Shown here one piece after another: positions 1-64,000 of a stretch of DNA of 64,000 nucleotides. Each line of letters opens with the position of its first letter. Position 1 is the first letter of the stretch. A program made the position numbers and the translations under genes. Where the stretch lies: contig JAFQOO010000007.1 in assembly GCA_017403145.1 (NCBI GenBank), positions 206,889 through 270,888 on the forward strand, written 5' to 3'. This stretch comes from Clostridia bacterium (GTDB taxonomy: Bacteria; Bacillota; Clostridia; Christensenellales; DTU072). The notes beneath the pieces are model-generated. The model ran no database searches and was not told the DNA's origin. It saw nothing but the letters and a program-made list of their open reading frames with translations.

Positions 1-762
1 ACCGGCGTAACTCCCGTGCTGGCAACCATCATAGTGGGCAGTAATCCCGCTTCTCAAACCTACGTTAAAATGAAAGGTAACGCTTGCTTGCGCGTGGGTA
101 TCGAACCTCGTAAAATAGAGCTTCCCGAAGAAACCACAACGGAAGAGCTTCTTGCAGTAATAGAAGAGCTTAACCAAGACGAAAGGGTTTCCGGCATACT
201 TTTGCAACATCCTGTGCCCAGACAAATAGACGAGCAAAAGTGCTTCAACTCTATAGCGCTAGACAAGGATACCGATGGCGTAAATACCGCATCTTTCGGT
301 TCGGTAACTATGGGTGGAAATGGGTTCAAGTGCGCTACCCCATACTCGATTATGACGATACTAAAATACTATAACGTTGAGCTTAGCGGTAAACACGCGG
401 TAGTAATAGGCAGAAGTCCCATTCTCGGTAAGCCCGTATCTATGCTTCTTCTAAATGAAAACGCAACGGTAACCATATGCCATTCTCGCACCAAAAACCT
501 TCCTGAAATAGTGAAGACTGCAGATATCGTAGTCGCTTGCGTAGGCAAGGCAAAGTTTGTTCAAAAGGAGTGGTTAAAAGAGGGTGTCGTTTTGGTCGAC
601 GCAGGATATAACGCAGGCAACGTCGGTGATATCGACCTAGAAAACTGCGCCGAAATATCGAGCGCTTATACCCCCGTTCCCGGTGGTGTTGGACCTTGTA
701 CGATAGCTATGTTAATGAGCCAAACCGTCGAAAGTGCGGAAAGAAAATATTTGGATATTTAG
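1..762 (+). CDS. folD: FolD, methylenetetrahydrofolate dehydrogenase/cyclohydrolase (5' end outside window)
   Basis: Bifunctional cytosolic one-carbon enzyme that interconverts 5,10-methylene-, methenyl- and 10-formyl-tetrahydrofolate with NADP. The reading frame is open from base 1, so the GTG at base 16 is an internal valine and not the start; about 30-35 N-terminal residues are missing compared with the usual 280-290 aa. Visible family marks are NPASQTYVKMK, which carries the catalytic Tyr-x3-Lys pair, the GRSPILGKP nucleotide-binding segment, and the C-terminal PVPGGVGP signature. A hairpin terminator follows, so it is transcribed separately from the pyrimidine operon. Assignment is secure. 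Confidence 0.95.
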   Translation, partial: TGVTPVLATIIVGSNPASQTYVKMKGNACLRVGIEPRKIELPEETTTEELLAVIEELNQDERVSGILLQHPVPRQIDEQKCFNSIALDKDTDGVNTASFGSVTMGGNGFKCATPYSIMTILKYYNVELSGKHAVVIGRSPILGKPVSMLLLNENATVTICHSRTKNLPEIVKTADIVVACVGKAKFVQKEWLKEGVVLVDAGYNAGNVGDIDLENCAEISSAYTPVPGGVGPCTIAMLMSQTVESAERKYLDI

Positions 763-886
763 GTACTATAAAACGCTATTTAGGTTACCTAAAACCACTA
801 TTTGAGAAATAATTTTGCAAGATAAAAATTCGATAAAAAGGGATAATATTCTTTTTAAAATCGACTTGTAGTAAAAGAACTTTTAT

Positions 887-914
887 CGCCACCAATAGGT
901 GGCGTTATTTTTTA
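887..914 (+). terminator. Rho-independent terminator after folD
   Basis: A perfect 7 bp stem (CGCCACC/GGTGGCG) with an AATA loop is followed by a T-rich tract. It lies 125 bases after the folD stop and just before the pyrB promoter. The 763-886 stretch holds only a small TTTAGG-TTA-CCTAAA hairpin near 779-793. Confidence 0.85.
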
Positions 915-938
915 TAGGTTAAAATTTAAACAAATTAC

Positions 939-967
939 TTTACATATTAAAATCGTTAGTATATAAT
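939..967 (+). promoter_or_regulatory. Sigma-A promoter of the pyrimidine operon
   Basis: TTTACA (939-944), 17 bp spacer, TATAAT (962-967). The start site would fall near 974, leaving a leader of about 30 nt before pyrB. That is too short for a PyrR or UMP attenuator, and no such element is visible. Confidence 0.8.
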
Positions 968-1003
968 AATAAAAAATTAAATACACATACACGCGAGGTA
1001 CTT

Positions 1004-1879
1004 ATGAGAGGATTGTTGACACTAAGGGATTTATCATCCCCGGAAATAATGGATATCATAGAACTTGCTATTCGTTTTAAGAAAGGTTGGACACTCAACT
1101 TCCCGGGGAAGAAGATGGTCAACCTTTTTTATGAGAATTCCACTCGTACCCAATATAGCTTCCAAGTAGCTATGATAAATTTGGGTATTACTCCACTTTC
1201 GGTTAACCTAGCAACCTCTAGTGTGCAAAAGGGCGAAACCCTTTACGATACCGTTAGAACTTTCGAAGCTCTTGGTGTCGATGGTGTTGTTATTCGCCAT
1301 ACGCAGGACGAGTATTATAGGGAACTTGAGGGTATCAAGGTCCCTATTTTTAATGGCGGAGACGGTAAGTCCGACCATCCCACCCAAACCTTGCTCGACT
1401 TGATGACTATATACGAAGAGTTCGGTAGATTCGAGGGCTTAAAGATTGCTCTAGTAGGCGACATAGCTCACTCCCGCGTTGCTCACGGTAACGCCGAGGT
1501 TATGCGCAGACTTGGTATGAAAGTTTATATATCCGGTCCCAAAGAATTTGCTTCCGATAATACCGCAGAATATATCGACCTTGATAAAGCGGTGGAAACT
1601 TGCGATATCATAAATCTTCTCCGCGTTCAATTCGAAAGACACGAAGAATCTATGAAAATCACCAAGGAAGAATACCACGAGAAATATGGTATGACGGTGG
1701 AACGCGTTGCTAAGATGAAGAATCGTGGCATCATAATGCACCCGGCACCCATCAACCGCGGTATAGAAATTGCTTCCGAAGTCGCCGAGTGCGATAAGAG
1801 TCGCATCTATAAACAAATGGAAAACGGCGTATACGTTAGAATGGCGGTTATTACCCTCGCGCTACAAGGAAAACTTTAA
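1004..1879 (+). CDS. pyrB: Aspartate carbamoyltransferase catalytic subunit
   Basis: Condenses carbamoyl phosphate and aspartate to N-carbamoyl-aspartate, the committed step of pyrimidine synthesis. The 291 residues fit the short Bacillus-type catalytic chain. The carbamoyl phosphate loop STRT is at residues 46-49, followed by HPTQTLLD in the middle and the HPAPINRG motif near residue 246. GAGGT precedes the ATG at the right distance. No pyrI regulatory subunit accompanies it. The stop overlaps the pyrC start (TAATG), which implies translational coupling. First gene of an eight-gene operon. Confidence 0.97.
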   Translation: MRGLLTLRDLSSPEIMDIIELAIRFKKGWTLNFPGKKMVNLFYENSTRTQYSFQVAMINLGITPLSVNLATSSVQKGETLYDTVRTFEALGVDGVVIRHTQDEYYRELEGIKVPIFNGGDGKSDHPTQTLLDLMTIYEEFGRFEGLKIALVGDIAHSRVAHGNAEVMRRLGMKVYISGPKEFASDNTAEYIDLDKAVETCDIINLLRVQFERHEESMKITKEEYHEKYGMTVERVAKMKNRGIIMHPAPINRGIEIASEVAECDKSRIYKQMENGVYVRMAVITLALQGKL

Positions 1880-3087
1880 TGATATTAAAAAATGGTCTTA
1901 TCTTAATAGACGACGAGCTTTGTAAACGTGATATCGCGATAGACGATAAAGGCGTTATTACCGCTATCGAGCCTTGTCTGGAAAACGATTGCTACGTTGA
2001 CGTATCGGGACTATGGGTTATGCCATCCGCTGTCGACGTTCACGTTCATTTGCGTGAGCCCGGTTACGAATATAAAGAAAGGGTATTTACCGGCACTAAA
2101 GCTGCGGCAAAAGGTGGTGTAGGTACCATAATGCCTATGCCAAACCTAAATCCTTGCCCCGATTCGGTTGAAAATTTAAAGGTGCAGACCGATATCATAG
2201 AGCGCGATGCAGAGGTAAAATGCTATCCTTTCTGCTCGGTTACGATAGGGGAAATGGGTAAGGAAATGAGCGATTTGGAAAATCTTGCTCCCTTGGTAAA
2301 AGCTTTTACCGACGATGGCAAGGGCGTAAATAATCTCGAAATTCTAGAACGCGCAATGGTTATTGCAAAAAACAATAACAAAGTTATTGCTTCCCACGCA
2401 GAGGCGGAAAACTTGGGTACTTCGCGCGAAGCGGAAATCGTTGCGGTAGACCGCGAAACCGATATGGCAAAGAGAATAGGAGTAAAGTATCATTTTTGCC
2501 ACATTTCCACCAAAGAAGCATACGAAAAGGTACGTCAAGCAAAAAAAGAGGGTTACGACGTAACCGTTGAAGCTTGTCCTCACCATTTGTTACTTTGCGA
2601 CGAGGATATAAAAGATGGTAACACCAAAATGAACCCGCCCCTTCGTCCCCGTGCCGATATGGAAGCAACGATAGAGGCGCTTCTCGACGGTACTATCGAT
2701 ATGCTGGCAACCGACCACGCACCCCACGCAAAAAGCGAAAAGGGGGAATATGCAAAGAGTCTAAACGGTATCATTGGGTTAGAAACCTTTTTGCCCAGCA
2801 TATATACCCACTTTGTAAAAACGGGAAAGATAAGCCACGCAAGGTTTATCGAGCTTGTTTCGACTGCTCCCGCAAGAAGATTCGACTTACCCGTTCCCGC
2901 GCTTAAAGTAGGGGAAAAGGCAAATCTATGCGCGCTCGATATTGCAAACTCGCACGTATATACCGAGGATGAAATTCTATCCTTGTCGAAAAACTCACCC
3001 TTTATAGGCTACGAGTTCTACGGATTCAACAAGTTGACTTTGGTCGACGGAAAGATAAAATACATACAACTCAATTTGGAGGCGTAA
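1879..3087 (+). CDS. pyrC: Dihydroorotase
   Basis: Zinc amidohydrolase that cyclises carbamoyl-aspartate to dihydroorotate. At 402 aa it fits the type I (Bacillus-like) family. Metal ligands are visible in DVHVHLREPG near residue 53 and in HISTKEA near residue 210; the catalytic Asp is in ATDHAPH near residue 280. It starts on the ATG that overlaps the pyrB stop by one base and is followed immediately by carA, whose Shine-Dalgarno GGAGG lies inside the pyrC 3' end. Nothing unusual in the sequence. Confidence 0.97.
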   Translation: MILKNGLILIDDELCKRDIAIDDKGVITAIEPCLENDCYVDVSGLWVMPSAVDVHVHLREPGYEYKERVFTGTKAAAKGGVGTIMPMPNLNPCPDSVENLKVQTDIIERDAEVKCYPFCSVTIGEMGKEMSDLENLAPLVKAFTDDGKGVNNLEILERAMVIAKNNNKVIASHAEAENLGTSREAEIVAVDRETDMAKRIGVKYHFCHISTKEAYEKVRQAKKEGYDVTVEACPHHLLLCDEDIKDGNTKMNPPLRPRADMEATIEALLDGTIDMLATDHAPHAKSEKGEYAKSLNGIIGLETFLPSIYTHFVKTGKISHARFIELVSTAPARRFDLPVPALKVGEKANLCALDIANSHVYTEDEILSLSKNSPFIGYEFYGFNKLTLVDGKIKYIQLNLEA

Positions 3088-4185
3088 ATGAATAAACGAA
3101 TGTTGGTGCTTGAAAATGGCAAATGCTTTTTCGGCGAGGGCTTCGGTGCAAACGAAACTCGCATTGCCGAATTGGTCTTTAACACTTCTATGGTAGGCTA
3201 TCAAGAGATAATATCCGACCCCGCTTACCGTAACTGTATGCTCGTTATGAGCTATCCGCTAATAGGTAACTATGGACTTACCGACGACGACTTTGAGTCC
3301 AAGGCAGTTCACGTTAGCGGTATGATAGTTAGGGAATATAACGACTCTCCCTCGAACTATCGCTTCACCCGTACTCTAGCCGAGGTTTTGCGTGATAACG
3401 GTGCTCCCGGAATACAAGGCGTAGATACCCGCGAAATCGTTAGAATCATACGTAACGAAGGCAGTATGCGTGCTATGATTACCGATGCCGATAGAGAGGT
3501 TGAAGAATGCTTAAAGGAAATCAAAGCATATAGTTTGGTATCCCACGCGGTCAAAGAAGTATCTTCTAAGAGCGTGTGGTATGCACGTACGCGCAATCCC
3601 CAATTCACCGTTGGTATAATCGATTGTGGCGTTAGAAGCACTATGATAAGAAAGTTTAAAAACAATGGCTGTAACGCGGTAGTATTCCCCTATGACGCAA
3701 CCAAGGAAGAAATACTAAAGCATCGTCCTAACGGTCTATTTATCTCCGATGGCCCCGATGCTCCCCAAGCTGTAGCGGAAATCCAAGAGCTTGTAAAAGA
3801 GTTTAAAGGCAAGCTACCCATTATGGGAATAGGTCTTGGCGCACATCTGATTGCATACGCATACGGCGCAAAGATAAGCAAAATGAAGTTTGGACATAAC
3901 GGAGCAAATCAACCCGTTAAAAATCTTTTGAACAACGAAATAGAAATCACATCTCAAAACCACATTCACGTTATAGATAAAGATTCTCTTGAAGGAACCG
4001 AGCTAACCCTCACCCACGTAAACCTAATCGACGGTACTTGCGAGGGCGTAATTGATGAAAAGAACGGTGTTATTGCTATGCAATATCATCCCTCGGAAGA
4101 CGGTGCAGGATATCTCTTTGAAAACTTTATCAACTTTATGAAGAAATTTGGAGGACGCAAAAATGCCAAAGAGAACAGATATTAA
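3088..4185 (+). CDS. carA: Carbamoyl phosphate synthetase small subunit with degenerate glutaminase site
   Basis: The partner of CarB, normally a class I glutamine amidotransferase that feeds ammonia to the synthetase. The 365 residues align along the whole family: N-terminal CarA domain ([11 protein letters not shown] near residue 38) and C-terminal GATase domain. The catalytic residues are missing. The family GICLGHQ elbow reads GIGLGAH, with Gly at 249 where the nucleophilic Cys should be. The HPE that supplies the His-Glu pair reads H334-P-S336. The TSQNHG segment reads TSQNHI. The frame is intact and the rest of the fold is conserved. I infer that it binds CarB but cannot hydrolyse glutamine, so the complex would use free ammonia, as animal CPS I does. 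It overlaps carB by 23 bases. Confidence 0.93.
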
Positions 4186-7100
4186 GAAAATTATGATGAT
4201 AGGCTCCGGTCCTATCGTTATAGGACAAGCCGCAGAGTTCGACTACGCAGGCACCCAAGCTTGCTTGGCTCTCAAAGAAGAAGGCTACGAGGTTATTCTC
4301 GTAAACTCTAACCCCGCTACCATAATGACCGACCATACTATGGCAGACAAGGTCTATATGGAGCCCCTAGACTTAGAGCACGTTGCAAAGATTATCCGCC
4401 ACGAGCGTCCCGACGGTTTGCTTTGCTCTATAGGTGGTCAAACAGGTCTAAACCTAGGTATGCAACTTTCCACCAAAGGTATTCTCGACGAATGTCAAGT
4501 AGAGCTACTAGGAACTTCCTACGAAGCTATCGCAAAAGCAGAGGACCGTCAATTATTCAAAGATTTATGTATCGAAATTGGCGAGCCCGTTCTACAATCG
4601 GAAACCGCTAACACCGTTGATGAATGCGTTAGAATTGCAGAAGAAATCGGTTATCCCATCATCGTTCGTCCCGCGTTTACTCTAGGCGGAACGGGTGGCG
4701 GATTTGCCGATAACGAAGAAGAACTTCGCGAGCTATCCAAGAATGCTCTTAAGCTTTCTCCCGTTACCCAAGTTCTTATCGAGAAGTCCATAAAGGGCTA
4801 CAAGGAAATTGAGTTCGAGGTTATGCGTGATAAATCGGGAACAGCAATCGCTATTTGCTGTATGGAAAACGTTGACCCCGTTGGTATCCACACCGGTGAT
4901 AGTATAGTTGTAGCGCCTTCACAAACTCTAACTTTAAAAGAGTACAATATGCTAAAGGGCGCAGCTCTAAACATAATCAAAGCTCTAAAGATAGAGGGTG
5001 GATGTAACGTTCAATTCGCACTTGACCCCTATAGCTTCGAGTACTTTGTAATCGAGGTTAACCCCCGCGTTTCTCGTTCTTCGGCACTCGCAAGTAAGGC
5101 AAGTGGATTCCCAATTGCTAGAGTTAGTGCAAAAATCGCTTGTGGTCTAACCCTTGACGAAATCGATATTGGTTGCGGTAAAGCATCATTCGAGCCCAGC
5201 CTTGACTACATCGTAGCAAAGGTTCCTCGTTTCCCCTTTGATAAGTTTACAAAGGCAAACCGCGTACTCAACACCCAAATGAAAGCAACGGGCGAAGTTA
5301 TGAGCATTGGTAGAACCTTTGAAGAGGCAATCCTAAAGGCTGTTCGTTCTCTCGAAACGGGACTTGACCACCTCGAAATCAAGGCTCTAAAGGAACTTTC
5401 AACTCACGACCTTATCGACCTAATTATCAAAAACACCGACGAACGCATATACGCTCTTGCAGAAGCTATCCGTCGCGACGTTAAGATAGATTATCTATAC
5501 GACCTAACCCAAATCGACCGCTTCTTCCTAGAAAAGATTCAAAACATAACCAATATGGAGAAGGTTATCGCTTCTGCAAAGGGCGATATCGAAATCCTAA
5601 AAGTTGCTAAGAAGATGGGCTTTAGCGACGCTTATATCGGCGAAGCTTGGGGTATGAGCGAAAGAGAAATGTACGAACTACGTAAGGCAAACGCCATCTA
5701 TCCCGTTTACAAGATGATAGATACTTGCGCAGCAGAGTTCGAGTCCTACATTCCCTATATGTATTCAACCTACGAATCCGAAAACGAATCTATACGTTCC
5801 GACCGCAAAAAGGTTATCGTTATGGGTTCGGGCCCCATTAGAATTGGTCAAGGTATCGAGTTCGACTACTCCACCGTTCACGCAATTTGGGCTATCCGTG
5901 AAGCGGGTTACGAGGCAATAATTATAAATAATAACCCCGAAACCGTTTCTACCGACTATACCATTTCCGATAAACTTTACTTCGAGCCTCTAACCTTCGA
6001 AGACGTTATGAATATTATCGACTTCGAAAAACCAGAAGGCGTTATAGTTGCTCTGGGTGGTCAAACCGCTATCAACCTAGCCGAAGACCTCGACAAGGCA
6101 GGTGTTAAGATTTTGGGTAGCTCCGCAGAATCCATTGCGGCAGCAGAGGACCGCGACCTATTCAACGCAGCTCTCAACCGCTTGGGTATTCCTATGCCCG
6201 AAGGTAGAAGCGTATTTAACATCAAAGACGGTATCAAGGCAGCCGAAGAAATCGGTTATCCCGTTCTCGTTCGTCCCTCCTTCGTTTTGGGCGGAAGAAT
6301 GATGCATATCGTTTACGATAGAAGCCAACTTGAGCCCATTCTTGCCGAAGCAGTTAAAATCAACAAGAAACACCCCGTTCTTATCGACAAGTATATTCTA
6401 GGGCAAGAATGTGAAGTCGACGCTGTTTGCGACGGTACCGAAGTATTTATTCCCGGTATTATGGAGCATATCGAAAGAGCCGGCGTTCACAGTGGCGATA
6501 GTATGAGCGTATATCCTTGCTATTCACTTTCTGATAAAGTACAAGAAACTATCATCGATTATACCAACCGCATCGGTATCGGTCTGGACGTTAAAGGACC
6601 TTTCAATATTCAATTCGTAGTAGACAACAAAGATAAGGTTTATATAATCGAGGTTAACCCCCGTTCAAGTCGTACCGTTCCCTTCCTTGCTAAGACCACA
6701 GGCGCGCCTATTGCCGATATCGCAACCAAGGTTATGCTCGGCGTAAGCCTAAAGGAACAAGGTTATCAAGGCGTATTCCCCAAGAAGGAAAGATGGTTTG
6801 TTAAGACTCCTACCTTCTCATATAGCAAGCTTACCGGACTAGACGCAGTACTAAGTCCCGAAATGAAGTCGACCGGAGAAGCTATCGGTTACGATAAAAC
6901 GCTTACTCGCGCGCTATATAAATCTCTAAAAGCAAGTGGTCTCCGCGTTGCAAACTATGGTACCATATTAGCAACCATAGCAAATGCCCAAAAGGAACAA
7001 GCTTTGCCTTTAATCAAACGCTTCTACGATATGGGATTTAATATTGAAGCAACCGAAGGTACCGCTCAATTCCTAAAAGATAATGGTATACGTACTAGAG

Positions 7101-7330
7101 TTCGCAAAAAGATTTCACAAGGCAGTGAAGAAATTTTGGATAGCTTAAGAAAGGGATACGTAACCTACGTTGTAAATACCATTACCGAAGGTACCGCAGG
7201 TCAAGCGGACGGACACGTTATAAGAAGATGCGCTATCGATAACAACGTTCCCGTATTCACCTCCCTTGATACCGTAAGAGTACTTCTTGACGTTCTAGAA
7301 GAAAACACTATGGGAGTATCCACTATATGA
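4163..7330 (+). CDS. carB: Carbamoyl phosphate synthetase large subunit
   Basis: Makes carbamoyl phosphate from bicarbonate, ammonia and two ATP. About 1055 aa, full length: two homologous ATP-grasp halves, each opening with a GSGPIxIGQ nucleotide motif (near residues 16 and 557) and each containing an EVNPR metal-binding segment, then a C-terminal MGS-like allosteric domain from about residue 930. I chose ATG 4163 because GGAGGA lies seven bases upstream; the longer in-frame TTG at 4148 contains that ribosome binding site. The stop overlaps pyrK (ATGA). With the damaged CarA beside it, this is the only CPS visible here. Confidence 0.96.
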
Positions 7331-8049
7331 TTCTAAAAGAGTTAACGGTTACCAGTAATAGAAAACTTGCCGACGGCATATACGAGATGCGCTTTAGTGG
7401 TGCATCTCACGTGCGCCCCGGCAGTTTTGTGGAAGTTACTGTTCCGGGTTTTTACCTCAATCGTCCTTTTGGTGTAGGCAATTATGAAAATGGTGAAATC
7501 ACCATTTTTTATAAAGTAGTAGGTCAAGGTACCGATAAAATGACCGAAATACAAGTGGGCGAAAAGCTAAAAGTTATTTACGAGCTTGGCAATGGCTTCG
7601 ATATGGAAAAGGCAACCAAGCCTTTGCTAGTTAGCGGTGGAATTGGTATCGCCCCTATATACTACCTTGCAAAAGCTTTCGCAAATAAAGGTATTCGTCC
7701 CGTTGTAGTAACCGGTTTTAGAAATGCCGGCGAAGTCGTTCTAGAAAAAGAACTAGCAGAAATAGCCGACCTTTACGTAGCCACCGACGATGGTTCAAAG
7801 GGATTCCACGGTAACCCCGTTGCTTGTGTAAAAGCACTTGACAAAGAGTGGGATTACTACTATTCTTGCGGACCTATGGTAATGATGCACTTTTTAAAAA
7901 TGTACTCTGATAAAGGGGAACTATCTTTGGAAGCAAGGATGGGTTGTGGCTTTGGCGCTTGTATGGGATGCAGTATCAAAACGGTATCCGGCTACAAAAG
8001 AGTATGTAAAGAAGGCCCTGTGTTTGATGCAAAGGAGGTTGAGTTATGA
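7327..8049 (+). CDS. pyrK: Dihydroorotate dehydrogenase electron transfer subunit
   Basis: FAD and [2Fe-2S] protein that passes electrons from the PyrD flavin to NAD+. The 240 residues have a ferredoxin-reductase fold: FAD-binding RPFGVGNY near residue 38, NAD-binding GGIGIAP near residue 105, and the C-terminal iron-sulfur ligands in CGFGACMGC plus a later Cys before KEGPVF. It starts within the carB stop and its own stop overlaps pyrD, so the two subunits are coupled. Its presence marks the downstream PyrD as class 1B (NAD-dependent). Confidence 0.95.
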
Positions 8050-8981
8050 GCTCCATAAATAAAGTTTTAGATACCCAAATAGAACTTTTTGGTGTCAAGC
8101 TAGATAACCCAATTATCCCTGCAAGCGGAACTTTCGGCTTTGGATACGAGTTTAGCGAGTACTACGATATCAACGTTCTTGGCTCCATTTCTTTAAAGGG
8201 AACCACTCTTGAAAAAAGATATGGCAATCCTTTACCTCGTATTGCAGAGTGTCCCGCAGGACTCATCAACGCAATAGGACTACAAAATCCCGGCGTAGAC
8301 GCAGTTATCAACGAAGAGATACCAAGACTAAGTAAAGTATATTCCAAGCCCGTTATAGCCAACGTAGGCGGACATAGCTTTAACGAGTACACTCATACGG
8401 TAGCCAAGTTTAACGATTGCGACAAGGTGTTTGCGGTAGAGTTAAATATAAGTTGTCCCAACGTTAAGGGTGGCGGTATGGCTTTTGGTACCAATCCCGA
8501 AACGGTAGAAACCTTAGTTAGGGAAATCAAGAAGGTATCCACCAAACCTATTATCGTAAAATTGAGTCCCAACGTTACCGACGTAACCCTGCTTGCTAAA
8601 GCCGCCGAAAATGGTGGAGCAGATGGTTTAAGCTTGATAAACACTTTGGTCGGTATGCGTATAGACCTTAGAACCGCAAAACCCATTATTTCCGTTAAGA
8701 GTGGCGGTTATAGTGGTCCCGGAGTATTCCCTGTTGCTGTGAATATGGTTTATAAAGTTAGGGAAAAAACCTCGTTGCCCATCATAGGTATGGGTGGTAT
8801 AAGCAGTGCTAGCGACGTTATAGAAATGATGTACGCCGGTGCAAATGCCGTTATGGTTGGTTCACTCAATCTCGTAAATCCCTATGGCTGTAAGGAAATC
8901 ATAGAAGACTTACCCATAGAAATGCAAAAATTAGGAATAAATAAATTAACTGATATAATTGGGAGGGCACACAATGTGTAA
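8046..8981 (+). CDS. pyrD: Dihydroorotate dehydrogenase, class 1B catalytic subunit
   Basis: FMN enzyme that oxidises dihydroorotate to orotate in the cytosol with PyrK. The 311 residues include PASGTFGFG near the N-terminus, the active-site [11 protein letters not shown] whose Cys is the class 1B base, and the FMN phosphate segment [13 protein letters not shown] overlaps the pyrK stop (TTATGAG). The last bases overlap the start of pyrF by eight. Confidence 0.96.
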
Positions 8982-9672
8982 AGACGTTATTATTGCTTGT
9001 GATTTTTCATCAAAAGAAGAACTTTATGCTTTCTTGGAAAAGCTAGGCGACCAAAAACCCTATCTTAAAGTAGGTATGGAACTCTATTATAAAGAGGGCG
9101 CACCTATGGTTAGAGAACTCAAAGCTAAGGGCTTTAAAATCTTCCTTGACCTTAAGCTACACGATATCCCCAACACCGTTTATAAGGCAATGAGAAACCT
9201 CGGCGAGCTTGGTGTAGACATCACCAACGTTCACGCATCCGGCGGTATCAAGATGATGGCTGCAGCTCTAAAAGGTCTACGTGAAGGCGCAGGCGACGGA
9301 GCAATGCCCAAACTAATAGCCGTTACCCAACTAACCTCAACCGATGCTGAAACGCTAAAGAACGAGCTTTTAATAGGCGAAACTTTGGAAAATACCGTTA
9401 AGCATTATGCTCTTAACGCAAAAGCGGCAGGTCTTGACGGCGTGGTATGTTCTCCTCTTGAAGCATCCATTATCAAGGAACTTGGACTTATGAGCGTAAC
9501 TCCCGGTATCCGTCTTGCAGGCGACTCCGTTGACGACCAAAAGAGAGTTACCACTCCCGCTAAAGCCAGAGAAATGGGTAGCACCTATATCGTTGTAGGT
9601 CGTTCCATTACCGCAGCGGAAGACCCCAGAGAAGCATATATCAAATGTACTAAAGAATTCAAAGGAGAATAA
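8974..9672 (+). CDS. pyrF: Orotidine 5'-phosphate decarboxylase
   Basis: Decarboxylates OMP to UMP. About 232 aa, with the catalytic [11 protein letters not shown] array (the Lys-x2-Asp charge network) near residue 60 and the phosphate-binding VVGRSI near the C-terminus. I place the start at ATG 8974 behind GGGAGG; a TTG at 8959 in the same frame would put that ribosome binding site inside the gene. It belongs to the shorter bacterial subfamily. Confidence 0.95.
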
Positions 9673-9675
9673 TTT

Positions 9676-10326
9676 ATGGATAAACAAGCACTTGCAACTT
9701 CCGTTGCCGAAGCATTACTTTCTATCAAAGCAGTTTTCTTGCGTCCTAGCGAACCCTTTACTTGGGCAAGTGGCATAAAGAGTCCCATATATTGCGACAA
9801 CCGTTTAACTCTTTCCGTACCCGCAATCAGAAAGATTATCGAAAATGGTATCGCTAGCGTTATCAAGGAAGAATATCCCGAAGTCGAAGTAGTAATGGGT
9901 ACTTCTACTGCAGGTATTCCTCACGCAGCAATTGTTTCCGAAATTCTAAATCTCCCTATGGGATACGTTCGTGGCGGTAACAAAGAGCACGGTAGAGGCA
10001 ACCGCATCGAAGGTGCCGACCCAAATGGCAAAAAGGTTGTTGTTGTAGAAGACCTTATCTCCACCGGCGGTAGCGCTATCGAAGTAGTTAATGCACTCCG
10101 TGAAGCTGGTGCTGACGTTCTAGGTATCGTATCCATATTTACCTACGAAATGAAGAAGGGCATCGAAAGACTAAAGGAAGCAAACGTTAATAACACCTCA
10201 CTTTCTTGCTTTACCACTCTTTCAAAGGTCGCTCTTGCACAAGGATATATCACCGAAAAGGAATATCGTATGGTTTCCGCTTTCCAAGCAAATCCCCAAG
10301 ACCCCACTTGGATTGACGTAGAATAA
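9676..10326 (+). CDS. pyrE: Orotate phosphoribosyltransferase
   Basis: Transfers ribose phosphate from PRPP to orotate. 216 aa with the PRPP-binding loop VVVVEDLISTGGSA near residue 120 and the FTWASGIKSPIYCDNR substrate segment near residue 30. AAGGAGA precedes the ATG by about seven bases. It is the last gene of the operon and is followed by a strong terminator. pyrF-pyrE order completes the path from carbamoyl phosphate to UMP in one transcript. Confidence 0.96.
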   Translation: MDKQALATSVAEALLSIKAVFLRPSEPFTWASGIKSPIYCDNRLTLSVPAIRKIIENGIASVIKEEYPEVEVVMGTSTAGIPHAAIVSEILNLPMGYVRGGNKEHGRGNRIEGADPNGKKVVVVEDLISTGGSAIEVVNALREAGADVLGIVSIFTYEMKKGIERLKEANVNNTSLSCFTTLSKVALAQGYITEKEYRMVSAFQANPQDPTWIDVE

Positions 10327-10344
10327 TAAGTTGTATAACAATTC

Positions 10345-10371
10345 AAAAGAGCCCTTAAAGGGCTCTTTTTT
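10345..10371 (+). terminator. Terminator of the pyrimidine operon, bidirectional
   Basis: Stem AGAGCCC/GGGCTCT with a TTAAA loop is flanked by A residues on the left and T residues on the right, so it can end both pyrE and the convergent aminotransferase gene. Confidence 0.9.
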
Positions 10372-10394
10372 GTATGTATTCAATAAATTTAACA

Positions 10395-11585
10395 CTATTT
10401 TTTGATGTTTAACTCTTTAATAAAAGCTTCTATTCTATCGAGTGCCACCTTGATTTTATCTAGTGAATAGGCATAGGAAATACGTACGTGGTATTTTCCG
10501 CTTTCGCCAAATGCGTTGCCGGGGACAACCGCTACCTTGTGCGATAAAAGTAGCTTTTCTGCAAATTCTTCGCCGGTCATACCCGTTTTAGCTACACTTG
10601 GGAAGGCGTAGAAAGCGCCCTTAGGCTCAAAACAATCAAGTCCCATCTCGTTAAGGCGTTTAACGAGATAAACGCGACGTTCGTTGTATTGTCTACACAT
10701 ATCCTCAACCTCTTGGAATCCGTTCTTAAAGCTCAAATCAAGGGCTGCGGTTGCCGCATATTGTGATGCTGTTGGCGCACACATTATAACGTATTGGTGT
10801 ATTTTTCTTATAACCTCAACAAGCTCTTTGGGAGCGCATAGGTAACCAATTCTCCAACCGGTCATAGCAAAAATCTTGGAAAAACCACTTATAAGAACGG
10901 TGCGTTCGCGCATACCGTCGATGTTAGCAATGGATACGTGGGTAGTGTTGCCATAGGTGAGTTCTCCGTAAACCTCATCGCTCACAACGATAATATTGTG
11001 CTTTATGATAATAGGAGCGATAGCTTCTAGATATTCTCTTTCCATAATTGCGCCGGTAGGGTTATTGGGGTAGGGGAGAACTAGCACTTTGGTTTTATCG
11101 GTTATAGCTTCTTCAAGTTCTTTTGCGGTGAGTTTAAACTCGTTTTCCGCTTTGCAATTTATGGGCTTTGGTATAGCGTGGCAAAGCTCTACGCAAGGAG
11201 CATAGGAAACGTAAGAGGGTGCGGGGATAAGAACTTCATCACCGGGGTCTAGTAACGCACGGAAAGTAACGTCGATTGCTTCTGAGGCACCTACGGTAAC
11301 CAAAGTTTCATCTTCGGGAGCATAAAGTGGACCTCCGAGCATATGAACGTATCTACAAATATTTTTTCTTAACGCAAATAATCCGTCGTTTGAAGTGTAT
11401 TGGGTTTTACCTTCTTTGATGCTAGCGATACCGGCATCACTAAAAGAAGCGGCGGTAATAAAATCGGGCTCACCGATACCAAGAGAGACGCAGTCCTCCA
11501 TATCGGCGGCAATATCAAAGAACTTCCTTATGCCGGAAGGTTCGATTGATTGTGCTTTTTTGCTAATAACTTTCGTGTAATCCAT
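10395..11585 (-). CDS. Class I/II pyridoxal-phosphate aminotransferase
   Basis: Cytosolic fold-type I transaminase of about 396 aa, related to the aspartate/aromatic aminotransferases. It has YPNNPTGAI near residue 176, the PLP-lysine motif SGFSKIFAMTGWRIGY near residue 233, and a C-terminal RISYAYS with the substrate carboxylate-binding Arg. Substrate cannot be named from sequence. I start it at the ATG at 11585, which has GAGG six bases upstream; an in-frame TTG at 11597 is less likely. It stands alone between its own promoter and the bidirectional terminator shared with pyrE. Confidence 0.9.
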   Translation of the reverse strand: MDYTKVISKKAQSIEPSGIRKFFDIAADMEDCVSLGIGEPDFITAASFSDAGIASIKEGKTQYTSNDGLFALRKNICRYVHMLGGPLYAPEDETLVTVGASEAIDVTFRALLDPGDEVLIPAPSYVSYAPCVELCHAIPKPINCKAENEFKLTAKELEEAITDKTKVLVLPYPNNPTGAIMEREYLEAIAPIIIKHNIIVVSDEVYGELTYGNTTHVSIANIDGMRERTVLISGFSKIFAMTGWRIGYLCAPKELVEVIRKIHQYVIMCAPTASQYAATAALDLSFKNGFQEVEDMCRQYNERRVYLVKRLNEMGLDCFEPKGAFYAFPSVAKTGMTGEEFAEKLLLSHKVAVVPGNAFGESGKYHVRISYAYSLDKIKVALDRIEAFIKELNIKK

Positions 11586-11612
11586 ATTAGGCCTCAATTA
11601 TTTGTTCATACA

Positions 11613-11641
11613 ATTATACATAACGGGAAGGTAAAATGCAA
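11613..11641 (-). promoter_or_regulatory. Promoter of the aminotransferase gene
   Basis: Read on the minus strand: TTGCAT, 17 bp, TATAAT, about 25 bases before the chosen start codon. Confidence 0.7.
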
Positions 11642-11644
11642 GTA

Positions 11645-11674
11645 TACGCGCGCTAAAAAGTAAATGCGCGCGTA
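11645..11674. repeat. GC-rich inverted repeat
   Basis: Perfect 9 bp arms TACGCGCGC/GCGCGCGTA around a 12-base AT-rich loop, in otherwise AT-rich DNA between the aminotransferase promoter and the 3' end of the next gene. There is no T tract on either side, so a classical terminator is unlikely. Confidence 0.6.
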
Positions 11675-11712
11675 AAATATAGCTATTAAACCGCATAGTG
11701 TACTAGTGTACT

Positions 11713-13323
11713 TTATTTAAAAATGAGTTTTTTCTTAACTTTGCAACCATTAGGAAATGCCGAATTTCCCAATTTGGCAGAAAAAGGAAGCTCAACAATA
11801 TCTAAGGCTGTGCCATCAAATCCAAAGGAGTGGACTGCTTTTAAACCTTTACCGAAGGTAACGTCTCTCAAGTTTTTACAGCCTGAAAAAGCGCTTAGGT
11901 CTACTACTTGAACGTCTTTTAGGTCGACACTCAAAATATGCGAGTTGGCATAGAAAGAAGAATAATCTATTTTGATGCAATTAATAGGCGGTGTAAATGT
12001 TTTATCTTCCTTTTGAGGGGGATATAGGATAAGAGAAAGCTTGTTATTCTCTATCTTTTCATATAAAACTCCGTCAATTACGCAATAATAGGGGTTGCTT
12101 TCATCTATATAGATGCTTTTTAGTTTTGGGCAGAATGCGATGCAACTAAACTTGAACTTTTCTAGATTCTTGGGAAGAACTACCTCTTCAAGATTGGGAC
12201 ACTCGCATAGCTCTTTGTTTTCAAGGGAGGTTATTCCGTCGGCTAGTACTACCTTTTTAACGTATTCGTTTTTCCACAAAAAGTATTTGTCTATGCTCTT
12301 TACCTGTCTTGGTACGTAGACTTCCTTTGCGCCCTTTAATGCGAGTGTTCCATCTTCGTAGAGTTCTGCATATTTAGGCTCGCTGTCCGTTATGTATTTG
12401 ATTGGGGTCGGCTTGGCGCTCTCTTTGGGCTTTGACTGCGTGGTAGACACGACCTTGGTTTTTCTAGAAGAAGTAATGCTTTCAACTAGCATATCGAAGT
12501 ATTCGTCGTTAGTTAATTTCTTTTGTGTTTGAGGATTTGTTGACTTTACAATCTTTGGTGTTTGAGGTACCTTTGTTTCAACTTTAGTAACCGAAAAATC
12601 GTTTTTAATAGATTGTCGGGGTTCTTGAATTATTTGTTGATTTGGTAGCGCTTGACTGCTTTTTACACTTGAAACAATGCTATCTTTTAGCGAGCTGATA
12701 TCAATATTGGAAAAATCCATTTCGTAATCAAAATGGGATAAAAAGTTATCACGAGATACAACGTTAGCGACTACGGAGTGATATTCAAAGAAGGTGTTTT
12801 TTATACAAGAGGTACCATCGTTATAGGGACTTTCGTAAATATATGCACCGTGTTGCGTTTTGTGGGTTGCAACTATATAATAATCGCCTTCGCCCACCTG
12901 TAAATCTACCACGATGGAATCTTTAGCAATTTGCGTGCCTTTTAAGCCAGCGCCCGACTTTTCACGTGGGTTATAATTGTATGCGCACATATCGATTTTT
13001 ACAGTATGGCTACCGCTAGAAATATTTAGGCAGGTAACCATATGTTTTATCGTTGTAACTGCACCACCATCGACTTGGATAGTAACGACGTTGTAGAAAT
13101 ACTCGCGAGCGTTATAGGGCTTTCTAAACCAACGTTCATCGCCGAAATCTTGATAGTCGCCAACTTTTTGGTATTTAGGTAAAATTATTCTTGCCCCTTC
13201 GTGAAAGACGGGCATAACGCATCTTTCAAAAGGTGTCTTTTTGTATTCGTTTATTTGATTATTATGTTTATAATAGGGCTTATAAACGTTTTCAAACAAA
13301 GGTAAAAAGTATAATTTTGCCAT
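11713..13323 (-). CDS. BspA-type leucine-rich repeat protein
   Basis: 536 aa, no signal peptide or membrane helix, so probably cytoplasmic. Residues about 1-215 form a globular N-terminal region I do not recognise. About 225-340 is a polar Ser/Lys/Gln/Thr-rich linker. From about residue 345 the chain is a run of BspA/LRR_5-type repeats with the usual phrasing (NLEEVVLPKNLEKF, CPKLKSIYI, GCKNLRDVTFGKGLKAV). Such repeats mediate protein binding in many gut Firmicutes; the partner is unknown. GGGGA precedes the ATG. It has its own extended -10 promoter and no obvious operon partner. Confidence 0.8.
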   Translation of the reverse strand: MAKLYFLPLFENVYKPYYKHNNQINEYKKTPFERCVMPVFHEGARIILPKYQKVGDYQDFGDERWFRKPYNAREYFYNVVTIQVDGGAVTTIKHMVTCLNISSGSHTVKIDMCAYNYNPREKSGAGLKGTQIAKDSIVVDLQVGEGDYYIVATHKTQHGAYIYESPYNDGTSCIKNTFFEYHSVVANVVSRDNFLSHFDYEMDFSNIDISSLKDSIVSSVKSSQALPNQQIIQEPRQSIKNDFSVTKVETKVPQTPKIVKSTNPQTQKKLTNDEYFDMLVESITSSRKTKVVSTTQSKPKESAKPTPIKYITDSEPKYAELYEDGTLALKGAKEVYVPRQVKSIDKYFLWKNEYVKKVVLADGITSLENKELCECPNLEEVVLPKNLEKFKFSCIAFCPKLKSIYIDESNPYYCVIDGVLYEKIENNKLSLILYPPQKEDKTFTPPINCIKIDYSSFYANSHILSVDLKDVQVVDLSAFSGCKNLRDVTFGKGLKAVHSFGFDGTALDIVELPFSAKLGNSAFPNGCKVKKKLIFK

Positions 13324-13354
13324 AAATAAAATCCCCGATATTTTTATTGTTGAT

Positions 13355-13363
13355 ATTATATCA
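13355..13363 (-). promoter_or_regulatory. Extended -10 promoter of the LRR gene
   Basis: On the minus strand TGA-TATAAT forms an extended -10. No good -35 hexamer is seen at 17 bp, which an extended -10 tolerates. Confidence 0.5.
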
Positions 13364-13435
13364 TATAAAATGGAATAAGAAGTAACAATTTTAAAAGAAT
13401 AATAAAAGTGTGTTGTTGACTCAAGTGTGAGTATA

Positions 13436-13651
13436 TGGCGGGACCGCGAAAGGATGTCTTGCTCGTTTTATCTATATAAATAAAGCATAGAATCACATAA
13501 AATAGAGTAGTTTTAGTACGTATACAAGTGCAAAGCACTTGCTTTCGCTAGGTTTGGCAAAGCCAAACTAATGCACCCAGCTTGCTAAAGCAAGCGAGTA
13601 CATTGTCCGCAATAGTTTGATTAAAGAAAAAACACGCATATCCAATGCGTG
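13436..13651 (+). repeat. Hairpin-array repeat, copy 1
   Basis: First of two near-identical 216 bp copies with a 234 bp period. It contains three small hairpins in a row: CAAGTGC-AAA-GCACTTG (13525-13541), GTTTGGC-AAA-GCCAAAC (13552-13568) and CTTGC-TAAA-GCAAG (13581-13594), followed by the left arm of the hairpin that in copy 2 is the tRNA terminator. The 13324-13897 stretch has no credible gene; open frames across it are by-products of the repeat and the tRNA. Confidence 0.9.
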
Positions 13652-13669
13652 CGAGGATACGTGCGTTCG

Positions 13670-13885
13670 TGGCGGGACCGCGAAAGGATGTCTTGCTCGT
13701 TCTATCTATATAAATAAAGTATATAAGCACATAAAATAGTGTGGTTTTAGTACGTATACAAGTGCAAAGCACTTGCTTTCGCCAGGTTTGGCAAAGCCAA
13801 ACTAATGCACCCAGCTTGCTAAAGCAAGCGAGTACATTGTCCGCAATAGTTTGATTAAAGAAAAAACACGCATATACAATGCGTG
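13670..13885 (+). repeat. Hairpin-array repeat, copy 2
   Basis: Second copy, differing from copy 1 at roughly ten positions and keeping all three hairpins intact. An 18 bp spacer separates the copies. Its right end merges into the tRNA-Thr terminator, suggesting that the duplication arose by copying the 3' flank of the tRNA gene, which replaced the right terminator arm in copy 1. Confidence 0.9.
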
Positions 13886-13895
13886 TTTTTTCTTT
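13857..13895 (-). terminator. Terminator of tRNA-Thr
   Basis: Perfect 17 bp stem running from the A-rich left arm through ACACGCAT, five-base loop, and mirror arm ending in T residues. It begins three bases beyond the tRNA 3' end. Confidence 0.85.
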
Positions 13896-13897
13896 AA

Positions 13898-13973
<76 letters not shown>

Positions 13974-14007
13974 ACTCCAAGCGGGTCGCTTTCTTAGTGC
14001 ATTACCT

Positions 14008-14036
14008 ATTATATTGATTGTTTTTGGACTTGTCAA
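14008..14036 (-). promoter_or_regulatory. Consensus promoter of tRNA-Thr
   Basis: On the minus strand TTGACA, 17 bp, TATAAT: a perfect sigma-A consensus, as expected for a stable RNA gene. Confidence 0.85.
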
Positions 14037-14056
14037 TTAAATTTACCTCATTTTGT

Positions 14057-14085
14057 TTTACAAATTTATTTTTTTATGCAATAAT
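14057..14085 (+). promoter_or_regulatory. Promoter of the SIS-domain gene
   Basis: TTTACA, 17 bp, AATAAT with an upstream TGC extended -10. The same TGCAATAAT arrangement is used at 24079-24087. Confidence 0.6.
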
Positions 14086-14115
14086 ACAAAAGTACATAAT
14101 ATATGAGAGGTAATT

Positions 14116-15150
14116 ATGTCTATAATGCTAAATGAATTCTTGGCTGCACCCGAAGTTGTTAAGTCGGTTGCAAATGCAAATAAAAAGGTGATTGCAGAAA
14201 TCGCTAGGGAATTCAAAGAACGTGGAATTACTAATATCGCAACAGTCGCGAGAGGTACCAGTGATAGTGCTGCTACCTATTTTAAGTATATCGTGGAGGC
14301 TATAGGAGAAATTGTAGTTGCCAAGCTCTCACCTTCTATTACTACTGTATACGGCTCGAAGGTTAACCTAAAGAGCACCATGGTTATAGCCATTTCTCAA
14401 AGTGGTATGTCTACCGACTCGGTTATGGTACTACAATCTGCTAAAGAAACGGGCGCTCTTACCGTTGCTGTAACAAACAACCCCGAAAGCGACCTTGCAA
14501 AAGTAGCCGATTATCATATCGATTTACAAGCGGGTGTAGAACAAAGCGTATATGCTACCAAGACCTATCTTGCAGAAATGGTTGCAATGTTTATGCTTTC
14601 TAACGCACTCAGCTCGGTTACCGCTAAAATGAACGTAATGGAACTACCCCAAATTTTACGTGCGTTTATAGATGAGAATACCGATTTACTAAAAGCCTTT
14701 GCTGAGGAAACCAAAGATTGCATCAACGGTGTAGTATTGACTCGTGGTTTGTTGCAAAGTGTAGCGAGCGAGCTTTCCTTGAAGATTATGGATACTTGTC
14801 GTACAATGTCCAATTATTTCTCCACCTCGGAGTTTTTGCACGGACCTATATCTATCGTAGAGGAAGGAACCAAAGTAATTTTGCTTGCTCCCGATAGCGA
14901 ATTTACCGACGAGTTTATTTCTATTACAACCCGACTAAGTTTGCTTGGAGCCGAGGTAATTGCTTTTACCGATATTCCCGAAGTAGCACGCATTGCATCC
15001 AAGTCCTTCACAATGCCTTCGTATAGAGGAATGACTCTTCCTTTCGTATATGCTCTAGCAAGCGAGCTCTACGTTGTTTACGTAGCGGAAGCAAAGGGAA
15101 TCAACGTGGATTGTCCCCGCAATCGCAAGAAAATCACCATCACGAAATAG
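14116..15150 (+). CDS. SIS-domain sugar-phosphate protein, NagB-II/GlmS-isomerase type
   Basis: 344 aa made of two SIS (sugar isomerase) domains with no glutaminase domain. First domain: ARGTSDSAATYFKY near residue 45 and SQSGMSTDS near residue 95. Second domain: LTRGLLQSVASELSLK near residue 214 and STSEFLHGP near residue 236, phrasing shared with GlmS isomerase domains, AgaS and the NagB-II glucosamine-6-phosphate deaminases. Deamination or isomerisation of an amino-sugar phosphate is the likely role, but the substrate is not fixed by sequence. GAGAGG precedes the ATG. The gene converges on nagB, the unrelated classical glucosamine-6-phosphate deaminase, which fits amino-sugar metabolism. 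Confidence 0.82.
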   Translation: MSIMLNEFLAAPEVVKSVANANKKVIAEIAREFKERGITNIATVARGTSDSAATYFKYIVEAIGEIVVAKLSPSITTVYGSKVNLKSTMVIAISQSGMSTDSVMVLQSAKETGALTVAVTNNPESDLAKVADYHIDLQAGVEQSVYATKTYLAEMVAMFMLSNALSSVTAKMNVMELPQILRAFIDENTDLLKAFAEETKDCINGVVLTRGLLQSVASELSLKIMDTCRTMSNYFSTSEFLHGPISIVEEGTKVILLAPDSEFTDEFISITTRLSLLGAEVIAFTDIPEVARIASKSFTMPSYRGMTLPFVYALASELYVVYVAEAKGINVDCPRNRKKITITK

Positions 15151-15163
15151 TTGCTAAGTTAAT

Positions 15164-15194
15164 AAAAAGCACTCACTTGTGTGAGTGCTTTTTT
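15164..15194 (+). terminator. Bidirectional terminator between SIS gene and nagB
   Basis: Stem GCACTCAC/GTGAGTGC with TTGT loop, A tract on the left and T6 on the right; serves both convergent genes. Confidence 0.9.
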
Positions 15195-15255
15195 GTTGTT
15201 TGAATATTTTGGAATGGGTTTAAAATATATGCAATATGGTATCCTAAGATACAAA

Positions 15256-15990
15256 TTAAGCCTTTAAATAATAACCGGCTGCTTCGTCGACAACAACTAT
15301 AACGTTTTCGTGTAGTTGTAAAACGGATGCGGGACAATCGGGAGAAATGGGACCGTAAACCATATCTCTTACAGCTTCGGCTTTGTTAGCTCCGCTTGCA
15401 AGAAGTAGTATTTGTTTAGCTTCCATAATATCTTGTAAACCCATAGTTACAGCGTGGGTAGGAACCTTGTTGATATCGCCTTCGAAGAAGCGGGCGTTAT
15501 CTAGGCGAGTCTTTTCTTTTAGCTCTACCAAGTGTGTGGTTGAACCAAATGGAGTGCCGGGCTCGTTAAAGCCAATGTGTCCGTTTGCACCAATTCCCAA
15601 AATTTGGATATCAATGGGGTGGGCTTTTATAAAATCGGTATATTCTTTGCAAGCTTCTTCAACGTTTTCGGCAAGACCATTGGGAACGTGGGTGTTGGCT
15701 TTATCAATATCAACGTGGTTAAATAGGTTGGTGTTCATAAAGCTACGATAGCTTTCGGGATGTTCTACGGGAAGACCTACGTATTCGTCTAGGTTTATGG
15801 AAACCATATTTTTATAGCTTACTTCACCTGCGTTATAGTCTGCTATCATTTCTTTGTATAGACCGATAGGGGTGCTACCGGTTGCAAGACCTAAAACGGC
15901 GTTCTCGTTATTTTTTACTACGTTTTTTACAAATGAGTATGCCATTTTGCTCATTTCATTATAATCTTTAGCGTGTTTTAGAACTATCAT
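15256..15990 (-). CDS. nagB: Glucosamine-6-phosphate deaminase
   Basis: Converts glucosamine 6-phosphate to fructose 6-phosphate and ammonia, linking amino-sugar catabolism to glycolysis. 244 aa, the short form typical of Firmicutes. Motifs: LGLATGSTPIGLYK near residue 34, the catalytic SINLDEYVGL near residue 64, and GIGANGHIGFNEPG near residue 131. Two closely spaced AAGGAG-like sites precede the ATG. The ammonia it releases could in principle supply the glutaminase-less CPS; that link is speculation. Confidence 0.95.
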   Translation of the reverse strand: MIVLKHAKDYNEMSKMAYSFVKNVVKNNENAVLGLATGSTPIGLYKEMIADYNAGEVSYKNMVSINLDEYVGLPVEHPESYRSFMNTNLFNHVDIDKANTHVPNGLAENVEEACKEYTDFIKAHPIDIQILGIGANGHIGFNEPGTPFGSTTHLVELKEKTRLDNARFFEGDINKVPTHAVTMGLQDIMEAKQILLLASGANKAEAVRDMVYGPISPDCPASVLQLHENVIVVVDEAAGYYLKA

Positions 15991-16040
15991 AATAACTCCT
16001 TATAACTCCTTGACAAGTTTAATATACGTTGTTAAGGCGT

Positions 16041-16069
16041 ATTTTAACACAAAAACCCTATATTTGCAA
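16041..16069 (-). promoter_or_regulatory. Promoter of nagB
   Basis: On the minus strand TTGCAA, 17 bp, TAAAAT. The rest of the 15991-16160 intergenic stretch shows no other clear element. Confidence 0.6.
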
Positions 16070-16160
16070 GAGATAAGGCTAATTGAGAGTTTTTTTATAG
16101 GATATTTTCGACAAAAATTGCATTTTACAGCTTTTGGTGATGAAAGACTATTTTTTATTC

Positions 16161-16189
16161 TTGACACTATATATATTATATGTTAATAT
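16161..16189 (+). promoter_or_regulatory. Promoter of the ABC exporter genes
   Basis: TTGACA, 17 bp of nearly pure alternating AT, TAATAT. Downstream, at 16214-16235, the leader contains a 22-base alternating purine-pyrimidine GC-rich tract before the ribosome binding site. Confidence 0.75.
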
Positions 16190-16247
16190 TTAAATATATA
16201 TTATATAAATAAAGTGCGCGTGCGCGCGCACGTACATAGGAGAATAT

Positions 16248-17018
16248 ATGTTAGAAATAAGTCATCTTTACAAAAAGTATATGAATAGTGAACGCTTTTC
16301 CGTTGAAGATTTGAATTTATCGTTAAAGCCCGGCGAAATCTTTGGCTTTTTGGGACAAAACGGTGCAGGTAAATCAACGACCATCAAGTGTTTGACCGGC
16401 ATATACCCTTTTAACTCTGGTTCTATTACCATTTGCGGACACGATATTCAAAAGGACCCCATCAATGCTAAACTAAATATGGGTTACGTTCCGGATAACC
16501 ACTCGGTATACGAAAAGCTTACCGGTAGAGAATATGTTAACTATACCGCCGACCTTTATAAAGTTTCCAAGCGCGACCGTAACGAAAGATTTGAAAAATA
16601 CGTTAATCAATTTAAGCTTATGAAAGCAGTTGATAACCAAATAAAATCTTATTCACACGGTATGAAGCAAAAAATTTGTATCATTGCCGCATTGATTCAC
16701 AATCCTAAGCTATGGGTATTGGACGAACCTATGATGGGTCTTGACCACCAATCGATGGTAGAAATTCTAAAGAGAATGGACGACCATTGTGCAGAAGGAA
16801 ACACCGTATTCTTTAGTTCCCACAACCTAGACTTGGTATCCAAAATTTGTGATAGAGTTGCGATAATCAAGGATGGTCGTCTACAAACCGTTATAGATTT
16901 GCACGTTAAGGGCAACAAAGAAACTCTCGAAACCACCTTCTGCAAAATTACTGCTACCGAGCAAGATATCATTAACGAAGCAAGTACTCTTTCAAGAAAT
17001 ATCGTTTTACACGATTAG
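16248..17018 (+). CDS. ABC transporter ATP-binding protein (ABC-2 exporter type)
   Basis: 256 aa cytosolic ATPase. Walker A GQNGAGKSTT near residue 36, a variant ABC signature YSHGMKQK near residue 139 (His in place of the usual second Gly), Walker B LWVLDEP near residue 157 and the switch His in FSSHNLD. The C-terminal 50 residues are a short extension with no domain I recognise. AGGAGA precedes the ATG. It pairs with the membrane gene 21 bases downstream. Substrate unknown; this ATPase class serves exporters of lipids, peptides or drugs. Confidence 0.9.
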   Translation: MLEISHLYKKYMNSERFSVEDLNLSLKPGEIFGFLGQNGAGKSTTIKCLTGIYPFNSGSITICGHDIQKDPINAKLNMGYVPDNHSVYEKLTGREYVNYTADLYKVSKRDRNERFEKYVNQFKLMKAVDNQIKSYSHGMKQKICIIAALIHNPKLWVLDEPMMGLDHQSMVEILKRMDDHCAEGNTVFFSSHNLDLVSKICDRVAIIKDGRLQTVIDLHVKGNKETLETTFCKITATEQDIINEASTLSRNIVLHD

Positions 17019-17039
17019 TAAAGTATCAAGGATAAAGAT

Positions 17040-18680
17040 ATGAATATTAAAACCCTACTTAAATTAGAGTTAAAAAATAGAATGAAAGGTAACTCGCAGA
17101 GTAAATATTCTTGGTTAAAGAGTATTTTTACCGTTGTGTTAGTGGCTGTTGCAGTATACGGACTCTATCTTGTTGCCGAAATATTCTTCGAAATGTTTGA
17201 TAAAGCGGGTATAGCTTATGAAGCTCTCGTAATTTTATATACCGTTTTCTTCTTGTTTATGTGCTTTATCGGCACTTCGTCTACTATAAAAGTTCTGTAT
17301 TATAAAGGCGACAACGAAATTCTTATGCGTTATCCCGTATCGGGAACCGAGGTTTTCGTAAGCAAAACCTTATTCCTTATAATCACGCAATTTGCTGTTA
17401 CCGCAGTTATAATCACGCCTTTCCTATTTGGATATGCTAAAACTATGGAGCTTGGCGAGGAATTTTATAAAATGATACCCGTATCGGTATTGTTTATGAT
17501 GTTTATACCCTTCCTACTAAGCAACATTCTAGCGATACCGATTATGCACGTAACAAATAGAATACGTAACAAATTCGGCTTGATTATAGTTGGTCTTGCC
17601 ATACTCGTAACCTTGATGTTTGCGGTATATATGTTACTATTCAACAAAATGGTAACGTTTATGAACGACTCGGAATTCTCGGTATTCAGCGACGGATTCG
17701 TACAAATAATCAAGGACGTTGCAACCTATTTGATACCTACAAAGTATTTTGCCGACGTTCTGATAGGACACGAACTATATATTGCATATCCGGTTTTGAT
17801 AGGCATTACGGGTATAAGTTTGGTGGGAACCATTTTGGTCATTGCTAAACTATATCCCAAAACGCTACTAAATAATATAGAAGTTGAAGGCTCTGCCTTC
17901 AAACACAAGACCAAAAATCGTCGTCGTCCTATATTCGTTGCACTATTGCATAAGGAATTCTTGCAAGTATTCCGTTCGGTAAACTACTCGTTCCAATATT
18001 TCGTGCTAGCTTGTGCAATGCCCGTAATGGTATATTTTTGCAATAATATCACTATGCAATTGGGCAAAGACCAAATCGGTGAACAGATTGCACTTGGTAT
18101 GACGTTATTGGTAATGCTAATTTTTGCTACCGTTATCACCTCGTTTAGTGCAACTTCGGTTAGTCGTGAGGGCGATAATTTTTACCATACGAAAGTAGCT
18201 CCCGTTTCCATAACCAAACAACTTTTCGTAAAGTTCTTTATGTATTTGCTTGTTTCCGTAATAGCAAACGGTATATGCGTAGGCGTTCTTATTTTCACTA
18301 AGCAAGTAATGGTAGGAGTAGGCTTATGGCTATTCGTTATAGTAGAAGCACTATCCATTGGACTAACGCTAACTTCTATGCGTTTTGATATAAAACGTCC
18401 TTACTTTAACCTTTCCGGTGAAGGTGAAGTAGTCAATAATAACGCATCAACTACTCTAAGCGTAGCGCTTGGCTTTATTGTTGCAATAGTAGAGGGCGTA
18501 CTTTGTATGTTCTTGTCCTATCTTGCACACGACGGATTTATCGTACCCGGCACCGAGTATATTTTGACCGAGAAAATGATGTATTTGGTATGTAGTGGGT
18601 TCGCTATAATCTTCTTGGTTTGCTCAATTTTCAACTATTGTTTCAAATTGCGCAAAACTTACGATAAAATTGCAAAATAG
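17040..18680 (+). CDS. ABC-2 type transporter permease
   Basis: 546 aa integral membrane protein with an N-terminal cytoplasmic stretch and about ten to twelve hydrophobic segments (for example around residues 32-52, 62-82, 112-132, 185-205, 345-370, 395-415, 475-495 and 515-535), with a soluble loop in the middle. The length and layout fit the large Firmicute ABC-2 permeases. It is the only membrane partner for the ATPase upstream, so the exporter is probably a homodimer of this pair. AAGGA lies before the ATG. Confidence 0.8.
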   Translation: MNIKTLLKLELKNRMKGNSQSKYSWLKSIFTVVLVAVAVYGLYLVAEIFFEMFDKAGIAYEALVILYTVFFLFMCFIGTSSTIKVLYYKGDNEILMRYPVSGTEVFVSKTLFLIITQFAVTAVIITPFLFGYAKTMELGEEFYKMIPVSVLFMMFIPFLLSNILAIPIMHVTNRIRNKFGLIIVGLAILVTLMFAVYMLLFNKMVTFMNDSEFSVFSDGFVQIIKDVATYLIPTKYFADVLIGHELYIAYPVLIGITGISLVGTILVIAKLYPKTLLNNIEVEGSAFKHKTKNRRRPIFVALLHKEFLQVFRSVNYSFQYFVLACAMPVMVYFCNNITMQLGKDQIGEQIALGMTLLVMLIFATVITSFSATSVSREGDNFYHTKVAPVSITKQLFVKFFMYLLVSVIANGICVGVLIFTKQVMVGVGLWLFVIVEALSIGLTLTSMRFDIKRPYFNLSGEGEVVNNNASTTLSVALGFIVAIVEGVLCMFLSYLAHDGFIVPGTEYILTEKMMYLVCSGFAIIFLVCSIFNYCFKLRKTYDKIAK

Positions 18681-18685
18681 TATAC

Positions 18686-18729
18686 CCTAAATATTATGTT
18701 TAGGATACCGGCGAAAGGTGTTTCGTCGG
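18686..18729 (+). other. Two consecutive hairpins after the permease gene
   Basis: CCTAAA/TTTAGG (18686-18704) is followed by CCGGCGAAA-GGTG-TTTCGTCGG (18708-18729). No T tract follows, so these may slow or process the transcript before the surface-protein genes rather than end it. Confidence 0.45.
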
Positions 18730-18760
18730 GTAAAAAATCAAAAAAGTGGGAAAATAATAA

Positions 18761-21433
18761 ATGAAAAAGTTTCTGATAGGCGTAATTTTCATAATACCGA
18801 TAGTTGTAGTCGTCGCACTTTCAGCGACGGGTGCTATTATTAGCCTTACGACGCCTGTAAATCCTGCCGAAATGGTTATTAAGAATAGTGATAACGTTGA
18901 AATCGACAGGAATACTATAATTAAAGTCGACTCTAGGAACTACGACGAGTTCATAATTATCGACGTTTTGCCTAATATAGCGCAAGATAAGGCGATAGAG
19001 TATGAACGAGTGGAAGAAGCGGGGCAAGGCGAAATCGAGCTTGAGCAAATAGGCGCTACCAATCGCTACTCGATAATTCCTAAAAAGATAGGCGTAACAA
19101 AGCTGGAAATTCGTGCAAAGGCTAACGTCAACGTATATAGGGAAGTAACCTTCTACGTTTCCTCCGATAGTATCGAAACTATGACCATATACGATGGAAA
19201 TGGTCAAGAGGTGGGCGAATTCCGTGAGCTTAGTGGTAGCGAAAGATTTTACGTTGATATAAACCCCTTCGATGCGGTACGCGATAACAATATTCAATGG
19301 GATTCTTCGAACACTACGGTATGTAGCGTTAGTCAAAACGGATTTGTAGAAATAAAAGGACGTGGACTTGCAAGAATCAAGGTTACCGCTGTAGATAAAG
19401 ATGGTAACACCGTTAGTGATTACGTAGATATCGATACGACTAAAGCTATCGTTAAGCAAGAAAAGGTGTACGTATCCGCTATGGTTGACGAGGCTTGGGT
19501 GATGAGCAACGTTGTTCTTGATGCCGAAGCTAGCGTGGTTAACAATCTCGACGGAACCTTTACCGTAATAAGCGAAGCGGGCGAAACAACGATAACCATC
19601 GTTATTGCCGAACCCGACCAATGGGATATAGTCGATTTACCCGAAATAATGTATCTACGAAACGGCGGATATGAGGTAAACGCTAAAAACCTTATCACCG
19701 GAGAAGAGCTGGAAGATTTAACCATAGAGTGCGTAACAAGCGATTTAATCGAGTACGAAAGCACTTTAAATCAACTAATTCCGTTAAAGACGGGTAACGC
19801 GACGGTAAAAGTAGGCTACAATGGTGAAGTTAAAGAAAGGGTTATTACCATAAAAGACAATCCCGTTGCTTTCGAACTTGACCTTGGTAGCGGTGAGCAA
19901 AAACTTGGAATACAACTAAATCGTACTTGGGGCTTGTATTGGCTTGACGAAAATAACACTCTTACAACCGAGTTCCGTTTTGGCCTTGCCGATAAATCCA
20001 ATACCTTCGACGTCGAATGGAGTGTGAACGATGGTAACTTTGCCGATATTACTCGCGTTCCCGATAGTCAAGATATCGTTATAAACTTCAAAGAGGCTTC
20101 GAAAGGAAATGCAGTAATCGTAACCGCAACGTTAAAGATAAATAACTTTTTGCAACACAGAGTAAAACGTAGTTTTACTTTCAATATAAAGGAGCAAAAG
20201 AACTCTATTAACGTTTATACCTTCGAGCAAGCAAAATGGGTTAGAGATTTCCGTTTCTATAACATAGTGCTTCAAAACGATATAGTTGCAACCGAAAGAA
20301 TCGAGGACCTAACCGCTAGCGTATATGGCAATGGGTTCAAATGGGATGGTACCGCTATTACTAATATGGACTTGGATGATGGTGCCATAGAATACGACTT
20401 TGAAGAACTAGTAAGCGTATCGCGTAGAGCCGAGCATAAAGCTAACTACGAACTATTCCTTCAAGAGCAAAATAACGAAATCAACTTTGAAGATATGATT
20501 ATGTTTAACGCAAAAACTCTTGAAGAATCACAATTCCGTGGTTCGGGCATAAAATCTACTTCCCTTTGGCACGAAACCAGAGCGGTGTTTAACGATTATC
20601 CCGAAGATATACCGGTAAACTTCCGTTATCTACAAGTTTATAACACGCACCGCGGAATAGAAATCGGCTATCACTATAACGTACTTGTAGAGGGTTGCAT
20701 ACTTGGCGATAATGCGGAAGATAGCGTATTCGCCTATTTCTATAACGAAAATGATAGAAGATTCCCGGAAAAGGGTAACAATATAACCTTCCGCAACAAC
20801 GTATTCAAGATATCTAAAGGACCTAGCGTAATGCTGGCAAGCGTACCCATTGATTTTGGCATCAATTCCAAAGTAAACTGCGCGCCTAACCTAAAGTTCG
20901 AAGGGTTTAACGATTTTTATAATTGGCAAACCAAAGAAGAATTCTACAATAGCGTGGCAAGCTTGATTGGTAATTACGTAAATATGTTCGTTGACGACGG
21001 AACCAGCCTAGGTGGTGCGATAAACAATATACTTATGCCCATTCTATCCGACGTTTTAGACGACGTATCAAAAGGCGATGCGGTACAAGATTTGTATTAT
21101 AACTATGCGGGCGACCAATACGTATCATTTGGTGCTATGGGACTAGGCGCATTGTTCTATTTCGATTCTAGCAAAGTAACCATCGAATCGGAGGGCCTTA
21201 TGCTTACCGACTTACCCTTCCGTGATAGTCAAGGTAAACCCGTAGGTCAAATGGAATACTTGGAAGAACTTATGAAATCGATACACGACACTTTAAATTT
21301 GAAGGATGCCGATACGTTATGTAATCCATCCGTTATTGTTTGTACCGATTTTGCTAGCGGAGACCCCGAAATCCAACCGGGCGACCCTATACCAAATAGT
21401 AGAGAATTATATAGTAAACTAAGGGGAAATTAG
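18761..21433 (+). CDS. N-terminally anchored surface protein with Ig-like and beta-helix regions (paralogue A)
   Basis: 890 aa. Residues 5-30 are a hydrophobic signal-anchor after MKK; no lipobox and no LPXTG sorting motif, so it is probably tethered through the N-terminus and faces outward. Two to three bacterial Ig-like (Big_2-like) stretches follow, for instance around 130-230 (WDSSNTTVCSV, KGRGLARIKVTAVDKDGNTV) and 290-380. The C-terminal half contains parallel beta-helix-like strands (VEGCILGDNAEDSV, NITFRNNVFKISKG). The GLUG and InlB repeats of the other surface proteins here are absent. The next gene is a close paralogue, so the pair is a tandem duplication. Function unknown. Confidence 0.75.
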   Translation: MKKFLIGVIFIIPIVVVVALSATGAIISLTTPVNPAEMVIKNSDNVEIDRNTIIKVDSRNYDEFIIIDVLPNIAQDKAIEYERVEEAGQGEIELEQIGATNRYSIIPKKIGVTKLEIRAKANVNVYREVTFYVSSDSIETMTIYDGNGQEVGEFRELSGSERFYVDINPFDAVRDNNIQWDSSNTTVCSVSQNGFVEIKGRGLARIKVTAVDKDGNTVSDYVDIDTTKAIVKQEKVYVSAMVDEAWVMSNVVLDAEASVVNNLDGTFTVISEAGETTITIVIAEPDQWDIVDLPEIMYLRNGGYEVNAKNLITGEELEDLTIECVTSDLIEYESTLNQLIPLKTGNATVKVGYNGEVKERVITIKDNPVAFELDLGSGEQKLGIQLNRTWGLYWLDENNTLTTEFRFGLADKSNTFDVEWSVNDGNFADITRVPDSQDIVINFKEASKGNAVIVTATLKINNFLQHRVKRSFTFNIKEQKNSINVYTFEQAKWVRDFRFYNIVLQNDIVATERIEDLTASVYGNGFKWDGTAITNMDLDDGAIEYDFEELVSVSRRAEHKANYELFLQEQNNEINFEDMIMFNAKTLEESQFRGSGIKSTSLWHETRAVFNDYPEDIPVNFRYLQVYNTHRGIEIGYHYNVLVEGCILGDNAEDSVFAYFYNENDRRFPEKGNNITFRNNVFKISKGPSVMLASVPIDFGINSKVNCAPNLKFEGFNDFYNWQTKEEFYNSVASLIGNYVNMFVDDGTSLGGAINNILMPILSDVLDDVSKGDAVQDLYYNYAGDQYVSFGAMGLGALFYFDSSKVTIESEGLMLTDLPFRDSQGKPVGQMEYLEELMKSIHDTLNLKDADTLCNPSVIVCTDFASGDPEIQPGDPIPNSRELYSKLRGN

Positions 21434-21458
21434 TGAAATATACTCAAGGTAGGAAATA

Positions 21459-24038
21459 ATGAAAAAATTTCTTGTAGGAGTCATTTTTTTAATACCGATA
21501 GTAGTTGTTATAGCATTATCCGCAACGGGCGCGATAATCTCTTTAACTACGCCCGTTAACCCAACGGATATGATAATTAAAGATAGCGATAATGTTGAAC
21601 TTGATAAAAATGCTGTTATCAAAATAGACTCTAAAAACTTTGAAGAGTTTATAATTATCGACGTTTTACCCGCTATTACCCAAGACAAAGCCATCAATTA
21701 CGAGATAATTGAAGAAGCAGGGGAGGGCGAAGTAGAGCTTGAACGTAGCGGTGAATCCAACCGCTATTATGTCATACCCAAGAAAATAGGCGTTTGTAAG
21801 CTAGAAATTCGCGCAAAAGCCAATATCAACGTATATAGAGAACTCACCTTCTACGTAACCAGCGATTCCATAGAAACCATAGAAATATACGACGAAAATG
21901 GTAATTTTGTTGAAACTAACGTCGAGTTACTAACGGGCGGTAGCTATTTCGTAGATATCCATCCTGTAGACGCGCTTCGCAATAACGACGTTCAATGGTC
22001 TTCTTCAAATACCTCGGTTGCGGAAATTAGCGTTAACGGAGAGCTAAAGGTCGTTGGCAAAGGACTTGCCAGAATTAAAGCAAGTGCAGTAGATAAAGAT
22101 GGTAATACCGTGAGTGATTATTTTGACGTAGATACTTCGGATGCGATAGTTTCTAGTACCAAATTATATACTACCGCTCCCGAAATCACTCCAGAGTATC
22201 TAGAGGAAAACTATGCCCTTGACGAAGAAGTGGAAGTAGCGGTAATAGAAGAAAATTTCTATTCGTTTACATTGGGTAGTAACTCTATTAAAGTTGAAGT
22301 CGTAAGCGTAGATGCAAATACGTTTGGCTTTATAGAACTAGCGGATACTATGTATACTCGTAACGGAGGATATTTCCCAATAGTAGGCAATATAGCTGAC
22401 GGAACCATCTACGAAGAGGGCGTAACTATTGCCATTTCTAACGAAGAGGTGCTGGAAAGAGAGCCTGTAACGGGTATGCTTATACCTCTAGAAGCCGGTA
22501 GCACTATGGTTAGCGCAACATATAACGGAGTAACCATAGAAAAAGAGGTTGTCGTTAGAGAAAATCCTATTGCTTTCGAGCTTGAACTAGGTTCCGCCGA
22601 CCAAAAGCTGGGAATACAGTTGACTCGTACTTGGGGTAGATTTTGGCTAGACGAAAATGGTAATAGAATAAACACTTTCCAATATGGTCTTTCCGATAAA
22701 TCCAATAAGTTTGACGTCGAGTGGTCTGTAAACGACGAAAATTTGGTAAATATCACCGGAGTAGAAAACTCACAAGATATCATTATTGAGTTTAAAGAAG
22801 AAAGCAAGGGACAATCGGTAACCCTAACCGCTACCCTAAAAGTCAACGCAATGTTGCAACAAAGAGTAAAACGTAGTTTTACCTTTAATATTCGCGAAAG
22901 AGATGCTATCAACGTATACGACTGGGATGAGTTCAATAGGGTAGTGGAGCTTAATCATAACGATATCGTACTTCAAAACGATATGTATCCCAACCGTACC
23001 GCAGGTCTTAGAAGCGACCTTTATGGCAATGGATTCAAGATAGACGCATCCTCCCTTCCCGTTGTTAATCCCGGCTCGTTTAGGAATTGGATTATTGATG
23101 CTCATAGCAGTGGCGGTGGACACTGGGAATACCAAGAAAATAGAACGGGTAAGATTGTAGTAGAAGAAGTCGTAGGTATAGGTTCACCTCTATACGAGGG
23201 TTCCAATAGCGTACTAGGATTTATCAATTTCTATTGGTATTATTGTCCTATTGAAGTAAGATTTTGTCAGCTTTCCGGCTTTAACGAAGGCTTAGCTTTA
23301 CGTAATGCTTTATCAGCCAAAGTAGAGGGTTGTATTTTTGGAGAGAATAACGTTAACGGTATTAGCATCCAACACGAACCCAATAGAGCGGAAGATGCTT
23401 CGTTTACCTTTAAGAATAATATCTTTAAGCAACAAGGCGGTGCCGCTATACAAATGGTAAGTAGCTGGTTCGACCCGAGAATTATGGATACCTATTTTAA
23501 AGTAGACTATACTTTCGAAGGCTTTATGGACGTTTATAATTGGAAACAACGTGATGAATTCAAGGATATATTTGCTAATGCTTTAATGGGACTGGTTGGT
23601 ACCGACGTACTTTCCGGTTCTCTAAGAGATATCTTGATAAAAACGGTTTCCGACGTTGTCGACTCCTTTATTCGTGGTAAAGAGTACGATGGTTTGTTCT
23701 ATAAATATGGCGGTAACGAGTACGCTAGCTTAGCGTTCTTGGGCTTAGGTTTGATTGCAAAAGTAGACAATAATCGCATCTATACCAATACCAATTCGCC
23801 AATGAGAACCTTTGATATACCGCTTGAAGATGAAAATGGAAAGCCAAAGGGACAGCTAGCCGACGTTGTTAACCTTATGGGTTTGGTTCTAAATACCGAT
23901 AAGCCCGTACATATAACCAACGCTTGTGCTCTTTCTTGTACCGACTACGTAGACTATGAACCCGAAATAAAGCCCGGCGACCCTGTTCCCAATAGTAAAG
24001 AGCTATTTGCAAAACTCGTAGGTACCCTAGAAAGCTAG
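21459..24038 (+). CDS. N-terminally anchored surface protein (paralogue B)
   Basis: 859 aa, collinear with the preceding gene. The first 50 residues are nearly identical (signal-anchor MKKFLVGVIFLIPIVVVIAL), and the Ig-like block GKGLARIKASAVDKDG, the LGIQLTRTWGRFWLDENG segment and the end GDPVPNSKELF all have counterparts. The linker around residues 235-270 and the 510-600 region have diverged most. The 25-base gap and TAGGA site suggest co-transcription with paralogue A. Same uncertainty over function. Confidence 0.75.
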   Translation: MKKFLVGVIFLIPIVVVIALSATGAIISLTTPVNPTDMIIKDSDNVELDKNAVIKIDSKNFEEFIIIDVLPAITQDKAINYEIIEEAGEGEVELERSGESNRYYVIPKKIGVCKLEIRAKANINVYRELTFYVTSDSIETIEIYDENGNFVETNVELLTGGSYFVDIHPVDALRNNDVQWSSSNTSVAEISVNGELKVVGKGLARIKASAVDKDGNTVSDYFDVDTSDAIVSSTKLYTTAPEITPEYLEENYALDEEVEVAVIEENFYSFTLGSNSIKVEVVSVDANTFGFIELADTMYTRNGGYFPIVGNIADGTIYEEGVTIAISNEEVLEREPVTGMLIPLEAGSTMVSATYNGVTIEKEVVVRENPIAFELELGSADQKLGIQLTRTWGRFWLDENGNRINTFQYGLSDKSNKFDVEWSVNDENLVNITGVENSQDIIIEFKEESKGQSVTLTATLKVNAMLQQRVKRSFTFNIRERDAINVYDWDEFNRVVELNHNDIVLQNDMYPNRTAGLRSDLYGNGFKIDASSLPVVNPGSFRNWIIDAHSSGGGHWEYQENRTGKIVVEEVVGIGSPLYEGSNSVLGFINFYWYYCPIEVRFCQLSGFNEGLALRNALSAKVEGCIFGENNVNGISIQHEPNRAEDASFTFKNNIFKQQGGAAIQMVSSWFDPRIMDTYFKVDYTFEGFMDVYNWKQRDEFKDIFANALMGLVGTDVLSGSLRDILIKTVSDVVDSFIRGKEYDGLFYKYGGNEYASLAFLGLGLIAKVDNNRIYTNTNSPMRTFDIPLEDENGKPKGQLADVVNLMGLVLNTDKPVHITNACALSCTDYVDYEPEIKPGDPVPNSKELFAKLVGTLES

Positions 24039-24058
24039 ATAAAGCATAAAATAGACTA

Positions 24059-24087
24059 TTGACATTTGTTTTCTATCGTGCAATAAT
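24059..24087 (+). promoter_or_regulatory. Promoter upstream of the 311-residue membrane protein gene
   Basis: TTGACA, 17 bp, TGC-AATAAT extended -10. Confidence 0.65.
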
Positions 24088-24129
24088 AAAAATTACCTTA
24101 AAGGTAAACATAAAGAAAGGAGAAGAATT

Positions 24130-25065
24130 ATGGCACAACCAGCAACCCCCGGATGCATCAAAGGATGTATCATCGTTCCCATTATAACGATTCTCGTTCT
24201 AGTAATCGTAGTAGTAGGCGGAGCTTTTATTGTTCTAAATATGACGCCTGCCGATTTAGGTATTGCCGACGTAGAGCTATTTGAAGGTGAAACCTTTGAA
24301 ACTTTGGGACTAGCAAACGTTAAGTTCAAGGAAATTCCCAATTTTATCAAGGATTTAACGAACGTTGACGAAAGCAAAATCGTAACCAATACCTACACCG
24401 AAGAGGATAAAACCTCCGCAAACGACAATATTTCCGGCAGTAACATCAAAAAGAAAGAGGATAATACTATCGATTATTCTTCGATTGCAACCGATAAAAT
24501 CATTTATCCCACCAAGCAAAACGTTGAGTACAACGATACCACCCTTGCTTACATATTCAACCAAATGTTGGCAGATGGTGCAGAAAGTAGCGACGATGCA
24601 GTAGAATTCCTAAAAGAGTTTAACGCTAATATCAACGAAGTTACCATCGCGCCAAGTGAAAATGGTTACTCACTTCGTATCGTTGCTTCCATTAGCCTTC
24701 AAAGCATCACCGACGAGGTTAAGTCGGCTCTCAAAGAAGTTGGCATAGACGGACTAATTTCCTTGCCCGAAAAGGTATTCTTAGTAAGCTATAGCGATAT
24801 GGAAATCAATGCTGAAGGCACTCTCGTAACCACCTCTAAGTCCTTGAAGATTAACGATAGCGACAACCCCATTTCTCAAGCAATAATGAAAGTTCTTGCT
24901 AAGAAAGCAAACGAAACCGCTCAAGAAGAAGGTCAACAAGTCGATACTTCCTCTAACGCTGTAAACGACGAGATAGGCAAAGCATTCGTTTCTATCGTAT
25001 CCAACCTCGGCAAGCCCGTTGAGCTAAAAGAGGGCGCAATCGTAGTAGAAACCTATACCGAATAA
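24130..25065 (+). CDS. Membrane-anchored protein of unknown function
   Basis: 311 aa. A single hydrophobic segment at about 13-37 follows a short N-terminus with Pro, Gly and two Cys; the remaining 270 residues are soluble and acidic, with a Ser/Thr/Asn/Asp-rich stretch around 90-130. I do not recognise a family. AAAGGAG precedes the ATG. Its stop overlaps the mtnN start by one base (TAATG), so the two are translationally coupled even though no functional link is obvious. Confidence 0.6.
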   Translation: MAQPATPGCIKGCIIVPIITILVLVIVVVGGAFIVLNMTPADLGIADVELFEGETFETLGLANVKFKEIPNFIKDLTNVDESKIVTNTYTEEDKTSANDNISGSNIKKKEDNTIDYSSIATDKIIYPTKQNVEYNDTTLAYIFNQMLADGAESSDDAVEFLKEFNANINEVTIAPSENGYSLRIVASISLQSITDEVKSALKEVGIDGLISLPEKVFLVSYSDMEINAEGTLVTTSKSLKINDSDNPISQAIMKVLAKKANETAQEEGQQVDTSSNAVNDEIGKAFVSIVSNLGKPVELKEGAIVVETYTE

Positions 25066-25742
25066 TGAAAAAAATAGGTTTATTAGTAGCAATGGAAAAG
25101 GAAGCCCAAGGAATAATCCAAGGGCTTTCAAACGTGTTTACAGAGCAATATAAGGGTAAAACCTTTACCATAGGTAAAATAGGGGATAAAGAGGTTGTTC
25201 TTGCTCTAGCGGGAATAGGCAAAGTTAACGCCACCTACGCAACAACCCTTATGATAGAACGTTACTCGGTAGATTGCATTATAAATACCGGTATTGCAGG
25301 GGGAGTGGGTAAGCTTAAGCCACTAACCGCGCTATCGGTTTCAAGCGTATGTCAACACGATAGCAATACCACAGCGCTCGGCGACCCTATAGGGCTTATA
25401 AGCGGTCTAAATAAAGTTTATTTTGATTGCGACGAGGAAATAGTCGAAGTGATTAAAAAGGCGGCGGGAGAGGCTCAAGTGGGGCGTGTAGCTACGGGCG
25501 ACAAATTCGTTGCAAGCAACATTGAGTCCAAGCTCATTTCTCAAATATTCAACGCCGTTGCTTGCGATATGGAGTGCGGAGCTTGTGCTCAAGTGTGCTA
25601 CATAGCGGGCGTAAGATTTGGCGCTTTAAAGGTTATCAGCGACTCTGCGGGCGACGATTCTCCTATGGCATACGAAGAATTGGCATATCGTGCTTGCGAA
25701 ATAAATGCAAGGACCTTACTAAAAGCGGTTACGATGCTCTAA
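25065..25742 (+). CDS. mtnN: 5'-methylthioadenosine/S-adenosylhomocysteine nucleosidase
   Basis: Cleaves adenine from MTA and SAH, recycling by-products of polyamine synthesis and methylation. 225 aa of the purine nucleoside phosphorylase fold. Visible: VAMEKEA with the active-site Glu near residue 12, NTGIAGGVG near residue 76, the ribose-binding DMECGACAQVC near residue 167, and ISDSAGDD with the catalytic Asp near residue 193. Normal length. The ribosome binding site must lie within the upstream gene, consistent with coupling. Confidence 0.93.
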   Translation: MKKIGLLVAMEKEAQGIIQGLSNVFTEQYKGKTFTIGKIGDKEVVLALAGIGKVNATYATTLMIERYSVDCIINTGIAGGVGKLKPLTALSVSSVCQHDSNTTALGDPIGLISGLNKVYFDCDEEIVEVIKKAAGEAQVGRVATGDKFVASNIESKLISQIFNAVACDMECGACAQVCYIAGVRFGALKVISDSAGDDSPMAYEELAYRACEINARTLLKAVTML

Positions 25743-25763
25743 TATATTCAAACTTAATTTATG

Positions 25764-25792
25764 CGCGCTATCTAGTGATAGCGCGTTTTTTT
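25764..25792 (+). terminator. Terminator after mtnN
   Basis: Stem CGCGCTATC/GATAGCGCG with TAGT loop followed by seven T. Confidence 0.9.
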
Positions 25793-25840
25793 AACAAAGT
25801 TTAGTTCCTTTAGCATATATTATTGCTATAGAGGAGCGCT

Positions 25841-27814
25841 ATGTATTTTGGCACCGACGGAATTAGAGCAAAACAAGACTTTTTTACCGACGAATTTTTA
25901 GAAAGATTTGCTTCCGCTTTGTTTTATAAGCTAGGTAAAGGTAAAGTTTGCGTGGGCAGGGATACTCGCGTTAGTGGAGAGCGTATAGTAGAAAAACTAA
26001 GCGTTTATCTTTTGCAGTATGGCATAAATATATTTGACTGTGGCATATTGCCCACACCCGCGTTGGCTTATTTGACAAAAAAGAATGGTTGCGATTTGGG
26101 GATAATGATATCCGCTAGTCATAACCCGCCCGAATATAACGGAATAAAGCTTTTTTCGGGCTGTGGAGCCAAATTGAGCAAAGCGTGGGAAAATGCTTTG
26201 GAAGAAGAACTTTTGCGCCCTGCTGCCCCTAAAAAGGCGCGAGAGGGCAAAATTTGTAGCGTTTGTAGCGTTGAATATGAAAAATATGTAACCGATATTT
26301 TTAACGAAAGGCTAGTAGGCACCCGCGTGTTGTTAGACGCTTGTTACGGAGCGACCGCATTGATTGCAAAAAGAATTTTCGAAGCCCTAGGTTGCAGAGT
26401 AACTACAATCAACGACGAATATATCGGTCAAAGGATAAACGTAAATTGCGGTGCCACATGTTTGGAGCAGTTGACAAAATGCGAAAAAGAGGGCGAATAC
26501 GATATTGTCTTTGCCTATGATGGTGATGGGGATAGAGTGATTTGCATAAAAAACGGTAGGGTGCTTAACGGGGACCATATTGCTTATGCCTATGCGAACT
26601 ATATGGATTTAAAAGGTCAATTATCGCCCAGAGTAGTGGTAGGCACGTTAAATTCGAATTTGGGGCTGGAAAAAGCACTCGACAACAAAGAGATAAAACT
26701 CGTTCGCGCTATGGTGGGGGATAGGAACGTCTACGAAGCGATGAAAAATTGCGGTGCAAAGGTGGGCGGAGAAAGTAGCGGACACGTTATTTTCGATGGC
26801 TACGGAGATACGGGCGACGGAATTTTAACTTCTCTTATCGTTTGCCTTATGGATAAAGAAAGGGGTATTCTAAATCTAATCGATATGGTAGATTATCCCC
26901 TAGAGGAATGCTTTATACTAGCTAGTGAAAGGGATAAAAAGGTTTTCGAACAATCGCAAGCGATAAAAGAAAAAATATCGAGAATGGAAAAAGAGGGCGT
27001 AAGAGCGGTGGTAAGAGCAAGTGGCACCGAACCTAAAATTCGCATACTCGTAGAAGCCGAGCAATACGAAACAGCGAGAGAAAAGGCAAACGAAATCAAA
27101 GAATTTATAAGTTCGATAATATTTGATAAAAGCGAAAAAGAGCATACTAAAAATAGCAATTTAGGTATCCAAAGTGCGATATTTAAGAAAGCGAACTACG
27201 ATTTATTGATAAAAGAAGGCGTAAGTATACTTGCTCCCGACCTCACCTTTATAGAAGAGGGCGTTAGCGTGGGCAGGGGTAGCGTTATATATCCTTTTAA
27301 CGTTATACGCGGTAATACTCGAATAGGTAAGAACGTTACGATATATTCTTACTGCGACATAACCGACACTATAATAGGCGACGGGGTTGACGTTCGTTCG
27401 AGTTATACCATTCAAGCGGTAATAGGCGAGCAGTCCACCGTGGGGCCCTTTGCCACGTTACGTAAAGGTGCGATAATCGGCAAGGGTTGCAGAATAGGCG
27501 ATTACGTAGAAGTGAAGAACTCGGTGCTGGGCGACGGGGTAAAGTCGGCGCATTTAAGCTATATCGGTGATGCTAGTATAGGTGCTAGAACAAACGTGGG
27601 ATGCGGTACCGTTTTTGCCAACTATAATGGTAAAATAAAGCGCAAAACCGAGGTAGGCGAAGGGGTGTTTATAGGATGCAATTCCAACCTTATTGCTCCT
27701 CTAAAAATAGGGGATAACTCGTACATTGCGGGTGGCTCTACCATTACCGAAGATATAGAGAGCAACAAATTCGTTATAGCGCGCACCTCTCAAAAGACGA
27801 CGGAAAAACGATAA
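25841..27814 (+). CDS. glmM: Fused phosphoglucosamine mutase / glucosamine-1-phosphate N-acetyltransferase (GlmM-GlmU C-terminal)
   Basis: 657 aa with two complete enzyme domains. Residues 1 to about 425 are GlmM: FGTDGIR at the start, phosphoserine loop SASHNP with catalytic Ser93, metal loop DGDGDR near 227, GGESSGH near 308, phosphate-binding RASGTEPK near 390. After a Lys/Glu/Ser linker (about 427-450) the chain becomes the left-handed beta-helix acetyltransferase half of GlmU: GPFATLRKGA, VEVKNS, the catalytic His in AHLSYIGD, NVGCGT, NYNGK and GCNSNLIAP. The uridylyltransferase half of GlmU is absent. One chain would therefore turn glucosamine-6-P into N-acetylglucosamine-1-P for peptidoglycan precursors; the final UTP step must come from elsewhere. 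The frame is continuous and GAGGAG precedes the ATG. Confidence 0.93.
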   Translation: MYFGTDGIRAKQDFFTDEFLERFASALFYKLGKGKVCVGRDTRVSGERIVEKLSVYLLQYGINIFDCGILPTPALAYLTKKNGCDLGIMISASHNPPEYNGIKLFSGCGAKLSKAWENALEEELLRPAAPKKAREGKICSVCSVEYEKYVTDIFNERLVGTRVLLDACYGATALIAKRIFEALGCRVTTINDEYIGQRINVNCGATCLEQLTKCEKEGEYDIVFAYDGDGDRVICIKNGRVLNGDHIAYAYANYMDLKGQLSPRVVVGTLNSNLGLEKALDNKEIKLVRAMVGDRNVYEAMKNCGAKVGGESSGHVIFDGYGDTGDGILTSLIVCLMDKERGILNLIDMVDYPLEECFILASERDKKVFEQSQAIKEKISRMEKEGVRAVVRASGTEPKIRILVEAEQYETAREKANEIKEFISSIIFDKSEKEHTKNSNLGIQSAIFKKANYDLLIKEGVSILAPDLTFIEEGVSVGRGSVIYPFNVIRGNTRIGKNVTIYSYCDITDTIIGDGVDVRSSYTIQAVIGEQSTVGPFATLRKGAIIGKGCRIGDYVEVKNSVLGDGVKSAHLSYIGDASIGARTNVGCGTVFANYNGKIKRKTEVGEGVFIGCNSNLIAPLKIGDNSYIAGGSTITEDIESNKFVIARTSQKTTEKR

Positions 27815-27882
27815 ATTTTCCTTTTTATAGCGCACACGCGCTCTCGCATAATAAAATTTTAGTAAAATATCGCGTACGTTAC

Positions 27883-27911
27883 TTGCGTGCGCGCCTTTTA
27901 TTATATATAAT
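27883..27911 (+). promoter_or_regulatory. Promoter of the giant surface protein gene
   Basis: TTGCGT, 17 bp, TATAAT; the GC-rich GCGTGCGCGC tract overlaps the -35 and spacer. GGAGA at 27938 serves the ATG at 27950. Confidence 0.65.
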
Positions 27912-27949
27912 AATGCCATATATCGACGTAACTCCATGGAGACCGGATT

Positions 27950-30900
27950 ATGGCAAAATTAAGAGTAACAGGTAAACGTTTTTCCCTTAACGGGATGTTA
28001 GGCATCACTTTGATAGCCGTTTTAGTCGTAGCAGTCGTATCGTTAGTTGCAGCTGCGGTAATTCTTCCTAAATATGCGGAAGTTACAGACCACGAAACAC
28101 CGTCGGTCGTTGCTATCGTTGCGCCCGATAACGGGCTTATTTCGATAGGGGCAGACCCTTCGCAAGTTTTCGTTACCGTCAAGTATAGCGACGGTTCTTC
28201 TCAACAAGTAGCGCTTTCCGAGCTTGTAGTTACCGGTCTCGACACAAGTACCGAGGGCACTCTTGATGGAGTCGTTTTAGATTACGGTGGCTTTAAACAA
28301 ACGGTTTCCTTTAACGTTGTTCCTACGGAGTTACAAATAGAATACGTTGCATCTACCGGTGGTAGAATTGATGGTGATGCTATACAAAGTATCACTGCCG
28401 GCGCAGATGCTACTCGCGTTGAAGCTATAGCCGACGAAGGCTACTATTTTGCTGGTTGGAGTGATGGCGACGTCAATGCAAGTCGTTTGGATAAACAGGT
28501 TTCCAAGAGTATGCGTCTTATCGCTAAGTTCGAAAAATTGCGTTATACCGTCGTATTCTATTATCCCGACGGCACTACCGCAAGAGAAGAAATAGTTGCT
28601 TATAACGAAGCACCTCTCCGCGTACCTCGTCCCGACGAGCATAATATGGAAATGTATGGATATCGTTTTATCGGTTGGGACGTGGATTATACCCATATTA
28701 CCAAAGATACCAACATTTACCCAATGTTCGAAAAGTATTCGGCTGACTTCCATATCGAGTACACCATCGACGGAGAAGGTAACGTACTAGGCACCTCCGA
28801 CGCATTGGAATACTACGAGAACGATGAGCTTGCAACGGTTCGCGTTAAGCCCACCGGCGCAAGTCAAGACTATACCTTTACGGGTTGGTCGGTTTACGAC
28901 GTGGATTTGCAAGCTTGGATAAGCCTCGAGCCCGAAATGAACGGTGGTAAACTCGTTAGAGTAGGGGTTAACCACGCTATAGAATTTTTATCTACGCGCA
29001 CGGGCACGTCTAACGAACATATTTTGAGCTTTACTCCCGACGAAAACGTCGATGATATTTACGTAAAGGCTCATTTCGTATACAACAGCAGTACCATCAC
29101 CTTTACCAATATGAATAACGAAGCTCGCGCTCCGTTGACTATCGATTATAAAACTCCTATCGGCAACCTATTCGACGTAGAAGACCTAACCTATCTATCG
29201 ACTCTCGGTTACTCCTTTAAAGGTTGGTATGCAAATGGTGGCGAAGTTAAAGAAAACGGTGCACCCGTACTCGTAACCAACGACACCAAGTTTACCCAAC
29301 CCACCGAGCTTGTAGCATATTGGGAAAAGGAAATCTTTACCGCAGTATTCCTCAAGGGCGATAACCAAAGCATATCCTTTACCGACCCCTCGCAAGGTTA
29401 CGTTGAAAACTTCGACGGACAAACGGGTGTAAACGGTAGAGTTGTTACCGCATACTTCCAAGACAATCTTGCAGGTGCGGTTAGTGGAGCATTCCCCGAA
29501 GAAATTCCCGTTAAAGAAAACTATACCTTCAAGGGCTGGTATTTGGCAGATGCCGATAGACTACCCACCTCTAAGGTAGTAGATAAAACCTTCAAACTCG
29601 AAAAGCCCGTTGTTTACATAGTTCCCGTATTTGAAGAAAATACCAAAGCCCTTACCGTTTCCATAAAGGGTTCGGGTTCTATTTATACTCTAATCGATGC
29701 CGGCAACGGTCTATATAATGAAAGAAGTATATCCAACAGAATCGATATGCCCGTTACCAAGAACTACAACGTACGTATTCGTCCTAGCGAAGGATACGCG
29801 CTTTCCGCAGTTACCGTAAACGGAACCAGAACTACAGGTACCGACCTTGCGGGCGTAGACGGATATTACGATATCACTATCGAATCAATAATAAGTACCG
29901 ATTATCTAATCACCGCCGAGTTTACTCTAACCGAGTTTAACGTTTCTATCACCAATGGTACAGGTGTTACGAATAACGGTACTATCACCTATGGACTACT
30001 AGGCACTAAGGATACCCAAGAGTCCAAGCAAGAAAACGTTATCACCGCTGTAAACTATGGTTCGGGATTGTCTATTGAAATCAACCCCGATAATGGTTCC
30101 GATAATAGTAAGAAATATTATATTTCTTCGGTATCTCTAAACGGTATCAACCTAGAAGTTCCCGCGGAATCCATTTACTATAACTTGGTAATCGAAAATA
30201 TAACCGAAAACCAAAACGTAGTTATTACCTATCGTGAATTCCGTTATCGCGTAACTTTGCCCGAAGAGAGTGACGAAGGCAGTATGGTTGCGCTAGCAGG
30301 TACGATTGAATATGCAAGAGGGGACACTCCCGAATTTATTATCCAAGCAAAAGAGGGATACTATATCCGTAGAGTTACCGCTAACGGTACCATAATTGAC
30401 CCCTATATTTCAGCAAAGGGCTACACCGTTCTTTCACTAGAGGTAAACGGAGCTGACTACGACGGAAGCTCTAACGATTATAGAGTTACCGAAATGGAAC
30501 TTATGATTGGCTTTGAAGAAGGCACTACCAAACACGGTATCGAAAAAGACGTCGTATTCGTTGTAGAATATGCAAAACTCTATTATAACGTAACCACATC
30601 TTACGAAGGTATTGGTACGGTAGCATCACCCTTTACCGCAACCTATGGTTCATCATACCAAGTAAAAGCAGAAACCTCTAGCGGATACTACGTATACTCA
30701 CATATCGTTAATGGTGTAGAGTATACCTACGACGACGTTCAAACCGCACGTGAGTTTAATATCGAAAGTATCAATAGGGACTACGATATCAAGTTCGTAT
30801 TCAAGAGAACCACCTATTTCGTACGCTTCGTTGATGAAAACGGATATGCTTCCGTAACCTTTGGCGAACAAACCATAAATCTAGTAAAAGGCGAGGGTTA

Positions 30901-33900
30901 TACCTTTAGTGATATAGAGCACGCAACTACCGCTTATTTCGATATCAACACGAAAGAAGGCTACTATATAAATAAGATTGCAATAAGCTCTAACGCAGGT
31001 GATAGCTACGACGAGGTTACCAACTTCCTAGCAAGAAGCCACGTTGTAACTCTAAGCAACGTTAAAGCAAGTTATACCATCGAAATTGATTGCTTGCCCA
31101 TCAATATGGATTATAAGGTATATTTGATTAACAAAGCTACCAACGAAGTATTCATCAATAGTACGATTGTTAGTGGTAATAGCTATTCCTCTAACGTAGC
31201 TTTCGGCGGAGAAATCAACGTTAACGTTACTCCCGACTACGGTTACGTTTTGGAACTTGATAACGTTACCATCAAGAATAAAGACTTGAGAGATACCTAT
31301 TACTATCTACCTCTAGAAAGCGAATATGAAGAAGTCGAAAGTAACGGATATTACTCGATACTAACCTCTACCGACTTGTTGGGTAACGAAGTATTGACGT
31401 TATTCGTTTACGACGTAAAAACCATCGTTGACATTTATATCTACTTTGAAGAAGACGATGAAGATGCTTCTAGTAACGTACTAAATTACACCACCGAAGG
31501 AAATGGTTCTCTTGTTGCAACCAAGAAAGACGGAACCGCAATCGCTTCCGGAAGCACCCTAGAGAATAATACCGAAGTAAAATTCGAGTTAAATCCCCAA
31601 GTAGGCAATACCTTGAAAGCCCTTATCATAAACGGACAAGAAGTGGTCGTTGCCGATAGAATTTATACTCTCACCGTTAGAGAAGACCTAGACGTATGCG
31701 CTGTATTTGACGAAACTCATTATATCGTTACCATTCAAGGTGATACTCCCAACGGCATTATTGCAACCGACAAGAGCTTGATACCTGCAGGAACCTCCTT
31801 CAATTTGAGATTAACTCCCGTAGACGGTTACTACGTTCGCGATTGCTCCATTACAGTTGAAGGTTCCAGCATAATCTATCAACCCTTCTCCGGCGATACC
31901 GCGCCCGGAGTCAAGGACTATGAGTTCAAGGGCGAAAACGTAACCGGTAACGTTACTATTACCGCTCAATTTGCGCCTATCAAGTATTCGTTGGTATACA
32001 CTCACACCGCTAACGGTTCTTTGAGTGGCGTAGGTACCACGGGCGACTTGGAAGTTTACTATGGCGAAACCAAGAGCATCGATATTAACGCAAACGATGG
32101 TTACTATATTAGTGATATCATCCTTAACGGAGAATCCATATCGGTAAAGACCTTGCTAGGTACTCCCATTGCAACGGGTGAATACGTTTCCGGTAAATTG
32201 CAAATAGACGTTTCCGGCGACGTATCTTTGGACGTTGTATTCTCGCCGATGGTTTATACCATTACCATTAACGAGTCCCTTGGCGGAACTACCCTAGTTA
32301 AGAAAGATAACAGCGCTTATCTACCCGCAAACGAAATCAAGCTTGGAGCAGGCGACGACGTTTCTATCAAGATGCAAGCCGAAGAGGGATATCATATTGC
32401 TTCTTTGGAAGTTCCCGGTAGAGAAATAGACGATTGGAAGCAAGGTAACGTATCTGCTAACGACCTTAACCAAATTTTCTATAATCTTGGAACAGTAAAT
32501 GGTAACATTACCGTTATTGTCAAGTATGCAATCAACGAATATCAAATCAAGGTTAACGCAACCAACGCTAGCCCCAACTTTAGTGCTATAGACGTTGATA
32601 GCAGTACCTTTGGCGTAATTACCGTTAATGGTTCAGCTCCCGACGACGATAAATATTACACTCACGGTAGCAACGTCAAGTTCGTAGTTACCCCCAGAAC
32701 CGCACGTGGATATTATATTGCTAAGTTCGAGCTACAATATATTGGCGACGACGGAAAACTAAAGAGTGAAATTATAAACTCTATAAACGAAAACGGTGGC
32801 TCATATATTCTAAGAGGCATTTCTAGAAATATTCTTGCTGTTAACGTAGAGTTCAAGAGACGTACTTATTCCTATTCACAAAGCTTGACTATCGAAAGTG
32901 AAGGCGCTCCTTGGCTATCTAACGGAAGCTTGGTTGCAACCTTCAAGAATCCTTACTCTACCGCTCCCGTAGTTCTGGAAAATGGAATGTACGAGTATGG
33001 TTTGAGCTATACGATAAGTGCAATTCCCGGCGATGGATATAAGCTACTACCCGAAGAGAAAGACGAGAATGGTAACGTAATTCTTTCCAGCGGTGGCTTC
33101 AAGTTCAATGGCGAAAGCAGACTCTCATCGGTAAGAAACAACCTCTACGTAGGTACAGTAACTTCCGATATGGACTTCGACGTAGTATACGTAATCGAAA
33201 CCTATACCGTAGATATGATTGCAAGTAGTGGTGGTAGTTATGCTATATACGATATAGATAACACTCTACTATGGATGCCCGGTATAACCATTCTAGACGA
33301 AGCTCCCGAAGATTGGGATATCGAAAACCAAGGATATTGGACTTTGAAGGAGCGTCAAACTCTCTCCGGCACAATTTGGGCAACGGAAAATGGTTTGAAA
33401 GTTACTTATGGTACAGAGCTAATATTCTCTGCAACTCCCGATACGAGCATTGGACATAGAATAACCACATTTAGAATAAATAACGTAAACCGCACCATAC
33501 AAAACGAAGATGCGTTGATGCGCGTAACCAACGTTATTACCAAAGATACTCTATGCGAAATTCTGTTTACCGTACATACCTATACTATTAAGGTAAACAC
33601 CTTTACCGGTGGCTTGGCACAACTTTCCACCTCTACCGTTGAATGGAACAATAGCTTGACCATCAAGCTACTAATCAACCGCGGTTACGTTATGAGTAGC
33701 GTTACCGTAAACGGTGAAGACAAGAGTGCTATTGCATACGCTCTTGAAGAATATGGTATTTATACCGAAGCCCACGTACATAACGATTGGGATATCGTAA
33801 TTACTCTAGCCAACAAAGAGTATGATATTACCTTTAGTGGCGACTATGCTACAACCTACGAGGTTATGCAAAACGGCGAAGTAGCAAAGAGAATTAGTGC

Positions 33901-36900
33901 AGTTAGTGGCGTTATCATTAACGAAAACGTTATTGGTAAGAATATGCGCTCCTACTACACCAACGAAGCCGATTGCTTCTCCGACGATGGCAGACTTCTC
34001 AATAGGGCTGTATTTGCAGACAAACTAACACTCGTTCTAACCGCTCCTAACGGATATAGAATTACATCTGTATTCATTACTATGGATAACGATGGTGGCG
34101 TAGTATCCAACCTTGTACTTGGCGAAAGCGGACTAGATGCCGACGATGGTAGTGGTAGACGTACCTTCACCATACCTAGTATGACGGGTAACGTTGTTAT
34201 CAACGTAACCTATGCTATCAAGCAATATACCGTTGAATACCTAATGGCAAGCGGTGGTCAATACGAATCTACCGGTATCACTCTGGTAAGCCACCACGAG
34301 TTGTTTACAATAAACTTGATTTCTAATGCAGGCTTCTATCTATCCAGCCTGAATATTAACGGAAGAAATATTCCTACCGTTTACACTAAGGATGGTATGC
34401 GTTATCAATACACCACTACCACCAAGGTATCTAACGTAGATAAGCTACTTGAAATCGACGATACTTTGGTAAATGGCGAAAACAAGATAACCATTCTACC
34501 CACATATGAAAAGCAAAAGTTCAACGTAATATTCTTTGTTAACAACCAACAAATCACCAATTTGTATCAAGACGATACGTTGGGACTAACGCTAACAAAT
34601 AACGAGCTCGTCTATGATGAGGCAATCCCCTCAACCATTATGCACGACCTCAGAGACGGATACTCCATTACCAATATTGCATTCTACAATATGCCCAAGG
34701 CAAACCAACTAGCAACCTACTATAACTTTATGCTAGAAGGTACCGCCGACCGCAACTATAACTTGTTTACTCCCAAGGCGGAAAGTCTTGCTGTTAAACT
34801 TGACGAAGCAATTATTTCTATGATGGATTTCCATTCGTCCTCTAGAAACGTAGTTCGTATTTACTACACCACCGCTATCGACGAGTACGATGCAAATACA
34901 AGTATGTATTTGGTACAAGGCGTAACCGAAAACGGTAGGGCAGTAAATAAGGGTAATGCAATAGAAAGCAGCGCAGTTCCCACCGTTGCAGGTAAGAAAG
35001 CATTTACTCTAAAAGCAACCTTCGACGATAATAAAGACGTTGTAAGACACGAGTATGGTACCGAAGCAACCATAACCGTAAATATTCCTTCAACCAGCAT
35101 AAACAGCTATTCCTTCCAAGGATTCCAAGAGTACAAGAACGGTGTTTGGTCCTACGTAACCCACGACCCCGAAAACAGCGGAATAACCTTGCAATCCAAC
35201 GGACAAGTATTGCGCTATACAATGACCTCAACACGTACTTTCAGAGCGGTATTCTTCCGTGTTTACGAAATAACGGTAGAAGTTCACCCCGAATACAAGT
35301 ACTACGAAGGCTCGTTTGCAAACAACGACCCCTCTAGAATGAGATATCGTCAATACGCAAGCTTGACTGCTACTGCAACCTACTCACAAAACTCCGATAC
35401 CGGCGTAATTATGCCCAACATAGTAGGCATTTCCGAAACGCTCAACGATACCGATGGCGTAAACGATGCAAGCTATACCTATAGAGTTTTGAGTGGCGCA
35501 CGTTTGGTTCTCCGTGGTAGTGATAGCATTAACGTGAATGCAACTAGAGGTTACAGCTACTCCGTAATCACCTATGAAAACGGAAAGAAAGTACAACGCG
35601 ACGATGGTTATAATGCAGGCGTTGAAACCCTAGAAGATAGATTGGTTTACGCATACTTTAATAACGTTATGTACGTAAGCTTCGCTATGGAAACCGTTGG
35701 TTCAACCGTAAATAGCGAAGGTGGTACGGTAACCTATGCTAAAGATGGCGCGGCAGTAGGTAGCTTGTCTAACAACTCGCTAACTATGAATCCCAACCAA
35801 ACCTTGACTATCACAATAGTTCCCAAGGCGAACTATAGATTTGATAGCATAATGGAATTGTTACCTCTAGCAACTCCCGATGCACAAGGCTTTAGACAAT
35901 ATAGCAACACCTATAGTCCTTTGAGCTCCACAGCAGATGGTAGCATTCAAATAACCTACTACAAGCCCAATATGGAAGTTATAGAGGACCTATCAGAGTA
36001 TGATGGTAGAATAGGTACCGTAATAGTTACCATAAACAACTTGTGCGAAAACTCCATATTCAAGATTAGATTCTGGAAGCAAATTGAGGTTAGAAGTAGC
36101 GTAAGCATCATAACCGACGAAGCTGACGAGAACTTCAGGTTGGGTTATGAAGTCAAGTTGAATGAAGATGTATCCTCTAAAGACGGATTGTACGATTATA
36201 ACTCCAACCTATTCTACGACATTCAATTTGGTCTATACGAGCCCATCTTCTCCGGCTTCTCCAGATACTATCAATTCGTAGGATACTTTGTAAATGGTAT
36301 CAACTCGTACACGCAACTAGTACAAAACTATCCCTCCACCTACGAAGGAAGCTTCGTACTAAACGACCTAGATAACCTATCTAATGGTGTAAACATCATA
36401 GAAAAGACCACGATTAACGCCGGTGTTGCAACGACGACCTTCTACGTAGAAATCGTTGCAAGGTTTATCCCCGTTTATAACGTCGTTGTCGAAAACGAAT
36501 ACCTTGATAACGGTGATTATTTGAACCCCGGTCAAATAACCGCGTCGGCTATTATGTACGACGAAGCATTGACTCAATACTTTACTTCTTCGTCGAACGT
36601 GGAACCCAAACTTGGTCAAAACGTATCCTATAACACCGATATGTCCTTCCAAATGCTTGGTAAGATTAACACCATAGATACCTCTAATAAGAACTCTGCC
36701 GATTCTAAATATAATACTTGGAACGACAACACTATAACCCTACATTGGGCTGGTGGCGAAGGTGCTTCCGATAGCTTTAGCTTTATTGCTTGGCAGTACT
36801 ACGCATTCAATAAGGAAACTAGCACGTTCGAGTGGAGAAACATTCCTTACGTTGACCCCAACTCACAAACCAACCTAGTAACCAAGGGAACCTACACCTT

Positions 36901-39900
36901 CCCCATATCTTGCTTGTTTAGTACAACCTATCCCGCATTCGTAAGCAATACCGGTTCACTTGCAGAAGCAGGCTTCTACTACAATGCGTCGGTATACGAT
37001 TATAATGGTAATTACACCTCCTTCAATACGATTAGCGCAATTAGAATAAGACCGCTATTCCAAAAGGTCGAAAACTTAACGCTAGTTAAATCTACCGCGT
37101 TGCACGACGAAACCATCTTCCTAGATGGTCAAGGCGATGCTGACCCCAAGATTAACAGCACCTCTCGTTCAAATGGTTACTTCAATTACTACACCGTTCA
37201 AACCATACTTCCCTCATCGGGCAGTAACTATCAATTTGCCGGTTGGTATATTACCGAAAATGGTAACGGAGGATATCAAGCTCTTGATAAACAAGCAACT
37301 GCAGAAGATTACGACAAGGTTGTTGAAGAAGACGGAACCACCTATTACTTGAAGACCGTAGAAATCCAAGACGTAAATGGTAATGGAACGGGCAATTATA
37401 TCTCATATAGCTATAACCCCATTACCCAACAAGCCAACGTTCTAATGGATGCTTCCTTCAAGATATATGCGCGCTACATACGTGTATATAATATAGATAT
37501 AATGGTTTCCAACGTATCGGGATTTGCAAAAGTACTTACCGATGCAATGCCCACCTTGAATTACTACAAGTGGGTTGACGGAGATTGGCAATTACAAGCC
37601 GAGCTTTCCGGCAATAGAATGATTAACATCACCGATGCTCGCGTTGGTAGCAAGATTAAGTTCACCTTGTCAACCAACTTCTCAGGTGATATAAACGATA
37701 CCACCCGCTTCAACCCGATGTTCGATAGATTTAGTGGTATAACCTCGGTTAACGAGAACAACGTTAACGTTTGGGATGGTGGCAGAGCTCCCGACTCAAC
37801 AAACTCTAACGTACCTAGCTTTGCTGAGTTGAACGGATATATACTCGGTGGTACTGCAAGCGATATGAGTGCTTACAATAGTGCTATTACGGGTATGGAA
37901 ATCATAATTACCGCAAACGACCAAAAGACCATCAACGTAAACTTTGAGTCCTATGGTTCATTGATACTACACAACGTATACGTAGGCTCTTCAATCAAGT
38001 TACCTAACGAGTTGGGCGAAATACTTTATAACGATAATACCGACTCGGTTGAACTCGCTTCCGATGCAAGCGGTAACGACGCATACTTTGTAAAGGATGG
38101 CGGAAAGGGCGACTATTATAACGGTGGTATAGTTGATGGTATTATTGCCATTAACAATATTCCTATCCTAGCTTCTCGTAGCTTCGATGGTAAGGTAAGC
38201 GGAGATTATGCAACTCGCTTGATAGACAACTCCAACGTTCTAGATAGCGATAACATTAGTATCGGTGTAAACTTTGATGGTTCCAAGATAACCAAGAAGA
38301 TACAACACGTTGCTTACTATGGCGAGGCAAGCTGGGAAGAATACGAATACGTGGACGGTACTTTGACTGCTGTACCTTATAGTGCGGTAAGCAAATACGA
38401 CTATCCCTTTGCAGATGGCGATAGCGTATCCGAAGCAGGCGATGGTTCCGCTTCTAAGCCCTTCAAGGTTGCTAACGTAGACCATTTGCGTAACATCGAT
38501 AATATCTACAAGGGCAATAATGGTACCTTCATTTATGGTCAAGAGGGCTCTACTACTTTACGTATACATTTCGAACAAGTAGCAGATATCAACTTGAACG
38601 AAACCAATAACGCATTGACTGCACCCTTGTGCTCTGCGTTCTATGGTAATAACGGAACTTATCATACCAACGGATTTAACGGTATCTACGATGGTAAGAA
38701 CTATAGTCTATACAACCTACAATTCGAATTACGTAACTCCAATATTACCGAGAACGTAGGTATCTTTAGTAAGATTTACCGCGGTGGCGTTGTAAAGAAC
38801 GTTGCTCTAGGTAGAGCTTCTATAAGCAGTAATGCAGTTAACGTTGGTGCTATTGCCGGTAACGTATTCGGCGGTACTATCGAAAACGTATACTATAAGG
38901 AAGTAGGTTCGCAAAGTATCAGCAATGGTATTAGCGGTTCCAACTTCGTAGGCGGTCTTGTTGGCGTTATAGCCGGTGAAAGCGAATCCGAAGGCGTAAT
39001 TAAAAACTCCAGCATAGCAAACTTCAATATTTCCGCATCGGTTGGTGGTAGTTATCTAGGACTTGGTAGCGACTACACCGGCGGTGCAGGTGGTATCGTT
39101 GGCTCAATAGGTAACTATGGTAGCGTTCAAAATAGCAATGGTGGCTATACCGTTAAGAACTTGACCATTTCTAGTGGTACCACTATGGGCTCCAATGGTA
39201 TGGGTGCAGGTGGTATTGCAGGTACCGTTCAAGCATATTCCAACAAGGCTGGACATACTGCAATTAAGGACGTTATCGTTATAGATACCCGTCTATCGAA
39301 CGAAAACCATAAGGTTGCAATAGGTGGTATCGTTGGTGCTGTAGGTGCTAATAGAATAATCGAAAATGCCGATTATAGTATTTCTAGTTCCGATATGACC
39401 ATTCGTTCGTATAGCGCCCCCGCAGGCTTTACCGAACCCACTTCGGGAGCAGATGGTAACTACCTATCCTATGGCGGTGGCGGTATCGCCGGATATAATA
39501 ACGGAACGATAAACAATTCCGACGTAACGACTGCAGTAGGCTATACCTTGAGTTTAACCGGCTCTATGGTTGGTGGCGCAGTTGGTGTAAACCTCGGTAC
39601 AGTATATAATTCGAGAGTAACTGCCAAGATGTACACCTCTCGTCAAATGAACAATGCTTACGAAGGCGGTACTTATGGTGGTATAATCGGTTACAATATG
39701 GGCAAGTTGATTGCAAGTACCATAACCGGTTCTAAGAGTGCAACCGACGATTATAACCAAGAAACCGCTGCATACGAAGTAGTAACTAATGGTAACAGCG
39801 TATACGTTCCCACTGCAGGTAAGAATGGCTTGATGCACGGAGATGCCGGCGCAGATACCGCAACTATTTACGTAGGTGGTGTAGTAGGTTATAACATCGG

Positions 39901-40486
39901 TAGCGTAGAAAGCGTAACCAACAATGCTAAGATAATGGTAAATAGAAGGTCGAACGATACTATGACTAATAGTTCATACGTTGGTGCAATATGTGGCTTT
40001 AGCACAAACGATAACGTATCATCTTCGGGTAGCGCAATCGTTAAGTTCTTCCACTATATTTGGGTAGACCAAGCAACCGACGTGATGAATACGATGTACA
40101 CCTACGTGGGTAACCTAAAGGGTAACGCTATTGCGCAAGGCGGTGCTACAATGGGAAGCCTAAATGCGACGGTAGAATATATCGGTGGCGGTATCATTTA
40201 TAATCCCGCAAGTATCGAGGCAGGCTTCACTTGGGGCTTTGAAGGAACGGGATACTTGTCTGGTGCTGCAAACGTATATCTATACAATGCAAACACCGCC
40301 TCTGCAAGTTCCTATGCACCCGATTGGAACGTAAGCGGTACAATCGAAGCGGGCAAGGGAAGCGGAAAGATATATGCAGAAGATTGTAAGGAAGTTGGTG
40401 GCGGAATAGAAACGCTATGGAAGTCCACCTGGAACTACGAAGGAGCGCTCCGTTACGTAGCAGTTACCGCCGTAGCTAAACCTTAG
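27950..40486 (+). CDS. Giant InlB-repeat and GLUG-repeat surface protein
   Basis: 4178 aa in one uninterrupted frame. A signal-anchor helix lies at about 18-42. An Ig-like stretch follows at about 55-125 (VFVTVKYSDGSSQQV). From about 125 to 3450 are dozens of divergent InlB B-repeat / bacterial repeat units, recognised by GW cores and their phrasing (YYFAGWSDGD, YRFIGWDVD, YTFKGWYLAD, GYYISDIILNG, GYYIRRVTANG). From about 3500 to the end lies a GLUG-type beta-helix (VGAIAGNVFGG, GGIAGYNNGTINNS, GGVVGYNIGSV). There is no LPXTG or cell-wall-binding C-terminus, so anchoring is probably N-terminal. Such chains are typical of adhesion or cell-surface stalk functions; the ligand is unknown. It is a single-gene transcript between its own promoter and a strong terminator. 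Confidence 0.85.
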   Translation: MAKLRVTGKRFSLNGMLGITLIAVLVVAVVSLVAAAVILPKYAEVTDHETPSVVAIVAPDNGLISIGADPSQVFVTVKYSDGSSQQVALSELVVTGLDTSTEGTLDGVVLDYGGFKQTVSFNVVPTELQIEYVASTGGRIDGDAIQSITAGADATRVEAIADEGYYFAGWSDGDVNASRLDKQVSKSMRLIAKFEKLRYTVVFYYPDGTTAREEIVAYNEAPLRVPRPDEHNMEMYGYRFIGWDVDYTHITKDTNIYPMFEKYSADFHIEYTIDGEGNVLGTSDALEYYENDELATVRVKPTGASQDYTFTGWSVYDVDLQAWISLEPEMNGGKLVRVGVNHAIEFLSTRTGTSNEHILSFTPDENVDDIYVKAHFVYNSSTITFTNMNNEARAPLTIDYKTPIGNLFDVEDLTYLSTLGYSFKGWYANGGEVKENGAPVLVTNDTKFTQPTELVAYWEKEIFTAVFLKGDNQSISFTDPSQGYVENFDGQTGVNGRVVTAYFQDNLAGAVSGAFPEEIPVKENYTFKGWYLADADRLPTSKVVDKTFKLEKPVVYIVPVFEENTKALTVSIKGSGSIYTLIDAGNGLYNERSISNRIDMPVTKNYNVRIRPSEGYALSAVTVNGTRTTGTDLAGVDGYYDITIESIISTDYLITAEFTLTEFNVSITNGTGVTNNGTITYGLLGTKDTQESKQENVITAVNYGSGLSIEINPDNGSDNSKKYYISSVSLNGINLEVPAESIYYNLVIENITENQNVVITYREFRYRVTLPEESDEGSMVALAGTIEYARGDTPEFIIQAKEGYYIRRVTANGTIIDPYISAKGYTVLSLEVNGADYDGSSNDYRVTEMELMIGFEEGTTKHGIEKDVVFVVEYAKLYYNVTTSYEGIGTVASPFTATYGSSYQVKAETSSGYYVYSHIVNGVEYTYDDVQTAREFNIESINRDYDIKFVFKRTTYFVRFVDENGYASVTFGEQTINLVKGEGYTFSDIEHATTAYFDINTKEGYYINKIAISSNAGDSYDEVTNFLARSHVVTLSNVKASYTIEIDCLPINMDYKVYLINKATNEVFINSTIVSGNSYSSNVAFGGEINVNVTPDYGYVLELDNVTIKNKDLRDTYYYLPLESEYEEVESNGYYSILTSTDLLGNEVLTLFVYDVKTIVDIYIYFEEDDEDASSNVLNYTTEGNGSLVATKKDGTAIASGSTLENNTEVKFELNPQVGNTLKALIINGQEVVVADRIYTLTVREDLDVCAVFDETHYIVTIQGDTPNGIIATDKSLIPAGTSFNLRLTPVDGYYVRDCSITVEGSSIIYQPFSGDTAPGVKDYEFKGENVTGNVTITAQFAPIKYSLVYTHTANGSLSGVGTTGDLEVYYGETKSIDINANDGYYISDIILNGESISVKTLLGTPIATGEYVSGKLQIDVSGDVSLDVVFSPMVYTITINESLGGTTLVKKDNSAYLPANEIKLGAGDDVSIKMQAEEGYHIASLEVPGREIDDWKQGNVSANDLNQIFYNLGTVNGNITVIVKYAINEYQIKVNATNASPNFSAIDVDSSTFGVITVNGSAPDDDKYYTHGSNVKFVVTPRTARGYYIAKFELQYIGDDGKLKSEIINSINENGGSYILRGISRNILAVNVEFKRRTYSYSQSLTIESEGAPWLSNGSLVATFKNPYSTAPVVLENGMYEYGLSYTISAIPGDGYKLLPEEKDENGNVILSSGGFKFNGESRLSSVRNNLYVGTVTSDMDFDVVYVIETYTVDMIASSGGSYAIYDIDNTLLWMPGITILDEAPEDWDIENQGYWTLKERQTLSGTIWATENGLKVTYGTELIFSATPDTSIGHRITTFRINNVNRTIQNEDALMRVTNVITKDTLCEILFTVHTYTIKVNTFTGGLAQLSTSTVEWNNSLTIKLLINRGYVMSSVTVNGEDKSAIAYALEEYGIYTEAHVHNDWDIVITLANKEYDITFSGDYATTYEVMQNGEVAKRISAVSGVIINENVIGKNMRSYYTNEADCFSDDGRLLNRAVFADKLTLVLTAPNGYRITSVFITMDNDGGVVSNLVLGESGLDADDGSGRRTFTIPSMTGNVVINVTYAIKQYTVEYLMASGGQYESTGITLVSHHELFTINLISNAGFYLSSLNINGRNIPTVYTKDGMRYQYTTTTKVSNVDKLLEIDDTLVNGENKITILPTYEKQKFNVIFFVNNQQITNLYQDDTLGLTLTNNELVYDEAIPSTIMHDLRDGYSITNIAFYNMPKANQLATYYNFMLEGTADRNYNLFTPKAESLAVKLDEAIISMMDFHSSSRNVVRIYYTTAIDEYDANTSMYLVQGVTENGRAVNKGNAIESSAVPTVAGKKAFTLKATFDDNKDVVRHEYGTEATITVNIPSTSINSYSFQGFQEYKNGVWSYVTHDPENSGITLQSNGQVLRYTMTSTRTFRAVFFRVYEITVEVHPEYKYYEGSFANNDPSRMRYRQYASLTATATYSQNSDTGVIMPNIVGISETLNDTDGVNDASYTYRVLSGARLVLRGSDSINVNATRGYSYSVITYENGKKVQRDDGYNAGVETLEDRLVYAYFNNVMYVSFAMETVGSTVNSEGGTVTYAKDGAAVGSLSNNSLTMNPNQTLTITIVPKANYRFDSIMELLPLATPDAQGFRQYSNTYSPLSSTADGSIQITYYKPNMEVIEDLSEYDGRIGTVIVTINNLCENSIFKIRFWKQIEVRSSVSIITDEADENFRLGYEVKLNEDVSSKDGLYDYNSNLFYDIQFGLYEPIFSGFSRYYQFVGYFVNGINSYTQLVQNYPSTYEGSFVLNDLDNLSNGVNIIEKTTINAGVATTTFYVEIVARFIPVYNVVVENEYLDNGDYLNPGQITASAIMYDEALTQYFTSSSNVEPKLGQNVSYNTDMSFQMLGKINTIDTSNKNSADSKYNTWNDNTITLHWAGGEGASDSFSFIAWQYYAFNKETSTFEWRNIPYVDPNSQTNLVTKGTYTFPISCLFSTTYPAFVSNTGSLAEAGFYYNASVYDYNGNYTSFNTISAIRIRPLFQKVENLTLVKSTALHDETIFLDGQGDADPKINSTSRSNGYFNYYTVQTILPSSGSNYQFAGWYITENGNGGYQALDKQATAEDYDKVVEEDGTTYYLKTVEIQDVNGNGTGNYISYSYNPITQQANVLMDASFKIYARYIRVYNIDIMVSNVSGFAKVLTDAMPTLNYYKWVDGDWQLQAELSGNRMINITDARVGSKIKFTLSTNFSGDINDTTRFNPMFDRFSGITSVNENNVNVWDGGRAPDSTNSNVPSFAELNGYILGGTASDMSAYNSAITGMEIIITANDQKTINVNFESYGSLILHNVYVGSSIKLPNELGEILYNDNTDSVELASDASGNDAYFVKDGGKGDYYNGGIVDGIIAINNIPILASRSFDGKVSGDYATRLIDNSNVLDSDNISIGVNFDGSKITKKIQHVAYYGEASWEEYEYVDGTLTAVPYSAVSKYDYPFADGDSVSEAGDGSASKPFKVANVDHLRNIDNIYKGNNGTFIYGQEGSTTLRIHFEQVADINLNETNNALTAPLCSAFYGNNGTYHTNGFNGIYDGKNYSLYNLQFELRNSNITENVGIFSKIYRGGVVKNVALGRASISSNAVNVGAIAGNVFGGTIENVYYKEVGSQSISNGISGSNFVGGLVGVIAGESESEGVIKNSSIANFNISASVGGSYLGLGSDYTGGAGGIVGSIGNYGSVQNSNGGYTVKNLTISSGTTMGSNGMGAGGIAGTVQAYSNKAGHTAIKDVIVIDTRLSNENHKVAIGGIVGAVGANRIIENADYSISSSDMTIRSYSAPAGFTEPTSGADGNYLSYGGGGIAGYNNGTINNSDVTTAVGYTLSLTGSMVGGAVGVNLGTVYNSRVTAKMYTSRQMNNAYEGGTYGGIIGYNMGKLIASTITGSKSATDDYNQETAAYEVVTNGNSVYVPTAGKNGLMHGDAGADTATIYVGGVVGYNIGSVESVTNNAKIMVNRRSNDTMTNSSYVGAICGFSTNDNVSSSGSAIVKFFHYIWVDQATDVMNTMYTYVGNLKGNAIAQGGATMGSLNATVEYIGGGIIYNPASIEAGFTWGFEGTGYLSGAANVYLYNANTASASSYAPDWNVSGTIEAGKGSGKIYAEDCKEVGGGIETLWKSTWNYEGALRYVAVTAVAKP

Positions 40487-40505
40487 AAACACAATTCAAA
40501 AAATG

Positions 40506-40534
40506 CGGAAGGCGATAAGCCTTCCGTTTTTTTT
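40506..40534 (+). terminator. Terminator of the giant surface protein gene
   Basis: Stem CGGAAGGC/GCCTTCCG (40506-40526) with a short loop and eight T. Confidence 0.92.
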
Positions 40535-40548
40535 ACTTTAATAAAAAA

Positions 40549-40590
40549 GTTTAGTAATACTAAACAAAAATAAGTTTAATAAAATTAAAC
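40549..40590. promoter_or_regulatory. Two 17 bp palindromic operators upstream of the XRE-cupin/pot operon
   Basis: GTTTAGTAATACTAAAC at 40549-40565 (8 bp perfect arms) and GTTTAATAAAATTAAAC at 40574-40590 (7 bp arms) share the GTTTA...TAAAC frame. Their centres are 25 bp apart, just upstream of the -35 at 40598. They are the natural candidate sites for the XRE-cupin regulator encoded next. Confidence 0.7.
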
Positions 40591-40597
40591 AAAATGA

Positions 40598-40626
40598 TTG
40601 ACAGTATTAAGCATTGTTGTTATCAT
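40598..40626 (+). promoter_or_regulatory. Promoter of the XRE-cupin/potABCD operon
   Basis: TTGACA, 17 bp, TATCAT, starting eight bases after the second palindrome. Confidence 0.75.
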
Positions 40627-40668
40627 TTATTTATAATGCGCATAAGTGTGTATAAAAGGGAGAAAAAT

Positions 40669-41202
40669 ATGGAAATTGGAGCAAAAATAAAGTCAATCAG
40701 ATTGCGTAGAGGCCTAACCCAAGAGGAACTTGCAATGAGGGCGGAGCTTACCAAAGGATATATTAGCCAACTAGAAAACGATTTGGCTTCTCCTTCTATT
40801 GCTACGCTTATCGATATATTGAACGTTTTGGGAGTTACCTTGCAAGCCTTTTTCGCAGAAGAAAAGGAAGAGCAACTAGTATTTGGCAAAAGCGATTTCT
40901 TTCTTTCTCAAAACGGAACGGGTAGCGCAACTTGGCTGATTCCCAATTCGCAAAAGAACGATATGGAACCCATTCTTCTCGTTTTACCGGAAAATGGTGA
41001 ATCGGACGTAAGATATCCTTTCGAGGGAGAGGAGTTCGGCTACGTTTTAGAGGGCAAGATTTCCATAGAGGCAGATGGTAAAAACCATACCGCAAAGCGC
41101 GGAGAGGCATTTTATATAGACGGAGCGCACGAGCATAAGATAGTTAATATCGGCACGCGCGAAGCAAAAATAATTTGGGTAACCACACCGAGCAACTTTT
41201 AG
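40669..41202 (+). CDS. XRE-family regulator with C-terminal cupin (PuuR-like), regulator of the pot operon
   Basis: 177 aa. Helix-turn-helix in the first 60 residues (LRRGLTQEELAMRAELTKGYISQLEN) and a cupin sensor from about 105 to 172 (EEFGYVLEGKISIEADGK, KRGEAFYIDGAHEHKI). This two-domain build with adjacent potABCD is the usual arrangement for a polyamine-responsive regulator in Firmicutes. I start it at ATG 40669 with AAAGGGAGA upstream; an in-frame codon at 40594 lies before the predicted -10. The two palindromes upstream suggest autoregulation and control of the transporter. Its TAG stop overlaps the potA ribosome binding site. Confidence 0.88.
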   Translation: MEIGAKIKSIRLRRGLTQEELAMRAELTKGYISQLENDLASPSIATLIDILNVLGVTLQAFFAEEKEEQLVFGKSDFFLSQNGTGSATWLIPNSQKNDMEPILLVLPENGESDVRYPFEGEEFGYVLEGKISIEADGKNHTAKRGEAFYIDGAHEHKIVNIGTREAKIIWVTTPSNF

Positions 41203-41210
41203 GAGTAAAA

Positions 41211-42701
41211 ATGAGCAAACAAACAAAAGAAGTAACACAATCAAAAGACGTAATAATCGAGTTAAAGAACGTTCAAAAGGATTATGATGGTAAGCCTGCT
41301 GTAAAGAACGTCAGTTTTTCCGTTAAGCGCGGAGAGTTCGTTACCTTTTTGGGGCCTTCGGGTTGTGGTAAATCTACCACTCTACGTATGATAGCCGGTT
41401 TCGAGAAACCCACTAGTGGTATGGTGCTTTTTAATGGTAAGGATATTACCGAAACGCCTCCTCATCTTCGCCCCGTAAATACCGTTTTCCAAAAGTATGC
41501 TTTGTTCCCCCATTTGAACGTATTCAATAACATTGCTTTTGGACTCAAGAATAAAAAGATACCCACAGGTGAAACCTTCAAGGATAGGAAGGGTAATCTA
41601 TACGAAAAGCTAAGAAAACTAACCAAACAAGAAATAAAGGATAAAGTAGACTACGCGCTCAAACTTGTTGACCTAGAAGACTATGGCCATCGTAACGTTA
41701 ACAGCCTCTCAGGCGGTCAACAACAACGTGTGGCTATTGCTCGCGCACTTGTTAACGAACCCGAAGTTTTGCTCCTTGACGAGCCTCTGGGCGCGCTAGA
41801 CCTCAAGATGAGAAAGGATATGCAAATAGAGCTTATGAGTATGCATAAGAAGCTAGGCATCACCTTTGTTTACGTTACCCACGACCAAGAGGAAGCTCTT
41901 ACTATGAGTGATACCATAGTCGTTATGCGTGATGGTGTTATCCAACAAATAGCAACCCCTCAAAAGATATACGACGAACCTGCAAACGCTTTCGTTGCAG
42001 ACTTTATTGGCGAATCCAATATCTTTAGCGGTATTATGAGGAAGGATTGTGTCGTTGAGTTCTTCGACAAAGAGTTCGAATGCGTTGACAAGGGCTTCAA
42101 GAAAGACGAGCCCATCGACGTCATCATTCGTCCCGAAGACATATACGTTTTACCCGCCGACAACCAAGCGGTTATGATGGTAGGTAAGGTAGATAGCTGT
42201 GTATTCAAGGGCGACCACTATCAAATAGTTGCACTCGTAGAGGGTAAAGAAGAAACCAACGAGCTTCTAATCCACGACAATACCGAAGTTAAAGTAGGGG
42301 ATGAAATAGGTATATTCGTTAAGCCTTTCGACCTACATATTATGCACAAGGCTCGCATCATAAACGAAATCGAAACCGAGATGTGGGACGAGGGCGTAGT
42401 TGAAATATGCGGTGGTAAATTCCCCTGTAATTCAACCTTGCCCAGCGGTACTCCGGTTAAAGTATCCATTGACTTCGACGACGTTATCGTTCACGACGAT
42501 GAAGAAGACGGTATCATTGGCGGTGAGGTAGTATCTTCCATTTATAAGGGAAGCTATTATCAATGTATAATCCGCGCCGATAACTATTATAACTTCTTTG
42601 TTGATACCGACGACGACTGGCTAAAGGGCGATAGAGTAGGACTTTCGGTTGCACCCGATAAGATTATAATAGAACAAATAGAAAAGAAGGATGAAGAATA
42701 A
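41211..42701 (+). CDS. potA: Spermidine/putrescine ABC transporter ATPase, long form
   Basis: Cytosolic ATPase of the polyamine importer. About 496 aa, some 120 longer than the usual PotA. Walker A GPSGCGKSTT near residue 50, signature LSGGQQQR near 165, Walker B VLLLDEP near 187. A lysine-rich insertion of roughly 20 residues precedes the helical subdomain (KKIPTGETFKDRKGNLYEK). The C-terminal half holds two similar TOBE-like blocks, one containing SCVFKGDHYQIVALVEG near 330 and one containing SSIYKGSYYQCIIRADN near 445, which looks like an internal duplication. I start it at ATG 41211 behind AGGAG, not at the in-frame TTG at 41175. Confidence 0.92.
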   Translation: MSKQTKEVTQSKDVIIELKNVQKDYDGKPAVKNVSFSVKRGEFVTFLGPSGCGKSTTLRMIAGFEKPTSGMVLFNGKDITETPPHLRPVNTVFQKYALFPHLNVFNNIAFGLKNKKIPTGETFKDRKGNLYEKLRKLTKQEIKDKVDYALKLVDLEDYGHRNVNSLSGGQQQRVAIARALVNEPEVLLLDEPLGALDLKMRKDMQIELMSMHKKLGITFVYVTHDQEEALTMSDTIVVMRDGVIQQIATPQKIYDEPANAFVADFIGESNIFSGIMRKDCVVEFFDKEFECVDKGFKKDEPIDVIIRPEDIYVLPADNQAVMMVGKVDSCVFKGDHYQIVALVEGKEETNELLIHDNTEVKVGDEIGIFVKPFDLHIMHKARIINEIETEMWDEGVVEICGGKFPCNSTLPSGTPVKVSIDFDDVIVHDDEEDGIIGGEVVSSIYKGSYYQCIIRADNYYNFFVDTDDDWLKGDRVGLSVAPDKIIIEQIEKKDEE

Positions 42702-43516
42702 TGAAATTCAAAGACTTACCTAAAAAAGCAATAGATAAGGTTAAGAATTTCCGCCTTACTCGTAGGGTGTTTGCTTATCCTTATGTATTGTTCCTACTAA
42801 TATTCGTAGTAACTCCGCTGGTAATAGTGCTTGTTAACGCATTCTTACAAGATGGACAAATCACTTTCCAAAACTTTATCGACCTCGCAACCGATGGCTC
42901 TAGCCTAAGGGTGCTTGGAACGTCGGTAGTCGTTGGTATAGTAACCACCTTGATATGTCTATTACTAGGTTATCCCGTTGCTTATATTCTAGCAAGATGG
43001 AAGAGCGGTAGTATTATAGTAATGCTATTCATATTACCTATGTGGGTAAACTTCCTAATTCGTACCTATGCACTGCAAACTATATTCGAAAATATAGGCG
43101 TAACGTTAGGTATGGGAACGGTAATATTCGGTATGGTATATAACTTTATACCCTTTATGATAATGCCTCTACATACCACGATAAGCAACATAGATAAGAG
43201 TTTTAAAGAAGCTTCGCAAGACTTGGGTGCCAGCCCCGTTCAAACCTTCTTTAAAACAACTTTACCTCTCTCGTTGCCCGGAATAATAAGCGGTATTACT
43301 ATGGTGTTTATTCCTACGATTAGCGCATTTGCTATATCACAGCTACTTTCCAACAATAGTATTATACTATTTGGCGACAGCATAAATTTGAAGTTCGAAA
43401 ACAAGCTTTACGGAGTAGGCTCGGTAATGAGCTTGATAATGCTTGCCCTTGTTTTGATTTCTAACTTCTTTATGAACAAAATAAATAAAGGGGAGGCTGC
43501 GAAGAATTTATGGTAA
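42701..43516 (+). CDS. potB: Spermidine/putrescine ABC transporter permease PotB
   Basis: 271 aa inner-membrane permease with about six helices. The EAA motif EASQDLGASPVQTFFKTTLPLSLPG near residue 180 contacts the ATPase. ATG overlaps the potA stop (TAATG) and the gene overlaps potC by seven bases. The N-terminal 25 residues are a basic cytoplasmic stretch, a little longer than in E. coli PotB. Confidence 0.93.
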   Translation: MKFKDLPKKAIDKVKNFRLTRRVFAYPYVLFLLIFVVTPLVIVLVNAFLQDGQITFQNFIDLATDGSSLRVLGTSVVVGIVTTLICLLLGYPVAYILARWKSGSIIVMLFILPMWVNFLIRTYALQTIFENIGVTLGMGTVIFGMVYNFIPFMIMPLHTTISNIDKSFKEASQDLGASPVQTFFKTTLPLSLPGIISGITMVFIPTISAFAISQLLSNNSIILFGDSINLKFENKLYGVGSVMSLIMLALVLISNFFMNKINKGEAAKNLW

Positions 43517-44316
43517 GAAAAATTGCGGAAAAAGGCTATATCTTCTTGATGTTGGGCATATTATATGCACCCATTTTGATGATTATAATCTACTCCTTTT
43601 CAAACACCAATAACTTTACCTTCCCCGAAGGATTTACCTTTGAAGCCTATAACCAGCTATTTACCAATGCGCCTAAAAAGCTTTGGGATAGTATGTTGAA
43701 TACTATTATAATAGCGGTGGTTTCAAGCGTGCTTTCTACCTTGATAGGCTCTATAAGTGCGGTTGGTATCTATTACCTAAAACCCCGCGCTCGTAGGATA
43801 GTAGAAAACGTAAACCAACTTCCCATTATCAATAGCGAAATAGTAATGGCGGTTTCCCTAATGTTGTTTTTTGCGACGTTTGGGTTCCCACAAGGCTACT
43901 TTAGGTTGATAATAGGACACGTTTCGTTCTGTACGCCTTACGTTATATTGTCGGTTATGCCTCGTTTGATGCAAATGGACCCCAATATCTATGAAGCTGC
44001 ATTGGACTTGGGAGCAAGCCCCATAAAAGCACTATTCAAGGTTATTATTCCAACAATACTTCCCGGTGTTATAAGTGGTTTTGCTATGGCGTTTACCATT
44101 TCGCTAGACGACTTTATCATCACCCAATTAACCAAGGGCGCATCTACGGGCATAGATACTCTTTCAACCTATCTATATAGCTCGCTACGTAACGCAAGCG
44201 GACTTAAACCCTTTTGGCTACCCGTATTTAGCATCATTATCGTACTAGTAGTTTTCGTAGTATTGTTTTCCAATTTGCGTTCCTATAAAAAAGATGGCAA
44301 GAAGGAGGTAAAGTAA
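43510..44316 (+). CDS. potC: Spermidine/putrescine ABC transporter permease PotC
   Basis: 268 aa, about six membrane helices, with the EAA loop EAALDLGASPIKALFKVIIPTILPG near residue 160 and SLDDFIITQL further on, both typical of PotC. It forms the heterodimeric channel with PotB. The stop overlaps the potD ATG by one base. Confidence 0.93.
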   Translation: MVRKIAEKGYIFLMLGILYAPILMIIIYSFSNTNNFTFPEGFTFEAYNQLFTNAPKKLWDSMLNTIIIAVVSSVLSTLIGSISAVGIYYLKPRARRIVENVNQLPIINSEIVMAVSLMLFFATFGFPQGYFRLIIGHVSFCTPYVILSVMPRLMQMDPNIYEAALDLGASPIKALFKVIIPTILPGVISGFAMAFTISLDDFIITQLTKGASTGIDTLSTYLYSSLRNASGLKPFWLPVFSIIIVLVVFVVLFSNLRSYKKDGKKEVK

Positions 44317-45689
44317 TGAAGAAGATATTACCTTTTTGCTTAGTCGTTTTACTCGTTGTTGGAGTGATATTTAGCGGTATAGCTGGTTGCTCTTTTGCAG
44401 AGGAGCCCGACGAAACCTTGGTTATATACAATTGGGGCGATTATATCGACGAGGATATAGAGGAAGAATTCGAGGAGTACTATGAAAGCGTAACAGGTAA
44501 GAAGCTAGACATAGTTTACTCCACCTTTGAAACCAACGAAATTATGCTTACTACGGTAGAGAAAGGGGAAGAAATCATAGACTTGGTTTGTCCTTCCGAA
44601 TATGCAATACAAAAGCTTATGGAGGGCGGTCATCTACAAAAAATAGATAGCTCCAAGATATCCACTTTTACAAACGTAGATAGCGCAATTTATGATAAAG
44701 TTGCCGAAGTATTCACGGGAATAAACGTGCCCGGCATAGGCGCAAGCGAAAGTATGGTCGATTACTTTGTTCCGTATATGTGGGGAACGCTGGGTATATT
44801 GTACAATGCCGACGTTGTAACCGAGGAAGATTTGGCTACCGGATACGGCGTACTATGGAATGCCGGTAACAACCCGGAACTAGAGGGAAAAATCCTAATG
44901 AAGGACTCCATTCGCGATAGCTACGTTGCTGCAGTTATGCGACTAAAGGAACTTGGAAGACTACCTTCGGGATACGAAAATATACCTGTTCAAACTTTAA
45001 TCAATACCGTTGACGATACATTGATGCAAGCGGTAGAACAAATATTGATAGAGCAAAGCGATGCACTAAAAGGCTACGAAGTGGACTTTGGTAAGGCACA
45101 AATGACTTCCAACAGAGCCTACGTTGACCTCGCGTGGTCGGGCGATGCGTTATGGGCAATGGAGGATGGTGAGAACCTAGATTACTTTGTTCCCGAAATA
45201 GGCGGTAACATTTGGTTTGATGGTTGGGCTCTCTTGAAGAATGCGCAAAACGTAAAAGCTGCATATATGTTTATAGATTATCTTTGCAGACCGGAAATCG
45301 CAATTCGTAACGCAATGGCAATAGGATACACTTCGGCCCTAGATAAAACCGCAATGATGGCAAGCGAAGACGTTTTGGCTATAGTAGAGGAAAACGAGTA
45401 CGACGTAGAAGAATATTTTAACGACGAGCTTCGTTATCCCGATATTGCTAGTGCCACAACTCTTGGCGTTATGAAAGATTTTGGAGAAAGAAATTCCGCT
45501 ACTATTGAAATGTGGGAAAGAGTAAAGAGCTCCAAGCAAGATAATATGTGGATACTATGGGTATCTATCGCAGTAGTAGGTGGAGTAGGAATAGCATTCG
45601 GCGTATACTATCTATTAACGCACCGCGCCAATGCATATAGACGACTTATAAAGACTGCGGAAGAATTGGCGGAGGAAGAAAACGCTTAA
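44316..45689 (+). CDS. potD: Spermidine/putrescine-binding lipoprotein with C-terminal membrane helix
   Basis: Extracellular solute-binding protein of the importer. 457 aa, about 100 more than usual. A lipobox SGIAGC with Cys25 marks lipid attachment. The binding domain spans about 35-400, with LVIYNWGDYIDEDI at the start and YFVPEIGGNIWFDGWALLKNA late. After it comes a hydrophobic helix at about 411-433 (WVSIAVVGGVGIAFGVYYLL) and a charged cytoplasmic-type tail. The protein would thus be held at both ends, an unusual arrangement for PotD. Last gene of the operon. Confidence 0.92.
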   Translation: MKKILPFCLVVLLVVGVIFSGIAGCSFAEEPDETLVIYNWGDYIDEDIEEEFEEYYESVTGKKLDIVYSTFETNEIMLTTVEKGEEIIDLVCPSEYAIQKLMEGGHLQKIDSSKISTFTNVDSAIYDKVAEVFTGINVPGIGASESMVDYFVPYMWGTLGILYNADVVTEEDLATGYGVLWNAGNNPELEGKILMKDSIRDSYVAAVMRLKELGRLPSGYENIPVQTLINTVDDTLMQAVEQILIEQSDALKGYEVDFGKAQMTSNRAYVDLAWSGDALWAMEDGENLDYFVPEIGGNIWFDGWALLKNAQNVKAAYMFIDYLCRPEIAIRNAMAIGYTSALDKTAMMASEDVLAIVEENEYDVEEYFNDELRYPDIASATTLGVMKDFGERNSATIEMWERVKSSKQDNMWILWVSIAVVGGVGIAFGVYYLLTHRANAYRRLIKTAEELAEEENA

Positions 45690-45704
45690 CGCAAACAAAA
45701 AATA

Positions 45705-45733
45705 AAAAGGAGACGTTGGTCTCCTTTTTTTGT
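45705..45733 (+). terminator. Bidirectional terminator between potD and the small XRE gene
   Basis: Stem AAAGGAGAC/GTCTCCTTT with GTTG loop and T tracts in both reading directions. Confidence 0.9.
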
Positions 45734-45734
45734 G

Positions 45735-45947
45735 CTATAAATCTATTGTAAACAATTCGTTTGGGGTTATATCAAGTAAGTTGCAAAGCTCTAGTATTTG
45801 CATATAGTTTAATTCAAACACTCCGTTTTCAAAACGACTATATTGTTGTTGCGTCATTTTGAGCTTTTCCGCAACTTCACGTTGGGTTAGTCCTTTGAAC
45901 TTTCTTGCTTGTTTTAAATTGTTTCCTACTATTTTAGCAATATCCAT
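45735..45947 (-). CDS. Small XRE-family repressor
   Basis: 70 aa, a lone helix-turn-helix domain (LTQREVAEKLKMTQQQYSRFENG at about 20-42) with no effector domain, similar in build to SinR- or phage Cro-like repressors. No Shine-Dalgarno precedes the ATG. On the minus strand an extended -10 (TGA-TATATT, 45954-45962) places the start site at about the A of the ATG, so the mRNA is probably leaderless. A 17 bp palindrome overlaps this -10, and a second copy lies in the divergent promoter, which suggests the protein represses both itself and the zinc-ribbon gene. Confidence 0.85.
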   Translation of the reverse strand: MDIAKIVGNNLKQARKFKGLTQREVAEKLKMTQQQYSRFENGVFELNYMQILELCNLLDITPNELFTIDL

Positions 45948-45953
45948 AAATGG

Positions 45954-45962
45954 AATATATCA
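45954..45962 (-). promoter_or_regulatory. Extended -10 of the small XRE gene
   Basis: Minus strand TGA-TATATT, ending seven bases before the ATG. No consensus -35 is visible. Confidence 0.5.
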
Positions 45963-45973
45963 TAAAGTGATGT
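45957..45973. promoter_or_regulatory. Candidate XRE operator O1
   Basis: ATATCAT-AAA-GTGATGT, an imperfect 7-3-7 palindrome overlapping the -10 of the xre gene. Confidence 0.65.
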
Positions 45974-45980
45974 AAATATC

Positions 45981-46009
45981 TTGACATACATCACTAAATG
46001 ATGTAAAAT
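45981..46009 (+). promoter_or_regulatory. Promoter of the zinc-ribbon gene
   Basis: TTGACA, 17 bp, TAAAAT. Operator O2 fills almost the entire spacer. Confidence 0.75.
45988..46004. promoter_or_regulatory. Candidate XRE operator O2
   Basis: ACATCAC-TAA-ATGATGT, same 7-3-7 layout as O1, centre 31 bp away (about three helical turns), lying between -35 and -10 of the rightward promoter. Confidence 0.7.
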
Positions 46010-46032
46010 TATGTAATAAAAGGAGGTGTATT

Positions 46033-46350
46033 ATGTATTGTAAAACTTGTGGTCAAAAAATAAGAAAAGATGCGGTTATTTGTCCGCATTGTGGTTGTCA
46101 AACCGGGTACAAAAAAGAGGGGACATCTAAAAAAGGAATAGGTTTCCTATTAGGCTTCTTTTTAGGTATCATAGGACTAATTATAGGCATTTGTATGTAT
46201 GAATCGGATAGCACGGAAAGAAAAACTTTCATAAAAGGCTGGCTTATTGCTTTCATTATAGGAATGGTTCTTTCAGTTATATCGGTTATCGTATATTTTG
46301 CTGCACTTGGTAGTATAGTCGGTTCGAGCTTTGCTATGTTGTTAGTTTAA
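46033..46350 (+). CDS. Small zinc-ribbon membrane protein
   Basis: 105 aa. N-terminal zinc ribbon with two Cys-x2-Cys knuckles (CKTCGQ at 3-8 and CPHCGC at 17-22), a Lys/Gly linker, then two hydrophobic helices at about 38-55 and 70-95. The AAAGGAGG site is strong. Proteins of this build are common in Firmicutes and of unknown function. The divergent XRE gene and its two operators imply that this gene is the main target of that repressor. Confidence 0.8.
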   Translation: MYCKTCGQKIRKDAVICPHCGCQTGYKKEGTSKKGIGFLLGFFLGIIGLIIGICMYESDSTERKTFIKGWLIAFIIGMVLSVISVIVYFAALGSIVGSSFAMLLV

Positions 46351-46375
46351 AATAAAGTTTATATCGTATCGCATT

Positions 46376-46403
46376 CCCCTTCTTCGTATAGAAGGGGTTT
46401 TTT
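46376..46403 (+). terminator. Terminator of the zinc-ribbon gene
   Basis: Stem CCCCTTCT/AGAAGGGG with TCGTAT loop and six T. Confidence 0.9.
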
Positions 46404-46421
46404 GTAGTTGAAAATTGCATA

Positions 46422-46450
46422 TTGCAATTTGCGTGCGCGCGTTGTATAAT
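46422..46450 (+). promoter_or_regulatory. Promoter of the alpha-mannosidase gene
   Basis: TTGCAA, 17 bp, TATAAT; the spacer contains GCGTGCGCGCG. Confidence 0.7.
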
Positions 46451-46496
46451 ATAATAAATAGTGTGTGCTATGAATCTTACGAAGAAGGAGATTAAA

Positions 46497-49445
46497 ATGA
46501 AAGCATCAAATATCATTAGATACATATTCGGTAATGGATTTGATATCAATCTTTTTAAACTAGCAAACAAGTGTTATACAAAAGTTGGAACTTTGAGCGC
46601 GCAATATTCCCCCTCCAAAGAGCCTGTAGAGTTTGAAGAAAGAGAGGAGCTATCGTATCGTACTATCAATCTTGGTCAAACGTGGTCTAACAAATGCTAC
46701 GATTGCGCTTGGTTCCATTTCAAGGGCGCTATCCCCGAAAGAGCCGAGGGTAAAAAGGTGGGCGTATTGCTTTCCGTGGGTGCCGAAGGTTGTATCTATA
46801 CTCCGGAAGGCACTCCTAAGCGCGGTATTACCGGGCTAATGGCTGTTATCGAGTTCTCTCAACCTGCTCGCGGTAAAAAACTATATGAATTAACCGATTG
46901 CGCAAAGGGTGGCGAGGTTATCGATTTGTGGATGGACTGTGGTAACAACCATCCTCTAGGCGAAATAGACAAGGTCGCAAAATTCAAGCAAGCCGACGTT
47001 GTTATCATCAACGAATATGTTAAGAGCGTATATTACGATGCATTGGCATTGGTCTTCCAAGCAACCGACGATTATTGTCAAAAAGAAAAGCGCGCATCTA
47101 TCAAAAAGGCGCTTCGTAAGGGGTTGAATCTTGCGGCAAAGGGCAATCTAGAGGAAGCAGAAAAGGTATTCAAGGCAGAGTACGAAGTGGGCGAAGAATC
47201 TCCCTTTACCGTATACGCAACGGGACACGCACACTTGGATTTAGCTTGGCTATGGCCCATTCGTGAAACCAAGAGAAAGGCAGCGCGTACCTTTGCAAGT
47301 CAATTGCGTAATATGGAACGTTATCCCGAATATATATTCGGTGCAAGCCAAGCACAACAATTTGAATGGATAGAAAGACGCTACCCCGAACTCTTTAAAG
47401 AGCTTCAAGATGCTGTTAAACGCGGTCAACTGGAGGTTCAAGGTGGAATGTGGGTAGAGTGCGATACCAACGTTACTTCCGGTGAATCATTAATACGTCA
47501 AAACCTATATGGTAAAAAATATTGGTTGGAAAAATTTGGCAAGGAAATGCGTATGTGTTGGTTGCCCGACGTATTCGGCTTTAGTGGAAACCTACCTCAA
47601 ATACTAAAGAAATGTGGTATGGACTATTTCGAAACCATCAAGCTTTCTTGGAACGAGCATAACAAGTTCCCGCATCGTGCATTCGTATGGGAAGGCATAG
47701 ACGATAGCGAAGTCGTTGTACATATGCCTCCGGATGAAACCTATAACTCGGAAGCAACCGCTTGGAGTTTGAATAACGCTATCAAGAATTTCCCCGAAAA
47801 GGACAAGGTAAAGAACTTTGGATTGCTTTATGGCGTAGGCGATGGTGGCGGTGGCCCCGGTGAAGGACATATCGAAATGCTCAAGCGCGAACAAAATATG
47901 AAGGGACTACCCAAGGTCAAGTTTAGCTATGCAATCGACTATTTCGATAAACTAAACGAGCAAAAAGACGAGCTTGTTAGACACAAGGGCGAACTATATT
48001 TGGAAAAGCATCAAGGAACCTACACAACCCAATCAAAGAACAAATTGGGTAACCGTAAGATAGAGTTTATGCTCCACAACGTAGAATTTCTTGCAACAGT
48101 TGCTTCTCTTAAAGGTTACGAGTATCCCAAGGAAAAGCTAGATGAAATTTGGAAAGAAGTGCTACTTTACCAATTCCACGACATCATTCCCGGTAGCTCC
48201 ATTAACCGCGTTTACGTAGAGTCCCAAGCACGCTATGAAGAAATGCTACACGAGCTTGCTACTATCCGCGACGAGATTTTAAGTTTCCTAGCACCCAAGG
48301 CAGAAATGCCAAGAGCTATCAACTATACCTCCTATCCCGCAAAAGGTCTAGAGTGCTACAAGGATAAGTGGTACGTAGTAGACGTTCCCGCATATGGTAG
48401 TGCAGAGCTAACTCCATACGTCGCGCCCGAACGTTCTCCCTTTAAGCATACCGAAGATACCATCGAAAACGACGTTTACGTTGTAAAATTCGACGAAGCC
48501 GGTAACATTAGAAGCTTGTACGAAAAGGCAACGGAAAAAGAGCACGTTGGCACCTATCTTAACAAGCTAAACGTATATAACGATAAACGTTTACACTACA
48601 ATGCTTGGGATATCGATATTAACTACACCAAGCAATCTCCCGCAGAGTTCAAGCTGATTGACAAGCACGTTAGCGTAAGCGATGGTCAAATAGTTCGTGA
48701 AAACGTATACAAATATGGCAAGTCCAAGATATTCCAAAAGGTTATCCTAAGACTTGGATGCCCCTTGATTGACTTTGAAACCATAGTTGATTGGAACGAA
48801 ACTCACAAGATGCTTCGTGCCGAGTTCCGTCCCAGAGTATTTGCCGACCAAGTAACTTGTGATATTCAAATGGGTAATTTGAAGCGTTCTACCAAGAACG
48901 AAACCAAAGTCGAAAAAGCTCAATTTGAAATTTGTGCTCACAAGTGGGTTGACGTATCCGAAAATGGCGAAGGCTTTGCGATTTTGACGGGCGGTAAATA
49001 TGGTTGGAGAGTTAAAGAAGGACTAATGAGTCTAAATCTACTCCGTTCACCCGTTTATCCCGACCCCAAAGCAGACCGCGGTACTCATACTATTCGTTAC
49101 GCAATTTATCCCCACACAGGTGATTATAACGAGGCAAACGTTCAAGCAGTATCATATCGCTACAACAACGGTTTGTTTATAACCGATAGAGAATTCGACC
49201 TAGCATCGTTGTTTACCTCTAGCGATAAGCACGTTGTAATCGAAACCGTTAAGAGGGCGGAAGATGGTAACGGAATAGTAGTCCGTGCTTATGAAGACAG
49301 CGGTGAAAAACGCGTTGCTACCATTACGACGACCCTTGAAGGTGGAGTATATGAAACCAACCTTATAGAAGAGATTATAGGCGAAGCAAGCTTAGAGCAA
49401 ATAACCTTTAAGCCATTCGAAATAAAGACTTTCTTGATAAAATAA
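46497..49445 (+). CDS. Alpha-mannosidase, glycoside hydrolase family 38
   Basis: About 982 aa, no signal peptide, so a cytosolic enzyme that trims imported alpha-mannosides. The GH38 metal site is in GHAHLDLAWLWP near residue 241, and the nucleophilic Asp is in WLPDVFGFSGNLPQI near residue 357. A mid-domain around 530-600 and a long beta-sandwich C-terminus complete the usual four-part layout. ATG 46497 has GAAGGAGA upstream; the in-frame codon at 46461 lies only about 11 bases after the predicted -10 and lacks a ribosome binding site. No sugar transporter gene lies adjacent. Confidence 0.93.
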   Translation: MKASNIIRYIFGNGFDINLFKLANKCYTKVGTLSAQYSPSKEPVEFEEREELSYRTINLGQTWSNKCYDCAWFHFKGAIPERAEGKKVGVLLSVGAEGCIYTPEGTPKRGITGLMAVIEFSQPARGKKLYELTDCAKGGEVIDLWMDCGNNHPLGEIDKVAKFKQADVVIINEYVKSVYYDALALVFQATDDYCQKEKRASIKKALRKGLNLAAKGNLEEAEKVFKAEYEVGEESPFTVYATGHAHLDLAWLWPIRETKRKAARTFASQLRNMERYPEYIFGASQAQQFEWIERRYPELFKELQDAVKRGQLEVQGGMWVECDTNVTSGESLIRQNLYGKKYWLEKFGKEMRMCWLPDVFGFSGNLPQILKKCGMDYFETIKLSWNEHNKFPHRAFVWEGIDDSEVVVHMPPDETYNSEATAWSLNNAIKNFPEKDKVKNFGLLYGVGDGGGGPGEGHIEMLKREQNMKGLPKVKFSYAIDYFDKLNEQKDELVRHKGELYLEKHQGTYTTQSKNKLGNRKIEFMLHNVEFLATVASLKGYEYPKEKLDEIWKEVLLYQFHDIIPGSSINRVYVESQARYEEMLHELATIRDEILSFLAPKAEMPRAINYTSYPAKGLECYKDKWYVVDVPAYGSAELTPYVAPERSPFKHTEDTIENDVYVVKFDEAGNIRSLYEKATEKEHVGTYLNKLNVYNDKRLHYNAWDIDINYTKQSPAEFKLIDKHVSVSDGQIVRENVYKYGKSKIFQKVILRLGCPLIDFETIVDWNETHKMLRAEFRPRVFADQVTCDIQMGNLKRSTKNETKVEKAQFEICAHKWVDVSENGEGFAILTGGKYGWRVKEGLMSLNLLRSPVYPDPKADRGTHTIRYAIYPHTGDYNEANVQAVSYRYNNGLFITDREFDLASLFTSSDKHVVIETVKRAEDGNGIVVRAYEDSGEKRVATITTTLEGGVYETNLIEEIIGEASLEQITFKPFEIKTFLIK

Positions 49446-49465
49446 AATCTAAAAATAAAAGGACG

Positions 49466-49490
49466 TTTGGGCTGGTTTTACCAGCCCAAA
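49466..49490 (+). other. Hairpin directly upstream of the NUDIX start codon
   Basis: 10 bp perfect stem TTTGGGCTGG/CCAGCCCAAA with a five-base loop. It is not followed by a T tract and ends ten bases before the NUDIX ATG. It could be a weak terminator of the mannosidase gene or a translational element. Confidence 0.55.
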
Positions 49491-49500
49491 GTTATCTTAT

Positions 49501-50046
49501 ATGGGATACGAAGAAAAAGAAGTAAAAGCAAACGTCGTGTACAAAGGAAAAATTCTAACCCTTCGCGTTGACGATATTTTAACTCCCGATGGTAAAAATG
49601 CAAAACGCGAATATGTTGAGCATAGGGGTGGAGCAGGCATTTTAGCCATAGATAAAGAGGGATACGTTTACCTTGTAAAGCAGTATCGCTATGCCTATCG
49701 AGAAGAACTTTTAGAAATCCCTGCAGGCAAGCTGGAAGAGGGTGAGCCTGCTATAACGACCGCTATGCGCGAGCTAGAAGAAGAAACGGGACTAAAAGGC
49801 AAAATAGAAGAATTTGGGTTACTATATCCCACTCCGGGGTACACCAATGAACCGCTTTATATTTTTATAGCAACCGATTTGGAGGCAAGTGAACAACACC
49901 TTGACGAGGGTGAATTCCTAGACGTTGTTCGTTTGCCATTTATAGAGGCATACGATATGGTTATCAGCGGTAAAATCAAGGATGGCAAGACTTGTTTTGC
50001 CATACTAAAATACTACGCGCTTAGCTTGGAAAATAAAAAGCAATAG
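49501..50046 (+). CDS. NUDIX hydrolase, probable ADP-ribose pyrophosphatase
   Basis: 181 aa. The NUDIX box runs from GKLEEGE through RELEEETGL at about 80-102 and matches G-x5-E-x7-REUxEExGU exactly. Flanking sequence (MGYEEKEVKANVVYKGKIL at the start, LLYPTPGYTNEPLYIF after the box) is that of the NudF/ADP-ribose pyrophosphatase group. There is no Shine-Dalgarno in the ten bases before the ATG; AAAGGA lies on the far side of the hairpin at 49466-49490. Confidence 0.9.
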   Translation: MGYEEKEVKANVVYKGKILTLRVDDILTPDGKNAKREYVEHRGGAGILAIDKEGYVYLVKQYRYAYREELLEIPAGKLEEGEPAITTAMRELEEETGLKGKIEEFGLLYPTPGYTNEPLYIFIATDLEASEQHLDEGEFLDVVRLPFIEAYDMVISGKIKDGKTCFAILKYYALSLENKKQ

Positions 50047-50091
50047 CTTTTTAATCTTGTCATTGCGTAGACGCGTGTATATAAAAATTAG

Positions 50092-50119
50092 TTGACATAG
50101 TTTAAATTTGTGATAATAT
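50092..50119 (+). promoter_or_regulatory. Promoter of trkA-trkH
   Basis: TTGACA, 16 bp, TAATAT, preceded at 50071 by an ACGCGTGTAT tract. Confidence 0.65.
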
Positions 50120-50153
50120 ATCAGTTAGAAGGTTAAACTTATCGAGGAGATAT

Positions 50154-51506
50154 ATGAGGCTTATAATCGTAGGCGCAGGAAAAATTGGCGCAACGTTAGT
50201 AGAAAAATTGTCTAAAGAAAATCACGATATCGTTATCGTAGATAAAGATGCTAAAATCGTAGAGCAAATCGTAAATCGCTACGACGTTATGGGCGTATGC
50301 GGTGGCGGTGCGGATAGAATGATTTTAGAAGAGGCGATGGTAGAGAACGCTGATTTCGTTATTGCTTGTACTTCTAGAGACGAGCTCAACATTCTTTGCT
50401 GTATGCTAGCTAAAAAGATGGGTGCCGCCCATACTATTGCTCGTGTTAGAGACCCCGAGTATTTTATGGAAATGGAATATATGAAAGGGGAGCTTGACCT
50501 AGATATGTGGTTCAATCCTGAGCTACGTACTGCACAAGAAATTGCCGAGATACTTTCCTTCCCAAGTGCTATAAACGTGGAAACTTTTGCCGATGGTGCC
50601 GCTGTCATGGTAGAGGTCAAAATCAAGAAGGATAACCCTATGATAGGCAAATCGGTTATGGACATTAACCGAGAATTCAAGTTGAAGGCATTGTTTAGCG
50701 CGGTTATAAGAGATAATAAGGTTTATATCCCTCGTGGTGATTTTATTGTTCTAGAGGGCGACGTTATCCATTTGACTGCAAGCGAAAGGGGTATTACCGA
50801 TTTTTCCAAGAAAACCCAAACCTTCCGCAGACGTGCTCGTTCGGTGTTTATTGTTGGCGGTGGTAAGATAGCATACTATCTTGCAAAGGAACTCATTGCC
50901 CGCAAGGTTATCGTTAAGATTATAGAAAAGGACGAAGCTCGTTGCGAGTGGTTGAGCGAAGAATTGCCCGAAGCAACCATTTTACACGGGGATGGAACCG
51001 ACCACGAAGTGCTTGATGAAGAGGGCATCGATAAATGCAACGCGGTAGTTACTCTCACTGGAATGGACGAGGAAAACGTTATAGTTTCTTTATATGCTTT
51101 GCGCAAGAAGGTAGCTAAGGTTATTACCAAAGTAGACCGTTCCACGATAGGACAAATGGTAAGCCATTTAGGGCTTGATTCCGTACTAAGTCCTCGTACC
51201 ATTATAGCTTCCTCGGTTGTAAGATTCGTTAGAGAAATTGCGTCCGAAGGCAAGGCGCGTATAAATCAGTTATATAAGATACACGATAAAGTGGAAGCAT
51301 TGGAGTTTCCCGTTACCGCATCGTTTGGTTACAAAGGAATACCGCTTAAAGAGCTCAATATTAAGAAGAACTACCTCGTAAACGGTATAGTTAGGGATAG
51401 AGAATTTATTATTCCAACCGGCGACACCGTCTTTATGGAAGGCGATAAAGTACTAGTCGTTACTACCGAGAAGAACGTTAACGACCTTGAATATATAATT
51501 AGATAA
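50154..51506 (+). CDS. trkA: Trk potassium uptake regulatory subunit TrkA
   Basis: 450 aa cytosolic gating ring subunit. Two RCK units in tandem: NAD-binding GAGKIGATLVEKL at the start with a TrkA-C domain to about 220, then VGGGKIAYYLAKEL near 235 with a second TrkA-C domain ending near 450. This double form is TrkA, not the single-RCK KtrA. GAGGAG precedes the ATG and trkH starts three bases after its stop. Confidence 0.95.
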   Translation: MRLIIVGAGKIGATLVEKLSKENHDIVIVDKDAKIVEQIVNRYDVMGVCGGGADRMILEEAMVENADFVIACTSRDELNILCCMLAKKMGAAHTIARVRDPEYFMEMEYMKGELDLDMWFNPELRTAQEIAEILSFPSAINVETFADGAAVMVEVKIKKDNPMIGKSVMDINREFKLKALFSAVIRDNKVYIPRGDFIVLEGDVIHLTASERGITDFSKKTQTFRRRARSVFIVGGGKIAYYLAKELIARKVIVKIIEKDEARCEWLSEELPEATILHGDGTDHEVLDEEGIDKCNAVVTLTGMDEENVIVSLYALRKKVAKVITKVDRSTIGQMVSHLGLDSVLSPRTIIASSVVRFVREIASEGKARINQLYKIHDKVEALEFPVTASFGYKGIPLKELNIKKNYLVNGIVRDREFIIPTGDTVFMEGDKVLVVTTEKNVNDLEYIIR

Positions 51507-51508
51507 TT

Positions 51509-52957
51509 ATGAACTATAAAGTTATTGTGAACGTATTGGGAAGGATACTTTTGCTAGAAGCAATATTAATGTGCTTTCCTATAATAATAGACTTGATTTA
51601 CGGGGAAAGTAATTGGCATTATTTCTTGATACCGATGGGGTGTTTGCTTGCAATTAGTATCCCTATAATTGTGTTATTGAAACCTAAAGATATGAATATG
51701 TACGCAAGAGAAGGTTTTGTAATAACTGCTCTTGCTTGGGTAATAGTTTCGATAGTAGGTGCTGTTCCTTTTTGTATTAGTGGACAAATTCCTAGTTTTA
51801 TAGATGCCTTTTTTGAGTCTGTTTCTGGTTTTACTACAACCGGTGCTAGTATATTGCAAGACGTAGAAGCGTTGTCCCACTCTATGTTGTTTTGGCGTTC
51901 ATTTAGCCATTGGATTGGAGGTATGGGAATATTAGTTTTTGTGCTTGCTTTAATTCCTAACCAAGAGGGCGGAAGCATGCATATTTTACGAGCCGAGTCA
52001 ACTGGTCCGAATGTAGGTAAAATAGTTTCGAAAATGAAATTTACCGCACGAATTCTATATGCTATATATGCGGTGCTTACCCTTGCTTGCTTTATTTTTC
52101 TAGTTGCAGGCAAAATGCCCGTTTTTGATGCAATTTGTCATGCAGTTGGTACTGCTGGTACTGGTGGATTTGGTATTTATAATAGTTCGATTGGTTATTA
52201 TAATAGTACCTATTTTGAAATGGTCATAGCGGTATTTATGTTTTTGTTTGGAATAAACTTTAACGTATATTACTTAATTTTAATAGGTAAGTTTGCAGAA
52301 GTAGTAAAAATGGAGGAATTACGTACCTATTTCATTATAGTAATATTAACGACCATTATGATTGCGTTGAATATTATGCATTTGTACGATGGGTTTGGCG
52401 AATCTTTAAGATATTCTTTTTTCCAAGTCGCAACAATTATTTCTACAACGGGATACTCTACGACCAATTTTGATGCATGGCCCACTTTTGCCAAAATTGT
52501 ATTGTTTATTTTGATGATTATTGGTTCCTCAGCTGGCTCAACCGCAGGTGGATTTAAGATTTCACGCATGTTGATACTTTCAAAATCTTCTATAACCGAT
52601 ATGCGCAAAATGCTACATCCTCGCCAAGTTATTAAGACTAAATTAGATGGCGATATATTGAGTGAAGATACCATTAGAAATACAAAAATCTATCTAGTTG
52701 CGTACGTAGGGATTATAGTTGTTTCGCTACTACTTATTTCTATTGAAGGATATGGTGGTTTTGAGACTAATTTATCAGCAGTTATTGCTTGCTTTAATAA
52801 TATAGGTCCTGGTTTTGAATTGGTTGGTCCTATTTGTAATTATAGCGGTTATAGTGCTTTTAGTAAAATTGTACTATCTTTGGATATGCTTGCAGGAAGG
52901 TTGGAAATTTTCCCAATGCTTTTATTGTTTACTCCCACTACTTGGCGTAAAAATTAG
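51509..52957 (+). CDS. trkH: Trk potassium transporter membrane subunit TrkH
   Basis: 482 aa, about ten helices, complete to the family C-terminus (GRLEIFPMLLLFTPTTWR). The four pore-loop selectivity filters are visible: TTGAS near residue 111, GTAGTGGFG near 213, STTGYST near 314 and NNIGPG near 431. It works with TrkA. Base use differs from the neighbours: third positions are richer in T/A (Phe TTT, Pro CCT, Ile ATT), and it holds four of the eight CATG tetramers in the whole window, suggesting more recent acquisition. Function call is secure; origin is inference. Confidence 0.95.
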   Translation: MNYKVIVNVLGRILLLEAILMCFPIIIDLIYGESNWHYFLIPMGCLLAISIPIIVLLKPKDMNMYAREGFVITALAWVIVSIVGAVPFCISGQIPSFIDAFFESVSGFTTTGASILQDVEALSHSMLFWRSFSHWIGGMGILVFVLALIPNQEGGSMHILRAESTGPNVGKIVSKMKFTARILYAIYAVLTLACFIFLVAGKMPVFDAICHAVGTAGTGGFGIYNSSIGYYNSTYFEMVIAVFMFLFGINFNVYYLILIGKFAEVVKMEELRTYFIIVILTTIMIALNIMHLYDGFGESLRYSFFQVATIISTTGYSTTNFDAWPTFAKIVLFILMIIGSSAGSTAGGFKISRMLILSKSSITDMRKMLHPRQVIKTKLDGDILSEDTIRNTKIYLVAYVGIIVVSLLLISIEGYGGFETNLSAVIACFNNIGPGFELVGPICNYSGYSAFSKIVLSLDMLAGRLEIFPMLLLFTPTTWRKN

Positions 52958-52983
52958 TATCAATTTTGATTTATATTGCATAA

Positions 52984-53318
52984 AAAAGCGGTGCCATAGC
53001 CGAGTCCCCACAAGGGATTCGGCAACTAAATAAATCCTTACGGATTTGTTAGATTTGCTAACGCAAGTGATATTGCTACGCAGTTATATTTGCCTAACGG
53101 CAAGTTAAGGATTTATTTAATATAACTTTGGCAAGAGCCAAAATACCACGCCAACGGCATATCACTTTTAGCCACAAGGCTAAAAATATAACTTATATAA
53201 AATTAACTTTTGTGGATAAGAAAAGCACACTACATTTCACTTTTAGTGAAGTATAGTGTGCTACACTGTTATTATGGATAAAAATCCCTTATAGGGAACG
53301 CCTTAAAGCACCGCTTTT
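52984..53318. repeat. 335 bp multi-hairpin element with terminal inverted repeats
   Basis: AAAAGCGGTGC at 52984-52994 is repeated inverted as GCACCGCTTTT at 53308-53318. Inside are nested stems: GCCGAGTCCC/GGGATTCGGC (52999-53023), long-range arms AAATAAATCCTTA (53028-53040) and TAAGGATTTATTT (53106-53118), small stems with TAAC loops between them, TTTTAGCC-ACAA-GGCTAAAA (53166-53185), and an 18 bp stem at 53224-53262 with two mismatches. No open frame of note. It fills the 52958-53333 gap between convergent genes and could be a MITE-like element, a structured RNA, or a composite terminator. Confidence 0.75.
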
Positions 53319-53333
53319 ATTTTTGATTATCTT

Positions 53334-54293
53334 TTATTCCTCTAGGCTATCGACAAATTTGGAGGGAATTAGCATATTTTGTAGCTTGGTCATCAAGTTG
53401 TTGAATTGCACTGCATAAGAGTCGCCTGCACCTACTATTGCAATGCAACCGCGAGTTGCCGCTTCAACGAACTCGTATCTACCGGAAAGAACTGCTAGGC
53501 ATCCATCGGGGTTGGTAAAATCGAACAAAACGAAGGGACGTTTTCTTTCGTATTCACCGCGACCGCCTTTGGTCTTACCTGCTTTTACGCGAAGATATGC
53601 AGCGATAGGGGGATATATTTCTTTACCATCTTTATCGTAGGTTGCACCCACTTTGAATTGGTATATTCTATCCGTTTGCTTTGCGGTCCATTCTACCAAA
53701 GGCTCCCAACCGAATTTGGTTGCTTTGCTCATAGCGGTAGTAATCATATATAGCGACATTTTGACTTTTAGATATTGCTCCCACGGGTCTTTGTCGCTAG
53801 GATTGTTGCTAGGCATCATTTTGGTAAGGGTTAGCATCAAGAATAGGAAGGGCAAGGTTGCCTTCTTCGTGATATTCTTAATTAAAGGCATTACTATTCC
53901 TAGCATTTCGAGAGGGGTGTTGCCTTTAAAAACGCCAAGCAAACTCTTTATAGACTTGAATTCGAAGTTTATATATTCAACTCCTTCAAGTCTACCGTCG
54001 TATTCCCCTTGATAAACCTTGAAGCGCTTGTATTCTTTTACCTTTTCGGGCTCTTCCGCTTCGGCTTTGAGTTTAGCGTTAAGCTCTTCCACTTTGCTTT
54101 CCGTTAAGAAAACGATATGGCAAGCTAGGGGATTTTCGTCGTCGTGTGCTTTGAAGCCTACGACAGCGTTAATATTTTCGAACTTCTTTACTTGCTTTGG
54201 GTCTTCGGTTAGCGGAATTTTCATTACGGGGAATGCCGCGGTAAAATATAACTTTGCAGCAAGAACGTCGTTCTTATTAGCTATATTACTCAT
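53334..54293 (-). CDS. Conserved-looking protein of unknown function in the transketolase operon
   Basis: 319 aa, cytosolic in appearance apart from one hydrophobic stretch near residues 146-157 (TLPFLFLMLTLT). Mixed alpha/beta composition, a charged Lys/Glu-rich segment at about 70-95, and a C-terminal IAIVGAGDSYAVQF. I do not recognise a family. AGGAGA precedes the ATG. It lies 13 bases after the C-terminal transketolase gene in the same direction, so it is almost certainly the third gene of that operon. Confidence 0.7.
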   Translation of the reverse strand: MSNIANKNDVLAAKLYFTAAFPVMKIPLTEDPKQVKKFENINAVVGFKAHDDENPLACHIVFLTESKVEELNAKLKAEAEEPEKVKEYKRFKVYQGEYDGRLEGVEYINFEFKSIKSLLGVFKGNTPLEMLGIVMPLIKNITKKATLPFLFLMLTLTKMMPSNNPSDKDPWEQYLKVKMSLYMITTAMSKATKFGWEPLVEWTAKQTDRIYQFKVGATYDKDGKEIYPPIAAYLRVKAGKTKGGRGEYERKRPFVLFDFTNPDGCLAVLSGRYEFVEAATRGCIAIVGAGDSYAVQFNNLMTKLQNMLIPSKFVDSLEE

Positions 54294-54306
54294 AGTCCTC
54301 TCCTTA

Positions 54307-55314
54307 TTAGTCTTCGTCGTCCCAATCTTCGTCGGCTTCTATTTCTTTACCGAGAAGTTCCTTTACCGTTTCGGCTATGCCGGTAGAGTCTAGCTTATAT
54401 CTAGCATACAAATCTTCGGGATATCCTATTACGCCATATTCGTCGGGAATACCCAACTTGGTGAATGCACATCCTTTACCCGACTCTGCTATAACAGCGG
54501 CAACAGCGTCGCCTAGACCGCCAACGATATTGTGCTCTTCAACGGTAAGAATACGTCTTGTTTCTACAACCGCTTTCATTATAGCTTCTTTATCGATGGG
54601 CTTTAGGGTATGCATATTTAGAACTCTAACGCTAATGCCCTCCGCTTCAAGGTCGCGTGCGGCTTCTCTTGCTTGCAAGGTGGGAATACCACAGGTAATA
54701 ACGGTTATATCGCTACCATCCTTTAGCATCATAGCCTTGCCGATTTCAAAGTCGAAGTCTTCGTTATCGTGCATTGGGGGTTCAAAACCTCTACCTACGC
54801 GCATATAGAAAGGACCGTCAACGTTTATGCAAGCGCGAACAGCTTTTGCCGTTTCAAAACCATCGGCGGGGATAACTACCGTCATATTGGGGATAGCGCG
54901 CATAATAGCATAGTCCTCTATACAATGGTGAGTGGTACCTGCGGGACCAAAGCTCAAACCACCGTGAGTAGCTATAACTTTTACGGGTAGATTTTGGTAT
55001 GCTATATCCGTTCTTATTTGTTCGCCACCACGCATACAAGCAAAGATTGCAAAGGTGGAAGCAAAGGGGATAAGTCCGGTTTTTGCAAGACCTGCCGCAA
55101 CACCGAATAGGTTTTGCTCTGCGATACCTACGTTAAATAATCTTTCGGGGAATCTATCGCCAAAGTTACCTATGTTGGTGGATTTCGCAAGGTCTGCAGT
55201 AACGCCGACTATTTTGTCGTTGGTTTCGCCTAGTTCGGCTAAAACTTTACCATATATTTCTTTTGACGTCATTTTATTGGCGTCATAGGTTGTCCAAGTA
55301 GTGCCTTCTGCCAT
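54307..55314 (-). CDS. Transketolase, C-terminal subunit
   Basis: 335 aa carrying the pyrimidine-binding and C-terminal domains of transketolase: the thiamine-activating Glu in NVGIAEQNLFG near residue 67, FASTFAIFACMRGGEQIR near 84, and HGGLSFGPAGTTHHCIED near 117. Together with the upstream subunit it forms one complete enzyme of the non-oxidative pentose phosphate pathway, a split common in anaerobes and archaea. Perfect AAGGAGG ahead of the ATG. Ends with an acidic tail (EADEDWDDED). Confidence 0.93.
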   Translation of the reverse strand: MAEGTTWTTYDANKMTSKEIYGKVLAELGETNDKIVGVTADLAKSTNIGNFGDRFPERLFNVGIAEQNLFGVAAGLAKTGLIPFASTFAIFACMRGGEQIRTDIAYQNLPVKVIATHGGLSFGPAGTTHHCIEDYAIMRAIPNMTVVIPADGFETAKAVRACINVDGPFYMRVGRGFEPPMHDNEDFDFEIGKAMMLKDGSDITVITCGIPTLQAREAARDLEAEGISVRVLNMHTLKPIDKEAIMKAVVETRRILTVEEHNIVGGLGDAVAAVIAESGKGCAFTKLGIPDEYGVIGYPEDLYARYKLDSTGIAETVKELLGKEIEADEDWDDED

Positions 55315-55325
55315 AATTTACCTCC

Positions 55326-56156
55326 TTATAGACTTTCGATATCTGCGATAGCTTCTTTATATAGGTCGGAGTTCATAGAACCATAGTGCCACGGAACTTT
55401 ACCTTGGAAGCGCTTTACACCATATCCCTTTTCGGTGTTGGATATGATTGCAACCGGTTTTCCTTCGTGTGCCCAAGCTTCGCTTAGCGCTCTATCAACG
55501 TCTTGCATATCGTTACCATTGCATACTATAACGTGCCATCCGAAAGCTTCGTATTTTTTATCGATGGGGTCAATACCCATAACTTGCTCGGTGGGACCGT
55601 CAATCATAAGCTTGTTGCGGTCTACGATAGCAATAAGGTTTTGGAGCTTATAGTGTGCGCCCGCCATTGCCGCTTCCCAAACAGAGCCTTCGTTTTGCTC
55701 ACCATCGCCCATTAGAACAACGACTTTAGAAGTGGTATTACCTTGGTATCTTAGTCCAAGCGCCATACCTACACCCATAGGTAGTCCGTGTCCAAGTGAA
55801 CCGGTAGAGGCATCACAACCACGTATTTTTCTGCTATCGGGGTGCATTCCGTAAGCCGATTCGTAGTGGTTAAAATGCTCCAATGATTCCATAGGAACAA
55901 AGCCTGCCATTGCAAGAGCGGGAACGTATGCCAAAGCACAATGTCCTTTGGAAAGGATAAATCTATCCCTTTCGAACATATCGGGGTTGTCTTTGTCTAC
56001 GTTTAGATATTTGAAATATAATGCGGCGATAAAATCCGCTGCGCTCAAAGAACCGCCTACGTGGCCTGAACCAGCGTAGTTAGCGGTTTTGATGATGTTA
56101 AGACGTAACTCTTTAGCTTTCGCTTTGAGTTCGTCAACCGTAACGTTTCTTGGCAT
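55326..56156 (-). CDS. Transketolase, N-terminal (thiamine diphosphate-binding) subunit
   Basis: 276 aa with SGHVGGSLSAADFIAALYF near residue 29, LSKGHCALAYVPAL near 68, the GLPMGVGMALGL segment near 124, and the metal/ThDP motif from GDGEQNEGSVWEAA to about residue 190 (IVDRNKL). Splits between the two transketolase halves at the usual boundary. AAGGAG precedes the ATG; first gene of a three-gene leftward operon. Confidence 0.94.
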   Translation of the reverse strand: MPRNVTVDELKAKAKELRLNIIKTANYAGSGHVGGSLSAADFIAALYFKYLNVDKDNPDMFERDRFILSKGHCALAYVPALAMAGFVPMESLEHFNHYESAYGMHPDSRKIRGCDASTGSLGHGLPMGVGMALGLRYQGNTTSKVVVLMGDGEQNEGSVWEAAMAGAHYKLQNLIAIVDRNKLMIDGPTEQVMGIDPIDKKYEAFGWHVIVCNGNDMQDVDRALSEAWAHEGKPVAIISNTEKGYGVKRFQGKVPWHYGSMNSDLYKEAIADIESL

Positions 56157-56188
56157 ATAAATTCTCCTTATATATAGCTTATACTAAA

Positions 56189-56217
56189 AGTATAAAACAT
56201 ATTTTATCGGTAGTCAA
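56189..56217 (-). promoter_or_regulatory. Promoter of the transketolase operon
   Basis: On the minus strand TTGACT, 17 bp, TATACT. Confidence 0.7.
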
Positions 56218-56247
56218 TATGCAATTTTTTCGCCATATAAAATAACG

Positions 56248-56276
56248 TTGAAAGTTTTTAGAAGGTATGCTAAAAT
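56248..56276 (+). promoter_or_regulatory. Promoter of the RimK-like gene, giving a leaderless transcript
   Basis: TTGAAA, 17 bp, TAAAAT with a TGC extended -10. The expected start site, seven bases after the -10, is the A of the ATG at 56283. Confidence 0.65.
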
Positions 56277-56282
56277 AAAAGT

Positions 56283-57116
56283 ATGAAAGGAATTATATTG
56301 ATAAACGCATTTAGTGGTATAGGCGAGCATCAAGCAACAAGAATGCAACGTGAGTTCGCTTTACTTGGACTAGAAGTTCCCGTCGTTCGCGGTAGGGTGG
56401 GAGAAGTGCCCTATGACGAAGACTTTTGCGTGTTCCTTGATAAAGATTTATATACTGCAAAAGCGCTTGAAAATAGCGGTGTAAAGCTATTCAATTCCAG
56501 CGAGGCTATTGCAGTATGCGACGATAAAATGCTTACCTCTTTAGCTCTTGATGGAGTTGTCAAGCAACCGGAAACTATACCTTGCTCGTTTTGTTATTCC
56601 AATACGGAGGTAAGCGAAAGCGAGCTTGCTTATATAGAAAAAAAGCTGGGCTATCCTTTGGTTCTAAAGCTCAACAAACAATCGAGAGGGGAGGGTGTTT
56701 TCTTGGTTAAAGGTCGCTCTGAACTCAAAGAGCTTATTACCAAATTTAGGGACATACCACACCTTTATCAAAAATTTATTTCTTTTTCTTCCGGTAGAGA
56801 TACCCGCGTTATAGTAGTGGGACACAAGGTGCTTTGTGCTATGGAAAGAGTGAACGAAAAAGACTTTCGTTCCAACGTTGAGCAAGGCGGTGTAGGGCGT
56901 TATGTAGAGCCTTGTGAACAAATGCAAAATATAGCGGTTAAGGTATCCAAAGCATTGAATTTGGAATACTGTGGAATAGATTTTCTTGTTGATGCCGATG
57001 GCGAAATATATGTGGTTGAAGTCAACTCTAACGCGTTTTTTAAAGGGATAGAAAAGGCTTCCGGCGTAAACGTAGCAGGGGCTTATGCAAAGCGTATTTT
57101 AGAGGTATTGGGCTAA
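56283..57116 (+). CDS. RimK-like ATP-grasp ligase
   Basis: 277 aa. ATP-grasp fold: nucleotide-binding GYPLVLKLNKQSRGEGV near residue 126, DTRVIVVGHKVLCAMERV near 180, a basic/asparagine loop, and the metal-binding YVVEVNSNAFFKG near 245. The family joins amino acids to a carboxylate through an acyl phosphate (RimK, LysX, coenzyme F420 or cyanophycin-type ligases); the substrate here is not evident. There is no ribosome binding site, and the promoter spacing implies a leaderless message. It stands alone, divergent from the transketolase operon. Confidence 0.82.
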   Translation: MKGIILINAFSGIGEHQATRMQREFALLGLEVPVVRGRVGEVPYDEDFCVFLDKDLYTAKALENSGVKLFNSSEAIAVCDDKMLTSLALDGVVKQPETIPCSFCYSNTEVSESELAYIEKKLGYPLVLKLNKQSRGEGVFLVKGRSELKELITKFRDIPHLYQKFISFSSGRDTRVIVVGHKVLCAMERVNEKDFRSNVEQGGVGRYVEPCEQMQNIAVKVSKALNLEYCGIDFLVDADGEIYVVEVNSNAFFKGIEKASGVNVAGAYAKRILEVLG

Positions 57117-57166
57117 AACTTTTTCGATAAAAATTTCATAATATTCGCTCTTCTAAAAATTTGTAC

Positions 57167-57195
57167 TTGATTTAATTATACGCGTGTGTTATAAT
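57167..57195 (+). promoter_or_regulatory. Promoter of the GLUG lipoprotein operon
   Basis: TTGATT, 17 bp ending in ACGCGTGTGT, TATAAT with TG one base upstream (extended -10). Confidence 0.7.
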
Positions 57196-57225
57196 ACTCG
57201 CGTATATAGTATTTTAGGAGTGCGT

Positions 57226-59370
57226 ATGCGTAATTTAAGGCTAATTTTAATAACGAGTATTCTAGTGCTGGCAATAGTCTGCTCTTTGGCAGGTTGCTTA
57301 TCTAACCAAGCGGGGGCATCTCCCGCTCTTAACGATGGAACGGAGGAGTTGCAATATACCTATAACATCCATTTCGCTTCCGAAACCGCACAACCCGAAT
57401 GGGAAAGAGAGTATAGTAAAGATAGCCTTAACCTTACTACGCTCGAAACGCCTGACGCAAGCTACAATCCTAACTATAATTTTGCAGGTTGGTATTTTAC
57501 CACAGAGTTCGTGGGTTCTCCCGTTGAACGTATGGAAATGGACGAATTTTTCGCTCTTGTAGAAGAGTATGGCGAATACAATGCGCAAACCAATACTATG
57601 CACGTTTATCTACACGCAAAGTGGATACAAAAAGACGTTAAAAAGATTTCAACTGCCGAAGAGTTGGCTACTATAAACGACGACTTGACCGCTAGTTACG
57701 TATTGATATCCGATATCGATTTATCTTCGTTTAACCACTATGAATATGCAGACGAGCATACTCTAGACCCCGACGAATACGATACCGAAGCGGAAATGCA
57801 AGAAGAAGCCGACAAACTAAAAGTAATGTACGAAAACAGCTGGGTACCTATTGCAGGCGGTGTCGGTGAAGAATTTAGTGGTACCTTTGATGGTAATGGT
57901 TACGAAATTACAGGTATGGAAATTATAGTTACCGACCACGATGCAGACCCCGAATTTAACTACGTACCCGTGGGACTATTTGGTAAAGTAACCGGTACGG
58001 TTAAGAACGTAACGCTAGTAGACTACAAAATCCAAATGGATGGCGACGCTTCTCGTTTCTACGTAGGCGGTGTAGTAGGTTGGAACTCCTTCCACGAATA
58101 CGATGATGGAACTCGCATTTACGGAGTGGTCGAGAATTGTTCTTCAAGCGGTAATATCATTAACCTCGAAATAGAGTACACTGGCAATATGTGGGATAGC
58201 TTATTCGGTTCCTATGCAGAGCCCACTTCTCAAGTATATTATGGCGGTGTCATAGGATTTTTGGAAGAAGCTAGAGCAACTAAGCTTTCCAGCAATGGTA
58301 GAATTACTTCCGAATCCAACGCCGACGAGGTTTATCTAGGCGGTGTAGTAGGCTACAATAATAAAGGTGTTCTCACTTCTTCAAACGCAAACGTATACGT
58401 ACGCGGTAGATACGCGGGCGGTTTGGTTGGCTATAACAATGGTAGCATTTCCACAAGCTATGCACTCGGCGACGTTGAAGGCTCCCTTTCATACCCCGCT
58501 ATAGCAGGTGGTTTGGTTGCGTATAACTTTATCGAAGGCACCATAAATCGTTGCTATTCCGAAGGTAAAGCAAGCGCTAGAACCGCAGGCGGTCTAGTGG
58601 GCGTTAACGTATTCGATTATGCAACCGCATCGGGCGGAACCATCAAGAATGCGTATGCACTCGGCGACGTATATGCGAGCGAATATGCGGGCGGACTAGT
58701 AGGTAGAGCTAATGCAGACCTTCCCATTTTTGGTAGACAAGATTTCCATCCCAGCATATTTGACGATGGTCAAGAATACAACGCACAAAGTGCAATCAAC
58801 GTATTCGCTATAGTAGAAAACTGCTTGGCTTATGGTAACGTAGAAGCAAACGCTACCGAAACCGAGTTTAAAGACGATAAAGGTAACGTAGTAAATGCTA
58901 GCGTATACTACTCGGTATTTGCCGGTTCATTGTTCGGTCAATCTTACGAGCAACTTGTTAAAGGATGCATAGCATTTGGTAACGTAGAAGCAATTTCCAA
59001 TAGACCTAAGAATGCCGAATCGACCGATAAGTTCACCCATAATACCGCATTTGCAGGTAACTTTGCAGGACAAACCACCAATAGTGTTTTGGGCGCTGAC
59101 TATCGTACCGTATATGCAATCGAAGGTATGACGGTAAAGAGAAACGGAGAGTCTTTTGATGGTAGCTATATCGTAGAGGTTATAGACCCCGAAACCAGCG
59201 AAAGCACTTTTGAAACCAGAACCTATCCCAATACGACCAGAACCCAAACCTACGAGCAACTAAAGGACGCAAGCTTCTATCGTCAAACATTGGGCTTCGA
59301 CCAAAACCTTTGGAATTTGACTAATATTGATATCGAAAACGGATTCTATCCCACGTTAATAGGCGTATAA
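57226..59370 (+). CDS. Surface lipoprotein with InlB-type and GLUG repeats
   Basis: About 714 aa. Signal peptide ending in the lipobox SLAGC near residue 24, so it is lipid-anchored outside the membrane. One InlB B-type repeat (FAGWYFTTEF near 92) leads into a GLUG beta-helix from about 150 to the end (GTFDGNGYEITGM, GGVVGYNNKGVLTSS, YAGGLVGYNNGSISTS, AGGLVGRANADL). The same modules make up the giant protein at 27950, but here in one-sixth the length. I start at ATG 57226 with AGGAG upstream, because the longer frame from 57184 begins before the promoter -10. Probably a surface adhesin or glycan-contact protein; ligand unknown. Confidence 0.82.
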   Translation: MRNLRLILITSILVLAIVCSLAGCLSNQAGASPALNDGTEELQYTYNIHFASETAQPEWEREYSKDSLNLTTLETPDASYNPNYNFAGWYFTTEFVGSPVERMEMDEFFALVEEYGEYNAQTNTMHVYLHAKWIQKDVKKISTAEELATINDDLTASYVLISDIDLSSFNHYEYADEHTLDPDEYDTEAEMQEEADKLKVMYENSWVPIAGGVGEEFSGTFDGNGYEITGMEIIVTDHDADPEFNYVPVGLFGKVTGTVKNVTLVDYKIQMDGDASRFYVGGVVGWNSFHEYDDGTRIYGVVENCSSSGNIINLEIEYTGNMWDSLFGSYAEPTSQVYYGGVIGFLEEARATKLSSNGRITSESNADEVYLGGVVGYNNKGVLTSSNANVYVRGRYAGGLVGYNNGSISTSYALGDVEGSLSYPAIAGGLVAYNFIEGTINRCYSEGKASARTAGGLVGVNVFDYATASGGTIKNAYALGDVYASEYAGGLVGRANADLPIFGRQDFHPSIFDDGQEYNAQSAINVFAIVENCLAYGNVEANATETEFKDDKGNVVNASVYYSVFAGSLFGQSYEQLVKGCIAFGNVEAISNRPKNAESTDKFTHNTAFAGNFAGQTTNSVLGADYRTVYAIEGMTVKRNGESFDGSYIVEVIDPETSESTFETRTYPNTTRTQTYEQLKDASFYRQTLGFDQNLWNLTNIDIENGFYPTLIGV

Positions 59371-59933
59371 TGTATAAGTTTAAGGCAACTGTAAAAATAA
59401 ACGAAAAGGACTATATGGCTTGCTCTAGTTATTATCTACGCAAGTACGTAGGCATAAAAGAACTCATTTTGGTTATTGCGCTAATAGTGGGTGCTTTCGT
59501 AATGTATTTTGCCTTTAATCAAATCATCGTTGCCATTCTGGCGGGAATAACCTTGCTCCTTATGGCTGGGGCGGTGCTTGTATATCTATTCGTATCCAAA
59601 AAGAACTACGTCGAGGAATACAAAAAGAGAAATACCGTTACTTGGGATTTCGCTTTCCACGAAGATGGTTTTGATATCACTATAAACGAGCAAGGCGGAG
59701 AGGATGCCTATACCGAAAAGCGTTCCTACGACCAAGTAGAAAAGGTAGCTCTCAAGAAAGATAGAGTTTATATCTATGCGGGGGCGGCATCGATGTACTA
59801 TATCAAGTACGATAGTATGACGGAAGGGAACTTTATAGAGTTTTGCGAATTCGCAAAAAGCAAGATAGACCCTTATAAGTTCAAGATGAAGGACAAAAGA
59901 AGAAAAAATAAACAATTTCCCTATGGAAGGTAA
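59370..59933 (+). CDS. YcxB-like membrane protein
   Basis: 187 aa with two hydrophobic helices at about 31-50 and 54-74 and a C-terminal soluble domain (TWDFAFHEDGFDITINEQGG, YDQVEKVALKKDRVYIYAG) that resembles the YcxB-like domain of Firmicutes. Function of the family is unknown. ATG overlaps the lipoprotein stop by one base (TAATG), so the two are coupled; the next gene follows after five bases. Confidence 0.75.
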   Translation: MYKFKATVKINEKDYMACSSYYLRKYVGIKELILVIALIVGAFVMYFAFNQIIVAILAGITLLLMAGAVLVYLFVSKKNYVEEYKKRNTVTWDFAFHEDGFDITINEQGGEDAYTEKRSYDQVEKVALKKDRVYIYAGAASMYYIKYDSMTEGNFIEFCEFAKSKIDPYKFKMKDKRRKNKQFPYGR

Positions 59934-59938
59934 AAAAT

Positions 59939-60490
59939 ATGCTAGAACACAAACAATTACAAGAAATTTCAGCAAGAATTAAAGATTTAAGAGAGTTTTC
60001 CGACTATACGGTAGAAACTTTTGCCGACAAGCTAGGTATGACTGCGGGCGAATATGCCGAATATGAAAATGCAGAACGCGATATTCCTATCGGCATACTT
60101 TATAATATAGCGGGTGTTCTTGAAATAGACCCTAGCGTAATTTTATTCGGCAAGGGCGCAACCAAACACGATGCAACCGTTGTTTATTCGGGCAAGGGTA
60201 CTAGTATCGAAAGATATCCCGGATATGAATTCGTATCTCTAAACGCCGATTTTATCAATCCTGAGCTAGAACCTATGATTGTAACCCTAAAAGAGGGCGT
60301 AACTCCCGAACTCGTTAGACATAGCGGACAAGAACTCAACTACGTTCTCAAAGGTAAACTACTCTTGATGCTAGGCGATAAAGAGTACTATTTGAGAGCA
60401 GGCGACAGCATATACTTTAATGCTACCCTTCCTCACGCACAAGTTCCTATGGGCGGAGAAGCAGAATTTTTAACCGTAATCCAAAAATAA
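59939..60490 (+). CDS. XRE-family protein with C-terminal cupin domain
   Basis: 183 aa. N-terminal helix-turn-helix at about 10-65 (LREFSDYTVETFADKLGMTAGEYAEYEN) and a cupin barrel at about 110-180 (HSGQELNYVLKGKLLLMLGDKEYYLRAGDSIYF). Same domain plan as the pot-operon regulator but clearly divergent. It sits inside an operon and not at its head, so it may sense a small molecule made or used by the neighbouring esterase. Many relatives bind acyl or amino-acid ligands; ligand unknown. Confidence 0.82.
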   Translation: MLEHKQLQEISARIKDLREFSDYTVETFADKLGMTAGEYAEYENAERDIPIGILYNIAGVLEIDPSVILFGKGATKHDATVVYSGKGTSIERYPGYEFVSLNADFINPELEPMIVTLKEGVTPELVRHSGQELNYVLKGKLLLMLGDKEYYLRAGDSIYFNATLPHAQVPMGGEAEFLTVIQK

Positions 60491-60511
60491 GAAGATATAA
60501 GGAGATAGATT

Positions 60512-61420
60512 ATGAACAGAGGTGAATTCGTTTTTAAAGTAATCGATATATTATTCCATCCCTTCCAAAACTACATAAACAAGGAAGGAGTAAAGTGTGT
60601 TAAGGATATTTCTTATAACGACGAATACGAGGCTTGTAAAGGCGACGTATACTTCAAAGAAGGCGCAACCGAGCCTATGCCCGTAATTTTGAACGTACAC
60701 GGCGGCGGTTTTGTTAAGGGCGATAAAAAGCACCGCAAGAGTATAGCTCATCTATATGCAGACAGAGGATGGTTCGTTTGGAACATAAACTATCGTCTAT
60801 CTCCCGAATACGCATTCCCTGCACTTCCTTATGACGTAATCACCGCGCTAAACTATCTAGAAACCCTAAAGGAAACCTATAACCTTAATCTTGATAAAGT
60901 AGTTATCACCGGCGATTCCGCAGGCGCATACGCTGCTACTTATTGCGTAGCGGCAGCCTACGACGACGAATTGACCGCAAAAGTAGGTCTACCTACCGCT
61001 AAGATTAAGCCCGCAGGTTTGGTAAGTTTCTGTGGTATTTACGACCTAGTTTCTTCTTTGAAGCTAAAGATACCTTTTGGTATGGTAAGATGTATTGCGG
61101 AGGGTTATACCCACTTTAGTTTTAACGAAGATTATTCCAACAAGGAAGAATACCAATACTTTAACGAAATCAGTCCTTCTACTTTCGTTAACGAAAAGTG
61201 GCCTGCTTGCGTAATTACTCTTTCCGAAAAAGATATGTTCTGCAAGGGACAAGGGGAATTTCTTTGTGAAAACATCAGGAAGGCAGGAGTTCCTCTAGTA
61301 GAAAAGCATTCTACTAAGCTAATTGATAACCACTGCTATCATTTTAACTTCTGGACCAAGACCTCCAAAGATACGATGCAAGCAGTTTATGATTATTTAG
61401 ATGAACTTTACGCAAAATAG
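60512..61420 (+). CDS. Alpha/beta hydrolase (hormone-sensitive-lipase-type esterase)
   Basis: 302 aa cytosolic esterase. Oxyanion motif HGGGF near residue 67, nucleophile elbow GDSAGAY near 133, probable catalytic Asp in SEKDMF near 237 and His in DNHCYHFNFW near 273. This is the Abhydrolase_3 fold that acts on short acyl or acetyl esters, including acetylated sugars. AAGGAGA precedes the ATG; last gene of the lipoprotein operon. No terminator hairpin is obvious before the tRNA promoter 13 bases on. Confidence 0.85.
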   Translation: MNRGEFVFKVIDILFHPFQNYINKEGVKCVKDISYNDEYEACKGDVYFKEGATEPMPVILNVHGGGFVKGDKKHRKSIAHLYADRGWFVWNINYRLSPEYAFPALPYDVITALNYLETLKETYNLNLDKVVITGDSAGAYAATYCVAAAYDDELTAKVGLPTAKIKPAGLVSFCGIYDLVSSLKLKIPFGMVRCIAEGYTHFSFNEDYSNKEEYQYFNEISPSTFVNEKWPACVITLSEKDMFCKGQGEFLCENIRKAGVPLVEKHSTKLIDNHCYHFNFWTKTSKDTMQAVYDYLDELYAK

Positions 61421-61432
61421 AATGAAAATTGT

Positions 61433-61461
61433 TTGACAAAAGTCAACGATAAATATATAAT
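61433..61461 (+). promoter_or_regulatory. Consensus promoter of tRNA-Arg with overlapping dyads
   Basis: TTGACA, 17 bp, TATAAT. TTGAC-AAAA-GTCAA (61433-61446) overlaps the -35, and a 10 bp perfect inverted repeat AGTCAACGAT (61441-61450) / ATCGTTGACT (61466-61475) brackets the -10. Confidence 0.85.
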
Positions 61462-61481
61462 AACTATCGTTGACTGAATTT

Positions 61482-61557
<76 letters not shown>

Positions 61558-61558
<1 letters not shown>

Positions 61559-61596
61559 AAAGAAAAGGACGTACCAATCGTACGTCCTTTTCTTTT
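61558..61596 (+). terminator. Terminator of tRNA-Arg
   Basis: 17 bp perfect stem running from the A-rich arm through GGACGTAC, CAATC loop, mirror arm ending in TTTTCTTTT. Begins at the tRNA 3' end. Confidence 0.92.
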
Positions 61597-61612
61597 GCTC
61601 GGCTTAACGGAG

Positions 61613-61666
61613 TAGCGCATACCTCGCGCTTTAGCGCGTGGGATGCGCTAGTTTGCGAAGGCAAAC
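61613..61666 (+). repeat. Hairpin array downstream of tRNA-Arg
   Basis: A 38-base hairpin (61613-61650, 17 bp stem with two mismatches, TTTA loop) is followed at once by GTTTGC-GAAG-GCAAAC (61651-61666). Style and position recall the array downstream of tRNA-Thr. The remaining bases to 61768 include TAGTA-CGTA-TACTA (61719-61732) and no gene. Confidence 0.65.
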
Positions 61667-61768
61667 CTGACGAGTAAAACGAAAAGGTATACAAGCACAA
61701 AACTTATTTATAGCCTCGTAGTACGTATACTAGTAAAGCAAATGTGAGGGGCTTTTTACCTCTTATAA

Positions 61769-62428
61769 TTATAATAGCTCAAAATAGTTTTTGTGTGAGT
61801 CAAGTACTCCTTCCTTCTTTAACTTGCCAATTTCTACCGATAGCCCACTGCGGTCAACCTCTAGATAATCGGCTAGACTTTGCCTATCAAAGGGAATGGT
61901 AAAGCGATTACTATTCGCCTTTTTTGATTGATGGTTTAAATAGGTGAGCAATTTTTCCCTCGTAGTGCGCTTAGAGGTAACGTCGATTTTTTGATGGAAT
62001 GCAATATTTTTGATAGCTAATTCTTTCATAAGATTGTAAATCAACTGTTGGTGGAAACCACAGCAGTTTGTACAAGTGTGCAAAATATGACGACTATCTA
62101 TAAACATAACCTCGCAAGGCTCGTTTGCTATTACCGATATGGGTAAAATACTATTATCGTTGCAAGCAAAGGCTTCTGCAAAGGAGTTGCCCGCCTCAAC
62201 AGTAGAAAGTATACTTCTATTACCAAAATAATCTATTTGTATAATTTGTGCGGTGCCGGAAAGTAGTATACCTATATATCTAGCAGGCTTCCCTTCTGCG
62301 AAAATAGTGTACTTTTTATCGAAATTATCTATTTTTGCACCTAAACAATTTAGCATAATAGTAAGGTCTTTTTCTTCGATACCATTAAACAAGGAACACT
62401 TTTTAAGAACATCAAAATATTTTTTCAA
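61769..62428 (-). CDS. Crp/Fnr-family transcription regulator
   Basis: About 219 aa. Cyclic-nucleotide-binding-type sensor domain in the first 130 residues (GKPARYIGILLSGTAQIIQ, GNSFAEAFAC), a dimer helix containing HTCTNCCGFH whose clustered Cys could hold a redox group, and a C-terminal winged helix (SLADYLEVDRSGLSVEIGKLKKEG). The recognition helix has Val where many clostridial relatives have Arg (RSALSRELS). I start it at TTG 62428 because AAGGAG lies six bases upstream; an in-frame ATG at 62458 sits inside a palindrome and has no ribosome binding site. Divergent neighbours (dehydrogenase, ferredoxin) suggest control of an anaerobic redox function. Confidence 0.88.
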   Translation of the reverse strand: MKKYFDVLKKCSLFNGIEEKDLTIMLNCLGAKIDNFDKKYTIFAEGKPARYIGILLSGTAQIIQIDYFGNRSILSTVEAGNSFAEAFACNDNSILPISVIANEPCEVMFIDSRHILHTCTNCCGFHQQLIYNLMKELAIKNIAFHQKIDVTSKRTTREKLLTYLNHQSKKANSNRFTIPFDRQSLADYLEVDRSGLSVEIGKLKKEGVLDSHKNYFELL

Positions 62429-62441
62429 AAATATCTCCTTT

Positions 62442-62457
62442 TGTTGAAAATTCAACA
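62442..62457. promoter_or_regulatory. Candidate Crp/Fnr-type operator
   Basis: TGTTGAA-AA-TTCAACA, 7 bp perfect arms. The centre lies about 41.5 bp upstream of the start site predicted for the rightward dehydrogenase gene, the classic class II activator position. Confidence 0.65.
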
Positions 62458-62478
62458 TACTTCTTGTTAATAATATAC

Positions 62479-62484
62479 TATAAT
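62479..62484 (+). promoter_or_regulatory. -10 element of the D-2-hydroxyacid dehydrogenase gene
   Basis: TATAAT without a recognisable -35 hexamer at 16-18 bp, consistent with activator dependence. AAGGAG follows before the ATG. Confidence 0.65.
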
Positions 62485-62512
62485 TTAATCACAAAATCAA
62501 GGAGAAAAAATA

Positions 62513-63547
62513 ATGAGATTAGCATTTTTCGATACAAAACCTTACGATAAAGCATCATTCAATAAATATGCCGAAGGTAAGGATATAACTATAAAATACT
62601 TTGAAACCAAGCTAAACGAGGATACAGTTGACCTTGCTAGCGGATACGATGCGGTTTGCGTATTTGTAAACGATATCGTAAATGCAAAGGTTATCGACCG
62701 TTTGGTAGAGCTGGGAGTAGGAGTGGTAGCACTTCGCTCGGCGGGTTTCAATAACGTTGATATGAAATATGCCTATGGCAAAATTCACGTACTTCGCGTT
62801 CCTGCCTATTCACCTTATGCGGTTGCCGAGCACGCAATGGCATTGTTACTTACTTCGGTTAGAAGAATCCACAAAGCATATATTCGCACTCGTGATTTCA
62901 ACTTTAGTTTGCAAGGAATGACAGGCTTTGATTTGCACGGAAAGACGATAGGGGTTGTTGGAACGGGCAGAATAGGTAGAGTATTTATCAATATATGTCT
63001 TGGCTTTGGTATGAAAGTTCTTGCTTATGATAAGTATCCGGCAAATGGACTTGCCGACGGCGATAGGGTAAGATACACCGACCTTGACGAGCTAATGGAA
63101 AAGAGTGATATCATATCGTTGCATTGCCCGCTAACCGAGGATACCTACCATTTGATTGATGAAAAATCGCTGGAAAAGTGTAAAAAAGGGGTAATTATAC
63201 TAAACACCTCTCGCGGTGCGTTAGTTGATGCGGAAGCATTACTCAATGCAATAAAGTCAAGAAAGGTTGGGGCTGCTTGCCTAGACGTTTACGAGGAAGA
63301 GTCCGATTTCTTCTTCGAGGACTACTCGGGGCACATTTTAGACGACGATATTCTAGCTAGGTTGATATCAATGCCTAACGTAATCGTAAGTTCACACCAA
63401 GCGTTCTTGACGGAAGAAGCACTGATGAACATAGCGGAAACAACTATAAGTAATATTTTAGGCTTTTTCGCAAACGGAGAATGTCCTAACGAGCTTTGCT
63501 ATCGATGTGGAAATACCGAAGATTGCAAAACTGGAAAATGCTTTTAA
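62513..63547 (+). CDS. D-2-hydroxyacid dehydrogenase (D-lactate dehydrogenase type) with cysteine-rich tail
   Basis: 344 aa NAD-dependent enzyme of the LdhA group, reducing a 2-oxoacid such as pyruvate to the D-hydroxyacid. Catalytic Arg in NTSRGALV near residue 234, Glu in the 260s, His in SSHQAFLT near 298, NAD-binding GVVGTGRIGRVF near 147. The C-terminus CYRCGNTEDCKTGKCF adds Cys 324, 329, 332, 338 and 343, beyond what the catalytic fold needs, and could bind iron or zinc. It is followed closely by a ferredoxin-type gene. The divergent Crp/Fnr protein probably activates it. Confidence 0.88.
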   Translation: MRLAFFDTKPYDKASFNKYAEGKDITIKYFETKLNEDTVDLASGYDAVCVFVNDIVNAKVIDRLVELGVGVVALRSAGFNNVDMKYAYGKIHVLRVPAYSPYAVAEHAMALLLTSVRRIHKAYIRTRDFNFSLQGMTGFDLHGKTIGVVGTGRIGRVFINICLGFGMKVLAYDKYPANGLADGDRVRYTDLDELMEKSDIISLHCPLTEDTYHLIDEKSLEKCKKGVIILNTSRGALVDAEALLNAIKSRKVGAACLDVYEEESDFFFEDYSGHILDDDILARLISMPNVIVSSHQAFLTEEALMNIAETTISNILGFFANGECPNELCYRCGNTEDCKTGKCF

Positions 63548-63558
63548 GGAGAGTACCT

Positions 63559-64000
63559 ATGATAAGAAAGATAATTAGAATAGATGAAGAAAAATGTAAC
63601 GGATGTGGAGCTTGTGCAAATGCTTGCCACGAGGGAGCTATCGAAATGGTAAATGGTAAAGCAAAGCTAACCAAAGAGCACTATTGTGATGGTTTGGGTG
63701 ATTGTCTACCCGCGTGTCCTACGGGCGCAATAACCTTTGAAGAACGCGAAGCCCCTGCCTACGATGAAAAGGCTGTATTGGAAGCAAAAGCCAAAACTCA
63801 AGGAAATAATATGCAACGTAGTCCTTGTCAAGGGGGTTGCCCCGGTGTAGCTATAAAGAGTATGGTTAGAAATATCGCTCCTTCTCCTTCCCCAAGAGGA
63901 CAAAACCTATCTAGCCAACTTATGCAATGGCCTTGCCAAATTAAGCTTGTTCCCGTAAACGCACCATACTTTGAAGATGCCAATCTTTTAATAGCAGCCG
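63559..64000 (+). CDS. 4Fe-4S ferredoxin-type protein (3' end outside window)
   Basis: First 147 residues visible; no stop before the window ends. Two iron-sulfur segments: C13, C16, C19, C23 (CNGCGACANAC) and then C43, C49, C53 in HYCDGLGDCLPACPTGAI. A third pair, C90 and C94, lies in SPCQGGCPG, and the end reads QLMQWPCQIKLVPVNAP. The CDGLGDCLPACP spacing with one position lacking Cys is usual for this family, to my knowledge, and not damage. AAGGAGAG precedes the ATG, 11 bases after the dehydrogenase stop, so the two genes are co-transcribed. Similar proteins accompany Crp/Fnr regulators in anaerobes, often with redox-stress genes. Confidence 0.85.
   Translation, partial: MIRKIIRIDEEKCNGCGACANACHEGAIEMVNGKAKLTKEHYCDGLGDCLPACPTGAITFEEREAPAYDEKAVLEAKAKTQGNNMQRSPCQGGCPGVAIKSMVRNIAPSPSPRGQNLSSQLMQWPCQIKLVPVNAPYFEDANLLIAA

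Follow-up and report, generated by a model that had tools for sequence, protein, structure and literature searches.

GlmU, which is studied as a drug target, is usually said to link acetylation firmly to the formation of UDP-GlcNAc. One gene in the 64,000-nucleotide stretch of clostridial DNA analysed here (the window) raises the question of whether this link can be undone, as it joins the mutase GlmM to the acetyltransferase half of GlmU with no uridylyltransferase domain. Which came first, the fusion or the loss of the domain, and which enzyme then makes UDP-GlcNAc?

A mutase and an acetyltransferase in one reading frame

The first-pass annotation had proposed one continuous frame joining two enzymes: a complete GlmM, and a complete GlmU beta-helix with its catalytic motifs and without the uridylyltransferase domain. 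Both points hold. The reading frame of the window runs from the ATG at 25841 to the stop at 27814 and encodes 657 aa without internal stops; reading through the junction at 27130-27200, where a stop or frameshift was looked for, we found neither a stop nor a change of frame. The gene divides into the following features:

25831..25836, + strand: GAGGAG, a Shine-Dalgarno-like sequence read from the sequence 5′ of the ATG at 25841
25841..27814, + strand: glmM-glmU(C) fusion gene, 657 aa (open frame and domain matches)
25841..27112, + strand: GlmM (phosphoglucosamine mutase) domain, residues 1-424 (profile, structure and motif matches), with the phosphoserine loop SASHNP from S91, the metal loop DGDGDR at residues 227-232, the sugar loop GGESSGH at residues 309-315 and the phosphate loop RASGTEP at residues 392-398
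27113..27226, + strand: linker, residues 425-462, 38 residues (alignment, dN and pLDDT)
27227..27805, + strand: GlmU-type left-handed beta-helix acetyltransferase domain (LbH), residues 463-655 (profile and structure alignments)

When the fusion was sought in relatives, the same domain order in an uninterrupted frame was found in each of the 13 genus genomes (including G001-G012) and in one genome of a sister genus (G018), with 44-57% identity within the genus and 42-57% when G018 is included. The upstream neighbour of the fusion in the window is an MTA/SAH nucleosidase, and directly 3′ lies a gene (27950-40486, + strand) whose 4178-aa product matches an InlB-type B-repeat.

The N-terminal half carries all four PGM_PMM domains (I-IV, residues 2-420 in the profile search). 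TIGR01455 (glmM) was the top-scoring mutase model and was matched over its full length (residues 3-424 to model positions 1-441/442), although at 348.2 bits the score is below the cutoff of 447.55. Among solved structures the best matches are GlmM of B. subtilis (7ojr, 249 bits), S. aureus and B. anthracis, and a Foldseek search with the predicted model ranked GlmM structures first (B. anthracis GlmM 3pdk, TM 0.88 by target). The four-domain PGM/PMM fold and all four active-site loops (phosphoserine, DGDGDR, GGE.SGH and R.SGTEP) are present, and the loops are invariant in the alignment of 14 same-order fusions. Since the mutase half scores below the NCBIfam cutoff, its specificity for glucosamine-6-phosphate is assigned from the fusion partner and the motifs; this sub-cutoff score and the attached acetyltransferase set the protein apart from GlmM proper.

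In the C-terminal half, positions 231-444 of the glmU model (452 positions) match residues 443-655, while positions 1-230 are unmatched, and the whole protein scores 234.9 bits against TIGR01173 (GlmU), below the cutoff of 366.85. The helix aligns end to end with that of GlmU (S. aureus GlmU 9dqf also aligned to this half). R541, K559, H571, Y574, N585 and N594 align with R344, K362, H374, Y377, N388 and N397 of Mtb GlmU (3d8v), the substrate-binding and catalytic residues of GlmU, and the R, K, H, Y, N, N set is invariant in all 14 same-order fusions. What differs from GlmU is that the uridylyltransferase domain is missing and GlmM occupies its place.

Decay of the uridylyltransferase domain and fusions in both orders

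Among full-length GlmUs classed in the order, the nucleotide-binding motif of the N-domain is intact in 13 of 14; the full-length GlmU of G073 reads LAADDGAQM at this site, and a 408-aa GlmU-type protein in G060 reads LATGLTDRM. Many relatives encode proteins of 330-380 aa whose N-terminal 130-180 aa lack the nucleotide loop and keep the 'DTPL' region, and further relatives encode helix-only proteins of ~200-240 aa. Sequence profiles show that the 130-180 aa remnants are homologous to the GlmU N-domain: hhalign gave a probability of 95%, compared with 0.1-0.2% for five column-shuffled controls. The best matches to an AlphaFold2 model of a remnant protein are complete GlmU structures, a result that may be favoured by some full-length GlmU rows in the alignment behind the model.

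In the window's family, glmM is followed by a truncated glmU gene, and at five loci (L015, L017, L020, L021 and L026) the two overlap by 4 bases, so that a short insertion or deletion would be enough to join them. The helix gene of other families is located 5′ of glmM. The truncated GlmUs (330-420 aa, with a decayed N-domain) and helix-only proteins encoded beside glmM share with the fusion the acetyltransferase domain and the neighbourhood, but are polypeptides separate from GlmM; these genes are evidently the precursor state of the fusion. No GlmM-scale match to the fusion was found in family members G013, G014, G021, G022, G023, G026, G027, G032, G037 and G039, several of which are >90% complete. 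In sister genera the gene 5′ of glmM encodes a Polysacc_synt_2 (CapD/FlaA1-like) sugar-nucleotide enzyme (L015 38-1468, L017 20-1480, L021 23-1486).

Fusions of the reverse order, LbH-GlmM, occur in 11 genomes of the order that belong to other families (e.g. G041, G096, G175, G269 and G283). They hold the same two domains in one chain; however, GlmM-LbH and LbH-GlmM fall into separate clades both in the mutase tree and in the helix tree, which are quick searches with deep branches open in several places. Judging from these trees, the two architectures were fused independently. Six of the 11 reversed fusions, together with the adjacent gene pair of G131, have His instead of Arg at the glucosamine-1-phosphate site and the other five residues intact (L067, L068, L069, L070, L103, L104 and L105), a possible change of acceptor in the reversed fusions. 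Two genomes, G035 (L069) and G038 (L070), are labelled as the window's family, yet their fusion groups with the LbH-GlmM of another family, for which horizontal transfer, misclassification and contamination are alternative explanations.

Nucleotidyltransferase-helix-PGM/PMM fusions of ~750 aa, of the mannose-1-phosphate guanylyltransferase/phosphomannomutase type, similarly place a hexapeptide helix beside a PGM/PMM mutase in one chain, but they include a nucleotidyltransferase, and the helix they contain is of another kind than the GlmU acetyltransferase. Frames of 754-759 aa found in G054 and G056 may be of this type. In G041 we also noted a 603-aa protein (L064, 626-2437) with a sugar nucleotidyltransferase-like N-terminus and a CobD/HisC-like aminotransferase.

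Linker, selection and alternative explanations

The linker opens with the last part of GlmM's long C-terminal helix, and at its far end it retains a piece that resembles the linker helix preceding the GlmU beta-helix. In the AlphaFold2 monomer model the mutase is confident and the beta-helix moderately confident, with a break between them at residues 436-448, where the middle of the linker is predicted to be disordered (pLDDT <50). Values of dN are 0.14-0.47 for the linker, 0.05-0.31 for GlmM and 0.02-0.14 for LbH. Five pairs had a measurable dS, and their dN/dS values of 0.09-0.12 (GlmM) and 0.03-0.17 (LbH) show purifying selection on both halves.

Low dN/dS on both sides of the junction speaks against one alternative explanation, an artefact of assembly or binning or a missed stop or frameshift. 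The source assembly is indeed a draft of 17 contigs, but the fusion is internal to a 277-kb contig, and the relatives, with their uninterrupted frame in all 13 genus genomes and the sister-genus genome, already refute this explanation, whose probability we regard as negligible. We also find it very improbable, if not to the same degree, that the beta-helix half has lost its acetyltransferase activity and serves the mutase only as an oligomerisation or regulatory module. In favour of this reading, helix domains often have a role in the assembly of other nucleotidyltransferases (PMC11046441), and some reversed fusions are without one substrate-binding Arg. However, the six residues are unchanged in the window gene and all 14 same-order fusions, the helix is the best-conserved part in most pairs, and we found no second GlmU-type acetyltransferase in the source genome.

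A different matter is why the fusion was selected. The idea that the mutase hands glucosamine-1-phosphate directly to the acetyltransferase, active site to active site, draws on the fact that the fused steps are consecutive, on the repeated origin of opposite-order fusions, which makes joining seem favoured, and on engineered GlmM-GlmS and GalU-Pgm fusions, described as substrate channelling (PMC10933623), which likewise join neighbouring pathway steps, although they are man-made and combine other enzyme pairs. We consider it unlikely. Channelling had been suggested for this protein, but a built-in tunnel is not indicated: the linker is fast-evolving, poorly conserved and predicted to be disordered; domain orders of both kinds exist, the genes stay separate in most relatives, and the same facts are accounted for by co-expression and stoichiometry. 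Its flexibility suggests that the linker is a tether that keeps the two halves co-expressed and in constant ratio, rather than part of a tunnel; a proximity effect of fusing GlmM and the acetyltransferase is possible.

The UTP step and the meaning of the fusion

Our preferred reading, which we hold with high confidence on the strength of sequence comparisons, is that the window gene encodes a bifunctional GlmM-acetyltransferase that arose by loss of the UTP domain followed by in-frame fusion, and that a separate, non-GlmU enzyme performs the UTP step. From the domains, the motifs and their conservation we infer both activities: the N-terminal half would convert glucosamine-6-phosphate to glucosamine-1-phosphate, and the beta-helix at the C-terminus would use acetyl-CoA to convert glucosamine-1-phosphate to N-acetylglucosamine-1-phosphate, probably as a trimer like that of GlmU. 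The helix of GlmU is described as forming side-by-side trimers and as bearing the acetyltransferase activity itself (PMC11046441). The decay series, the gene order and the two opposite fusions suggest the course of events. The uridylyltransferase domain of GlmU would have become dispensable in the order, lost its motifs, shrunk and vanished, leaving an acetyltransferase gene that adjoins or overlaps glmM; this gene would then have been joined in frame to glmM, and the tether would guarantee co-expression and proximity. The first-pass proposal of a bifunctional GlmM/glucosamine-1-phosphate acetyltransferase with an uncoupled UTP step is thus retained as a prediction from sequence, but not the fusion as the cause of uncoupling: loss of the UTP domain before the fusion is most likely, because the separate helix genes of relatives already have a motif-less or missing domain. 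The repeated fusion of the pair argues for a benefit of keeping mutase and acetyltransferase together after loss of the uridylyltransferase.

MurA is present in all 13 genus genomes (above the curated cutoff in 10), which means that UDP-GlcNAc is evidently used and predicts a replacement UDP-GlcNAc pyrophosphorylase. A stand-alone GlmU N-domain, for which a search had been proposed, did not come to light: no N-domain with the LAAGxGTRM motif was found in the fusion, the rest of the genome or the 13-genome genus, where draft genomes limit claims of absence. The nucleotidyltransferases found in the source genome are GlgC, GlgD, GalU and IspDF, and those of the genus are GlgC and GlgD, plus one or two GalU-like proteins in the genomes where such proteins were detected; GalU was undetected in four of the 13 genomes (G002, G005, G010 and G011), two of which are >90% complete.

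Several other candidates were considered. The UAP1/UDPGP-type pyrophosphorylase family (PF01704) is absent from the genus and occurs in only 3 of 96 relatives, and PF02744, for GalT-type uridylyl transfer, is found in only 3 of the 13 genus genomes, the source genome included; neither was retained as a replacement. The alternative bacterial GlmU (NTP_transf_4) gave no matches in the genomes, with control genomes equally silent. Relatives encode a 231-241 aa nucleotidyltransferase resembling the N-terminal half of archaeal GlmU and MurU, which many of those with a decayed N-domain carry (231-239 aa at L059, L060, L062 and L065); on sequence similarity it is a candidate replacement uridylyltransferase in these relatives. 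Its neighbours (by eye, RNase J-like and SerC/SerA-like) give no pointer to amino sugars, and for the window's genus this protein was rejected since it is absent there.

Our simplest guess, and leading candidate, for UDP-GlcNAc synthesis in the genus is GalU. More broadly, we give about even chances to the proposal that the genus makes UDP-GlcNAc with an unrecognised pyrophosphorylase, either a re-specialised GalU or GlgC/GlgD or a member of an undescribed family; the recurrent loss of the uridylyltransferase domain in the order would then be what this replacement left behind.

At the other end of the pathway, full-length GlmS was not found in the genus, and the only GlmS-like protein in the source genome is encoded in the window:

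14116..15150, + strand: SIS-domain protein of 344 aa, placed between NagB-II deaminase and the GlmS isomerase half

It scores 197 bits for NagB-II and 161 bits for GlmS, both under the cutoffs. This protein may supply or consume the glucosamine-6-phosphate used by the fusion. Synthesis that depends on ammonia and the scavenging of amino sugars are two possible origins of this substrate.

The enzymes themselves are known; what we did not find described in the open-access literature, to which our search was confined (subscription literature lying outside its scope), are the GlmM-LbH architecture, the N-domain decay seen in many of the order's families and the pair of fusions with opposite domain order. 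In a gut-type bacterium two successive cell-wall sugar enzymes appear as one protein. Many families of a single bacterial order have given up the link between acetylation and the UTP step, and repeatedly, in either domain order, the acetyltransferase has become attached to the enzyme that acts before it. This provides a natural experiment on why pathway steps are fused, and it points to a concrete missing UTP enzyme in MurA-bearing bacteria.
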